The notes under the pieces are model-generated. The model was not told the DNA's origin and ran no database searches. It saw only the letters and a program-made list of their open reading frames with translations. Of a stretch of 64,000 nucleotides of DNA, positions 1 to 64,000 are shown one piece after another. Numbering within the stretch: position 1 is the first letter of the stretch; the number at the start of each line of letters is the position of its first letter. A program made the position numbers and the translations under genes. Source of the DNA: Spinacia oleracea (Eukaryota; Streptophyta; Magnoliopsida; Caryophyllales; Amaranthaceae); assembly GCF_020520425.1 (NCBI RefSeq), contig NC_079487.1, positions 107,294,141 through 107,358,140 on the forward strand, read 5' to 3'.

Positions 1-1350
1 CAAATAATTTGTTACAAATTAACTGATAGAATAAATGCTAAATATGCTAATATACATATATTCTATCATTAACGTTGGACCTCCCGTCAAAAAAAAAACC
101 TTGGACCTAAAAGCATAACTAGCTACATACATAAGCTATCAAGTACCAACGCGCAACTCATATATAATTATATAAACCACTCTTCTTTCTCATGACCCAA
201 ATAGGACTTCAATGCTAACAACTAAAATGTATTGAGATCATTGAAAACAATTCGCCCCTTCTCTTTTCATCAAACAAACTAAAGCACAAACACATGCACA
301 AACGAAACAAATGCACCATTACGCTGCCAAACAACCCATGGGAAATTAACTTGCAATACAGGGAAATTATCTCAATAATCCAAACACTACAAATTAATAC
401 AATTCTATTTAATTTAATTTACAAAATACAAAAACATAAACAAGATTGAACAATATAAATGGATTAATTGAAAAAAGAAGAGTTAAGAGGACAATACCAT
501 GAGAATATGAAGATGATGACAAACTCCGGGACCGACAATAGAGACCAGCGACACTAACAGTACCGGAGGGAGGCGGCAACGACCACCGGAAACAGTAGTG
601 CAGCACGAGCAGCAGCTAGAAGGAAAATAGGGAACAAGACTAATTAGTGTCGTTGGAATTGAAATGCAAATTCTTTGTTTCAATTTTGGCATTTGCAAAT
701 TGCAATCATATCAAACCATTATAAACAAATAATAATTAAACAGCAAATTAATCAGAGCATTCACTTTCACATTTCAATATTATCTATTCAATGAAATTAA
801 ACCAAAATCAAACAATATCCCTCTTGTAAAAGCAATCAATTACAACAAAATTGCTCAAACATGAAACTCGAACAAAATAAAATTTCTTTCTAATTGTTTC
901 AAACAAAAGTAATTGCAAAATCGGGATAAGAGCGAGAGAGAAAAATTACCAACTCTAGCAGATCTTGAGGATTGGAGGGATGAATAGCTTATCAAATTGT
1001 CTGAAATCCTATTGCTGAAACCGATAAAATATGTAAGCGATCTGAACTAATCATTAAGAAACACCGGCAAATATGCAAGAAATTTGAACTAATTTTCAAG
1101 CAATTCGATCAAATCAACAACTCAAACTAAATCGAATTTCGATAACAGTTAACCTAATACTGCATATTGAAACAAATTCGCCAATTTAGAAGTAAAAATA
1201 AAACATATTAATGTTTAATCGAAGAACAAATTTGCCACATACTATACGAATCAAAGTATGAATCACGAAATTCGAGCCAGAAAAACGATAAACATCCACC
1301 AATTGTAGAATAATTGCCTTCGACCTAATTAATTTTAGGGAAAAAAATAA
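1..1350. other. AT-rich stretch without a supported gene
   Basis: No convincing coding region was seen. Only short open frames occur, with no family features. On the minus strand there are exon-like scraps with plausible splice borders, for example a donor GTAATTTTT after GCTAGAGTTG near 950, and AGGGTTC motifs like those of plant 5' leaders near 1395. This could be the transcribed inner part of the CACTA-like element whose end lies near 1800, but I cannot define a product. Confidence 0.4.
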
Positions 1351-1539
1351 GAGATTCATACCGTCAAAGAGATTTTAGAACACATCAATTTCTAGGGTTC
1401 TAAAAAATTTGCAGAGAAAAACTACTTTTTTTAATCTGGAGTCAGAAGAGAATGGAAAATCAAGTTTGATCAGAATCAAATCGCTTAAAAAGGAAGATGA
1501 AGGATTAAAAGAAACTGGGGAGGAGAAGATAGCATCCCT

Positions 1540-1800
1540 CATTATCTGTACAGGGGAGTGCAAATACTGCAATTCATTAATTTCGCCCCCTTTTTTAGTA
1601 TTATTAAAGGGCGCCCAACTAATTTCGCCCCCCAAATGATGCGGAATACCAAAGAAGGCAATAAAATAAGGTCGCCCTATTTGTTCCTATCAACAAAGAC
1701 AATAAATTTCGCCCTGTTTGATTCATTTTATCGGGACGATTTTACTATTGCCTTCCTTTTTACAAAAAAATTGCCCTCTTTGCTTCTGATTCTTGTAGTG
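1540..1800 (-). mobile_element. CACTA-like transposon terminus
   Basis: Read on the minus strand, the sequence begins at about 1800 with CACTACAAGAATCAGA, which resembles the terminal inverted repeat of plant CACTA (En/Spm) elements. It is followed by several spaced copies of a GGGCGAAATT/GGGCGACC motif between 1560 and 1720, as expected of subterminal repeats. The partner end was not found with confidence. A weak CACTACAAATT lies at 386, so the element may be about 1.4 kb or may run off the left edge. A transcript-like leader on the minus strand follows the terminus. Confidence 0.45.
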
Positions 1801-3440
1801 TATAAGCTGAACCTAGTTGGGTCCTAATCAGTAGGCGTAGGGTATATAATAATCCTTCAGTTCCACCTCCCCTTACCCAAAAAGTTGAATACTACCCAAA
1901 CATTATATTGTTGGTTAATGTCATAAACAAGATACAAACATACAAGTATCGTGTAACTTAAGCTTATACTTCGTATTAAAATGGATATGAAACTAGATAA
2001 GCAGCAACCTGTTCTTGGCATATGGCATAACTCCTTGTGTCAAACAGATCATACCTAGCTAGCACTTAACGACAGGGACATGAATAAGAAACAATCAAGC
2101 AGCAACCTTAATCCATAGACACAAGTACTAGTATTAGTAGTAGTATTAGTATTAGTATTAGATGTAAATTTCTTCCCCTTTCAGCTAGCTGCTCCTGAAA
2201 TTTACAACAACAACTTACTATATGTAAGTGGTCATATTCATTCCCCTGTATCCCTGTAACCCATTACCCGTGTGCTTTAGCAGATAACATTATTTACTTA
2301 TATCATACCTTAAAACTGACAAACAAGGCCTTCCTACCAACAATATATTAAGGGGGCGTGAATACCAAACTCCACTAGCCGTGACCAATTCCTCAATTGT
2401 TTTATATCATTGACCTTTTGCAGACAAACTGAATTAACAACCATACTTGTTTTACACCAATCAGAATCGTTGTTAATTCAGATTTCAAGTTTTCCTTGTT
2501 AACTCAAGACAATAGGATTCTTTGGATATTCTTCAAACTCCAAAAACTACATGCAGAGGTGGTGACAAAGAAGCAATTAATGGAGAGGTGTAGATCATAT
2601 GACAATTCACAAAACTAAAAAGACGAGGACTTCTAATTCTTAAATACTGAAACCCAAACGTAATAACTGAATTTCTTGTGTGCACCTTGAGTTTAACAGG
2701 ATGTGAGGCTCTCTCAAGCAAAGTATCTTCTTAAAGTACTCCAATTCTCAAATTATCTACCACGTTCTTTCAGCTTATATTTTTTTTTTGACAACCCGTT
2801 CAGCTTATATTGATATGCCCTTATAATCACAAAATTAGATTATCCAGCAATAAATATTATATACCCAAAAAAAATATAACTCCAATTCTCAAATTATCTT
2901 ATCACTACTGAATTTGAAATATAGAGTAACAATTGAAGGATTACGAAAAATGCAGTTTCAGCATTTGTAATCAATGAAACTATAAAAAAAAGGACCAGAC
3001 ATCAAATACCATATTCTTTCACATGGAAAAATAAATCACCCATGAATTTTATTTGATTCCCAAATATCAAAACCCTATATTCCATCAAAACTTAAATTCG
3101 ATTCAATTTTTAACCCCCTATATTTGATTCAATTTGTAACCCCCTATATTCGATTCAATTTTTACCCAGAAAGTCAATTTAAACCAAGATTTAATCACCA
3201 ATAAAACCCAGAAAAAACAATTTAATGGGTTCCAAATTGAAATTGAAATTGAAATTAGTTGTGAACTGACCTGACCATCATGAAACTGTGATCTAAGACT
3301 GGAATAGACCGCTCGGTCATGGGAGAATCGGGAATCTTCGAAAGCTTGCTGAACTATGAAAACCATCAAATAGATTTTCTCGTATATGAATCATGATAAT
3401 AGTAACAAACTAAATTAAGAAAATTTCAAGGAGATGAAAA
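1801..3440. other. Intergenic, no gene seen
   Basis: AT-rich DNA with only short unrelated open frames. There is a small trinucleotide-like run (TAGTAT type) near 2130-2160, and a near-repeated phrase, TATATTNGATTCAATTTNTAACCC, occurs three times at 3075-3165. Nothing here supports a coding or RNA gene. Confidence 0.4.
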
Positions 3441-3559
3441 GAAAGAGGAAAATTGATTGTAAGGACTTACAAATGTAGATCTCGGACTTTCAAAGTGATA
3501 GAGAAAGAGGAGAGAAGTATTAGTTTAGGGTTGAGAAGAACGAGGACTGTGAGTGGAGG

Positions 3560-3785
3560 CGGTTCTCAGTTCTCACACAAAAAAAACACGCGGGCTTCTA
3601 AATATGACCACGTGCTGGGCATGTGTCTATTTAGTTGTATCTCGACGCTAATAGTAGACGGGAAATAGGAAGGCGCATAAAACCGTCGACAAAACACGCA
3701 AATCATAATTTGATACTGACAGTACACCTTCAGCGTCGAGGACTTGGGGTCGAGAAATGATGTGTTTTGTAGTAAATTAGTTTTC
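3560..3785 (-). mobile_element. Possible second CACTA-like terminus
   Basis: On the minus strand the sequence from about 3784 reads TACTACAAAACACATCATTT, close to a CACTA terminus with its first base changed. Repeated CGTCGA/TCGACG motifs (CTCGACCCC, CTCGACGCT, CGTCGAGA, CCGTCGAC) follow within 200 bp, like subterminal repeats. No partner end was identified. Confidence 0.3.
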
Positions 3786-4189
3786 TCTAGAGACCACCAC
3801 TACAATAAACTCCTTATCTACTTTGATTAAAATATTTTCTAGCATATTTTTCTATTTGTTTATTATCCCCTTCCCCACTTGTTTTATTATTTTTATTATA
3901 TTCAACTCTCATTCCTTAATACGCGTGTCGGTTAACATGTGACTCCTAATAAAATGATGATGGAGTAATAACTAGCTCTCTTGAGCCTGTGTTATAGTGT
4001 TTGTTTACCCGACCGTCTTTTAAATAATTTTATTGACGACTTGTGATCTTAGTGAGAATATATGATTTAAATAGAGGTGGAGATTGAAAGTATATATAAA
4101 TATTAAATGGTGAATTGATTTTCAATATTAAAAGAGTAGATGGAGCGGAAAACACTGACCAGATATATTGGACTACGACAACTTTTGTG

Positions 4190-4440
4190 TAAGATCGCCT
4201 TATCGAAAAAATCACTTTAATTGGTTAACTAATTGACTCCTTGCTTAAATAATTGGTTCCCTTATTTAACTAATTAGTTCCATTGTTTAACTAATTGGGT
4301 ACAGTGCTTAACTAATTGGTTTCAGTGCTTAACTAATTGGATGTAGTGCTTAACTAATTAGTTTTAGTGCTTAACTAATTGGTTTCATTACTTAACTTAT
4401 ATGACACCATGGTGATTTTATGTGTAAGACCGCCTTATAT
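4190..4440. repeat. 21-bp tandem repeat, about nine copies
   Basis: A 21-bp unit close to GTGCTTAACTAATTGGTTTCA is repeated about nine times from 4215 to 4400, with TAATTGG/TAATTAG as the constant core. The array is bracketed by two direct copies of GTAAGATCGCCTTAT / GTAAGACCGCCTTAT (about 4190 and 4424), so it probably expanded inside a short transposon-like unit. Confidence 0.75.
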
Positions 4441-4584
4441 AAAAGTAGTAATTGGCGGCTATTGATGAATTGATGTTGAATGAGAAAAACAAAGTAGAAG
4501 AGGCGTTGAAGTTGTAAAATATAGCAAATAAAAAATAAAAAATAAAAACACAAATTGATGGATGAGAGGAGGAGATGACACGTA

Positions 4585-5408
4585 CTCCCTCCGCATTTAA
4601 ATAAGAGATACATTTGACCGGACACAGATATTAAGGAAGAACTAGTATGTAACCCGGGCGTTGCCCCGGGTTTTGACTTTTATTCGGATTTTTTTTATAA
4701 AATATGTGCACGTAGAGATGGTGTTATCATCAAATTACGGTGGTGACATAAGATTAGTGGCCGATCAACAACCTCCCCGATTAAACCCATATCCAAAAAT
4801 CTAAACAAAGTCGGATCCTTTTCTTCAATGTAATAATTGTACATTTATGAATTAAGTAACCATTTATTTTTTTTGCATTCACTTTTATTCAATGTATTTT
4901 TTATTGTAAAACAAATATATAGGATTATATGGAAAGATATTACATAAGTTGTAGTTGGTTAAGATGGTAAGAAGTGTAACTTTTAACAAAGAGGTTTGGT
5001 GTTCGATCCTTGTTAGATGTTTTTTGTTGTAATAACGTGTCATGATGCTAATAAGTGGTGACGTGGCGTAATAAGGAGAGATCTACGTGACACGTATACA
5101 TTCTTCAAAACGCCTTTTAATATATTAGTATAGATAGTTGAATGAAATAAAACAATAAAGCAAGTGAGGTTGAGGTAAATATTTTAATCAAGTAAAATAA
5201 GTGGGGACCATTAATTTTGTAGGGATGTGAGGTGAGGGGCCGGGGTTTATGAAATTAATTGTTTAATGTGGTAGTGAGTCATATGGTAAATTAGATATAT
5301 TATTTAATTAGATGGTGGGGTTGAAAAGTTACTAAAAATGGTAACTGTGTCTCATATTTAAATACGGTCGGAAATGGTCGCGTGTCTCCTATTTAAATAC
5401 GGAGGGAG
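4585..5408. mobile_element. Stowaway-type MITE interrupted by a Helitron
   Basis: The terminal inverted repeats read CTCCCTCCGCATTTAAATA and, at the other end, TATTTAAATACGGAGGGAG, flanked by a TA target duplication (4583-4584 and 5409-5410). This is the Tc1/Mariner Stowaway pattern. A second copy of the family lies at 38997-39279 without the insertion. Leaving out the nested Helitron (4642-5134), this copy is about 331 bp. Near the right end the terminal segment is present twice in tandem, as in the other copy. Confidence 0.8.
4642..5134 (-). mobile_element. Helitron-like non-autonomous element (copy 1), 493 bp
   Basis: On the minus strand the element starts TCTATACTAATATATTAAAA after an A. 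It ends with a hairpin (ACCCGGGGCAACGCCCGGGT), a short spacer and CTAG before a T, which are the expected Helitron features: 5' TC, 3' hairpin plus CTRR, insertion between A and T. Removing it restores a continuous Stowaway sequence matching the uninterrupted relative at 38997-39279. On the plus strand it carries a tRNA-like block, with an A-box-like TAGTTGGTTAAGATGG near 4952 and a B-box-like GGTGTTCGATCC near 4998. It is larger than the other three copies and has no transposase frame, so it must depend on factors supplied elsewhere. Confidence 0.75.
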
Positions 5409-5429
5409 TATATTTTAAGTGTATCGTTA

Positions 5430-6405
5430 TTCGACGCCCGCATACACTAAAATCACCTGCGGTTTTAACATGAAATGACACATTTACCCTTATAAAATAT
5501 TACCCCTCTCTTCATTTTTTTTCCACATCTTTCACCCCTCCTCCTCCAGCAGGTTGCACTATCCCGCAAGAAGCCATAATTTCCGGCGAACTTACAATTC
5601 CGTTGGAAAACCTCTTTACTCCTTTGGCTACAATTAATTATCGCCGGAAAACGTAAGTAAACTAATATTTCTCGTCGGAACTTAATCCTACAACTTGACC
5701 AATACCCCTTCGTTGGCTGAGGTTCATAATTTCTCGTCGAAAAATTATGGGTTCAATGCAAATTCAAACAAAAAACAAAATAAAAAAAGACATTTTTTTA
5801 AAAAAAATCGAAATCTTCCCTTTGAAATCTCTCGCACAACCTTTGCGGGGGAAGCCATGACCGCTGCGCAAAGGCTGTGCGCCGACGACACGGAGCTCAT
5901 GCACCAGATCTGCACGACCACCGCGTCGCCGATGCACACCATGTGCGCGGCGACCATGGCTTCCCCCGCAAAGGCCGTGCTCGTCATCCCAAATTTTTAA
6001 AAAAAATTAAATTCATACCTTCCGGCGGGTGTTGCTTACTCTCTCGTCGGCGAGTTTGGATAAGTGGAGGGCACACGACGGGGAGTTTGGTTCTGGGCAA
6101 ACGACGAGTTTGGATGAGGGGAGGGCACACGACGAGGAGGAAGAACAAAAAAGGAGGACGAAACAGAGAGGCGAGGACGAACGGGAGACAGAAAACAGAG
6201 AGGGGAGGAGCAGTGAGGGAGGCAGAGCATATGTTCTAGGTTCCTAGAGTGTTTTTGGGTGCCCGAAGTTCTTAACAGAGAAAGGATGGGGTGGCCGGAG
6301 TTCTTAACAGAGAGGGGATCAAAGGTGAAGAAGGGTGAAGGGGGAGGGGTAAACTCGTACTTTAACATAATAGACGAGGGCGTTTTTAACGGATTAGGGC
6401 GTCGA
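5430..6405. mobile_element. Foldback element with GC-rich core, about 975 bp
   Basis: The outer ends carry the inverted motif TATTCGACGCCC (about 5428) and GGGCGTCGAATA (about 6391). Inside are pyrimidine-rich and purine-rich stretches and a strikingly GC-rich palindromic core (5837-5990) in an AT-rich setting. Open frames of 101 and 134 codons here are low-complexity and show no family motifs, so I do not call a gene. The transposon superfamily cannot be assigned from these short ends. Confidence 0.5.
5837..5990. repeat. Long imperfect palindrome (hairpin), about 150 bp
   Basis: CTTTGCGGGGGAAGCCATG at about 5841 is matched by its exact inverse CATGGCTTCCCCCGCAAAG at about 5955. The match continues inward with mismatches to a centre near 5906 (AGATCT). 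Transcribed from either side, the RNA could fold into a hairpin with arms of about 70 nt. Both strands hold near-identical short open frames for this reason, and neither looks like a real gene. Confidence 0.75.
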
Positions 6406-6529
6406 ATAAAAACCCCTATTTTAATCATATATGGTTTCACATTTTAAATACTAGGTATAAATTTAATATAGAACTACGAAATATATCAATCATATATATT
6501 TTTTCTTTTGGCGAGTCGAAATATATCAA

Positions 6530-7765
6530 TTACTTGAATTTGGCACTTGGCTTTACATCCACCTTAGAGTTTCCCAAACTTAAAATCATTACTTATTTAT
6601 CTTGCTTTCGTATTGTTTTTGTACGAGGATAATTCATGAATTACAAAATTACAACAATGTTTGTGTTACTACTTTTTATAGTTACCTTAATACGGAATTA
6701 CCCATATTTTTTTTATTGGCTACGGAGTAGCTTAATATAGAGTTTTTATTATATTTAGAACGCCCTCATGAGGCTAAAGCTATTGTTGTTGAAATAGACA
6801 AGTACGTTTTCTTTCACGAACGTTTTGCTTAAAGCAAGTTTCATCACAAAATAGGAAACTAGGTGGAGCAAGGTACATAATAAACCAATAGACAATAGCT
6901 AGTGTGTTGCCTAAACCATGTTCCAGGATGATACTTCAAATGTTATGCCTAAACCATGTTCCAGGATGATACTTCAAATGTTATACGGAGTACTACATTT
7001 TATTTTCACATATGTTAGATTTGCAAGTTTTTTTTAACTTTATCGTGGCTGTGTTATGTGTTTTGTCCTTTCTAGTTTCTAGTAATGTTGTCTCTATTTT
7101 TTATTAATCATAAAATGTACTGTGATCAATTCTTAATGAAATTTAACAGTGCAAGATTATGAAACAAAAGAAAATATTAGTAAAATCAACAATCACTTTG
7201 TCTAACTTAAATATATTTGGGTGAATTAAAAAAGCACAATAAATAGACGATTGAGGTGGTTAAACATCCAATTTTGTTCTTGTTGGTCTCAGCTTCAACC
7301 GTGTGACATGTATACATGATTAGAAGGCCCTTGGCTTTACATCCACCTTTGAGTTTCACAAACTTTAATTTTTATTTTAATTCTTTTATATAAAGATAGC
7401 CGTTAAAGACAATGCGACAAATGATGTACATGAAATTCGATCCAGGTCTTGAGTACCACACCAGTCTTTAATTTGATTATTTATTTATCTTGCTTTCATT
7501 ATCTCTAAATGGAGTACTTTTGTGTTGTTTAGTACGAGTATAACTCAATGATTACAAAATCACAACAATGGCCGTGTTACTATTTTTCATAGTTACTTTA
7601 GTGCGGAGCAACACATATCTCTTAAATGACTAGCCTAAATGCCTAATATAGGTAGTTATCTTTAGAACACCCTCAATTATTGAAGTACTTTTAATTTCCT
7701 TTCATGGACATTTTGTTTATGGCCAAACGGCCAAAATTTCATCTCTAAAGACTAAAGTTATGTAA
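6530..7765. repeat. Old direct segmental duplication (two arms)
   Basis: The arm at about 6545-6830 and the arm at about 7328-7730 share a series of phrases in the same order: TTGGCTTTACATCCACCTT, ATTTATCTTGCTTTC, ACAAAATTACAACAATG / ACAAAATCACAACAATG, and TTTAGAACNCCCTCA. Insertions separate the shared blocks. Between the arms a 41-bp stretch (CCTAAACCATGTTCCAGGAT and onward) is duplicated in tandem at 6909-6983. No coding potential was seen in either arm. Confidence 0.6.
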
Positions 7766-8016
7766 CTAGGTTAGCAAGGTGATAAACTAACAATTAACTT
7801 TGTTACATGATTGAATTAAACAGATTAAGAATCTTCTTTTGAAGGTCAAAAACATTAATTTCAACCTCACTCTTAATGTTCAAATTTTGATTGAGAGTTT
7901 ATTGACATTTGTAGACCTTTTTTTAAAACCACACAAGGTACCACAACACAGAACTCTAGCAGTTGAAAAAAAGAAAACAAAGAACTCCAATTCTACTCAT
8001 GATTTACGTATATTAG

Positions 8017-8521
8017 ACCTGATCAAATAGCGGGCCGGGTCGGGCTGGGTCTATGCATAAAAAATCAGCCTGGTATGTTTGGCTGGGCTTCGGGCCAAAA
8101 AATTATGCCCAAACCTGCTATTTTTGGGCCTAAAATACCTGGCTTTTCGAGCCATTTCGGCCCGGGCCAATTTATAACTATAAATTGTATTTTGTGTTTC
8201 CCAAACCCATCCAAAAAAATTAAATTTTAGGGTCGGGTCGGGTTTGGGAAGAATCTTCCGATCCGGTTTGGGCCGATCTGACCCGAATTTTTAATTTTTT
8301 AGGGCGGGTTTGGGCAACACAAAACTACACTTTTTAGTTATAAATTTGGCCCGGCCTAAAAATAGTCCAAAAAGTCTGATATTTTAGTCCCGAAATAGCG
8401 GACTTGGGCACAATTTTTGGTCTTAATCTTGACCTGGCCCGTCCCGTCCCAACATAACGGCCTGAGTTTTATGCCTCAACTCGACCCGGCTCAAACCTAG
8501 GCCAGCCCGCCATTTGATCAG
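8017..8521. mobile_element. Foldback MITE with G-rich interior, about 505 bp
   Basis: The terminal inverted repeats are CTGATCAAATAGCGGGC and GCCCGCCATTTGATCAG. The interior is made of degenerate GGGTCGGG/CCCGACCC-like words. The inverted ends and small size point to a non-autonomous DNA transposon, possibly hAT-like, but I could not confirm the target duplication. The composition resembles the element at 26078-26958. Confidence 0.65.
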
Positions 8522-8909
8522 TTCTGCCTTAATCTAACTTATACCTTGTCGACTTATATGTCGTACTCACGAGTCAAACATGGGTAGTCCTTATCGGTGG
8601 TGAATCCTTTATGGTAATTGGTTAGCCATACATAATATACGTACTAGAATTATCCTTTGCCGACCTGCACCTAAAACTAAAACACCTGTGAAAAATCTGT
8701 TGGTAAAACAAAGGCCACAGCCCCAAAGCCAAACACACCCCCTATTAAAACTGCGCCTTTTCCTTCCTTTCCTTCCCATTACCCTGCAATTGCAAGATTC
8801 TGTAAAATATTTTAGCTTGATTTTCTCTCTCGTTTTCTTGGTGATTGATTAGCTCTTGTGGGATAAATGAACACGAACTTTTGATTGAAATGTGCTCAAA
8901 AGCCGAGCA

Positions 8910-11900
8910 ATGGGATTCTCTGCTAATCTTCTCCCCCATGTTCCAGCTTCTTATCGCCGCCATTATTTCAAGGTATATATTCCTATTTTTACCCCCTTTT
9001 TTCAGCTGTTTGTTTCAATATTTTAGCTATATGATCTGTTTTTCATCTAATTTGTTGCAATTTTTCTCATTATTTATGTTATTAGTGACCCAATATAGGT
9101 TTAAGTTTTAAAGTTTTATTCTTTAATGGATTTGTGATTATGGATTAATTGGGATTTTAATTGAGATTATGGGGTTTTCGCGATTGTAGTGAACATTAAA
9201 TTTGATAAGGATTTTACTATTATTTTGTTGGTATGCTCCTGATTTCGGGTTAGTGTTTGATTTTGTTAATAATTTGTTTGTAATTGGGTGGAAGTTGATT
9301 TGAAGTATGATGATGTTCGAGGGAAAATGGCGACTGTTTCATTGATCAATGGTGAATTGGTGATTGATATTATCCGGCCATAATTTAAAGGTTTTGGGTT
9401 TTAGTGATTGAATGGGGATTGGGAGAAGGTGAAATTTTTTCGTTAGAGAATTTGAAATTATGACATATCATTGGTCTAGAATGGGTTGTTTTGGACCTAA
9501 TTGTGCTGTGATGGTTGAAGGGTTTGATGGAGGTTTGGTTGAATATTGAGTAATCTTTGTTGCCGTGTAAAGGGTTGTTAAGTGATCTGAAAAGTGAAAA
9601 CACAGAGTATGTTCTATATCAGGACTTGAAGAAGAAGCAAATATGCAGTCGAAACACTCACCCTTTATTCCTCTCCCCTTCGAGTGGTGGCGAGTCTGGT
9701 GACTCTAGTGAGGACCACTGGTGAGTGGTGATTCCCAAAGTTGTGTCACCCTATCATAAGTCCCTTATATACCTGCCTTTTATTGGGGATCAATATAGGT
9801 GTAGGTTTGTAGGAGGATGGAGGCTTGTGCTCTAGGTTGCTCTATGAGTTTATGACCTTTGATTATGTGCTTTCTGTGAAGATGGTATCCTGCAAACCTA
9901 ATAGGGTATCCAGAAAAGACTAAGCATTCCAATGCCAGGTTCTTTTAATTTAGTTCATTACTTTTGATGAGTCTGAGTGACAAAATTTTAGGGGTCATTA
10001 TTTACCAACCTGTTCTTATAAGTTGTCCCTTTGTATAACAAAACAAAAATTTACCGGGATACACCACTGAATATATGATTCTGATCCGTCTAATTTTCTA
10101 GCTAAGTTTGTGCTTTGACATTTGTGGAATAAACTCAGTGCCGTTCTCCTAAATCTTTTGTTTTTTTATGCATCCCTGCAGTTTTGCTCTCTTAGGGTCC
10201 GTGAAAGTCACAGGTCATTATCATTTGTAACAACGACAAAGTGCTATGGTCTTCATGGCATCAATTCGATCTTGGGAGACAGGATATCCAGCATCAACAA
10301 CAATGGGACACCTGAACCTGCAACGGCTCTCCTGGAGCGGTTGTTTGCACAGACACAGAAGTTGGAAGAACACTTGAATGGGAATTCTCATTTTTTCCAA
10401 GATGTTGATCCAGACTTTAACCTTGAAAATCTCGAGTCTGGTATTGAGGCTGCTCTAAAAGCCTTGAGGAAGAAGGAGGAGGATCTACAAGAAGCAGAAA
10501 GAATGGTGATGTTGGAACATGCTGAATTGAATCAAGCAAAGGAGGAATTAGAGCGTCGAGAGAAGGAAATTGCAGCAGCTTTTTCCAAACAGGAGAAATT
10601 GGAGGAGGAGTTACGACAGGCTAATTTGAAGTTAGTTTCACAGGCAAGGCATGTAGAAGATATGAAATTGCTATTGAAGGAAAGAGAACAGGAGATTGCT
10701 GCAGCACAGTCCGTATTGCTGTTGAAACAAGATGAAATGGATAAAATGAGGTGTGAATTGACACGAAAGAATGAAGAAGCTGCCAAGAATGCAATGCAGC
10801 TTATATCCAAAGCTCAGCTCTTGGACGAAGCCAACGACGTTGTGAAAAAGCAAGATATTGAAATTCAGGAACTTGGAAATGTTCTCCACGGAAAACAACA
10901 GGAGATGGAAGAATTGTTAAGTACGCAACAGCTTGAAGGAGAGAAGTTAAAGGCTGCGGAGACCAAGTTGGAGAAACAGACAATGGAGTGGTTGCAAGCA
11001 CAGGAAGACCTCAAAAAGCTTGGTGAGGAGGCATCCAAGCACGTAGATGAGAGCAAGGAAACTATGAAAGATTTTAGGAGAGTTAAAAGGCTTCTTGCTG
11101 ATGTGAGATCTGAGTTGGTCTCATCCCAAAAGTCATGGGTTACCTCAAGACAGAAAATGGAGGAACAAGAGCTGGTTCTTGAGAAGCAACGGCTGGAACT
11201 GGAAGAGCAACAGGAAACAATTGTGTCTTACATGAGTAGTCTGAAAAGTGCCCAACTAGAAATAGAAAATGAACGAGGAAAGCTCAGAGTTGCAGAGGCT
11301 CTGAATAAGGAATTTGAGCTGGATCTATCATTGAAGAGGGGTCTATTGCAGAATCTACTGGGGGAATTGGATGAGGAGAAGTGTTCTTTGCAAAAAGTAA
11401 CCAGTGAAGTGTCTACTCTTCGAGAGGAGCTGAATATGAAGAGCAGTGAATTTGAAGAAAACAACAATCTTCTGGAAGTGAAGGAAAAAGAATTGGTAGA
11501 GGCTAAACTAGAAATTCAGCAGTTAATATCTGAACAGAAGTCTCTCATGCTCATCCTGCAAGAGAGAGACTTGGAGCTCAATACCGCGAAGAAGAGATTG
11601 GAGGAAGTGAATGCAGAGGTAGCAGAGCTAAAATTGCTCTTGAATAAAAAGGAAGATCAGCTTATCCTGGCCACTGGCATGCTTAAAGAAAAAGATGATT
11701 TCGCCGAGGCAATGCAGCATGAGTTAGATGATGCAAGAGTAAAGGCTTCTGAAGCTGAATCTGTTGTTGGAAGAATTGTAGATCTGACTAAGGAATTGGT
11801 AATCTCAACAAAGGAGGGAAGTCTCTACACATCAAGTGACTTGGAAAAGTTTCCATCTCAATTCTTAGGAAATAGTGGTGAAGATTATAGGTTACAGAAA

Positions 11901-12464
11901 ATACAGCTGGAGGCTGAACTTGAATCGACTAAAGAGAATCTTAAGGCGAAGGAGATGGAACTTCTGGCTTCACAGAGGAAACTCGCAATCAAAGATGAGG
12001 AGCTGGAAATGGTACTTGAAAGATTAGAAGAAAAGGACAGAGAATTGAAAGAATTAGAGGAAAGGCGTAGAGATGCAGATGATTTGAATAAGCTCTCTAT
12101 CTTGGCAAATGAGAGTGTAGACGACTTATCTATTGAGAAGCTTCAACTGGAAGCTGCTCAGCTTGAAGTCGAGGCTGCGACTAGTGCTTTGCATAAACTT
12201 GCAGAAATGAGCAGAGAGCTCCTCAATAAAGCTAGCTTGAGCATTGATTCTGATCTTGAGGTAAATGTCTTCCCTCAAAATGGGTTTGGCTCTGATTCGT
12301 GCGTGGTTGAAGAAAGTGTCCCTCTACAAAATGGGCCTGAACCTGACTCAAATTTGGTTGAAAGTAACGAGTGCCTAACAGAGATTACATTTGAAGTTGC
12401 CCGTCTTTCAGCTTTAACAGAAAGGTTAGTCCAAGAAGCTGGTGTTGTCAGTGCTGCAACCTAA
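8910..12464 (+). CDS. MRC: Plastid coiled-coil protein, MRC/PII1 type (starch granule initiation)
   Basis: Two exons: 8910-8972 (21 codons) and 10182-12464, joined in phase 0 across a 1209-bp intron with GTATAT and CTGCAG borders. The product is 781 residues, very close to Arabidopsis MRC/PII1 (At4g32190, 783 as I recall). Exon 1 opens MGFSANLLPHVPASYRRHYF, and the first 60 or so residues are rich in Ser, Arg and His and poor in acids, as in a chloroplast transit peptide. From about residue 110 to 710 the protein is almost unbroken heptad-like coiled coil rich in Glu, Lys and Leu. In Arabidopsis this plastid protein, also named myosin-resembling chloroplast protein, acts with starch synthase 4 in granule initiation. 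Orthology is inferred from length, exon layout and neighbouring genes. The coiled coil alone would not be diagnostic, because such proteins resemble each other by composition. The start was chosen because it splices in frame and supplies the targeting sequence. Confidence 0.75.
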
Positions 12465-13340
12465 TAGCAGCATCGATTATTTGATTTTGGTGTTATGGTT
12501 GGTATTTGTGTGTAAATATGCATATTTTTAGAAAATTCAGATTGTTTATAAGTTGAAATTCTATTTTATTTTGACTAGAATACTGGTTAGTTCTTAGTAG
12601 TTTGTGGAATTGTGGTATGGCAGCGTTGTCTCATTCTTGTTCAAATGTTCTATTTGAAGTATTACAGACCCAGTACTTGTGCCAATTTAAGGCATCTTGT
12701 TCTGTTGAAGTCTGAAATTTGTGTGGTACCTCTGTTTTTCCAGCTTACCAAATACTCATTTGAGAATACTTGCTTTTTTTTTTTGCTAATTGCTATGGAT
12801 GACGACTAACCTTGAACTAATTTATCTGTTGGTACTCTGTATGATTATAGCCGAGTTGGTGTTAGCTAGCTTCGTTGGTAAAGTCATGAGTCTGTTGTGT
12901 GTTTGTGGGTACACGCCTACGTTTATTTAGCTTTATTGGTGAAGTCTTTTGAAATCGTGTTTGCAAAGTTGCTGTCTTTGCTTGAACTTCATTAATCTTT
13001 TTCACCCATGGGTGTCAATTCCAAATCCTAAAATCGAACTATCATTTGTGAATTGATGTACATGTTAATTAATTTAATGATATGAAATCTGTTGTTAGAT
13101 AATCTCAGATAGCTTTTAAAGTACCCAGAGCAAAATAAAAGATCTGAGAACCAGAGACAAGTTTCACAACATAATAACCACACTTTGATACTGTTTTATA
13201 AACTTAAATTGCACATAAAAAACAGGGGAACTACCAAGCTTATGACAATTCTAACGACGGTCTTAACCCAGCTCAAACCCGGGTAACTTTTATTTAAACT
13301 CTGGGAATTCCGTCCTTACCCGAGCTCTTCAATCCAGCGG
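12465..13340. other. 3' flank of the MRC-type gene and spacer
   Basis: The first few hundred bases are T-rich and look like the 3' untranslated region of the upstream plus-strand gene. The remainder includes the 3' flank of the minus-strand gene ending at 13341. No further gene seen. Confidence 0.5.
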
Positions 13341-13949
13341 TTACATGGGAGTAATATTGGGAGTAATACTGGGACTAAATTCGGGTAAAAATTCGGGTAT
13401 ACTCCATCCCCACAGATCATCAACAGGAAAGATCTCAGACAAAGGCAACTTCAAAATGGTAACATCTCCAAAGATAGGATGAGGAAAACCTGGAACATTC
13501 AAGGTGTGATAGAAGGGACGATCTGCAGAATTACCTATGATAACTTGGTCTAAGATATCAGTAAATATACGAGCACAGACATCAGTAAGGTAGTATTTAA
13601 TACCATTTACAGTAGCAGGTTTATCTGCGTGCATCATGTCTAAAGGAATGTTATCCCCCATGATAGCTGTAGTGAAGGGTGTTTGGGTAATAGCAGGCAT
13701 GGGTTGATCAGCAGCTAGTGAATTCAAGCACAACCTTGCTTCATCTGCTACCTTGTTAACAACAAAGTTTGGTGCCCTTAAAAGCCTTGTAACAAGGCAA
13801 GGGAGACTGTTGTCTTCCAACCAAAACCAGAATGCCATTGCTAGCATTGTTTCTGCTGGATCGCGAGATAAGTGCATCACTAAATGCACAAACAAAGAGC
13901 GATCTACAGCGTGATATTGGTGAAGATCTAAAAGGGGGATGCTTGGCAT
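13341..13949 (-). CDS. Small plant-specific protein, function unknown, 202 aa
   Basis: A single open frame from the first ATG at 13949 gives 202 residues. The frame is open further upstream, but without an ATG. The N-terminal part has the sequence order LLDLHQYHAVDRSLF, then HLSRDPAETMLAMAFWFWLE, then a region with VADEARLCLNSL. I recall a family of small plant proteins with the same layout (a Tyr-His-Asp-Arg motif, then R-[DE]-P-x-E-[ST]-M and A-[LF]-W-x-WLE), but I know no named function and will not assign one. The C-terminal half ends in a Pro/Ile/Thr-rich tail (FLPEFSPSITPNITPM). There is no signal peptide or membrane segment. A GATG/GATA-type short repeat (near 13972-13995) lies just upstream, in the leader. 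The preserved frame and patterned sequence argue for a real gene. Confidence 0.6.
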   Translation of the reverse strand: MPSIPLLDLHQYHAVDRSLFVHLVMHLSRDPAETMLAMAFWFWLEDNSLPCLVTRLLRAPNFVVNKVADEARLCLNSLAADQPMPAITQTPFTTAIMGDNIPLDMMHADKPATVNGIKYYLTDVCARIFTDILDQVIIGNSADRPFYHTLNVPGFPHPIFGDVTILKLPLSEIFPVDDLWGWSIPEFLPEFSPSITPNITPM

Positions 13950-14024
13950 TGTTTTTAATCTTTGAGCAATGATGGATAGATGGATGGATGGATGGATGGT
14001 TGTGAGAGTTAGATTGTCTAGCAC

Positions 14025-15215
14025 TAGCAGGGGTTAAATAGAGGGGGAGATATATATGTAACGTTTATTTCAAATGTTAGACCTGTTGCGTCTTACAGTA
14101 TAAGCTGAATCTAAGGTGTTGTTTGGTTGGCATAGGAAGTAAAATTTTGCATAAAATGCAAATTCATAGGAAATGAGTTCTTTAATAGAGGAGGATCTGT
14201 AACGTTTATTTCAAATGTTAGACACGAGGTAAGTGATTCTTAACTCTTGAATACATCTTGCAGTACAAGCCAAATCTAAGTTTCACGCGTAACATGTTGA
14301 TAAAAACAGCTTATCTGGAAGAAAATTTAAGATTTCAACGATTTCTGTTCTATTTTTATGCGAGAATCCGGCTAAATCAACGGAAAAGGGGAAGTTTTTT
14401 ATTTTACATTTCATGAAAATTGAATAAGCATAATTTAATGTACAAAGAATGTAAAAGTAGAAAGCCAGTTAATGAAAGAGGCTTGTCTACAATCTCTCAA
14501 ATTAGAGAACTTATTGTACATTAAAAAGCAAGCCTAAGATAAGTTTAAGGGTTTAACACACAACACATTGATAGGGAAAAAAAAGCTTTGTGTTTGGAAG
14601 GAAGTTGAAGATTATTCACAATATTTTAAGCGAAAATCTTGCGAAAGTAATTTCAAGATTATCAATATCAACTTTTAAAACTTTAAGCGAAAATCACGCT
14701 GAAATGACTTTAAGATCATGCACAATGTACGTTTTATGCGAGAATCTCGTATGAGTAGTTTCTTTTTGTTGTCTGTGTGTGTTTAAGACGGGCTACATGC
14801 CAAATTGGAAAATGCTAGAGAACTATCAAGACATAAATGCAATAGCATATAGTATAATTTTCATGCTAACTATTTTTTCGCCCGAGTAACGCTCTAAATT
14901 ATTTCGCATTATATTATTGTGAATTTAAAATTTATTCAAAAATAATATTTTTTTAATATATTCATATACTCGTATTCAACAGCCGGTACTATATTATTAG
15001 TATACATTTTTTTTAAAAGGACATGTAATGTGCACTTTCAAGTAAAAAAAAATATCATAAATGTATTTTCTATGTATTTGTCATTTGGTTGTTTAATTTG
15101 TGTGGAGACTAAGAGTGAGGATAATAATATGTAACGCAATGAAGAATTTCATTTGAAACACTCCATACTTCAACGACTATATATTTACAGTTTACGTTGA
15201 TCACTATCAAGAAAT
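14025..15215. other. Repeat-containing spacer, no gene seen
   Basis: Loose repeats of the phrase GTAACGTTTATTTCAAATGTTAGAC occur at about 14056 and 14197, and related phrases with AAATCTTGCG/GAGAATC recur from 14330 to 14760, suggesting short old duplications. A TGTTTGGTTGGCATAGGAAG phrase near 14120 resembles an end of the Tourist-like elements at 25027 and 30488. No coding or RNA gene is supported. Confidence 0.4.
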
Positions 15216-15287
15216 GGTCCCATGGTCTAGTGGTTAGGACACCAGACTCTGAATCTGGTAACCCGAGTTCAAGTCTCGGTGGGACCT
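15216..15287 (+). tRNA. tRNA-Gln (CUG)
   Basis: A 72-nt cloverleaf with acceptor stem GGTCCCA pairing with TGGGACC and a T discriminator base. The D arm is present, the anticodon stem CCAGA/TCTGG encloses the loop CTCTGAA, so the anticodon is CTG, and the T arm is CCGAG-TTCAAGT-CTCGG. No intron. A T-rich stretch follows, as expected for polymerase III termination. It matches the usual plant nuclear tRNA-Gln sequence as I know it. Confidence 0.95.
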
Positions 15288-15875
15288 AATTTTTCAATAT
15301 TTTTTGACATTTCTGGTTTTTTGAACCCTTCATTTTGCGCTACTGAGCTCCATTTCTCGTCTCTAGAAGGTTGTTTTCTTACACAACAGTCAATGGCCTA
15401 CAGAATGAAGTTGAACTAACATTGCGTCACTGTCATTAAATTGTTACTGTCTTCGAACAATAGGTTTATGACAGCATTCATTACATAGACAACCTGTGGT
15501 GAATTCTTGAGTCATCATTTTCTAGACTACATACAAAACTCGATTAAAACAGACATTTTTAGATAAATAAATAAATGGGACGTGATTAAAATAGGGCGTA
15601 TTTACAACTTTACATAGATGGAACTGAACAAGTTGATTGAAATAGACATATTTACAAATATGAACTGGAAAAGGTGTTATGAAGTGATCCCCAGAAGCGG
15701 AAGCTATACAGTTTTTAAAAAGGCACTCCACACTTCTAAGAAGATCGATCTGTTCAGCTGAGAAAATAGAAATAAAAGGATAGACAGCTTGGTTGATGAA
15801 TGATGATCGCCTCACACCCGCCGTTGTAAAAGCCATTTTTACAGGTTAAAGTTACAAATTATTATTCTCTGAAAA
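15288..15875. other. Spacer and probable 3' untranslated region of the KOC1-type gene
   Basis: A 104-codon frame on the minus strand (15522-15836) lies just downstream of the kinase gene stop and lacks family features. It is most simply 3' untranslated sequence or chance. Nothing else is supported. Confidence 0.4.
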
Positions 15876-18800
15876 TTATTTAGTCCACAGAAGGGGAAAA
15901 CCAGGCTGTGATTTGCCGGAATCATCAACTACCTGATCATCTCTTTCTGCAGTTTTCTCTCTCTTCATGTTCGGTTTAGCTATCTTCTTCCCAACAATAA
16001 GTCCCACTTTCATGGCAGTAAATAGACCTAAAGCAACAAGAAGAGGTCTTACAGCCCAGTGGATATCCTCAAAATGCTGATATTTCTTCAGGACTCCTTG
16101 ACAGGAACTGAAAGAGACCACTTCAACTTCAGCCGGGTCAGCCAAGAACCGGTCTTTTTTCTGAATAAATGGGAATCTTCCTGGAAAGTCTACTGTAAGA
16201 CACCCATTTGGGTGAATATGTATGATCTTCCCGGTAGCCCATGTTTCCCTCTTCCTTGGCCACTCAAAACGAGGTTTAAAGACATTGGCTTTAACTCGCA
16301 CAAATTGGCTCACGTGATAAGGCTTCGCCATCTGGAGCTCCGAATGTTTACCTTTCCATAATGTTTCCAATCCAATGAATGCAACAGCTGCAGTTCCATC
16401 ACGGTGTATGGAATAAAGGATTCCAACTCGTGAATGCTGTTTTTGCTCCTCCCTTAGACGCACCCAATCTCCAGCAGCAAAGCCGTGGGTGACCCGCTCT
16501 AATGTGGATGTCCGGACTCTTAGTGGGTCGTGGATTCCTCGTACCCTTACTAAGACAGAGGCATCCTGATCATTATTACTGCCTTCTAAGCCAACTACTT
16601 TTCCCTCTGGAATAATCATGTTTTCAGATTTGGAGGTGTTTGGTGCCTTTCTGGACCTCACTATGTCCCCTTCCTGAAGAGTATCCTTCGAAAGAAACCA
16701 CTCGGTATAATAGTGCTGGTTTGGCCTGCCACTATTGGTTTTACTCCTCAGAATAAAAGTTGTCTCGTCATTCATAATTGCATCCTGCGAGCTGCAAATC
16801 ACTACAGATTAAAAAAGGCTTTGTACTATTCGACTTATTTTGACTTATTTCAGATAAAATAAGTTTTTTCCGGACATTTTCACACACAAATAAGTTTTTT
16901 TCAGATAAAATATAAGTTCAGACAAAATAAGACCAATAGAACGGAGCCGAAATGCAAGGATTCGCAACAAAGACTAGAAAAAGAAGATCTGGATGGCTCA
17001 AATTGCCAAATATCCAGAAAATATCGTATGCAACAACCACCACATCATTTCTCATATTTTCAGCAGGTGCATCCTTGATCCTTGTAAAATCTAATGCCCA
17101 ATGTGCCAATGTTTTTTGTTTGAACATACCACAATCCTGTCCCCATTCTTGTGTCATCTGCAGAAACTAACAACGCCAATCCTCCTCTTTTTTTTCCCCT
17201 TCCCGCGCTTTTTGTTTACTTAGCAATTAGCATATTGACTTTCTAAAAGCAGACAGGTCGTTCTGTGATTGCTACAGATGTGAATTGCATTAGAATGAAG
17301 TTAAAAACTCAGTAATAAGGCTTATTCAGAAGCTAGAGAAAACCAAGCGAACATCTTGGGTGTAAGTCAGGTCCTAAAGAGCCAAAGATAGAGACTTTAA
17401 AAGGTTCTACAAGTAACCAAGAGATAAGTAGGTTTCAGGAGTAGTGAAACCATGTTTGCTTCCTTTTCAACCCTCTAATTCAAACTTCAAGAATTAATAC
17501 ACTAATATTAGCGGGGAGCAGATGAATATATATAATATTGCGCAGAACCAAGGGATTCTACAATGCCTTTTGATCAAGCTAGTCAAGCCTTGTGATGAAA
17601 AAGAAAATTTCTCGTCAATATTCAGAATTTAACCCCAATCCGCTTTCATAATAAATCGGGTTTTCGCAAGGTGATATTCCCTGGACTTTAACAGGAAAAC
17701 AGAGGGATTGAAGGACAATCAAGTCATCTTATGCCTTTCTCTGTTGAAAAATACCTTGTATAGCTGTAAAATGGATCATCATTCAGCGCTTTTACTGTTT
17801 TACAACCTAAAGTGACTTCTCAATTCAGATTCAGCTTTACCAAATGTGGTTACAGAATTAAGCTACCAATAAATGATTCTTCCACAAGCTACTCAACTGA
17901 GTCCATCTCACTCACTCATGGATCTTCCTAATACATCATAAGCGGGAAAATGTCAGTGATGGCTAACTGGAGTAAAAATCAACCTTGAGACAATTCATTT
18001 CTCCCACAATGGAAACCCATAGCAGTTCTAGAAGGAACGTTGAATAATACTTAACTAACAGAAAACTTCTCAACTTCTAAGACAATCTTATCTATTGTAA
18101 CAGTAAACTTCTCAACTTCTAACAAGGTCCACAATGTTTTTGCTTAACTAACTGTAAACTTCTAACACAATCTCATGCTCAGCTATCAAAATTGTATGCC
18201 ATGCTTAGGTGCCTGAAAAGTGTAACAACTAACAAGCGGAATAAAAGCCCTAATGCCTTAATTGTTGAATATGTGGATCTTAACTTCAATTCCTATCTAG
18301 CGTTAGCAAGTGGTGAGTCCGCTCTCTTACTCCCATGTCTAACCCGTATTATGTGTCCGTACCCAAGTCGAGTCGATACAGGTACGTCTGGGGTAATGTG
18401 GGCCCATGGCGAGTACGAGCATCACAGCTATGCTGGATCAGCTAACCCTTGCCTTGCTAAGGGGATGGGGGAGGAAAAATCAACCAAGGGAAGTGACAGT
18501 GAGAAATTTCAGTGGCAAAACTGAGCCCACCAATTACCGAAAAATGGAAAAAGAACATTTCTTTACAGTGAAAAAGTCTAGTTGCGTGCTTCAACATTAT
18601 AGGCAGGTTGAAATAAAATCCAAGTGATCATTTATAAAATTAAGAAAGAGTAGTTACTGCAGATATGAAAGTCAAAGGCATGATCTTAGTCCCTTTAAGC
18701 AATAATTTCACAGGCACATGAATCCAAATTGATTACTGACTCTCTTGCATGAAGCCAACTTAACTTAAAAGACGCAAATGTTGGAGGATCCCACTAATCA

Positions 18801-20180
18801 CTACTAGTTCTCCTCTACTGTTTCACTAAAGTCTAAATACTCTAAAATCTAATGAAACCACTGTTTTAGCTGAATTTTAGGAACATTGACTTCCGATTAA
18901 TAGAAAGCACTGGTTTCATGCAAGATCAGGTAAAGAACTAAAAATTTCATACTCCGTATCACATTACTCACATATACATTGGTGTCAAAAATTCCATCAG
19001 AAAAAAGAACCAGATTAGGACAAAGTTTAGTTTTCCTCGTAAAAAGGCAAAGAGGACTGACCTTTTGAATGCCTGCAAGATGTCTGTCATCAGAGGGCGA
19101 TTTCGAAAGTCAAATTCAAAGCAACCAGATAGGACATTCTCAATCTCAGGAGGAAGACCACCTGGTATATGAGGTTTTTCTTGATTTAGAACAACTGAAC
19201 GATAGATTTGCTGAACTGATCTCCCACACCAAGGTTGATCACCTGTCAACATCTCCAAGATACTGCACCCGTATCCCCAAGAGTCACTCTCAGATGATAC
19301 TGGACCTCTTGCCTCTGGCTCCCACTGTTCGGGAGCCATGTAGTTTGGGCTTCCCATTCTCAGGGACATATCTGAGTTTGACAATGATAGTCCCAGAAGA
19401 AGATAGGGAACTCCAAAATCCCCTAATATCGCCTCATCATTCTCATCAAGAAGGAAGTTAGAAGGTTTGAGGTTGAGAACCAGAATTTCTTGGGAGTGCA
19501 CTTCCATGACTGCTTGCGCTATGTTAATTCCATACCTACATATATATCAACATGCGATGAGAATAACTACTACAACGGCATCATATTCTCAATCTTTTGA
19601 CTTTCATCGGCCACCTTGCACCTATATTACCTCAAGACATCAGGCAATGAAAGTTTCCCTCCTTTAGAACGAGCTAACTTGTCCCCAACTGATCCCTCAT
19701 AGAATTTCATGACAATGCTTATCTGTTGAATTGCAACAAGGTGACAGATATGCAACAAGAATGCCTAGTTGACGCAGAATTTAAGTTTTTTCTAACACTA
19801 AATATATATATTCTTACCTTCCCATTTATAACTGAAATCCCATGAAGCCAACAAACTCCTTTCATTCCATGACACTTGGGAAGGATTTCAGTAAATTTGT
19901 CTAAAAAGGCTTTCACGCTATCTTCCTTCATCAAGTTCAGCATCTTTATTGCCACTTCATGATACTCATCGTAATCTTGAGCTGACCTGTGATGGGTTGC
20001 CAACCAAATATCACCAAATGGGCCCCTACCAATTCTGTGTCTGAGTCTCAATGACGAGGGATCAATCCATGGACTAGCTTCATTTGGTGTCACTGTAACA
20101 GTTCTCATATTATCAGCATCACCTTCAAAGATCACGAATTCAAATGGAGTGGGTTGCTTTGATACAAGTTGATCAGCCAT
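15876..20180 (-). CDS. KOC1: KOC1-type chloroplast outer-membrane protein kinase, 614 aa
   Basis: Four coding exons on the minus strand (20180-19818, 19722-19631, 19535-19062, 16791-15876) splice with consistent phases to 614 residues. Arabidopsis KOC1 (At4g32250) is about 611. The kinase domain shows GRGPFG (51-56), VAIK with Lys79, DFG (191-193) and APE (219-221). Three repeats like those of the KEG ubiquitin ligase follow, near 350, 416 and 471 (EGDIVR, AGDWVRL, SQFVRVK). A hydrophobic helix at about 555-577 then precedes a basic tail, fitting a C-terminal anchor in the outer envelope. KOC1 in Arabidopsis promotes preprotein import. The usual HRD catalytic triplet reads VLN (171-173), so the catalytic Asp is replaced by Asn, which is unusual for an active kinase. 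The 5' leader is interrupted: an acceptor TTTTTCCAG lies six bases before the ATG, and a first non-coding exon probably lies near 22000-22250. Alternative reading: another KEG-like kinase without RING. Neighbouring genes favour KOC1. Confidence 0.82.
16792..19061 (-). other. Large third coding intron of the KOC1-type gene (2270 bp)
   Basis: Borders are GTCAGT and TTTGCAG on the minus strand. It holds a short foldback repeat at 16822-16944 and repeated ACTTCTCAACTTCTAA phrases near 18065-18120. Open frames inside (for example 18192-18524) have no family features and are taken as chance. Confidence 0.6.
16822..16944. mobile_element. Short foldback MITE rich in AAATAAGT
   Basis: The ends TACTATTCGACTTATTTTG and CAAAATAAGACCAATAGAA are inverted copies. 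The interior repeats TTTCAGATAAAATAAGT. A closely similar sequence lies at about 63530-63655, and looser relatives near 22898-23040 and 25600-25990 share the AAATAAGTTCAG words, so this is a dispersed family. Confidence 0.6.
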
Positions 20181-20185
20181 GTCTC

Positions 20186-22000
20186 CTGGAAAAAGCAGAC
20201 GTTGTAAACAGTCACTGACGTGTATTAGTGAAGATGAACCATATTAGGTGGAATCAAGCTGCGACTAAATATTGTTAAATGCGACAATACGTAAGCAAAC
20301 GCATGCACTTAACAGAATATATTTATCAACTTATCCTGAAACACTTCAAAATGTCATCACTTCCCTAGTCCATAATAAATAATTAAAAAAAAAAACCTAT
20401 ACATCTGCAAGAATGTAACCTGTATTCTAGACATCAGAGTCTCAGGTTTTATCTGCTTTGTAGGAGACAAAAATAACAAAGAATTTGGCATGCAGAATAT
20501 AAAATTAACCAACATTCATATACTTTCTATGAAAAAAGAGGGTGGCACAATTTACTGACAATGACCTGCAATAATTTCTCTTGCCCAGCAGCCCCAAGAA
20601 AAGACCCTGACTTGGGGCTACGAAAGTCACCTCAAATACCACTAGAACCAAGGAGAGTCAGTCCCTTTCTAGTTGCTTAGTAATGCAGAGCTTTTCATCA
20701 TGTTTTAATCAAAGATAAGATTAACAAATAAACAACACTACATCAGTCTTACAGGAATTTTCAGCAAGCAAAACAGCAATATATTACAATGACAACAACT
20801 TTGCCAGATTCATCCAAATCAACACATTATAGAAGACTAGCGATAAGAGGTTAGGTTACAGGTAGCGTTGCCGCCAACACATTCTCTTCATCCAACTGAA
20901 AGATAAGGTCTTTAAGATCTTTCCACCACAGCATCACAACTAGCAGTCTATTACGTGTAAAGTTCGATAATGTAACAAAATGACTGAGACAAAATAAATC
21001 AACAAGTAATGCAGAGTTTTTTATAGCATGTTTTAATTATACAATACAAGGATCAACACATAAACCACACTACCTCAGTCTCACAGGAACTTTCAGCAAG
21101 TAACAAAGCAATATATTACATTACAAGCCAGCAACTTTGCCAGATTCATCCAAGATTAACCAAACTTCCTAGTCCCTACAACACGTTATAGAAGACTAAC
21201 AATTACAGGTCAGACATAATGTTGCCACCAACACATTCTCTTCACCCAATTTAAAGATTAGGTCTTTAAGAACTCTCCTACCAAAGCATCACAATTTGTA
21301 AAATTCCATATTTCCATATATAACAAAATGACTGACACAAAACAAAACCAAGCCTAGAAATATAACTTTCTTGTTATTAAATAACACAGACAGTCCAATA
21401 CTCCATGCAGAAAAACTCAGATTGAGCTTGACAATGGCATCGCAACTGGTGGTAATCTTATCCCAACAATTACAGCAGAGAACAACAAAAGGGCAGTTGA
21501 TGAACAAGAACAGAAACCTTTGTAAACAATAGATTAAAGATTATACAGAAAGAGACTTATGCTAATGGCCTAAAGTAGACCCTGGTATGTCACAATCGAA
21601 GAAGGGACAATAATAGACACTGTAATTCTTGTTCCTTTTTACTGTCAAGGATTTTCGTCATGAAACAGAAACTGTAAATCATATTCACAATAAAAATGAT
21701 CTCAACTATTTCTCAACAATAAGCTAAAGTTAAACCAAACCATAACATATTATCAAAATTTGCAATTGACAAATCATAAATCCAGTTTTAATGTGTCTCT
21801 CAGGCTCAATAATTTTTAATTGACTCTGTCATTTTACGCCAAAAAGATCAAAAATTGTAATTGAACAAATTATAATCACGACCCACATCATAAAAAGGAA
21901 AAAATTGACAATCCCATTTGCTATAACAACAAAAATCATCAAAATAAGAGATATCCAGAAGACAAAAGGCATAAATAAGGAAGAAAAACTCACAGGAAAT
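20186..22000 (-). other. Intron in the 5' leader of the KOC1-type gene, with internal duplication
   Basis: The acceptor TTTTTCCAG lies at about 20186. The donor is probably near 21990, where GTGAGTTTTT follows TTCCT on the minus strand. Within it, about 20683-20940 and about 21012-21296 are two diverged direct copies of a 260-290-bp segment. Both contain CAATATATTACA, AACTTTGCCAGATTCATCCA, TATAGAAGACTA and CCAACACATTCTCTTCA in the same order. The boundaries of the non-coding exon are inferred only. Confidence 0.5.
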
Positions 22001-22249
22001 GACAAAAGAAACGGCGAGTAATTAGGGAAATGAAAGGGGGCAAAGAAATGAACTCAAAATTGATTATGGGATTTTCAATAACAAGGAGAATTAGAGCAGA
22101 GAGTTGAAGAATAAGATGGCACTTCTTCCATGGAAATGGGGTTGAAAACAGTTTGCCAGTTTGGTGAAACGTCAAATACAAGTAAAATCGGTGGAGTGAG
22201 AGAGTTTCAGACTTCTCCTTTGTTAAATTGATGGATTTCCGAGGCTAAG

Positions 22250-23615
22250 GGAGAAAATTTATGAGATTAGAGTAACAAATTGGCAATTTTGGGAATATCA
22301 GGTGGTGGTTTTTAGCTTCGGGTGGCAATCTGGTAACATGCCACTACGACAATTGCTCATCATTCATCAAGTGGAAATTTTCTTTTTTCTTGGCCATCAT
22401 AATCCCATGAAAAACACAGAAAATGTTCAAATGATTTTAATAAATAGGCCATCTTTTATATTTTTAAACAGTTAGATTGACTTTTTATCGCTTTTTATGC
22501 ACGCGATGCGCTTGTAATTTATTATCATGAAATAATATAATATGTTTAGGTAACGGTTTGTTAGCTTTGTGAAACGTTAGAATTAGTAGCGTTTAAAGGT
22601 TACAGGTAACGTTTAATAAATTTATAATAAAGTTTTAAACAATATACTCCGCATATAGATTTTATTGTAATATTACAGTATCAACCGTTATTTTTACTGA
22701 AAACTCATACAAGTTACCTGCTACTTTGACAGCTAGCCGTTACCCGCTACTATTCACCGCTAGTTTTTCCGAACATCAGCATTTTTTATTCTTTATGTGT
22801 TTCGTTTTGGACGTCCCTCCTTACTATTTACGTTTTAGGAGCTTCGTGCTACAATGTCTAATGTGTGTTTAGCTTCCGATGTAATAAAACTTTGTTATGT
22901 TCACCTCATTTCCACTTATTTCAAAAAAAAAAAAATTAAGTTCAAATAAGTTCAGTTAAGTTCAGGAAAAACAAGGGTTATCCAAGTACAATTTATAACT
23001 AAATAAGTTTTAACAAGTTCAGATAACTCATTTCTTTCTCTCACTTTTCTCTCTTCTGCTAGGGTTTCACTTTTCTTTATCGTTTAGGAAATTAGACTAT
23101 TTTCAACCCTTCTTGTTTTTTCCATCGTTTGTTCTTCAGGTTCTGGTTTTCTTTTTCTTTTTTTTTTCCATTTTCGTTGGTTTGTTCCTCATTTATTCTT
23201 GGGGGTTTCCTAGATTTTTCTTAGGTTTGTGATTTTCATCCATGGATGATAATTTTATTTATAGGGTTTCAATAATTGAAAATGTGATTTGGACTCATAC
23301 GAGTTTAACGTTTATCATCAACTCGTCGATCGGAACAATTCGTGCCTAAATTGCGAAGGACTCTACTTGGAAATTAGATGTGGAAACATTGAAAATCATT
23401 GCTCGCGTCAAGTTAGAAGCGGTGGAGTACAAGTTGTGTTTTATGATGCAAAATAGTAATTGTTGTGATTGCAACAATTATGTATTTACTTTAGATATGT
23501 GGTATACAAATTTATTTTATCGTCATAGATGTCGTATGGTTGATTATTCATGACATTGTTCTTCACTGTAAAAAATAAAATAAAATTAGACATGGCTAAA
23601 ATGATTTAAATAATC
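22250..23615. other. Spacer with degraded repeats, no gene seen
   Basis: This covers the region upstream of the KOC1-type gene. At about 22898-23040 is a relative of the AAATAAGTTCAG repeat family. It includes the phrase TACAATTTATAACTAAATAAG, which is the uninterrupted counterpart of the site occupied by the Helitron at 25646. A leader-like CTAGGGTTTCAC stretch near 23060 is followed by sequence without a usable frame. Confidence 0.4.
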
Positions 23616-23646
23616 ACTCGGGGCATCGCCCGAACCCAAAAACTAA
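23616..23646 (+). mobile_element. Detached Helitron-like 3' end
   Basis: CGGGGCATCGCCCG, capable of a short hairpin, is followed by AACCCAAAAACTAA and then T. This matches the 3' end of the Helitron family at 23651-23917, but I find no matching 5' part directly upstream. It abuts the next copy with only TCTA between them. Confidence 0.6.
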
Positions 23647-23650
23647 TCTA

Positions 23651-23917
23651 TCTATACTATATATTAAAAAGCGTTTATAAGAAAGTTTACGTGACACGTG
23701 GCACTCTGCTTATGAGTCATCGTTCGCTCCATGTACATAAAATTGTCAAACATGTTTTGCATAAGGTTTGAACCCTTGACCTTGAGTTTAAACATAAAAG
23801 CTTTTACCACTAAGCTATTAGATGTTTGATGTTACAATTGCAAAAAAAATTATACATAAGCATATGTGAATGTCATTAATGTACTAACCCGGGGCATCGC
23901 CCGGGCCAAAAAACTAG
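23651..23917 (+). mobile_element. Helitron-like non-autonomous element (copy 2), 267 bp
   Basis: It starts A|TCTATACTATATATTAAAA and ends with the hairpin CCCGGGGCATCGCCCGGG, CCAAAAAA and CTAG|T. On the minus strand it carries a tRNA-like block. TAGCTTAGTGG matches the polymerase III A-box and also sits in a D-arm-like hairpin. About 44 nt later GGTTCAAACC matches the B-box, within a T-arm-like stem AAGG/CCTT. No protein is encoded. Confidence 0.8.
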
Positions 23918-24079
23918 TATCTAGTTAAATAGAGAACATGTAACGCGAAACTTCATAATTCCCCTTAGTAGAGATAATGAGATCTACGCATTTGCAATTT
24001 GCAATAGCAGCTTAGCTTCTTATAGTTCAGAATACAAATTTTGGCCTCAAATAATATAATGTCAGTAAAGTAACAAAAA

Positions 24080-24119
24080 GTTGATATGGCCGAGTTGGTC
24101 TAAGGCGCCAGATTAAGGT

Positions 24120-24152
<33 letters not shown>

Positions 24153-24160
24153 TGTCAACA
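24080..24160 (+). tRNA. tRNA-Leu (AAG)
   Basis: An 81-nt class II tRNA with acceptor stem GTTGATA pairing with TGTCAAC plus discriminator A, a D arm, and anticodon stem CCAGA/TCTGG around TTAAGGT, giving anticodon AAG (24115-24117). A long variable arm (TCCGAAAGGGCG region) and a T arm GTGGG-TTCAAAT-CCCAC follow. A run of T follows directly, fitting polymerase III termination. It is identical over all 81 nt to the copy at 27042-27122. Confidence 0.95.
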
Positions 24161-25020
24161 AATTTTTTTATTATTTTTTTCTTTTTTTAAATTTATATTA
24201 TTCAACCTTTTCCACTCTATCTCCATTTTTAACTCTCAATATTGATAAATTTTTGAGTGGTAGGATCTTAATCCGATTCGATCCAGTATATACTATATAG
24301 TATTTCATGATAATAAATCCCTTTTTTATTACACCTTAATAAATAGTTCATAATCTCAAAATCATTAGAAATTTCATACTTTTCTATCAATTTTTTTTTT
24401 TTTTTTATAAAACAGAAGTATTCTTTTTATTAAAAAGTAAAGAAATTCATATAATTTTATCAATTAAGACTTGAAATTGATCATAACTAAAATCTTAATT
24501 TCAACGACCTTGCGCACATCTTATCAATTGTATTTGAATATACACAAGTGTTAATCTTATGTGGGCAAAATATGATCTTATAGTATTAAGATTTTTTGAA
24601 TACATGATTTTACATTCCATTTTAATAATATAAACATTATGTAGCAGGAATTATGTAGCAGGATCTTGCGATCCTATGATCCAGTTCTACAAATCCGATC
24701 CTACACCCCTTCGCCGATCCTTACCACCTTGGCTAGGTGAGTGTGAGGCAGACCTCCTAAAAGCTCATCCACTACACATTTCTAGTTAAATAGAGGATAT
24801 GCTGATTAAAAAACTCTTGTACAATAAATTTATTTTAAATCGGGGTAACTTTTAACCTGTTTTGATTTAACATTCATATTATGAAATATTTTAGATGGAT
24901 GGATAAACATTTTAATGAGTTACATGGTTGGTTTTATACATTATTAGTGGTTTTGAAGAGATTTAATTTTTATTAAAGTGAAAATTTTTATCACAACAAA
25001 AATACAGTAGATAACTTTTA
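24161..25020. other. AT-rich spacer, no gene seen
   Basis: Long T-runs and AT-rich sequence. No repeats with clear ends and no coding region were recognised. Confidence 0.4.
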
Positions 25021-25026
25021 CACTAA

Positions 25027-25532
25027 GTCTTTATGTTTGGTTGACATATAAAAATAGAGGAAGTAGAAATTCATGGGAATTAGAAATTGGCTAGTTGTTT
25101 GGTTGACATAAAAAATTAAAAATGGAGGAAGTTGGTATTCATGGGAAGTTTGAGTTCCTACAAAACATGGGTAATAAATTACCTAGTCTCCCATTGGTCA
25201 ATCAAAGTTCATGGCAATTTCTAATTCCCATGTTGTCAACCAAACAACTTTAAGAAATTCCCATGAATTTAATAAGGGAACTAATTTCCCTTGAATTACA
25301 ACTTCCTATGGGAATTAAATTCCCATGTCAATCAAACAAGGATCCTACTACATGTACACCTAGTGTATAAGGCATCTTATACACCATGCTTTTCTATTGG
25401 TTGAAATGACATATTTATTGTCTTTCATTCTCATTTTTAGTGGGTTTGATGATGTGTCAACAAATTAATAGTGGTGCACATGAGAATTTCGTACACTAGG
25501 TGTACATGTGGCGCTTTCCACCAAACAAGCCC
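25027..25532. mobile_element. Tourist-like MITE (PIF/Harbinger type) with another MITE inside
   Basis: The outer ends are similar inverted repeats (GTCTTTATGTTTGG and CCAAACAAGCCC), flanked by TAA on both sides (25024-25026 and 25533-25535), the 3-bp duplication typical of PIF/Harbinger. The body is related to the cleaner copy at 30488-30815: repeated TTCATGGGAA/TTCCCATG words and an inner TGTTTGGTTGACA. A second small element sits at about 25349-25510 inside it. Confidence 0.6.
25349..25510. mobile_element. Small nested MITE with CATGTACACCTAGTGTA ends
   Basis: CATGTACACCTAGTGTA at 25351-25367 is the exact inverse of TACACTAGGTGTACATG at 25492-25508, giving a foldback element of about 160 bp. 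It lies within the Tourist-like element that spans 25027-25532. The superfamily is not clear. Confidence 0.7.
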
Positions 25533-25645
25533 TAAGAATTTGTGTATTATGATAGCTAGATATGCTAGTTAGGACTTCCTAGTTTACCTTTAACTAAGTT
25601 CTGTTATGTTCACTTTATTTCCATTTATTGGTTGGCCAAATACAA

Positions 25646-25920
25646 TCTATACTATATATTAAAAAGTGTTTATAATAAAGTTTGCGTGACATGTAGCGCT
25701 ATGTTTACGAGCCTTTCACTCCATGTAATCTTCATATACATAAAAAAAAATGTTAAACATGTTTTGTCTAAGGTTTGAACCTCCAATCTTCAGTTTAAAC
25801 AACAAAGTTTTTACCACTAGATCATGACATGTTTCATGTTATCATTGCTAAAAAAAATATAACTAAATGTTAATTTTATTAATGTAGTAACCCAAGGCAT
25901 CACCCGAACCCAAAAACTAG
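25646..25920 (+). mobile_element. Helitron-like non-autonomous element (copy 3), 275 bp
   Basis: It begins A|TCTATACTATATATTAAAAA and ends CCCAAAAACTAG|T, with a decayed hairpin (CCCAAGGCATCACCCG). The flanks join as TACAA|TTTATAATTAAAATAAG. This matches the uninterrupted TACAATTTATAACTAAATAAG near 22990, an empty-site relative within the same window. On the minus strand it holds the tRNA-like block with TGATCTAGTGGT and GGTTCAAACC. Confidence 0.75.
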
Positions 25921-26077
25921 TTTATAATTAAAATAAGTTTTGATAAGTATACGATAATTTCAGGAAAATAAGTGAAAATCAGGTGAATAGAACGCACCTT
26001 AGTATAAATCGGTAGTGAAACACTGAAACGGTGTTGTATAACTAAATAAATTGGGTACGAGGTGTAGTTACGGAGTA

Positions 26078-26958
26078 TAGCTGTCAAAAACTTCCCCGAC
26101 ACGAGAAACCGACCAGAACCGACCTGTATTTTTAAGGACCCGTATTCGACCCGAGACTCGAAATGTTGTTAAAATAGTAAACCGTAACCCAGCCGTATCC
26201 AACCCGTTAAAATCGACGATCGATTTCGACCAGTTAATGCATGACCCAGACTCGAACCTGACACCCGACCGAAATAAAACCGATAACAGAAATGAGTCAA
26301 CTGACCAGACCGAAAAATGACTTGAACCCGATTCAACACCCGACCCGATGTGAACCCAAAATCGGTTATAACCCTATGAAACATGTTATTGACCCAACTC
26401 GTGACAATCCGTTACCTGATTTTACACGACTTGTTGATGACCCGATTTGTCATTGACCTAACTAAATAATAACTTTAATCAAGTTAATACTATTTCTTAT
26501 AACTACCTAATCTAGAACAAGTGAAAAACGTTAAACCAAATTTAACCAAATTTATAAAAGTTAATTATAAGGTTAAAACTTGACTAGACCTGATAGTTAT
26601 CGAACCCGGTCTTAAACGATGTCCGATAGTGAATCACCTGGATTTTATCCTACCCGATAATCATATGATCCGTACTTGACCCGAACGCGAAATTAATTGC
26701 TACAAGTTTGACTCAAACCCGACTCGTTAAGACCCAAACCCGACTCGTTAAGACCCAAACCCGAAAGTGTACCCAATTAGTAAAGACCCGATTCGAACCC
26801 GACCTATACCGAAATAAAAAAACAACCCGACATGACCCGACCGAAATCGACGTACATCCGAGTGACAAAATGACCCGATACAACCCGACCACATCATGAC
26901 CCAAGACCCGAGATGACCAGATCCGGACCCGACTCGAGTAACCGTTTTGAGAGCTCTA
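26078..26958. mobile_element. hAT-like foldback element rich in CCCGAC words, about 880 bp
   Basis: Left end TAGCTGTCAAAAA and right end TTTTGAGAGCTCTA are inverted relatives. The flanks TTACGGAGTA (26068-26077) and TTACAGAGTA (26959-26968) look like a target duplication of 8 to 10 bp with one change, which fits hAT. The interior is a degenerate series of CCCGACCCGA-like words, including GACCCAAACCCGACTCGTTA twice in tandem near 26730. Open frames on both strands through this part are by-products of the repeats. Confidence 0.6.
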
Positions 26959-27041
26959 TTACAGAGTACCGAGTACATAATAAAAGCTGCAAACAGTCAA
27001 GTAAATTGTATGAATGTTGTTTTACAATGAATGACTAAACA

Positions 27042-27081
27042 GTTGATATGGCCGAGTTGGTCTAAGGCGCCAGATTAAGGT

Positions 27082-27114
<33 letters not shown>

Positions 27115-27122
27115 TGTCAACA
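27042..27122 (+). tRNA. tRNA-Leu (AAG), second copy
   Basis: Identical to the 81-nt gene at 24080-24160, including the long variable arm and anticodon AAG (27077-27079). The flanks differ from those of the first copy, apart from a T-rich tract directly after the gene, so the pair is either an old duplication held alike by selection or conversion, or two insertions. Confidence 0.95.
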
Positions 27123-28219
27123 TTATTTTATTTTTATTTTTATTTTTTAGGCATAAGTACTTTTTTTGGATTGACCGTTTGGTAAAAACTAATTTCTATA
27201 ATTCCTGAAATTTTTAATATGTATAATTGATATTCTATATATTTTGACATTAGCTGTTTCCGTTGCAAGGATAGTAACAAACAATCTTAATTAACTCCTA
27301 AATTTTGACTATATGTAATTTTGTGTAACTGAATATTTGTATTGTGAAGTGTGAACATCTAAAAGAATAAAAAAATAAGGACATCTTTTAAAGATGATCC
27401 CTTATTCCCATCATTGAAAAAGAATTAGGAGAAGCCCAACACCATGTATGAGTGTATGACCTACTCCTCAACTCAAGTCCACATAAGTGCATAACCCAAC
27501 AAGGCAACAAGTGGCACTTGGTGTTAAATATTTTCCATGTCTCCTTCTTTCAGTTGGTTCCTTCTCGTACTTCTCGTCCTTCCTTAATAAAATTAAAGCT
27601 CGAAGATTTGCGATCTTTGATGAAATATTGATTTTTCTGGGTTTTTAGCACATAAACATTGCGATATTTGATTTTCCATGGGTTTTGATTTTTGCAATGC
27701 AAACATCTACACCTTACAAGTTACAACCCGTGAATTTTGAGGTCCACAAGGAGTAAACTCTTTTAGGATGATTCAAAGATCTGCACTCGATCTCTTTCAC
27801 GGTGCCTGCAAGCTGAAGGATGGATCATGTTCATGGATGGATGGTCCTTTTGTTTTTTTACTTGGAATAACGTTTGGATTTCAGTCCGTTTAATTACCTT
27901 AAATACTATTTCAGTTCGCTGCCAAACACTCCTAATCATTTAAGTCGACTTATATTATTAGCACCTAATCATTTAAGATATCTGAAAGTGTTTACCAAAC
28001 AGATTAATGGAGGCAAACAAGGACATGATGAGTATGCAACTATTTATTTACATTAGGTTTAAGAATTTCTCTACTGGAATTCGAAGCCATTAAGAATTTT
28101 GCAATGCATCTTACTCAGTTACAAAAGCACCACCAAATCCACAAATTAAGCATAGAGTATCAAGTATATCCATTCTTATACAAATTTCACATTAAAAATA
28201 CAAAACTTAAAAACCAAAA
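27123..28219. other. Spacer and 3' flank of atpG
   Basis: The last 150 bases before 28220 are the presumed 3' untranslated region of the minus-strand atpG. A short palindrome CATCTTTTAAAGATG lies near 27382. No other gene is supported. Confidence 0.4.
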
Positions 28220-28888
28220 TTAAGAAACAGGAAGAACCTTCTTAACAATGTCATCACTAAGAGCAGAAATCTGAGAATCAAGAGACTTAATAGTATCTTC
28301 CTTTTGTTGTTCCAAACTCCCCAAAGCTTCTTGAAGTTCTACTTCAATCTTCTTCCTTCCTTCCGCCAATTTAGCTTCAACCTCAAGCTGAGTCTCCTTC
28401 TTCATCTTGTTCAAAGCAGCTGAGATCTCCGCACGGGCAGCGCGCATCACGGCGTTAGCCTGTTCTTCAAGTTGCTTAACCTCCGAGGAAGTATCCTTCA
28501 CACCGGAGAGCTGTTCTTTAATGGAGGCGTCACGCTTATCCATGAAGTCGCCCAGTGGGGTGTAGTATATCTTGTCAAGGGCGAACATAAGGAACAGGAA
28601 TTCCGCCATGATTATGGGGAGAGTCAGGTTGAAGTCGAAAAGGGACGCTTTCTCGATTTCTTCGGCTAGGGATGGGTAGGGGAGGAGGAAGGAGAGGGTG
28701 AGAGGGGTAGCGGTAATGGCGGCGGATTTGAGGACGGAGAGGTTGAGGTGTTTAAGAGGTGGGAGCTGCGGTGGTGAGAGTTTAAGGAGTGGGGTTTTGA
28801 GGAGAGGGAATTTGGGTTTTGGGGTGATGGTGGTGGTTGTTGTGGTGGGGAGGGTTTTGGAGGAGGAAGCCACGAGCATGTTGGCCAT
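28220..28888 (-). CDS. AtpG: ATP synthase subunit b' (CF0-II), chloroplastic precursor, 222 aa
   Basis: An intronless gene encoding 222 residues, the length I recall for the spinach CF0 subunit II precursor, which it matches in sequence as far as I remember. Residues 1 to about 75 ([20 protein letters not shown] and on) form a Ser/Thr/Pro/Lys-rich transit region that ends in a hydrophobic stretch ([17 protein letters not shown]), suggesting a two-part stroma and thylakoid signal. The mature protein starts near [11 protein letters not shown]. It has one membrane helix ([20 protein letters not shown], about 88-107) and then a long charged helix to the C terminus, the peripheral stalk of the thylakoid ATP synthase linking CF0 to CF1. 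The Arabidopsis counterpart is PDE334 (At4g32260). The frame is intact, with the usual KKVLPVS-like tail, and nothing looks damaged. Confidence 0.97.
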
Positions 28889-29100
28889 TGCTGGTGGTGG
28901 AATTGGTTGTTCCCTTTCTCTCTCTTTGTTTTTATTTTATTTTTAATTTAGGAGATTTTTGATTGGGAAGAAGATGAGGAGGTGGTTATGGGTGGATTTT
29001 GGGAGGGAGAAAATGTGGGAGATTTGGGAAAGGTTATCCCAACCTATGCCACACAATTTGGGGTCAAATATTGTGGTACAAACATTTTGATTTTTTTTTA
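28889..29100 (-). promoter_or_regulatory. Upstream region of atpG with an I-box-like motif
   Basis: On the minus strand, GGGATAACCT (29031-29040) contains a GATAA core like the I-box of light-regulated plant promoters, with CCAAT near 28965. A CT-rich leader (GAGAGAGAAAGGG) lies directly before the ATG. These are short motifs. Their role is inferred from the gene being photosynthetic and was not shown. Confidence 0.3.
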
Positions 29101-29815
29101 AATATAAATCTTTTTTTTTTTTTAAATAATTTTTTTCTTACTTTCGGACATCACTTTTGAGTTTTGAACCTTCTCGAATTGAACTATACTTGTTGGAAAT
29201 TTACCACTCCGTAAATTATATTCCCATTTAGTACTCCGTGAACTCGAATAAAATTGATTATCGACATCTAACTTGATTACATCTGCTAAAAGTTTCATAA
29301 AATATAAGTACAGTGTAACCTTATTCCTAAAATTACCTCTTCTTTCACGGAGCAAACATAGACAGGCCTTATAACAAGGGATAATGCTTGAATTACAATT
29401 TTTGCTCTATTGTAATTGTTCCCTACTCAGACGAAATGCAGTTGAAACTGTTTCTAATCTGTTCTTCCTCAGAGAAGAGCAGGCATTGCAGATGAAACTG
29501 AAGTACCATCCCCATCATACTTGGTCATCATATAAATGATTCCAGATTAATAGCAAATTCAAACTCTTATAGAAAGTGTGAATTTAAAATCTTTATTGAT
29601 GAGCGTTTATACTGTGTCATACTGCTACAAATGTATGTTTCAGGTATCGGAAATGATCCTATAACTGGGTTTCAAGCTCTATATAAGCAATCGAATTACT
29701 CCCACCGCATGAATCTGTATACAACTTTTTTGTAGTAGTTATGAATGACTGGCTGTCCAAGAGAAGAGAAGCCATTCCAGCAGAATTAGTGCTGTGCAAG
29801 TAATACTACTACTAC
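29101..29815. other. Spacer upstream of atpG and downstream of the UBL gene
   Basis: AT-rich with no credible open frame. It includes the presumed 3' untranslated region of the gene ending at 29816. Confidence 0.4.
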
Positions 29816-32800
29816 TCAAATTTCTACCTGCGAGACTCTTGAAGAATAACTGGGGTGTCCCTTGTCACAAAAATGAAACCAACTTCTTACGCAGCCGACG
29901 AGTCCACCTGTCGACCTGGATGGATTGGCTTGCCCTTCGAACTTCAGCTGCTCAGCGCTAGACACTCTTGAATACATGAACCAACCTCTGAATAAATGAG
30001 AGATCATGGATTCATTGTGGCTTGAGTTATCTTCAATTTGACACCGTAGGTTCTCCAGATCATCAAAGGCCTCCTCTATTTTCACTATTTCCTCTTCGTC
30101 ATTCTCTACCCTGCATTATACAACACCCTATTAAATCAGTTTCCCCAACCTAAAGTGCAGAAAATAGAAAATCCTAGAAAGTAGGGGGGAGCGAGTAGGA
30201 TTAGTCCACAATTAGTCCATAAGCTTGCTTGTCACAAAGCTAGTGCTATTTTCATCTGATAGTCTACTATCCAGAAAGCACTAAGAGAGAATTCATATAT
30301 AGTCTTTACCTAAAATTATAGATTTGACAAAAATAAATGCATCTGTACTTGTAGGGGGTGATGTTACTTTTCTTCAAGTATTAGAGCTGTCAAGAAACTT
30401 TTGTTTCTTCTTTATTCTGTGTTGACCAATAACAAAATTAAAACAAGCAAAGTAGTTCATGATCTTTTCGCATGTTGACCAGACTAAGGTGATGTTTGGT
30501 TGCAAGTAAATAGAGGGGGAAGTGTGAGTTCCTAGGAATTGCATATATATCAAGTTGTTTGGTTGGCATGAAATGAGTATAATGGAGGAATTGGAACTTT
30601 CTTGGGAAGTTGTAATTCCCATGGAACATGGGAAGTGACTTACCTACCCTCCCCTTGGTAAGTCACATTTCCCATGCCATTTCCCACAATTTACAAATGC
30701 CCAAGTTCTACCAAACATCATCAAGCTACTTCCTAGGAAGTTGACTAAGGAATTAACTTCCCATAAAATGAAACTTCCCATGGGAAGTTACTACCCAAGT
30801 CAACCAAACATCACCTAAAGAACAGCATGCTCCAGGCATCTGTAGCTGCAGAGGCAGCACAATGACCCAGCTAGATAAACAAGCCACCGCCTCAGCAATG
30901 GCCTCCTGTAAAAGAACCACTACCCAAGGAACACATTTCCCACTACAGAGGCCACGTAGCTCCATACAGGTATAACATTTAATTGCAAAAAGGATGGGAA
31001 GAGCAATAAATGAAGTCTTACACTGCACGAGGCTTTGGAGCTTCTATTCGTTTTGTTGATCTCTTCTTTATGAGGTTGTAAGCAATTGACACGTGCCGAA
31101 CAAAGCGAAGCTGCATAGATCACGCCAGGTCAAGTCAGCATAAAGCAGAAGAATTAACCCTGACCTTACAGGGGAATTCACTCAGACATCAAGAAGACCA
31201 ATATAGGAAGAATAGCCAACCTAGAAAGCCAAAAATAGATGGTAAAGATTTAGAAAAAAGTGCATGTTGTGTGAAGATATAAACTTAAGAAAATCCCAAA
31301 TGAGTCTGGGGAGTTTGATATATAAAACCCTATAACGGTTTATCTTAAACACGAAGAAAACCAACAGACAGATAAAAGGAAAATGACCAATTTCAATTCA
31401 CAACTCACAAGAGATTTCAGTGGCAATTTGCAGGCACCACAGTTAAGTAATTAACATTCTAGAGTTTTGATCATGCATCCTTTTTAATTTCATGTGAAAT
31501 GCATATACCACCGAGGGCTTCAAATACTCCTTATCTGTGTAAATAAGACCTAAAATGGAAGCAATGTAGGGCAACTGTGCAAGTCTGTGCAACCTATGCT
31601 CAGAATTGAAAACTTCTTGTACTAGCGAAAAGGAAGGCCACAGTGGCATGCCTACAAGTTTACTGAAATAGAATAATGCTAGTCGTGACTGATGATAAGT
31701 AATCAGTGAACATCCTGATCATCACAACCTAGCTTAAAGTTAGTGTCCGTGCAATCGAGTGTTATGGATTTAATAGCCTCACAGGTAAAACCCCTCTGTT
31801 TATACAATGCAATTACTGGTAAGTAGACTCGAAATAGAAAATCCAACTTGGCTAGCATTAGCTACCTGCACAGAGCATGCTCAAAATTGTGGACTTCTCA
31901 CACTTACTTGAACAAAACTACAATAACTTGATATGAAAGTTTCTCAAAATAGGTTATTATTTTGTTGAAGACAACACCGAATTAAGTGAAAATCCATGCA
32001 AAATAGACAACACCAAGACAACACTTGCTCTTTGAATCAATTGTTCCTCCGGTAAAAACACTTAGTTTGTATTGTCGAGGAGAGTATAAACCTAAACACA
32101 TGCTTAGATGAAATCTTGAAAATGTATCTTCATATTTTACTCTCTAAACGGAAAGCTGCAGAAAGATGATCGTGTAGACCAGAAATAATAGCTTACTCAA
32201 TGCCCATAAATCTCCATTTTTCAGCTAACAAAGCACTCAGATAACGACAGCCATACAAAACCAATCACACATATACATGAATTACAAAGAGCACAATGCA
32301 GAAAGCTAAAAAATCTTATTCTATCTTAGATTGTAAACTGCAAGTTAGGGGATGTGAATAATCAATTTCAGGAAGTATATTTTCTGCTTGAGAGTTGCAA
32401 ACTTGCAACACAAATGTCAGGGCACTCAAAGTTTAAAGAGTATGTAAGCAAACAAACCTCATCACCATCCCTGATGCCGAAGTTCCTGAGATATTCGTTG
32501 TCATTAAGTAGCTTCTGACCACGATAAGATAAGCAAAATTGAGTCCATACATGTCGCCTATCAATAGAAAAAAGGTAAAATGAAATCGATTAATCAGAGC
32601 AAGTTGAAAAGAAAATACTCAAGACCAAAATAAAAAAGATGTATGACTTGATTTATCTAGTGTAGATTTCTAAGTAAACATCATACCATGAAATCTTGTC
32701 TGGTCCTGTGGTAGGCAAATGACTAAAAACGTTCTCCACTGCATGCTTGAGATCAAAGATCGTAGCCATCTTTATTACTTCAACTCCTACAAAGTAATCC

Positions 32801-33655
32801 AATCACCATAATTATCATATTAATCTTAACCAAAAGATATAATTGCAGTACTGCCTAGGCCTATAATGGTTTTCACTAATCTAACCACTCTACTCCATAA
32901 GAAATCTGTATTCATATGATCGTATCAAAATCAAACTACTACCATTCTACCATTCATGATTTATTGTCACAATGTCCCAAAAATGTTCCCAGCTCTAAAG
33001 CAATCAGTTTCTAGCTACGACATGTCTTTCAAAGTTACAATTAACCAAATGAATGCACTGAACAAATAATCTGAATCACACAAAAACTTTTGTTTACTTT
33101 ATACGGAGTATAAGTTTTATCAAAAACATCCAGACAATATCATACTATAACCCCAATTGCACATTATGAACCTAATAACTGAAAATGAGAATATCTCAAG
33201 ATTCAACAGACTCCAAAATACTTCATCATTGCCGAATCGGCAAAAACAACCAAGCAGAACAACCAACAATATCACAATTTTACCCAAATTACCAGCATTC
33301 GTTTGCATTTTTCTAATTCAAAACGAATTCAAATGATAACACTAGACGGCAACAACAACAATAGAAGGAAAAAAAAACGATAGAGAGAGATACCGAAAGA
33401 GGAGCCATCCAATTTGACAATGGTGAGATGAATGGGCGCCTGAGAAAGCTTGTCATATGAGAAACTCTTCCGGGAACTCACAATCGACATTGCCGTCGAA
33501 ATAGACGACGGATTCCGACAAAAACTCCGCCGTGGTTTCGACGAAGATGACGACGAACGAGGCACCTCAATCGGAACCCTAGACAATTGCAAGTCGCGTC
33601 TTCCGAACAACTCATCATCCTCCTTGTTCACGGCCTTGAAGCTTAATCGTGGCAT
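29816..33655 (-). CDS. Ubiquitin-like protein of the U11/U12-25K (SNRNP25) family, 281 aa
   Basis: Five exons on the minus strand (33655-33394, 32786-32687, 32557-32458, 31110-31022, 30110-29816) join in phase to 281 residues. The central part, LTIVKLDGSSFGVEVIKMAT, then IFDLKHAVENVF, ISWRHVWTQFCLSYRGQKLL and LRNFGIRDGDELRFVRHV, has the beta-grasp order of the ubiquitin-like domain found in the U11/U12 snRNP 25-kDa protein of the minor spliceosome. The N-terminal 75 residues are Ser/Arg-rich. The C-terminal 110 are mostly charged, then Cys/Trp-containing (HLFRGWFMYS, CVRSWFHFC). Arabidopsis U11/U12-25K itself (At3g07860) is shorter, while At4g32270/At5g25340-type relatives have extra ends. 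Because At4g32270 lies beside the atpG gene in Arabidopsis, I infer this paralogue, whose function is not known to me. The start is the first ATG. The fourth intron carries a Tourist MITE. Confidence 0.8.
30488..30815. mobile_element. Tourist-like MITE (PIF/Harbinger type), 328 bp
   Basis: Perfect terminal inverted repeats GGTGATGTTTGGTTG and CAACCAAACATCACC are flanked by TAA duplications (30485-30487 and 30816-30818). The interior has many TTCCCATG/CATGGGAA words. It sits in the fourth intron of the ubiquitin-like gene and is well preserved, so probably younger than its relative at 25027-25532. Confidence 0.85.
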
Positions 33656-33699
33656 AATCACAAATGCAATCCAACACAACAAACACCAATAAAAATATT

Positions 33700-35060
33700 C
33701 TCTCTCCTCTCAATCTCTCTCTCTGTGTATCTCTGTAACCTCTGAGTTAGAGCTTTAATGGCGATCAAAAGAGGCGAAACAGGGGGTTTGATATATTGAT
33801 TCGTAGGTGAAGTAGCACGCAATTAGAGAATTTTTAGGGTTTCCTGAGATTACAAAAAATGGAATTGGCTTGCTTTTGGGGTGAAGAAAGGTGATGTTTG
33901 GTGGCGATTCCTCGGATGAATAGAGAGAGAAAGAGGAGAGAGAAAAATGGTGGTGCACTGCTGCTGTGTGCCTGCCTTTGCTCTTGGTGCTTCTCCGAGT
34001 TTGTTTGTTGCGGCAGTTTCTCACATTCTAACATTTGTTTAGGCGCCTTTTTTCTATATTTCCCCCTCTACTTAAAAATGGCATAAGTATCGGGGACCTT
34101 TTAATCAATTAAGGTGATTTAAACTGTTTAAAAATCACACCTAAGTAATGGATATAAAAAGTAAAACAAAAGAAAATAAAAATCTGAGGTATAAAATTTG
34201 ACTCTTGGTGACTAAAAATTTGATATAAATGAATAAAAGTTGGTTGTAAATAAATAATTTGGTCGGCGTAAATCACAAAGATTGATTTTCAATTTCTCAT
34301 CACTATGCTAAAAAAATTTAGCATAAATATAAAGAAAATAATGAAAAGAAAAGAAAAATGGAGTATTAAATCCATTTTCCAATCATGGTATCATTTAATT
34401 TCTTTGGTATTACAAGGTATTCGTACTTATAGTCCGTCTAGAATTTATCAATTCCAAAGCATGTATATTCGTCAAAAAAAAAAACAAAGCAACGAGAAAT
34501 TATTCGATATAAACCCGAGAGCCTAAAAGTGATGGGTTTTTGTAGGAGAATGAGAGGATTTTAGATGTGCATAATGAAGACTCGACAAATTATTCTAAAT
34601 CAACAAAATTAGAATGAAAATTATTAGGTTTGGTGTCTAAGGGTATTATGCCCGTTGATGATCCCTACCATATTTCCTTCTCACGCTGAGAAGATGTGAG
34701 AGGGTGCACGGTGCACTCAATCCATCTAATAAGCTCTTGCGACACGAATTTCCAAAATTTCAAAAAAAATTAAAAAAATAAAACAGGAATTTCCAAAAAC
34801 AGAGTATTTGACTATTTGAAGAACAGGCCCAAATAGGCAAATTACAACTTTCAAGCGAAAAGCTTTCAGCAGTTTATTACTCCGTACAAGAATACAACAA
34901 ATACATGGGCAAAAGAATTACAGTATTTACTAAAATCTGCCCAAGGGAAAAAAAAGGCAGAAATAAATAAGCCACCAATGTGGTTAAATAATTGATGTCA
35001 CCGCAGATTAGTGCAGATCAGTCTCTCTTCCCTTCTGATGTAATCTTAATAGTTCGCCGT
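33700..35060. other. Spacer between the UBL gene and the transporter gene
   Basis: The first 300 bases hold the presumed promoter and CT-rich leader (CTCTCTCTCTGTG near 33715) of the minus-strand UBL gene. Open frames at 33755-34086 on both strands overlap each other and lack family features. From 34100 on, AT-rich DNA with nothing recognised. Confidence 0.4.
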
Positions 35061-35274
35061 AATCAGGGAACATAAGCGTTGCTCTTAACAGAATCAGTCC
35101 TACTGTCATTGACAAACCCTAGCTGCTTGTCAAGCCTTTCTGGCTTCATGCTATCAAAATGTATTGATCTGCAGCGGCTGCTTAAGCAAAACGAGTGGCA
35201 GCAACTGTAGCCATCACTCAGCAGTAAAAGAATATCGCTATCCATTAAATTAAGAAACCTCCCTACAAACAGGG

Positions 35275-38200
35275 CTACTTGCCCACCAACTTAAAGTAGG
35301 CGTACAAACCAGATCCCAGAAAACCAAGAAGCTGTCCAATAACATTGAGCTGCAACCATAATATACAGAATATCATTACCATTTCACTCCACAACATAAT
35401 ACTCTCAAGAACAAACCACAGTAATTCAGTTTCACTCACCAAATCAAAAGGTAAGCCCCCAAATATTATCCAGCCCAATCCAATGGTGAAAAGATCCTAC
35501 AAGAACAGTATCAAGAATAAGATATTTGCAAGCGATATAAGGAAGAACAAAAAAAAAGAAGAAAAAGAAAAGAGTAACAAGGACACTTCGAAGGTGTTTG
35601 GTTAGAGGACTCTAGAAAAGGAGTATGGAGTTCAAGGCCCTTCATCTTTTTATGCAATGTGGATGCTTACCAACTATCACGACCTGACATCTCAATTGCA
35701 GTAAGATAAAAAACTGTTACAACTGCCTAAAAGAAGATCAAAAACCTTTACGATGTGGTTGGTGATGCAGCAGAGATTCCACCAACCCCATCCCCTTGCA
35801 ATTCAACTCCACCTCCACCAAGTTACCAACCTAAGTGAGACTTCTTTTGCGACAAAGTAAAGTTCCTTATGATCTGCCTAGGTAACTATTTTCCACAAAG
35901 TAAAGAAGTCTCTCTCATCTTATCAATAAACGCGGGCTTGTTTGAAGGGTATTGCATGGATCCATCAACTTTTTCAAATTCTCTTACATATGAATAATAA
36001 ATATATTTCTCATAAGCATAAAGATGTTTAACGCCACACGTGAATATATAGATACATCAAAATATATCTCCAGTGGAAGTTTAACGAAATAACAAAAGTA
36101 ACAAAAAACTGTACCTTCAGGTTGCCACAAATAGTCTGTGTTAGTGCTGAATTAAGAGTGGTGTTGAGAAATATACTGAAGTTGAGGAAGAAAGCCAGAA
36201 CACAAGAAAAGGACAAAACAACCTGCAATAAGAGGAGGGAATAAAGCGGGGATGAGCATCAACTTAAGAAGACAACCATCAGGAAATCATTTTAAAGAAA
36301 CTCTCTGCAACATGCTAGGCTTTGGCAGCAAGCATGCATGTCAAAATTATGAGCATCAGAAAAATCAAGGGATTATGAAGTACCAGAAAACCAGGTGATA
36401 GCAAGTATGGAAAGTTGAAGGTGAGATCCAGGTCACCTCTCACATAAGTCCAAAACAGCAATATTGGTCCGCAAAGAATACCTAAAGTTAAAAAATATAG
36501 AGAAAAAGGTACCATAAGTAAAGAACTGATACATTGTGTAATAAGGTAGTGAGGCTTAAGTGCATTTTTTTTGTAACAGATCTGCAATCTCACCATTACA
36601 CCACATAAGTCCAAAACTATTAAGGCCACTGGATTTTCCTGAGAGAAAAATGGTTATATAAGCATCAATATAAGAAATCATACAGAATATTAAGGCAAAT
36701 GAATGAGAACAATGATGTATCACCAATTCGAGCAATAATTGCAAGGTATATAGCCGTAGAAATATTGGCCAGAAATACAATTCCATAACCATAAGCATCA
36801 AATGACAGATCTCGAGCACCAGCAATGAATGCACCAAGAACAATTAATCCTACACTGAAATAATAAGAGAAAAAAGTTAGTGACAACAAACCACTTCAGA
36901 AAAGAGAAGGAAAATCGTTGTCTCCATAGAATCGCAGATACTACAAAATCACACACCATGCAGGTTCCATAATTACCAAAGATTCTAAGAATGGTTAGTC
37001 AGGCAGGTAAGTCCTTTATGAAAAAAAGGAGCAACAGAATGTGTGACTTGTACAAATGCTTTTACCTTCCAACAATAGAGGATGTATATCTTTGCTTAGC
37101 CAGAAAATACTCCATAACCATTGTAAAGACAACCGTCGTTCTCCTCAGGGTAGTATACATAGGAACATTTACTCCACGCACAGACTCCATGCTGACTAAC
37201 TTTGAAGGAGATGCAAAACATAAATTGTTTAAATTAGATACAGAAAACAAAAAAGCATTCTAAAATCAAATAAAGTTACTTTCGAGGAATACCATGTACA
37301 TCAAATAGGTGAATGCAAGAGGTAGAGTGTGCATCAATGTTTTCAAAGGGACAAGAGTTACACGGTTATCAAGGGAGGTTGATGCCTCAGTAACAGTGAA
37401 AGAAATGAACTTCAAGCGTCTCATCGCATAGAGAAATGTAGATGAAGATATCATCTGCAGGCACAAACAAATCACAATTTCATGTTATCTTCCCTGGTAT
37501 AATGTGTTTAAAGCACAAAACAGTGGCCTCTCAGAAATTTATAATCACTAGTGAAGCGGCAGTAGTCCATAATTTACTTAGCTGCCATCTTCTGCGGCCT
37601 TGCATCATAGAACAGCATCAATCAGATATTTGCCTACAACCGACGTTTTGACATCTAATTTTCCACAGGACCATCACCACCGCCCAAAATATGCAGAATA
37701 CATTCAAGTATTGACTGGGATGTACATAATCATCAGTCCTAAGTAGGTAAAGGCATTTTAACCAGAACTTTTATCCATCCTTAATTGAATCACTGACTCA
37801 ATAATTGGCTAAGCATTCATATTTAATATTTTAATGTACCATAGAGAAATAAAAGAAGATTGGTAACTGATGTACCCTCTTCTGATGCTTCTGAATAAAA
37901 GAGCAACATTATATTTCAGGAACTCTTTACTAAGACCCAAATCATATACAGATTTGATCACCAACCAAAAAATTACTAAATGGTAAAACGAAGTAGATCT
38001 GTAGATTTTATTACAATATTTATTTAGCTTTCTCATATTTATATATCGCATGCATTAGCAAGGCCTCTGCAAGGGGGTGATCTAGTTTACTTCTAAGTTC
38101 TAATAGTATGGAATCACTGAATTCAAATATGTGCCTCTTCCTTCCAAATATCAAGAAATCTCTTAGGCTGAATACAATCGATACATATTGAACAAAATCA

Positions 38201-40529
38201 GTAAACTCGTACATCAACTAGCAATAGAAAAAATAAAAAACAACTTACTTGAAAAAGCGTGATAACATTTGCACTTGGGAAGTTATATGAAGACAGGGCA
38301 GCCTTATTAAACAATATCAAGAGCACTGCAAAAAGGAAATGCAAGCTGAGTTTCTATCCATACAATCAGCCAAATGGGAACAATCTTTTTACAGTAAGCT
38401 GTGTACATCACACTCCCGACACCGCCCCACCCTCCCTCTAGACCAGGCACTGTATCGCAAGCTCGGTATTTCATAAAAATAAAACTGAAAAAGGCAGAAC
38501 CAAGAAGTTCTAATGGTATTTGTACAACGAATAGCTTCCTCTAGATTATTCATATACGCCGTATAAGTCATAACTAGTTTTTGGGCCCGGGCGACCCCCC
38601 GGGTTTACATTAATAACATTCACTATTACTTATAATTTTTTTTATTTGCAATGATAACATGAAACGTGGCATGTCTTAGTGGTAGAGCCTTTATTGTTTA
38701 AACTCAAGGTTGAGGGTTCAAACCCTATACAAACTATGTTTGACATTTTTTATGTATATGAAGATTACATGAAGTGAAAAACTTATAAGCAGAGCGCCAC
38801 GTGTCACGTAAGCTTTTTAGATACTCCTTTTAACATATAGTATAGATTGTATTAAACTACTGATATTTGTGCAATGTATTTTTGTTTAGGGATAAAAGAT
38901 TACTCTGTAATACTTTCGTAAAATCGTAACCAGTTTCAGGAAATAACAGAATACACAGCTTTCACTTTTGAGATACGGCACAAACCAATTGTTATACTCC
39001 CTCCGTATTTATTTAAGAGATACACTTGGCCGGGCACGGGTATTAAGAAAAAGAATTGAATGAAATAAAATAATAAAACAAGTGGGGTTGAGTAGATATT
39101 TTAATAAGAAAAACAAGTGGGGACCATGTCATTTTAGGGAGTGGGGGGTGGGGGTGGGGTGTAGATATATTATTTAATTAGATGGTGGGGTTGATAAGTT
39201 ACTAAAAATGGCAAGTGTATCTCTTAAATAAATACGGCCGGAAAAGGCAAGTGTATCTCTTAAATAAATACAGAGGGAGTATGAAAGAGATAAATAATTC
39301 TGATGCACACATAGGAAATACCCACAAGATTTGCTTAGAAAACAATAACCAGTTATACCTCTATTTGTTTTTGTTTTTCCAAAAGCCACTAGAGCCTGCT
39401 ACTCATAGAAGCAAATAATTAAACCATGAACACTCAATCACTAGTTTTCCTGTTGACATAATAATACTCAAAGAACTTCAACTACTTCATGGTAAATTCT
39501 CTAGTAAGGCATCATGTCAATTGTCAATCAATGTCCTAATTTAATCAACAACAATCACAACTCCATCATTCATCAAACTCCATTACACTCAATCACCAGT
39601 TCCGTAGTGAGAAATTAAGGCAGAAATCCTAATGTACAAATAAAGGAAGCAACATTAAATTTTAAAACCCCAAAACCATCCCTCCACAAACAGAATTTCA
39701 TGCAAATTCATGCCAAATCTCAGCATCAAAGAACTGAATTTTCCATAAGCTTATAATCACATAAGGTATCATGTCAATCAATGTCATAATTCAATCAACA
39801 ACTAACACAGCGCCATCGTTCATCAAACTCTGTTACATCCAATCACCCGTTCGTTAGTGAGAAATTAAGGCAGAAAGCCTAATCTAAAAATAAAAAAAAG
39901 GAAGTAACTTCATACTTTTAACCCCCAAAACCATCACCCCACACCAAACAGAATTCCATACACTTCATAAACTCGCTGCAAATCCCACCATCAAAGCATT
40001 GATTTTCCATAAGCTTACACCAACCAATTTTCTGAATTTCTAGAGTTCCATAACCAAAACCTACTAAAATTAAAAGCATAATCAATCATAGACAATTTCG
40101 ATTCACAATCAATCGACGACGAGTTATGAGATCAAACACTTAGCTCTCAGATTTTCCCAAGACAAAACCTTTGAAATTATTAATCAAGCTCCTAAGCATT
40201 AACAAATCACACACAAATCCCTCAAAACATTCCAATCCATATCAATTCATCTACAACATTAAATTCGTAATTTAGAAACATTTATCTCAAATCACAACCA
40301 TATACCATAGAAATCGACAATAACACTAAACAATCAGTTGAATTACATTAAAAAATTCACCCCAGGAGAGAGAAAGTGGTAAATTACCAGCACAAGACAT
40401 ATAAGAAATGGCAGCATAAGCGCCACGTTTAGTCATGGCGGAACCTCGGAAGAGTTTATCGTCGAATTTGTTGGGAGGATCCGTGACCGGCAACATATTG
40501 GTCTTCTCTGAATTGGAACCCATTTGCAT
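35275..40529 (-). CDS. UGNT1: UGNT1-type Golgi nucleotide-sugar (UDP-GlcNAc) transporter, 342 aa
   Basis: Ten exons on the minus strand (40529-40388, 38325-38249, 37454-37293, 37199-37066, 36854-36724, 36638-36594, 36481-36384, 36222-36115, 35496-35440, 35349-35275) join without phase conflict to 342 residues. The protein is a ten-helix drug/metabolite transporter with family signatures: GAYAAISYMSCA in the first helix, VRGVNVPMYTTLRRTTV mid-protein, ARDLSFDAYGYG, then VFLANISTAIYLA, SGLNSFGLMWCNG, FLNTTLNSALTQTICGNLKD, and a last helix ending KLVGK. In Arabidopsis, UGNT1 (At4g32272) carries UDP-N-acetylglucosamine into the Golgi for N-glycans and sphingolipids, and it lies next to At4g32270, as here. 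The start used is the first in-frame ATG; a second ATG two codons on is equally possible. Intron 1 (2062 bp) hosts a Helitron, a Stowaway MITE and an internal duplication. Substrate is inferred from the family. Confidence 0.88.
38574..38846 (-). mobile_element. Helitron-like non-autonomous element (copy 4), 273 bp
   Basis: On the minus strand it starts A|TCTATACTATATGTTAAAAG and ends with a hairpin made from CCCGGGGGGTCGCCCGGG, then CCAAAAACTAG|T. The plus strand carries the tRNA-like block: TGTCTTAGTGG at about 38672-38682 and GGTTCAAACCC at about 38715-38725, the latter in a T-arm-like AGGG/CCCT stem. It sits in intron 1 of the UGNT1-type gene. Confidence 0.8.
38997..39279. mobile_element. 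Stowaway-type MITE, 283 bp
   Basis: Ends CTCCCTCCGTATTTATTTAA and TTAAATAAATACAGAGGGAG with TA duplications (38995-38996 and 39280-39281). The right terminal segment GGCAAGTGTATCTCTTAAAT occurs twice in tandem. It is the uninterrupted relative of the element at 4585-5408 and lies in intron 1 of the UGNT1-type gene. Confidence 0.85.
39508..40025. repeat. Tandem duplication of about 256 bp in UGNT1 intron 1
   Basis: The segments 39508-39760 and 39765-40020 share, in the same order, CATGTCAAT, CATCAAACTC, the exact 21-base phrase starting TAGTGAGAAATTAAGG, CCCCAAAACCATC and TTTTCCATAAGCTTA. They differ by many substitutions and small gaps, so the duplication is old. No coding content. Confidence 0.75.
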
Positions 40530-40745
40530 TCTCAATCCAATTCCAATATGAATTGAAATTCTGGAAACGATAATTTGATGATGGACGAAGGTTGATTCTT
40601 CTGGTTTGTGAAGAATATGGTCCGGAAGTTTCAACGGGACGCAGACGGTAATGGTCAAATTTGTTCTTGGCGTCTGTTTTGATCCGATCCAACTTCGCCC
40701 CACCCAACCAAATATCCTACAATAGTGTTCAACTATGTATCACTA

Positions 40746-41340
40746 CTAGATTTTAGCCTGTGCGATGCACAGATTCTATTAAATTGTTAGGTTTAAATAA
40801 AACTCCTATATATATACCAATTTATATATTATATTAGATTAGTTTTTTTTTATTTTTCATTGAATTTCATTTTAGATTTTTTTAAAAAAAAAATTATGAG
40901 AGGGTTTGTTTTTGGATGAAATTGTATGTACGTAATATGAATAATTAATTGATAAAAATTTCTACGTGACAATTAATTATTTATCTATGCGCCACTCAAA
41001 ACTTTTAATTCAAAATTAATTTTGAATTCTTATTTTTCATTGGCGGAAACCATTATATTTCCTACATGGCGCTCTAATATTGGATAAGTGTTTGATTTTA
41101 AATTAAATTTTATTTATTTTATTTTAGATTAGTGTTTGATTTTGGATGAATTTTATTTTTGATTTATTTTATAATTTTTAGAGTGTTTGATTTTAGATGG
41201 AGTTGTATATATTAACAATTAATTAATTAAAATATCTACATTGCACCTAATTATCTACATGGAAATCGATTTTTTTAATTCAAAAATAAATTAGAAATCT
41301 TATTTTTAGTAATCTTAGATGGCGCTCTAATATTTCAGCA
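40746..41340 (-). mobile_element. Second-type Helitron-like 3' end and AT-rich body
   Basis: On the minus strand the sequence ends CTGTGCATCGCACAG (a perfect short hairpin), GCTAAAAT, CTAG|T at 40746. The hairpin differs from that of the 23651 family. To the right lies AT-rich DNA with two partial copies of CATGGCGCTCTAATATT / GATGGCGCTCTAATATT (about 41065 and 41318). The 5' end was not found and may be lost in the TA repeat that follows. Confidence 0.5.
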
Positions 41341-41356
41341 AATATGCCTCATTATA

Positions 41357-42466
<1,110 letters not shown>

Positions 42467-42485
42467 CACCCTATATTATATTATA

Positions 42486-42900
42486 TTAGGTCCCGTGCAT
42501 GACACGGATATTATAAATTATAATTTAACCTTTATTTATAAAATACTGCATCGTTGACTAATAAAGAATTGTTCAAAAATACATTAGTATGAAGTACAAA
42601 AGATTTTGATAGATTTTCTAAAGATTAAGTTTTAGTCAAATATACAGAATATTTTTTCCGATAGTTTAATGTCTAATAAAAAGAGATCCTTTTTTTTTTG
42701 ATAGGTGTTGATTTAAAGAATGTAGCCGAAAGTGATGTACATGTCATTTTTTCCGGATGAATTTTTCAAAGATCTCTTTTTATTTTTTTTATGTATATAA
42801 TTTGTGTAATATATAATTTCCATAATGCGCATTGTATATTTATATTCTATATCGTTTTTCCTTTTTTTTTTTTTTTTGTAGTTTCACGATTCTATATATT
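42486..42900 (-). mobile_element. Third Helitron-like 3' end
   Basis: On the minus strand the hairpin CCGTGTCATGCACGG (42493-42507) is followed by GAC and CTAA|T at 42486, fitting a Helitron 3' end of yet another type. The matching 5' end was not found, so the right limit given is only nominal. Confidence 0.4.
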
Positions 42901-43039
42901 AAGTTGAAATCTTCTTTCTTAATATATTCTCCAAAGATCGCTGAGATCGCTGAAATTATGACCAAATTTATATAAGGTCGTAATTTTAGCGATGTCAGCA
43001 ATCTAAATTGACCATTTTAAGAAAATTACGATCTTACTT

Positions 43040-43215
43040 TAATATATTCTCCAAATATTGCTTTAATATATTCTCCAAATATTGCTTAAAAACGGGTCTC
43101 TTGTTTTTAACAAACAGACCCCTTCTAGATAAAGAGACCCCCCATCTAGAGACCCCCTTAAATGGGGTCTCTTAGGCCTTTTGGACGAGTCTCTTTACCC
43201 ATTTTTGTAGTAGTG
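43040..43215 (-). mobile_element. CACTA-like end with GAGACCCC subterminal words
   Basis: On the minus strand from 43215 the sequence reads CACTACTACAAAAATGGG. Repeated words of the type AGAGACCCC / AGAGACTCG follow at 43090-43195. This suits a CACTA-type terminus. The partner end was not recognised. Confidence 0.4.
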
Positions 43216-43359
43216 TTATAGTGTTTAGAAATGAAACAATATAATTCATAAAATTAGCTTCTTAATCATTAACCACATAGAGACGTATTCCAGTGTCGAA
43301 GAGAAAGACTCGCCTTCTTCCCTTCCTAAAATAATGTTGGTCGTGCAGAAAAGCAAGTT

Positions 43360-43660
43360 GTGTGGAGTCGGCCTCCTTCTGGTTTCTTCAAGTTATTATT
43401 TGATGGCGCCCAAAAGAGGAAGCTCCACCAAAAAGATGAAGAAGGGACATTGTTAGTGGGAGGAGTCATGGCTCTACACCCGTAGGAATCCATCCTATTT
43501 GCTAAATTTTTGGCAATTCGAGAAGAATCAACCGTGCAGCGGCGATGGGGTGCAAAAATCTTATTATTTAAGGGGATAAAGTAGTGGTGATAAACTCGAT
43601 CGATGATCCGGATTTAGCAGGTCCTGTGGGAGATTATTGGGCTCTTTGAGGATGAAAGGC
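43360..43660 (+). pseudogene. Degraded RNase H-like (RVT_3 / LINE type) fragment
   Basis: Translation in more than one frame gives pieces in the order of the RNase H-like domain that ends plant LINE reverse transcriptases and related host proteins: FKLLFDGAQ, then LLVGGVMALHP, then FLAIREEST, then VVINSIDDPD. The key words FDGA, the A-I-R-E helix and V-V-I-N are visible, but the reading frame is interrupted by frameshifts. No poly-A tail or upstream reverse transcriptase was seen. Confidence 0.45.
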
Positions 43661-44122
43661 AATCAAGCGGCATTTTTTGGCGGCAAAAGGAGGCTCTTGT
43701 CATAATATGTCGTTACAGTTTATGTCATTTGATCATTCCCTCTACCTTACCATTCGAAATGAGGTTTAATCAAATAAATAAAAACACAAGATACCCGTTT
43801 TTTGTTAAATTTTAGAGAATATGAAATGGCTGGACAACCCAATAAGGAGGAGAGGTTAGTCCACTTATAAGTCCAACCGAGATTCCACACTAAAACCAAT
43901 AGGGGTAATAGTGGGAGTTTCCTCAAACTTATAAGTTGGTATTTTCTCTCATCTTTTACAATATGGAACAACTCACATGTGTACAACATTGAATATTGAG
44001 TTTCAAAATCACCGAGAAGGCAAGAAACATGGTAAAAGACAAATAAACCAAAACCTCAATAATATGCTCATTTTAGCAGCAACCATATGCATCCGTTTAA
44101 ACAAACGCAAGTACTTTTTCCT
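43661..44122. other. Spacer, nothing recognised
   Basis: An 80-codon frame on the minus strand (43747-43989) has no family features. No RNA gene or transposon end was seen. Confidence 0.35.
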
Positions 44123-44147
44123 TTTAAGGGCATTCTTGGATTGAGGG

Positions 44148-44572
44148 TGTTCCGGTGTTGTAAAGATGGAAACAATGGGCTTCTAATGAAGGCCCTTTCG
44201 TGTGTGTTGAAGATCTTGCTTGATTGAATGAGTTGAGTCCGAATTCACCTGCACAAGAGCAAAGTCACTAGCCTCGGGGGTGTTTCCGAGGAAAGCCCCT
44301 CCGATGCCTAAGTAAGAACGATGCTCGGATTCTAGAGAGAAGTTCTCTAGAAGAGTAGTCTTAAGGCGATAAATTGGACGTACCTTGAGGTGTGAGCCTT
44401 GGCGGCCTATTTATAGTGTTTGCATAATAAATGCCCATAGGTCATTTATTGCTATTGGGCCTTGGGCCTTAATGGATGGCTGACTAGCCATTGGTAGGTT
44501 TGATGCTGTTGTTTAGAGCCATTGGGCTTTAGACTTAGTGGCCCAATTGAGAATCAATTGGGAGCCCAAACA
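44148..44572 (-). repeat. 3' LTR of the Tat-lineage element (425 bp)
   Basis: Read on the plus strand it starts TGTTCCGGTGTTG and ends GGGAGCCCAAACA. It is the same length as the other LTR and nearly identical to it. The polypurine tract (44573-44586, minus strand) borders its inner side. Confidence 0.95.
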
Positions 44573-45011
44573 ACATTCCCCCCAGACCCGGTCCATTTAG
44601 AATTAAATGGGTGGGTTTCCAGTTGTCAGAAGTCCAAAAGTTCCCTCTCTTTTTTGAAAAGGGATGATTTGCATTGATGACAAGTGTTGGGATTTGCATT
44701 GTGTCGTGGAGATCGTGGGTTGAAAAGAAGTTGATACGCTTCCCTTTTCTATAAATACTGGGCGCTAAACTTCCTTCAAACTTTACTTTCTCTCTCTTTT
44801 AGACAAACTTCCTCTCTTTTTCCGGCGATCGCAGTTTTCGAGTTTCTTCAGATCTACGAAATTCAGCCAGCTTTAGACTTCGGGAACTTGTGTCGTTCGT
44901 TTTGTCGGCGAATTCCGCTTCGGAAAAAGGTAATTTGTTTCTGAATTCTCCTTACTTCTTCGTTCTTTCTTCTACTCCTCAATCTAAACCCTAGACCGAG
45001 AATTCGCGACC

Positions 45012-48000
45012 ATGGCAAAGAATAAGGGCAAAAGTAAGTTCGTCGTTGGCTCCTCTAGTGAGAGGGAGGATGTGCCTTCGAGAAGGGTACAGAAAACTTC
45101 AAGGGGTTGGCCTTCGGAGAGGCCGGTGGAGAAACGTTCGACTGGTTGGGACGCTTCCAAAGATGGTGCTGTTGGCGGGTCTGGCGTGTCTGAACGCGCT
45201 ACTTCTGGTAAGAAAGCTGGTTCTTCGGGTGTACGCCGTCCTTACCCTGAGTTTCCAGTTCATTGGACTGAAGCTGATCCGAAGGGCAAGTATGCCCCGA
45301 TCTTGCATGAGACCACCAAGATCGATGGTCCGTTGGAGAAATCGGTCAGTGGTGACTGGTTAGTGGAGGCGAAGCTGGGGAACTATCATCGGAGGGCCGA
45401 GGAGCTATACGGAATCCAGCACGCCTTGGGGTACTGGTGTGAACTTCCCGATCAGGAGCGTCCTCGGGTGACTCATCCGCCGAGGGGGTTCATCACTGTG
45501 TACACTCATCACTTGGAGAACGGTCTCCGCTTTCCCTTGAATCCGTTCATTTCCGAGCTCCTGGTGTCGTACAACATCAGTTTGGCCCAACTTACACCCA
45601 AGTCTATGAGGCACATCATCGGATTTAGATGGGTGTGCGACTTCGTTAACTTTCCCTGCTTTGTCTCCGTTTTTCGGGATCTCCACGATCTGTCTTTCAA
45701 CCATGCTTCCAAGGGTGATGGGTATGGTTGGTGGACCATCATCAACAAAAAGTCCCGAAGGAGAGGGGAGCCGAACTATATTACGGTATACCCTTACCTT
45801 AGCTCTGACCATAAATGGAAGACGGAGTGGTTGCTTATTCGCGTGCCGACGGATCCGAAGCACCCCAATTTTTATCGCCCTCCAAAGTGGTTTGTGACTC
45901 CTGATCCTGACATGGGGGGCGTGGCTGCTCCGGATCGGAACCATCAACACTACGTGGATCTCCTCCATTGGTTCTTGGCTCGGGAGAATAATTATAAACT
46001 GTCGTCTAGCTGGCTCCCGAACCTTAACTACATCTTGCGGGAGGACATTCTTGCTGTCGCCGGTCTCAACAGGATTTTTGACAGGGGTAGGTGTCTTTCG
46101 GCTGGGACCGTGTTTCAGTGAGTTTGTCCTCCTCTTTTTTCCTTCGTTTTACTGATTCGTTTTGTACTTTGTTTTTGCAGAGTACGGCTTTAGCTGCCTT
46201 GATCCTGAGATTTTGGGCATTTCTTTGGATCTGAAAACTATTCACGACTCGGCTCCTGATTACAAGTTCGGGAAAGAGAATCCTCGTAATCCTCGCCTGA
46301 AGGATTACGTGTTGTCTCCTTCAGGTGTTGCTCGGATATCCGAAGTTCGAGCTGATCCGTGGGATTCTGCCTCCTCTCCCGAAGCTGTTCCAGTGAAGGT
46401 CGTGCTTCCTGTTTTGAGGACAACTTCGGATCCGGTGAGTGTTTCTATCGGCTCGGTTTTTGTTTGTCTTTTCTTTCTCTTTGGTTGGCCGTCGGCTAAC
46501 GTCTTGGTCCTGGACCATCTTTCTAGGGTCCTGGGACTGACGCTGTGCCGCGTGCCGTTCCTTCGGTTTCATCCCCGGCTCGGATAGATATCTCTTTATC
46601 TAGGAACCGGGTACTTCGCCTTTTTCCTTTATTTTCCTTTATCTTCTTCTGAATTGACTGATCCTTTGTCTCCTTTTCTTAGGATCAGAGAAAAAGGAAG
46701 GGTAGCACTCTTCTGAAGTCTTCTGCGCATCTGAAGAAGGCGAAGGTTTCTCAGTCCTCGGAGAAGGTATTTGCTCTGACTTAGGACCTTTCTTGTAGTC
46801 CGTTTTTTTTTTCTTTTCCGAAGCTGATCTTTGAACGCTTGTTTGGTAGGAAACGGCTTCGGAAGACATGCCTCCTCCTAAGAATCTTCTTCACTTCATG
46901 CCTTGCCAGGGCAGAAGTTAAAAAGCGTGGTGGTTGCGGAACTACCACCCGTGGATCAACCGCTGGCCGAGGAAGATACCATCCCTTCTCCGCTGAAGCC
47001 GTCTACTGGTTTAGGGATCGAGGTCCAGGATATCACCAAGGTGGTGGAGGCGATTGAAAACGACTCTGTTCCTGGCTCGGATGTCCCTATCGTGGCCGAG
47101 GAGAAGAAGGAATCTGATGACGTTCCTCTCGAAAGAGAAAGAAGTCCAGATAAGGAGATGGTGGATCTCACAGGCCCCGATGTTGAGATTCCCGAGGCTG
47201 AGAAGGATGTTCTCTCTGCTGAAGAGGAGCAGCCCGAACAGGGTCTGACGAGAAAAAGGCGTCATTCAACTTTGGGGTCTACTTCGACTTCGGCCCTGGA
47301 CAGGTTGATCCATGCTGACCCTTGCTCGGATGTTCCGCTGAAACGGATCCCCGAGGAAGTAAGGGAGGCGATGGCTCGGTTTGCTAGGGCTCCGGTTTTG
47401 GGAGAGAATCCCCTGGCTCATGTGGGATCTTTAGTGGGTCCCGAAGCTGCTCGGGAGAATCTTCTTCGGGCCAATCCGCAGTGGAGGGTTCCTGGAGCTG
47501 AAGAGAGGAATCCGGCTATGATGGCCCAGTACTACCTGAATGAGGTAAGTATTGGTTTGCTCTTTGATTTGTGTCTTTGGCTTATGTTTTTCCTACTCTT
47601 TCTCATCTTTCTTTTGCTCCCAGGCTGTTTTCTGGTCCTCGTTCGCTTCCGAGTGTAGCTCGGTTGAGGAGAGACAATTGAGGAGATATCAGGAGGCTTA
47701 TGCTCGTGATATTCCTATCTTGGACCAGAAGGCTGGGCAGCTCCTCTCCGAGCTTGTGGAAGTCAAGCAGTTGTACCTTAAGTACAGTCGCGAGGCTAGA
47801 GCTACCGCTGAGCAGATCGGGGCCGAGGTTGGTAAGCTTACCTTCCGAGTCGAAGAGGATGCTGAAAAAATAGCTTCCTTCGACAAGGAGAAGAAGGATA
47901 TGGCCGCCAAGTTTACGAGCGAACTTGAAGAAAAAGACAGACTTCTCAAGGAGATGACGTCTAAATTTGAGGCGGCTGATAAGGAGAGTAAGGATGCGGA

Positions 48001-48424
48001 GGTGAGGCTTCAGCAGTTCGTCAAGAATCGGGAAATGATTCAGAACCAAGCTGACAAGGTGCGTGTTCTTAAGCTGACGATCCGAGAGAAGGATGAGACC
48101 ATTCGAAAGTTGGAGCAAGAGCGAGCTGACCTCTATACTGCTGATCAGTGTAGAGAGCAGTATTGGAATGGTATCCTGGGTGCTCGGCGCATGTTTGCAA
48201 AGCACATGCCTCATTTCCCTTGGAATGAGAAAGTTCCTCTCTGGATGCGGGCCCAGGATCACTTGGTGGAATGCCAGGCTGACCGAGACGAAGCTGAAGC
48301 CGAACGCCAAGCTGCTCTTGCAGTGGCTCTGGCCCAGAAGGCGGATTCCGAAGGTGACACTACTGTCGGGGGTTCTTCGAAGGATGCTCCCCTAGGGGCT
48401 GCTCCTGAGACTCCCAAGAGTTAG
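45012..48424 (+). pseudogene. Antisense gene-like region of the retroelement (gypsy-type transposon domain plus coiled coil)
   Basis: This lies between pol and the 3' LTR but on the opposite strand to gag-pol. The first block (from the ATG at 45012) encodes a basic Ser/Lys/Arg-rich start and then a domain around NPFISELLVSYNISLAQLTP and GFRWVCDFVNF. That resembles the Pfam family called putative gypsy-type transposon domain (PF04195), known from proteins carried by plant gypsy elements. Acidic low-complexity blocks follow, and near 47640-48424 a long coiled coil rich in Glu, Lys and Arg. The open blocks are separated by short gaps with intron-like GT and AG borders, so a spliced transcript is plausible. 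Antisense ORFs downstream of pol are known in Tat-lineage elements. The molecular role is not known to me. A leader-like CTAAACCCTAGACCGAG precedes the ATG. Confidence 0.7.
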
Positions 48425-48814
48425 GGATACGTGCAGTCGTCTTCTTCAGAGTCGGTCGGTTCCAGTTGAGGACTTCCGAATGTGTGCTTGCCTTTCCCCC
48501 TTTTGCCTCGGCGCTGCGTTGTACTTGTTTCTTTTTGCTTTTTAGTACTTCGGTAGGCCGGTATTATCCGTTGATGGCTGCCGATTTTAACTGTTTCATT
48601 TTCTTTTCAATTTCTGAGGGTCCTCGGGTGTGTCCCGAGTTGGTTTGATGTATTTGTACTTCCCCCGAATATTGAATAAAAAATGAATGTTCGTTACTTG
48701 GCTGTCTCTTTTCAATTTTTTTTTTTTTTTTTTGTGCTTTCCGAAGTTTTAAGTCTGCCTTTGAACTTGTAACTCTCGAGCTTTTCTTTGTGGACTTGCT
48801 GAGGGATCCTTTGA

Positions 48815-49107
48815 CCTGTAGATCTACTAAGAGACTCTTCAGTTTTGCGAGTTCTTCAAATCCGTAGATCTGCTAAGAGACTCTTTAATTTTGCGAGTTC
48901 TTCAAATCCGTAGATCTGCTAAGAGACTCTTTAATTTTGCGAGTTCTTCAAATCCGTAGATCTGCTAAGAGACTCTTTAATCTTGCGAGTTCTTCAAATC
49001 CGTAGATCTGCTAAGAGACTCTTTAGTCTTGCGAGTTCTTCAAATCCGTAGATCTGCTAAGAGACTCTTTAATTTCCAGACTCTTCAAATCCGTCGATCT
49101 GCTCAGA
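48815..49107. repeat. 46-bp tandem repeat inside the retroelement, about 6.5 copies
   Basis: Units start GTAGATCTGCTAAGAGACTC at 48818, 48864, 48910, 48956, 49002, 49048 and 49093, a steady 46-bp period. The middle copies are nearly identical and the outer ones are diverged. Tandem repeats in the 3' untranslated part are typical of Tat/Ogre-group elements and can seed satellite DNA. Confidence 0.9.
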
Positions 49108-49504
49108 GGTCTGAATTGTTCTTCCGATCTCTTGTGGTTCAGAAACCTGGGCAAGAGATCGCTAGTCTGCCTCTTAGTTATGACTTTGGCGATCCGTGGA
49201 TCTGAGCCGAAGTTTTATAACTTGATTCGAGCGACTGTTTGTTGCGAACAAGGTTTATCTGGGTATCGCGAATCCGAGGATTCTGGACGATTCCCCGAAG
49301 TGTATGATTTGGTCATTTCTTGCATTTTATCAAGGAATGGGCAAAGTCAACCTGCTTTTGGTCTCGGATTGATCAGATCCGAGGCTGCATGTATATATAA
49401 AAAGACAATGAATTTGAAATATAGAGATAGGTTTAATGAAACACATGGCGCCAAACGGCTTTCCTCTTCTCATTTAAACAACTTACTTGGTTTACAGACA
49501 GTGA

Positions 49505-52500
49505 TCATACAAAATACTTCTTGAGAACATCGATATTCCAATGGTTCTTCAAGATTGTTCCATCTAACTGTTTCAGCATAAACATGCCTGGCCTTTTTTC
49601 GGAATGGATGATGTATGGTCCTTCCCAGGTGGCTGAGAGTTTGCCATGGATCCGTCCTTTCTGAACCGAGGCGGCGTTTCTGAGTACTAGATCGCCGACT
49701 TTTAGGGGTCTGGCGTTGACTCTTCGATTGTAATGCTTGTTGACCCTCTGCAAATAAGCTGCGTTGAGTGTCCTTGCATCGTTCCGAGCTTCATCTAGTA
49801 GGTCGAGAGCTTCAGACAGAAGTTGGTTGTTGCTTTCTCCTTGGAGTCCATCATACCTGTTGTATGCCTGGATCCTCAAGCTTTCTGTTCCGATTTCCAC
49901 AGGGATGACAGCCTCGGATCCGTGTACAAGGTGGAACGGTGTTTGCCCAGTAGCTTCTTTCTCGGTGGTCCGAAGGGACCATAACGTTCCGGGTAGCTCT
50001 TCCAGCCACTTGTTTTTGTCATCCTCGACTCTTTTCTTGAGTGCGTTGAGGATGAGTTTGTTTGCAGCTTCAGCTTGCCCGTTGCTTTGTGGGTGGCAAA
50101 CTGCCGAGTAAGCTAGGTGTATGCCGAACTGTTTGCACCATTTTTGCAGCGGGGTGTTGTCGAACTGTTTCCCGTGGTCGAAGACCATCAGTCTTGGTAT
50201 GTCAAACCTTGTGATGATGTTCTGCCATATGAACTTGCGGAACTGAGGTTCGGTGATGGAGGAGACAGCTTCGGCTTCGATCCATTTGCTAAAATAGTCT
50301 ACTCCTACAATCAACTACTTTTTCTGGTTCGTAGCTGAGGGGAAAGGACCAATGATGTCTAACCCCCACTGTGCGAATGGTAAGGGATATAGTGTTGATT
50401 GTAAGGTTTGAGCTGGTTGATGGATAGCTGGTGCGAACTTTTGGCATTTCTCGCATTTCCTTGCCATCTGCTTTGCCTCGGAAACCATAGTGGGCCACCA
50501 GTATCCGGCCCGAAGGGCTTTGTGTGCCAATGTCCTGCCTCCGATGTGGTTTCCGCATATTCCGAGGTGGATTTCTCTTAGGATATAGTCAGCGTCTGTT
50601 GGACCCACACATTTTAGCAGTGGAGCGGAGAATGATTTCCTCATGAGCTCTCCTTCGGCGTCGATGATGAACCACTTGTTTAATCTTTTCATCTTTCTCG
50701 CCTGTAGCTTATCTTCGGGAAGTTCTCCCCTTTCTTTGTATGCAATTACTGCGTCCATCCAGCTGGGTTCGGTACGTAAACTGCATACTGTGGGTGGTGG
50801 CAAGTCAATGCTTCTCTCTTTGTGAACTTTCACGTGGACCGACCTGTTTAGGTCGATGAGTGTTGAGCTTGCGATCTTTGACAGTGCGTCTGCTTGCGTG
50901 TTTTGTCCTCGGGGGATGAGAATGACTTCAAAGGATCTTAACTTTGACGTTAAGGATTTAATTTTCACTAAGTAAGCTGTCATGCTGGGCCACTTGGCCT
51001 CATACTCCCCTCGGATCTGGTTGGCTACAAGCTGGGAATCAGTTTTGAGGCAAACATGCTCGGCCTCCAGGGATAGCCTCATATTCGGCCTCGTTGTTAG
51101 TTGCTTTGAATCCGAACTTCAATGCATACTCTATGCTTTTCCCCGTTGGGGGGATTAATACAACTCCTGCTCCTGAGCCGTTTACTGTGGAAGATCCGTC
51201 AGTGAAAACCTCCCAAGTGCTTTTCGTATCATCCAGCATTTCTTGGTATGAGCACTCGGCCAAGAAGTCTGCCAACGCCTGTGCCTTGATGGCGGTCCTC
51301 GGCTGATATTTGATGCCGAACTCTGATAGTTCGAAGGCCCAGGCAGCCAATCTTCCTGACCTCTCTATTTTGTCGAGTACTTTCTCGATTGGTTGGTCGG
51401 TCAGTACTGTGATCTGATGGGAGTCGAAGTATGGCCTCAGTTTTCGTGCAGCTACCACCACTGCATATGCAACTTTCTCGATGAGCGGGTACCGAGTTTC
51501 GACGCCTGTGAGTGTTCGGCTGGTGAAGTAGATTGGTTGTTGCTTCTTCTCTTCTTCCCGAAGAAGCACTGCGCTGACGGTTCCAGGGCAGACTGCGACA
51601 TATAGATACAGGGTTTCCCCCTCCTTTGGTCTGGCCAGTGTCGGCAGTTGAGCTAGATGGGCTCTGAGTTGTTGAAAAGCCTCTTTTTGCTCCTGCTCCC
51701 ATATCAGCTCGGGGTCCACCTTCCTCGGGACCCCCTTTTTCTTGACTGGTTCTGCTTCTCCCCGGGGAGGCTCTTTGGTTTTAGTGCTATGAAGAAAGGG
51801 GCTCCCTTGTCCGAGGCTTTTGATATGAACCTTGTTAGTGCGGCTAACCTGCCGGTTAGCCTCTGCACGTCTCTCTTGTTCCTCGGCTCGGGTAGATCCA
51901 ATGCTGCTTGGACTTTGTCCGGGTTCGCATCGATTCCTCTTTCGTTCACCATGAATCCGAGGAACTTCCCTGACTTCACCCCGAAGACACATTTTTTTGG
52001 GTTCAGCTTCATGCTGTATTTCCTCATATTTCCGAAGGTCTCTGCCAAGTCTTTGACATGGTCTTCCTCCTTAATGCTTTTTACGATGGAGTCATCCACA
52101 TAGACCTCGACGTTCCTCCCTTTCTGGTCGGTGAAGACGTGATCAACTAGCCTCTGGTAGGTAGCGCCGGCATTTTTCAAGCCGAAGGGCATCATTTTGT
52201 AGTTGAACACTCCTGCGCTCGTGATGAATGTTGTCTTCGCCCTGTCGTCGGGGTGCATGAACACTTGATGGTAACCTGAAAAAGCATCCATGAAGCTGAG
52301 CAGTGCATGGCCGCTGGTGGAGTCAACCAATTGATCTATCCTCGGCAGGGGATAGCAGTCTTTGGGGCAGGCTCGGTTCAGATCTGTGAAATCCACGCAC
52401 ATTCGCCAAGAGCCGTTTGCTTTCTTGACCATCACCACGTTGGCCAACCATTTTGGGTACATGCATGGCTCGATGAATCCGGCTTCCTGCAACTTTTTTA

Positions 52501-53180
52501 CCTCTTCGGCGATGGCTCTGTTTTTCTCCGAGGAGTAATTCCTCTTCTTTTGTTTGATTGGCCGAGCTTCAACGTTGACGTCCAGCTTGTGACAAATCAG
52601 CTTCGGATTTATCCCTGGCATATCTGCTGCTGACCATGCGAAAATGTCTTTGTGATCCCTGAGCAGTTGGATCAAATCGATTCGGAGCCCCGAGCTTAGG
52701 CTCTTGCCTATTCGGACGCTCCTGTCTGAACCCTCCTCGAGGAAGATATCCTCCATTTCTTGATCTGGTTCGGGAGATAGGGTTTCGGGACGGGCATCGA
52801 CCTCTGCGGGAGATAAGCTGCTCGTGCCTGCCTTTCTCCTTTTTGCCTCGTTCTCCTCTCCTGGAGCATCTTTCTCCGCCTCGGAACCGTCTCCTAATTT
52901 GAGCTTTCGGACGGCGGTGTGGCAGGTTCTTCTTGCAACCTCTTGATCACCTCTAATTCGTTCGGCGAATCCTGCGTCCGAAACGTATATCATCAGCTGA
53001 TGGTATGTGGAGGGGACTGCTTGCATCTTGTGAATCATGGTTCTTCCCATGATTACGTTATATATGGAGTCGCAGTCCATCACCAAAAATTCGTCCCGAA
53101 TGGTTTTTGCTGTTTGGCCTTCGCCCACTGTGACTGGTAGGGTGATCTTTCCTCGAGTGATAGTTGCGGATCCGTTGAAT
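49505..53180 (-). pseudogene. pol region of the Tat-lineage element (RT, RNase H, integrase)
   Basis: Recognisable parts in order from high to low coordinate: reverse transcriptase with DFTDLNRACPKD, FMDAFSGYHQ, MPFGLKNAGATYQR and YVDDSIVKS; RNase H with EVFTDGSS; integrase with the HLGICGNHIGG zinc-binding part and the catalytic core around GVDYFSKWIEAEAV and QFGIHLAYSAVCHPQSNGQAEA. The C-terminal chromatin-proximal part follows. The sequence is fossil: frames are interrupted a few times. Confidence 0.9.
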
Positions 53181-53184
53181 CCGA

Positions 53185-55230
53185 TCAGGGGTAACTGACT
53201 TTCGTCAATGCTTCCTCTGACTCCTCGAGGATCAGTTGCTCGAAGCAGTTTCTGAAGAAAATGTTGACGGCACTTCCTCCGTCGACCAACACTCGGTGTA
53301 CGTTGTGGTTATTGAGGTCCATGGAAATGACTAAAGGATCGTCATGTTTGTACTGGACTCCGAAGCAACCATCGGCAGTGAAGGTCATGTTCGGAGGGCG
53401 TGGTTGGTTGTCTCCCACTGCGCTGAAGTTGACTCGATGGGTGAGAGCTCTTAGGTGTTTCTTGCTGGCCTGGCCAGACTTCTGTCCCCCGAACACCACT
53501 AGGATGTCATTCTTCTTGTGCCCTGTTGCTTCGTAGACCCTTTTCTGGGGTTGCTCGTGTTGTTTGCCACTTGCGGCTTTTTCTTTTTCCTCCCTTCGGT
53601 CTAACAAGTATTGCTTCAGATAACCTCGGCGAACGAGGTCCTCAATGTTGTCTTTCAACGAGTTGCATTCTTCGGTGTGGCGACCGAAGTCATCATGAAA
53701 CTCGCACCATTTGTTCTTGTTTCTCCGAGCTGGGTTGGACTTGAGCTTCCCAGGTAGTTTCCACTTTTCATCATTTCTGTTGAGGCTAAAGATTTCCTTT
53801 CGGGGCAGCGTTAGTGGAGTGTAGTTAGCGTACTTGGGTTGAAGTTCACCCCTTCTCCCGTCTTTCTTCGGGCTCATTTCTCTAACTCCTACTTTCTCCT
53901 TCCCTTTCCTTGAGCTGCCCTCGGGCTTGCTCTGGACATTTTTCGTGTCTCTCGGATCCGACGATCCTTTCAACCTTGCAGCAGCTTTGTTGAACTCTTC
54001 GGTTCTGATGAATGCATCAGCCATTTGGAGCACGTCGGCTATTTTGGAGGGGTTTTTCATCGAGAGCTTATCACGGAATTTCCCTTCTTGGAGCGCGTGC
54101 TTCAAGGCGAAGATGGCCACGTCTGGATGCAAGTTTGGTATGTTTGTTGATTCCTTCATGAATCTGGCCATGAATTCTCTTAGACTTTCGTCTTTTTCTT
54201 GTTGGATTGAGGTCAGTCCTGCTGTGGTTCGCTCGGGGCGATTGTTGCTCACGAACTGTGTGCAGAATCTCTTTTTCAGCTTCTTCCAGCTTTTGATCGA
54301 TCCCTTCGGCAGCGATCTAAACCACTCTCCTGCCACTCCGGTTAGCGTGGTTGGGAAATGCTTCGGAGTAGGGGCTCAAGAACATTTGCTGTTCGTAGGA
54401 GATGACATGATCCCTCGGATCTGCGATTCCGCTATATGTCAGGTGTGCTGGCAGCCTCACCTTCGGAATTTCTTCCATGATCAGCTCGTCCGAGAAAGGG
54501 GATGTCGTGGGAGTCATGATTCTTTTCCCGAGTCTAGCCCTGATGCCTTCGTTCGCCGAGGTTCTGTGATTAGAACGTTCGGGCGTACGATGGGGGCTAG
54601 GGGTTCGATCATGCCTCCTGTCTCTTCTTCTTTCTCGGCTACTGACCTCGGGTCGTTCGCCAGATCTGCTTGATTCGCCTACCCCGAGTCTCGTATGGAT
54701 CGAAGGTCTTAACCTTGAGTGGACCGAGGGCCTCAACCTGCTGAGCACCGAGCTTCGGATCCGAGTGTTATGAGTAGTCGATTCGCTTTGGAGAGCTGTT
54801 GGAGTAGGCGATGGTCTTGCAAACCAGTCTGGTTGTTGTTGTGCCCTTTTTTGGGTGTCCCACGTGCTTTCCATCCATCTCGACGTCAGGTGTGTTCCTG
54901 TCAAGGGAGGGAGCTCTCGTTCGGGTCTGGACACCTCTACACTGGGCGGTTCGTTCAGCCTTCGCCTGGTCCTCCTCTCCTCTCTACGGTCTTTTGCCAA
55001 TCCTTGCTGCTTCTCATTAAAGAGGAAGTTTTGCATGATGGTCATGGCCGCAGCGAGCTCTTCCCTAGTTGGAATCGGAGGTCATGCGTTTGTGGCGGTC
55101 GTAGCTCTGCTTGGCTGTGACCTCGCCACCGATTGAGGGTGCTCCTCTTCGTCAGATTCCGAATCTGACCGCACTAACATATCGTCATCATTGTTGTTGA
55201 CAACATCATTAACCATTTTGCAGAAAGAGG
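53185..55230 (-). pseudogene. gag and protease region of the Tat-lineage element
   Basis: The gag core shows WFRSLPKGSIKSWKKLKKRF, followed by the typical retrotransposon gag helix region (SIQQEKDESLREFMARF) and a zinc-knuckle-like CEFHDDFGRHTEECNSLKD. The protease active-site neighbourhood appears as VDGGSAVNIFF. The Arg-rich N-terminal part (REERRTRRRL, RRDRRHDR) precedes the capsid-like core. Fossil copy with interruptions. Confidence 0.88.
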
Positions 55231-55264
55231 TGGTTAATGTCTTTCAAAGGCTTTGAAGTGTTCT

Positions 55265-55282
55265 TCCCCACAGACGGCGCCA
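55265..55282 (-). other. Primer-binding site of the retroelement
   Basis: TGGCGCCGTCTGTGGGGA on the minus strand, three bases inside the 5' LTR border. The TGGCGCCG start is shared by many plant gypsy elements and would pair with a tRNA 3' end such as that of tRNA-Asp or tRNA-Arg. The exact primer is not determined. Confidence 0.75.
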
Positions 55283-55285
55283 AAT

Positions 55286-55710
55286 TGTTCCGGTGTTGTA
55301 AAGATGGAAACAATGGGCTTCTAATGAAGGCCCTTTCGTGTGTGTTGAAGATCTTGCTTGATTGAATGAGTTGAGTCCGAATTCACCTGCACAAGAGCAA
55401 AGTCACTAGCCTCGGGGGTGTTTCCGAGGAAAGCCCCTCCGATGCCTAAGTAAGAACGATGCTCGGATTCTAGAGAGAAGTTCTCTAGAAGAGTAGTCTT
55501 AAGGCGATAAATTGGACGTACCTTGAGGTGTGAGCCTTGGCGGCCTATTTATAATGTTTGCATAATAAATGCCCATAGGTCATTTATTGCTATTGGGCCT
55601 TGGGCCTTAATGGATGGTTGACTAGCCATTGGTAGGTTTGATGCTGTTATTTAGAGCCATTGGGCTTTAGACTTAGTGGCCCAATTGAGAATCAATTGGG
55701 AGCCCAAACA
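55286..55710 (-). repeat. 5' LTR of the Tat-lineage element (425 bp)
   Basis: Same ends as the LTR at 44148-44572 (TG...CA on both strands) and the same length, with about three differences. A TATTTATA stretch within both copies is TATA-like. Confidence 0.95.
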
Positions 55711-56258
55711 TAGGGTAATGCATTAAGGTGTTAATAAAAGTCAAACTAAAAAAATAAGGTAATTGAAGGTGATGATGAGAGGATAAAGTGGTGGCAAAGA
55801 GAACAAGTTAGTGTTAGCAAGGAGTCACTCTAGAGGATCCAAAACCGTTAGTAAGAAGAAAATAAAAGGAAAGGGGGAACATACCCTCATTATGGGGGGA
55901 ATAGTTACCCACCATCCCACTATGGTGATTATTGCCCTCATACTGGGGGTAATAACTCCCCCCTTCCTCCCTTCTCCTCACAACACCACCACTACCACAA
56001 TACCACCACACCACCCTCATCGCAACCACCTCAATTCACCTCCATTGTCCTTTTATTAAGACGGTTCGACTTTTATTACCCCCATAATCCATTACACCAA
56101 ATCCAAACATGCCCTAAAGCATGTCCCTACTTGTCTACTCACCAGTAGTCACCACCCTCACTAGGAATTCTCCCCTTATTTAAAGAAATAGACTAAAACC
56201 GAAGTACACAATATATGATCATAAATTCATAATGACCATTACCAAGCCAGGAAAAACA

Positions 56259-57296
56259 TCAATCAGCATTTATGAAAGTTGACAAATCTTGAATCATTAT
56301 AGTTGTTGCTGGCTCGTCTGGTTTTATTATGTGGAATACATGGGTTTCCCCCTTGGCCTCGATCCATTCGGCCTGACCAGCCCACTTGCTTGCCTTAACC
56401 ATTTTGTAGTACCATATCCCACGGGCCCGAAGCTCATCCACCTCGGCTGTGTAAACCAACAACTTTTTACACCCGAGGTGGGTAATGCTCGGTGCCTCGG
56501 GCCCAAATGGGTTGATGAACCCATTATCGACCCCATTTGTACAATTGTTACAAACATAAGACCATACTTTAGAATTAGTGGAGGATGCGATACCCTCGGG
56601 CTCGAGTGGAACCCGTTTCGACCCGAGGAAATATGGCATAGCCAAGAAGAGGCCTATGAAGCGTGTGTTGGGTCTAAGCCCGGCCTTCATCGCTAAATTA
56701 TGAGCTATTGTACCCCCTGCACTATCCCCTCCAACATAGATCCTCTGGAGATCTCCATACCGGGCTAGCCACGGGTCGTGGTCAGGCCCAGTACTAGACG
56801 CATGGGCTACTATCCACTGGAGGGAAGCCCATGCGTCTTCAAAAGGGGCGGGAACCGTAAACTCCGGGTACAGGCGATAATCTATGGCAACTGCAAGAAC
56901 CCCGACCTCAGCCGCGACCCTAGCCACAAAATTGCTGTCACCACTGTAGAATGGGGCACCAATGCAGAAGGCTCCTCCGTGAAAGTATACAAGAACAGGG
57001 ATCTTCCGGTGCGGGTCAGGATGGGCTGGTAGAAAAACCCGAGCCCGGAGATTGCGGTCCGAAGAAGCAGGGAAGGTGATGTCTTTGGATTGCACATGAG
57101 CATCATTTGGAGGTGGGACGACGGTGGGTGGGGTGGTACTATTGTATCGTAAAACGGTGCCGTTTTGATAATCGATTATGTAAGGCTGAAGAATAATTGG
57201 GGGTTGAGTAGTTTCAGATGATGAAATTTGAGCAAGAAGTGGAAGTAGTAAGAAGATGACAATGAGAAGATTATGGTTTTCTATTAGGGAGGCCAT
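56259..57296 (-). CDS. Carboxylesterase (CXE/HIDH-like alpha/beta hydrolase), 345 aa
   Basis: A single-exon gene with 345 residues. Residues 1-27 are a hydrophobic signal-peptide-like start (LLIVIFLLLPLLAQISSS), so the enzyme is probably secreted or vacuolar, unlike the cytosolic members of the plant CXE family. The oxyanion-hole motif HGGAF is at 106-110, the nucleophile elbow GDSAGG at 190-195 (Ser192), and Asp287 (in TAEVDEL) and His319 (GETHVFH) complete the triad. All catalytic residues are in place, so it is likely an active esterase. Plant relatives split ester bonds of hormones, volatiles or specialised metabolites, but no substrate can be read from the sequence. A paralogue about 3.9 kb away on the same strand shares most of the sequence. 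Start chosen: the ATG that supplies the signal peptide. Confidence 0.92.
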   Translation of the reverse strand: MASLIENHNLLIVIFLLLPLLAQISSSETTQPPIILQPYIIDYQNGTVLRYNSTTPPTVVPPPNDAHVQSKDITFPASSDRNLRARVFLPAHPDPHRKIPVLVYFHGGAFCIGAPFYSGDSNFVARVAAEVGVLAVAIDYRLYPEFTVPAPFEDAWASLQWIVAHASSTGPDHDPWLARYGDLQRIYVGGDSAGGTIAHNLAMKAGLRPNTRFIGLFLAMPYFLGSKRVPLEPEGIASSTNSKVWSYVCNNCTNGVDNGFINPFGPEAPSITHLGCKKLLVYTAEVDELRARGIWYYKMVKASKWAGQAEWIEAKGETHVFHIIKPDEPATTIMIQDLSTFINAD

Positions 57297-57452
57297 TGTT
57301 GTTTTTCTGTTATTTTCGTTGGAGTGTGAGACTAGAAAGATTTGTATAAGTTGGAGATAAGGTAAGAATAAATGGGCACTTCTAAATGAGAAAGATTTTT
57401 TCCATCAAAAAAAGAAAAATAAAGGAGAAAGATTTATTGTGCTATAGCCTAT

Positions 57453-57920
57453 ATGCATGTGAGGGCGTCAAAATCGCAGCCCAGGCATGTATTATGAAAT
57501 ACATGTCATGGGCTTGTTTGTAATTTCCCAGCCATTTTGAAATGGTTGAATAGTCAACCCCGTTTGCCAACTTGGATCCCGTTACTGCCAATTTTGTAAT
57601 ATGAATACCATTTTAAAATATTTAGCACCATTTTTGTGATATTAATACCACTTTATAAAATTTAGTACAAAACGAGTACCATTTAAGGAAAATGAATTTC
57701 ATTTAGAAAAAGTTTAGTACCATTTTTGTAATACCAATATCATTTTTCTAATGAATTGCCAACTCAGCAATGCCAAGTCAGCACCGCGTTTTACAAGTGT
57801 ACAATACCGTTTTACATTTCCCCCCAAAAATATTTACCATTTAGATTTACCTTTTTATTTGGAGTTGGCATGTTTTTGCAAATACATGCCTGGCATGTAT
57901 TTGGACTTCCTCATATGCAT
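57453..57920. mobile_element. Foldback MITE candidate, about 470 bp
   Basis: ATGCATGTGAGG at the left and CCTCATATGCAT at the right are inverted, and both sides also contain GGCATGTATT/AATACATGCC words. The interior repeats TACCATTTTTGTAAT-like phrases five or so times. Superfamily unclear. Confidence 0.45.
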
Positions 57921-59140
57921 GTGTCCATGTCAAATGTAAATCTAGTACCACTAACCATTAATTGAAATGATTTAATAACTAGTGTAAGATTCCTTGTTTT
58001 CATACGTTGTAGACTTGTAGATATTACATGAGTATATTTTAGAGACGTTTATCCACCTCTTATTCAAGAGAACTGTCAACTCTAAGGGTCAACTGAACAT
58101 TTTCCATTATTGCTCATATTTTTACGCCATTGATTCGCAATAGACGCATTGCTTGATATAAAACGGCTTGTTACTTGAGTAGATTGAAGCATCCGTCTAA
58201 ACATAAGATGATTATCTTTCTCCCCGAACTTACCCTCTCCATCCTAATGTCAAGAGTCTGAAAATCTAACAACTTGTGGTGGCTTAGCTTGTGACATGTC
58301 CAACATGTTGAGAAATTTTATATACTTAGTATTAAACATTTGCAAATTGCAGTGTATCTAGGGAAAATCAAACTTACAAGATTGAGTATTTTTAACAATT
58401 CATTAGATACATCTTGGAGGAATTATTGGCCGACAATATAGGGTGGTATATATATTGCACCACTCAAGAAATGGTGCATAACCTAGAAGACTGAAATAAT
58501 ATTGTGTTCCTCGTCAACATATAGACTGAAAATTATGGTTATTGGATTTGGATCACTGGACGATTGGACTAGTGTTCAAACTAATAAGTTGGGTTTTTGG
58601 TGTTGTCATTTTTTGATTTCCAGTTTTCTATTTTTTTTTAAAATATTACTAAAAAAAATGCGGATAATATTTAATAAAACTTTCATTTTTTTGTTGTCAG
58701 TTTTCAAAATCAACATGGTTATTATGGGTGTGACTAATCTATACCTAATCCATAGTATTATACCCGCACCAAAATATTTTAAAACTCAAATCATTAACCT
58801 CATATCTTTTTCATAATTTTAAGTTCATAAGTCTACCTACATCACACAATTCCTAATTCGTGAAACCAAAAAACAAAAACTGACATCCTCAACAATCAAT
58901 TGTGGTGAAAATTTGTAAAAATTGACTCCAATTGAAAAATATTGAACAGAAAAAGCATAGGAGGTATGTCTATGAAATAAAGAAAATTAAATTGGAAAAT
59001 ATTTACTCTTCTAAAAAAAAAAAAATGATGGATGAAAGGAGAGAAGCCACATGGTTTCTAATAATGAGATGCGACATAGCTTCTAATAACCTATGGTTTT
59101 CCTTTTTAAATACTAGGTATAGATGAGAGAGTAATTTATT

Positions 59141-60486
59141 TTGCGGTTTTTTCTTGAAATACCCTTGAGGTTTCACGGAATGTACCAAATACCCCTCATG
59201 TTATCAAAGAATATAATACACTCATATTTTTCCAAAAATGCACCAAGTTCCATTGATCTTAACGTAAGTCTAACACCATTAGTAATTAACCTAATTTATC
59301 CCCTAATTAACCGCCTAATTAGCCTAATTAAACCTAATTAATCCTAATTACTACCTAACCACAACAAACACCCAGCCACCACTAACCCAACATTATCCTA
59401 ATACCAACACCACCGCACCACTATACTTGCAAGACACATGCGCGGGCTCTTGCCTGACATCGTAGCCGTCGGCGCACACCGGCTCCCTCACTTGACACGT
59501 TGGAGTCGTCGGCCCACCTCACCGCCCGCTTTTCTTTCTCTCTCTTTAGACAACCACACCGGCCTCCATACCCCCAACCCTTTTCTTTTCTCTCCCTGCG
59601 CCGCCCACCACGCTAGTCATCCACTCACCATCGAAAGCACCGTACACTCGTATCCGCCGCCCACGCTTGGGTCCACCTCCGCGCTGACAACCGTTCTCCT
59701 TCTCTTTCTTCCCCTTTCGCTTCTCTTCCATGGCGCGCATCACCATCCTCGATATGTTCCTCCAACACTCCTCTTTCAATTTTCTCTTATGTGAATTTTG
59801 TTTTCACTCTCTCCTTCGATCTGATAATTGTTTAAGTGAAACTTATGACTAAATTCGACTATGAAATACTCCATTAATGCCTAGCTAATTCGAATACTTA
59901 TATTTTTGTTTACCAAGAACATAAACCCTAAAAATATTTCCCCCAATTTAATTTGGATGCAAATATAATTCCAAACAAGTTTAATTTGTTTACCAAATAT
60001 TCAAACTCATGACCAAATTCGCACCAATGTTATTCAAAATTTGCCCAAATTCAATAGCATTTTCTCAAAATTTTTGGGCTTATTGTGGTGTTTGGGCGTC
60101 GGATCAGGAAACGGGCTTGGGACAACAGTGGGCTCAGGCGAGGTGGGTGAGATGGGGGTTGGGGTGGCAGCGAGATAACATAAGGGTTTGGGGCAGTGGC
60201 GGCAGCAGTCCAGAAGAGGTGGGTGAGGAGGGGTTGGGGGTGACGTCGGGCTCAAGGGTGGTTAGGTTGGTGGTTGTGGTGATTATGTGAGGTTTACATT
60301 TACTTAGGTCAATTAGGGGGTTAATGAAGCTAATTAGCGTTTAATCACTAACGGCTTTAGACTTTCGTTAAGTATAGGGGCATTTGTTGTATTTTTCAAA
60401 AAAATAGGGGTATATTATATTTTTGGGAAATATGAGGGGTATTTGATGCGTTCCTGTGAAATCTCAAAGACATTTCATAAAAAATT
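59141..60486. mobile_element. MULE-like foldback element with about 170-bp inverted ends
   Basis: The left arm (about 59141-59310) and right arm (about 60330-60486) are inverted copies with mismatches. Both contain CAAATACCCCTCAT near the tip and then AATATAATA, CTTAACG-AAGTCTAA and TTAGT-ATTAA words. Long terminal inverted repeats around unrelated, GC-richer internal sequence suit a Mutator-like element. The internal frames (for example 59438-59794, Pro/Ser/Arg/His-rich) show no transposase or captured-gene motif I can name. Confidence 0.65.
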
Positions 60487-61175
60487 GTTTATTTACATAT
60501 GAATGAATGAGCAACAAAGTTATATTTTTGAGGGAAAGGAGGTTCGAACGTGTTATTTATCATACACATGTACTCGATTTTTAGGATAAAAAGGAAATTA
60601 GTCAAACAATGAAAATTAGATGAAGCGAATCACGAAAAGTTAGGAAAAATATCAAAGTAGTCTTATTTAGATGAAAAAGATCAAAGCAATGAAAGAGACA
60701 GAGAAGACTAGCAGAAAAGAGAGAAGGCCCGTGCAGAAAATAAAGGTAGGAGACCAAAACAATACTGCTTTGAATACTTGGGAGTAACCCTTTGTCTTAA
60801 ACTCCTGATCATACTTTATTAAGCCAACAATTAAAAAGCAACCCCCAACCAATTAATTAAACTCCTGATCACCGTCTCTTTCATATTAGTATTACTCCTT
60901 CAAAATACGAATTAAGCCACATTTGTATTAAGTACCAGTGTGTTATAAATCACCATATATTATTTTATAACACTAGTTAATATTTGTACATTTTTTAATC
61001 CTCCTATAAGGTGCAAATGTGCACTCTGCATTGGCACCTGAACAACACAAGTAACACTTTCAGGAGTACGGAATACTATACTATACTACTATATGTGAAC
61101 TTTGTCGACAGAGTATTATCACAATAAATTATTTTTGATTAACTCATAACTTGATTACAAGGACAAAAACATTAA

Positions 61176-62219
61176 TTAGTTATTAGTATTGATAAAGGCT
61201 GACAAATCTTGAATCAATTTAGTTGTTGCTGGATCATCTGGTTTCGATATATGGAATATATGGGATTGTCCCTTGGCCTCGATCCATCGGGCCTCACCCG
61301 CCCACCGGCTCGCCTTTACTTTTTTGTAGTACCATATCGCTCGGCCCCGAAGCTCGTCCACCTCGGCTGTGTAAACCAACAACTTCTTACATCCAAGATG
61401 GCTAAGGCTAGGGGCACCTGGCCCAAACGGGTTGATGAACGCGTTATCAACCCCGCGCTTGCATTTGTTGCAAACATAGGGCCATACTCTATAATTGGGC
61501 GAGAACCGGATGTATTCGGGCTCGAGAGGAACCCGCTTTGACCCTAGGAAGTAAGGCATGGCCAAGAACAGGCCATGAAGGCGTGGGCCAGTGCTAAGCC
61601 CGGCCCGAATAGCCAAATTATGAGCTATGGTGCCACCTGAACTATCACCTCCAGCGAAGATCCTTTGGAGATCCCCATACTGGGCCACCCACGGTTCATG
61701 TCCAGGCCCGGTACGAGACGCATGAGCTGCCACCCACTCGAGGGCAGCCCATGCGTCGTCTAAAGGGGCAGGAACCGCGAACTCCGGGTAGAGGCGATAG
61801 TCAATGGCAACCGCAATAACCCGCGCCTCGGCGGCGACCCTAGCCACAAAATGATTATCACCCCAACCGAAGGGAGAACCGATGCAGAATGCTCCCCCAT
61901 GGAAGTAAATAAGAACAGGAATCTTCCGGGCTGGGTCAGGTCGGGCCGGAAGGAAAACCCGGGCACGGAGATTATGATTTAAAGAAGAAGGGATGGTGAT
62001 ATCTTTGGATTGCACTTGAGAGTCAATTGGAGGAGGGACAAAGGAACGCGGGCCGTTATAGTATCGTAAAACGGTACCGTTTCGATAATCAATAATGTAA
62101 GGTTGGATTTCAATTGGGGATTTATTGTGTTTGATAGCCTCAGAAGTTTGAGCAAGAAGTAGTAATAATTGTAGTAGGAAGAAGAAGAGTGCAAGAAAAA
62201 GTTGTATTTTTAAAGCCAT
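61176..62219 (-). CDS. Carboxylesterase paralogue, 347 aa
   Basis: A single-exon gene with 347 residues, closely related to the esterase at 56259-57296 throughout (shared FLGSKRVPLEPE, GCKKLLVYTAEVDELR, FINPFG). The N-terminal 28 residues are a strongly hydrophobic signal-peptide-like segment (FLALFFFLLQLLLLLAQTS). Motifs: HGGAF at 107-111, GDSSGG at 191-196 with Ser193 as nucleophile, Asp288 and His320. All catalytic residues are kept, so both copies are probably functional. Changes cluster in the signal region and around 205-250, which is part of the substrate-facing cap in this fold family, so the two may differ in substrate. Same strand and single-exon structure indicate a local duplication. 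Confidence 0.92.
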   Translation of the reverse strand: MALKIQLFLALFFFLLQLLLLLAQTSEAIKHNKSPIEIQPYIIDYRNGTVLRYYNGPRSFVPPPIDSQVQSKDITIPSSLNHNLRARVFLPARPDPARKIPVLIYFHGGAFCIGSPFGWGDNHFVARVAAEARVIAVAIDYRLYPEFAVPAPLDDAWAALEWVAAHASRTGPGHEPWVAQYGDLQRIFAGGDSSGGTIAHNLAIRAGLSTGPRLHGLFLAMPYFLGSKRVPLEPEYIRFSPNYRVWPYVCNKCKRGVDNAFINPFGPGAPSLSHLGCKKLLVYTAEVDELRGRAIWYYKKVKASRWAGEARWIEAKGQSHIFHISKPDDPATTKLIQDLSAFINTNN

Positions 62220-62890
62220 TGTTTCGTAAGAGTTTTAGAGAGGAAGAAATGGCGTATTTATTATTTAAGGGGGAGAAAGAAATGGAGATTTATTGAAGAT
62301 TGATGATGGATCTAATAGGGAGTGTATGAGTACATGTCATATCTTGAGAGGAAAGGGACAAACATAATCACGGTGGGTTTGTCGGAAATTGATACACCTC
62401 CAAGAAGGCACTAATTGGGGTTAATTGTAATCAACGGGGTTTTACCTTTAAATTGTAATGTTTAGCAAACACTAATAATAGAAATAGTAAAAAACTAAAT
62501 TAAGTTTTAATGCGTTGGATATCTACCCCTCTTATTTTATCATCGGACATTATTATATAAAACATATTGTAATGATGTATCGATTTATAAAAACAACACA
62601 ATATAAAGTACACATAATCATTCTATTAATTCATTATATAAATAGATGGTGTAGTTCTGCTTATGTCACATATATTTTGTATTATTTTCTATAATAGATC
62701 AATGTATCATTAAGACTATCAATATCTTTAAAAATTATGAAAAATAGAATTTTGAAAATATATATTGAGATTAACCCAATTAACAATAAAAACTAGAAAA
62801 TTTATCTTTACATATCATTAATATATGTGGTCAAAGTTTATAGATAAATAATGTAAAAAGTCAATATGATACATCTATTAAAAAAAAAAA
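62220..62890. other. Upstream region of the second esterase gene, no other gene
   Basis: AT-rich DNA. A CT/GA-rich leader lies directly upstream of the ATG at 62219. From 62500 the sequence is very AT-rich, with no recognised element. Confidence 0.4.
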
Positions 62891-62989
62891 GTCTTGGTCG
62901 GACCAACCCAACCGGTAATTTCCGACAAGTCTTTCCTCATTTTGGAGCAAGAAGCGGAACGTACTAGAGCGATGAAATGAAAAGTGTTT

Positions 62990-63315
62990 ATTACGATTAC
63001 GGCCTTCAACCCACTTGAGCAATTTTCCATTCTTCCATTGATTCCTTTGAAAATAAGAAACTTGTATGTCTCATTTGCAAATCCATATTTGTTTATGCTT
63101 CTCAGTTTGGTCCTACTTCTGCTTTATTTTGTTATTAAAAAGGGAGGAGGAAACTCATTACCAAATGTTTGGCAATCCTTGGTAGAGCTTATTTATGGTT
63201 TCGTGTTGAGCCTGGTAAACGAACAAATAGGGGGTCTTTCCGGAAATGTGAAACAACGGCTTTTCCCTATCTTGAATCTTGGTCACTTTTACATTTTTTT
63301 GTTATTTCGTGAAGT
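62990..63315 (+). pseudogene. atp6: Nuclear copy of mitochondrial atp6 (ATP synthase subunit a), partial
   Basis: The frame gives NPLEQFSILPLIPLKIRNLY, FANPYLFMLLSLVLL, and VWQSLVELIYGFVLSLVNEQ followed by IGGLSGNVKQRLFP. This is the N-terminal part of the mature plant mitochondrial ATP6 with its first membrane helix. After GNVKQ the frame shifts relative to ATP6, and similarity at the DNA level (GTCACTTTTACATTTTTT and GTTATTTCGT) ends near 63310. The rest of the roughly 250-residue protein, including the proton-path helices, is absent. Upstream sequence from about 62893 (GGACCAACCCAACCGG) may also be mitochondrial. Several residue changes from the conserved plant ATP6 suggest an old transfer rather than a recent one. 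It cannot make a working subunit. Confidence 0.8.
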
Positions 63316-63529
63316 ATATCATATTTTCCAACGTATTACATGCACATTATACTTCTGTTGTCTCCAACATAAACGGACGAGGTGGTGTTAGCATTCAGTA
63401 CGAGGTGGTTTTTTATATATATATAATTCATGACTCATAAGATAAAATTGATAACCACCTCTTGGATGAGGGTGAGTATTTCATGTGTTGAGTACGTAAT
63501 GTCTAATGAAATTGTTTAAGTTGAATTAG

Positions 63530-63655
63530 ACTATGTTTTGTTCGACTTATTTTAAGTTACTTCAGAGAAGATAAGATAAGTTCAGAAGAAAAAAATAAGT
63601 TTTTTCAGACATTTTAGCATACAAATAAGTCTATTTCAGATAAGATAAGATTGAG
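63530..63655. mobile_element. Short AAATAAGT-rich repeat, relative of 16822-16944
   Basis: The segment TTGTTCGACTTATTTTAAGT through TTTTTTCAGACATTTTAGCA and onward follows the copy in the KOC1-type intron almost word by word. Its right end is less clear. Confidence 0.55.
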
Positions 63656-63665
63656 GTTACAGTGA

Positions 63666-64000
63666 TCTATATTACTATATTAAAAAGGAGGAAATCAATG
63701 TGGAACTGATAAGTGTCTCTCTATGATTCGCCTCTCTTTTACTTATAAAAATATATATTAGTTAATTCATTCTATAGTCATTTTGTTAAATTCATCATAA
63801 CAGCCATATAGGAAATCCTCTATATATCTATATAATATAAAAATCTATTTATATCTATATAATATAAAGAGAGGAAATAAATGTAGTGATGACAAATGTC
63901 AATTATTGATTCTTCTTTCTTATAGATATAAAAAAAATACTTGGAGTAATGTTTTGTATATTTTTATTTAAACCTTTTAATTACTTTCTTCATCTAAATA
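63666..64000 (+). mobile_element. Helitron-like 5' end(s) running to the window edge
   Basis: A|TCTATATTACTATATTAAAA at 63666 resembles the 5' end of the Helitron family described above. A second similar start (TCTATATAATATAAAGAGAG) occurs near 63855. The corresponding 3' ends are not in the window. Very AT-rich, no genes. Confidence 0.4.

Follow-up and report, generated by a model that had tools for sequence, protein, structure and literature searches.

Non-autonomous plant Helitrons start with TC, end in a hairpin followed by CTRR and insert between A and T. Which cellular requirement makes the left end of a Helitron usable is not a settled question, and a 64-kb window of spinach DNA (the whole stretch analysed here) raises it in a specific form: four Helitron-like copies had been annotated as carrying a tRNA-like polymerase III (Pol III) promoter block on the strand opposite to the element. 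Is this block a chance feature, a relic of its origin or a working part of the left end?

All four copies proposed in the initial annotation were confirmed, each with TC after an A and with a GC-rich hairpin and CTAG before a T. The first, a non-autonomous Helitron copy of 267 bp on the plus strand (23651..23917; read from the sequence, ends by scan), shows an A followed by the TC start, a CCCGGG hairpin and a CTAG end followed by T. On its minus strand, antisense to the Helitron, it holds the A box TAGCTTAGTGG (23807..23817) and, in conserved alignment columns, the B box GGTTCAAACCT (23764..23774), which together reach the full A+B score of 20/20, and 21 nt past the B box a T4 run on the same strand (23739..23742) forms a putative Pol III terminator. 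The second copy (25646..25920, plus strand, 275 bp, ends by scan) has the A-box-like TGATCTAGTGG at 25814..25824 and the same B box GGTTCAAACCT at 25771..25781, both on the minus strand with a pair score of 18/20, together with a minus-strand T9 run as putative terminator (25742..25750). The third copy lies on the minus strand (38574..38846, ends by scan) with one mismatch in its 19-nt start; its A-box-like TGTCTTAGTGG (38672..38682) and B box GGTTCAAACCC (38715..38725) are on the plus strand, again antisense to the Helitron, with a pair score of 19/20 and a plus-strand T6 run as putative terminator (38746..38751). In these three copies the boxes lie 32 nt apart.

The fourth copy (4642..5134, minus strand, start TCTATACTAATATATTAAAA, ends by scan) is longer and more divergent, and here the annotation of GGTTCAAACC in all four copies turned out to be inexact. 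Read from the sequence, its plus strand carries a 12-nt version of the A box, TGGTTAAGATGG (4956..4967), which by eye is similar to that of copies L013 and L026, and the B box TGTTCGATCCT (5000..5010). The latter is found 125-135 nt from the 5' end, matching most other copies; a plus-strand T6 run follows 9 nt past it (5020..5025), and a T4 run (4981-4984) lies between the two boxes. Within the window, box-pair scores of at least 18/20 were reached only by the first three Helitron copies and one tRNA gene, and the two tRNA-Leu genes of the window score 17.

The 19-nt left end has 485 exact matches in the 894-Mb genome, and the reversed pattern has none. We used 100 of these exact-start copies, the first ones in contig order, from contig 1 and a portion of contig 2: a non-random sample with the 19-nt start as sole criterion and with two members in the 64-kb window. 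The base before the TC start, TC itself being part of the search string, is A in 97 and G in 3 of the 100 copies. A right end consisting of hairpin and CTAG was present within the DNA read in 73 copies, with T as the next base in 72 of them, and a looser test that accepts CTAG, CTAA or CTAT found a right end in 80 of 100. By the looser test, which may catch an inner CTAA so that some lengths are a few nt short, the elements measure 176 to 2110 nt, with 239-351 nt in 67 of the 80. Near-identical pairs occur, up to 99.6% over the whole element (L016/L071), and their flanks align no better than those of random pairs, indicating that close pairs moved as elements. The copies are a Helitron family with sound Helitron ends. 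In 15 of the 100 copies (L001-L098 and the window copies) TCTA stands immediately before the TCTATACT start, which may reflect a doubled left end or a target preference. The copies and their flanks contain 44 open stretches of at least 130 residues, and among the 25 of these listed no RepHel was seen by eye. One stretch of 427 residues in L022, running from position 238 of the element strand over the 3' part of the element and the flank, looks by eye like a mariner-type transposase. A scan of viral contigs for the Helitron start gave no match.

To score the boxes, the best A+B pair within the first 260 nt was taken, with a maximum of 20 and a threshold of 17. An A box followed by a B box in the 30-40 nt spacing of a type-2 Pol III promoter reached this threshold on the minus strand in 80 of 100 copies; none of 200 tests on flanking DNA (both strands of 100 upstream flanks, highest score 15) and none of 100 plus strands of the copies (highest score 16) did so. 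Chance boxes are ruled out by these controls. When spacings of 30-49 nt were allowed, a score of 17 was reached on 3 of 70 plus strands. The gap between the boxes is exactly 32 nt in 61 of the 80 copies above threshold. Measured from the left end, the far edge of the B box is at 124-145 nt in 65 of these 80; in nine others, several of them with spacer deletions, it is at 41-94 nt. Elements as small as L043 (about 260 nt) and as large as L057 (about 2.1 kb) have the block at this usual place, and the antisense tRNA-like Pol III block is recognisable in each of nine hand-picked subfamily groups. As judged from the letters, the 20 copies below threshold include some interrupted near the left end, some with a degenerate or shifted block and some in which the B box is lost. 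Altogether, the 332,520 bases read contain 99 box pairs at or above 17, 81 of them in sampled copies. By reading, the other 18 comprise three tRNA genes, about six SINE heads, about six pairs in Helitrons (two of which are displaced blocks of sampled copies) and three unclear cases. The block is far more widespread than the four copies of the window.

Most blocks are followed by a run of T. In the 76 of 89 alignment rows with a B-box match, the first T4+ run was located 10-29 nt past the B box in 67 copies. Counted over 8-38 nt past the B box, T4+ was present in 74 of 81 copies (shuffle mean 48.0, maximum 57) and A4 in 4 of 81, and T4 within the A-to-B stretch was found in 9 of 81 copies where 39 were expected. 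A T4+ terminator downstream and few such runs inside are features of a type-2 unit, and the margins become smaller in thinned sets: with 28, 13 and 10 copies the T-run past the B box was retained in 23, 10 and 8 (shuffle means 15.7, 6.5 and 4.6; maxima 21, 10 and 7, so that the count at n=13 merely equals the shuffle maximum), and T4 in the predicted transcribed stretch in 5, 2 and 1 (shuffle means 13.6, 6.6 and 5.1; minima 8, 3 and 2). T4 is common also at 30-40 nt before the A box. A search by eye for plant Pol III TATA and CAA motifs upstream of the block gave nothing firm. The T4+ run past the B box would place the end of the predicted RNA inside the element. Since this run is reached about 90-100 nt before the 5' end, a transcript running across that end, as considered in the initial annotation, is not favoured.

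If the block were a passive feature, the boxes might drift like their flanks, but box letters proved to be more conserved than the rest at every divergence level. For this comparison we used twelve core positions that are invariant in tRNA genes, selected by general tRNA rules once the first alignment had been viewed. In sets thinned to 73, 34, 16 and 10 divergent copies, the major base of the core reached 0.929, 0.922, 0.925 and 0.932, compared to 0.763, 0.711, 0.668 and 0.656 for a base-matched background, and the observed core conservation was reached by none of 20000 draws at any thinning level. These values are based on 89 rows before thinning, with 11 of 100 rows left out by eye. With all 100 rows, the core drops from 0.906 to 0.790 and the best slide from 0.862 to 0.755, and the true register was matched by none of 168 slid registers at any level; as the copies are kin, draws and shuffles treat them as more independent than they are. 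Conservation is also seen in the left terminal columns 20-57 (0.84 to 0.79) and is lower in the spacer columns 61-110 (0.76 to 0.61). Variation within the block resembles that of tRNA genes: positions 9, 15 and 57 vary nearly only between A and G (97-100% purine), and there is more freedom at positions 59 (0.76 at the first level) and 60 (0.59 at that level). Conservation is weaker at two A-box positions, 10 (0.72-0.89) and 11 (0.70-0.75).

On a tree built without the core columns, core positions changed less often than the background on internal branches (0.92 vs 3.15 changes per column) and on terminal branches (2.75 vs 4.54), again with 11 rows left out; all 100 rows gave 1.75 vs 4.17 and 5.08 vs 6.23, respectively. 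With the 89 rows, the ratio of internal to terminal changes was 11:33 for the core versus about 614:885 for the background (Fisher p 0.042), and 1:13 for nine positions picked after viewing the data (p 0.011). The stronger depletion on internal branches fits selection on those copies that go on to transpose; terminal branches are depleted at the core as well, which selection on source copies predicts less well. Long deletions averaged 13.0 events per column in the spacer, 6.0 in the B box and 0.0 in the A box (91 rows, 9 of 100 left out). Since the columns after the A box up to 200 are equally free of them (0.0), deletions were dropped as an argument for the boxes. The B box is touched by 8 of 49 long deletions; since a right end is matched in seven of these eight copies, loss of the B box is tolerated.

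How closely does the block resemble a tRNA? A simple Rfam call on the whole 64-kb window returned no match to the block at E values up to 10 with a search space of this size. In copy 23651..23917 the Rfam tRNA model matched 23761-23818 on the minus strand over model positions 7-64 with 19.8 bits (E 0.085), and L031, L057 and L022 scored 21.5, 17.5 and 14.2 bits. All four matches cover model positions 7-64 or 8-63 only and stay below the gathering score of 29, short of the full cloverleaf of a tRNA gene; an acceptor stem is ruled out, as it falls outside the match in all four elements. No Rfam tRNA match was obtained in L012 and in 19 of 20 loci of one search. The D- and T-arm stems of the initial annotation are indeed drawable, with 67% paired cells in the D stem and 76% in the T stem over the 89 rows (slid registers: 43-56% and 50-66%), but covariation gives them no support. 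None was detected in the stem pairs and no single pair was clearly above its shuffles, so column make-up explains the pairing, and a maintained tRNA fold was rejected.

We compared the sequence between the boxes of 27 hand-picked Helitron blocks with two SINE heads and two tRNA genes. Among eight Helitron groups the z-scores were 1.4-6.9; these groups scored 0.0-1.4 against the tRNA genes and between -0.7 and 3.9 against the SINE heads. The SINE scores overlap the lower Helitron scores: L070 scores 3.9 to SINE1 and L009 3.7 to SINE2, and the L013 group (L013/L026), with 0.3-2.3 to the other Helitron groups, is nearest to one SINE (SINE2, 2.5-3.1). Most subfamilies are nevertheless closer to each other than to the SINE heads and tRNA genes compared, and the capture of a SINE by a Helitron, an origin suggested earlier, is not supported by this comparison. 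Similarity between the boxes makes a single origin of the block likely for most subfamilies and a second origin possible for the L013-like elements. No SINE body or tail was seen in the copies; instead of an A/T-rich or simple 3' tail, 73 of 100 end in hairpin and CTAG, and the block points away from this end. By reading, SINE-like heads with other bodies occur nearby (L036 at 1400, L086 at 2355, L041 at 719 and L003 at 2249). They look like two true SINE families with the A box TGGCCTAGTGG, and L036, one of the first kind, continues into an A-rich end.

The anatomy of the block, its usual place and strand, the tRNA-type degeneracy in its conservation, the T-run past the B box and the scarcity of T4 between the boxes are direct observations. 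Based on these sequence features, we lean slightly towards a lineage of Helitrons in which a type-2 Pol III promoter and its terminator, near the left end, are under selection. A tRNA-like piece captured once by the founder could also have hitch-hiked, unused, near the left terminal sequence. One capture would fit the similarity between the boxes in most subfamilies, deletions do not specifically avoid the boxes, and the B box is partly or wholly gone in seven copies for which a right end was matched. Such a passive relic is unlikely in view of a core that stays at 0.93 while the adjoining spacer (columns 61-110) drops to 0.61-0.63, of variable positions that obey tRNA rules, and of the T-run past the B box together with the rarity of T4 between the boxes.

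The boxes could be intact due to freshness instead of selection, if subfamilies gained tRNA-like or SINE heads independently. The L013/L026 group, by eye also copy 4642-5134, has a shifted A box, and its low similarity to the other groups (z 0.3-2.3) with SINE2 as best match (2.5-3.1) points in this direction, as do the scores of L070 to SINE1 (3.9) and L009 to SINE2 (3.7). Repeated recruitment would, however, have to hit the same strand every time and usually the same distance (two SINE families, two tRNA genes and 27 blocks compared), and the other eight groups are closer to each other (z 1.4-6.9) than to tRNA genes (0.0-1.4), which makes it distinctly improbable. We give still less credence to the idea that the block is part of the RepHel transposase binding site and has only the look of a tRNA promoter. 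The usual distance to the left end (B-box far edge at 124-145 nt in 65 of 80) and the essential left end of Helraiser (PMC4778049, in the text available) are in line with such a site. The distance is not fixed, though, with the block at 41-94 nt in 9 of 80 copies, and the cleavage determinants of Helraiser are described within the terminal 40 bp (PMC4778049, text available). Moreover, a DNA-binding site predicts neither the freedom at positions 9, 15, 57, 59 and 60 nor the T-run and the T4 scarcity.

In the reading we prefer, one with a selected Pol III unit, conservation at the left end of these short non-autonomous Helitrons would have two parts. One, a terminal sequence some 57 nt long, is the likely transposase site. 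The other, on the opposite strand and usually about 115-180 nt in, would be a compact type-2 Pol III unit with 32-34 nt between A box and B box and, about 20 nt past the B box, a run of T4-T10. This unit would descend from a tRNA-like sequence in the founder of most subfamilies and would be kept in still-transposing lineages on account of the two boxes and the terminator rather than a tRNA fold. We infer that TFIIIC binds the unit and that Pol III makes an RNA with an estimated length of about 90-110 nt, which ends inside the element. Occupancy by TFIIIC and Pol III could keep the left end free of nucleosomes and silencing and thereby open to a transposase that cleaves ssDNA only. An accessible left end would be the simplest reading of the mechanism, but as a specific step it is doubtful, and the RNA itself might have a role. 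In Helraiser the left end is essential and ssDNA is cut but dsDNA is not, and the authors suggest that melted DNA may arise, among other ways, from under-winding in the wake of transcription (PMC4778049, in the text available). Under-winding behind Pol III would not melt the left end in the spinach elements, because the RNA runs towards it and the under-wound DNA would lie on the interior side, which in 270-nt elements is also the side of the 3' hairpin. We put forward tentatively, at somewhat less than even chances, the idea of a rolling-circle transposon lineage that needs a Pol III unit in its left end in order to spread, with occupancy or the short antisense RNA making this end available for replication or shielding it from silencing.

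We know of no other DNA transposon with a selected Pol III promoter. A selected unit would name a concrete host factor, TFIIIC/Pol III, for the use of the left end, and Helitrons of this kind would spread hundreds of candidate TFIIIC sites genome-wide. Annotation of Helitrons, tRNAs and SINEs would need to allow for such blocks. If true, Pol III dependence may be common in plant Helitrons, and the antisense overlap of ATREP10B and tRNAs in Arabidopsis could be another trace of it.

Several known systems share parts of this layout. The spinach copies resemble non-autonomous plant Helitrons in their 5' TC, the GC-rich hairpin about 7-9 nt before CTAG, the A before and the T after, and most of them are too short for RepHel; they differ by the conserved Pol III unit that lies antisense at their left end. 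With tRNA-derived SINEs they share the A box, the B box, the 30-40 nt spacing, the T-run terminator and the loss of the acceptor stem. In contrast to SINEs, the spinach elements have Helitron ends and no tail, and their promoter faces outward near the left end of a DNA transposon. In Arabidopsis, as far as the text of the source is available, tRNA-Cys repeats overlap annotations of ATREP5, HELITRONY1D and ATREP10B, and a 5'-terminal fragment of ATREP10B is antisense to tRNA genes; a captured non-coding RNA would be the first example according to the same source (PMC10701932). A tRNA beside a Helitron annotation in antisense layout links both cases (PMC10701932, text available). They differ in that the Arabidopsis repeats are tandem arrays of genuine tRNA genes, for which the accessible parts of this source give no reliable Helitron prediction; in spinach, many elements have a degenerate block as a usual component. 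The bat Helitron HelibatN3, with its captured NUBPL promoter, is likewise a Helitron that carries and spreads a promoter (PMC4778049, in the text available). It differs in that this is the promoter of a protein gene, captured once, and no selection on the promoter letters was found reported in the accessible part of that paper (PMC4778049). A repeat survey of spinach counts 1297 Helitrons, and the term SINE is absent from its text as available (PMC6337768). Among the matches listed in the open-licence literature, in the parts accessible, we found no description of a Helitron with such a Pol III unit.

As for an autonomous partner, the genome contains 154 RepHel matches, many with open frames of 1024-1140 residues, which by eye fall into at least three groups. 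Identical bit scores shared by several of them suggest recent activity. Among the 100 exact-start copies listed of 485, none is within 50 kb of any of the 30 RepHel places compared, and the closest start to a further place outside those 30 (C2:63113190) is about 0.74 Mb away among the copies listed. No matching left end and no minus-strand box pair above 15 were present in the 4-5 kb upstream of two RepHel genes, the true 5' ends of which possibly lie further out; one weak plus-strand pair of 17 was found upstream of RepHel in L100.

The surroundings of the four window copies contain further Helitron and tRNA sequences. A stretch resembling the right end of another Helitron (23604-23646, hairpin TCGGGGCATCGCCCGA and CTAA) nearly abuts the left end at 23651. 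The left end of a different Helitron type (TCTATATTACTATATTAAAAAGGAGG) is located at 63666-64000, with a similar stretch further on. The 335 nt of it that fall inside the window contain no B box, which shows that the block is not common to all Helitron-like starts here. Two tRNA-Leu(aag) genes at 24080-24160 and 27042-27122, about 3 kb apart, match at 91% over 112 nt, and the former sits between the Helitron copies at 23651 and 25646. Finally, a tandem array with a 46-nt period occupies 48772-49121.
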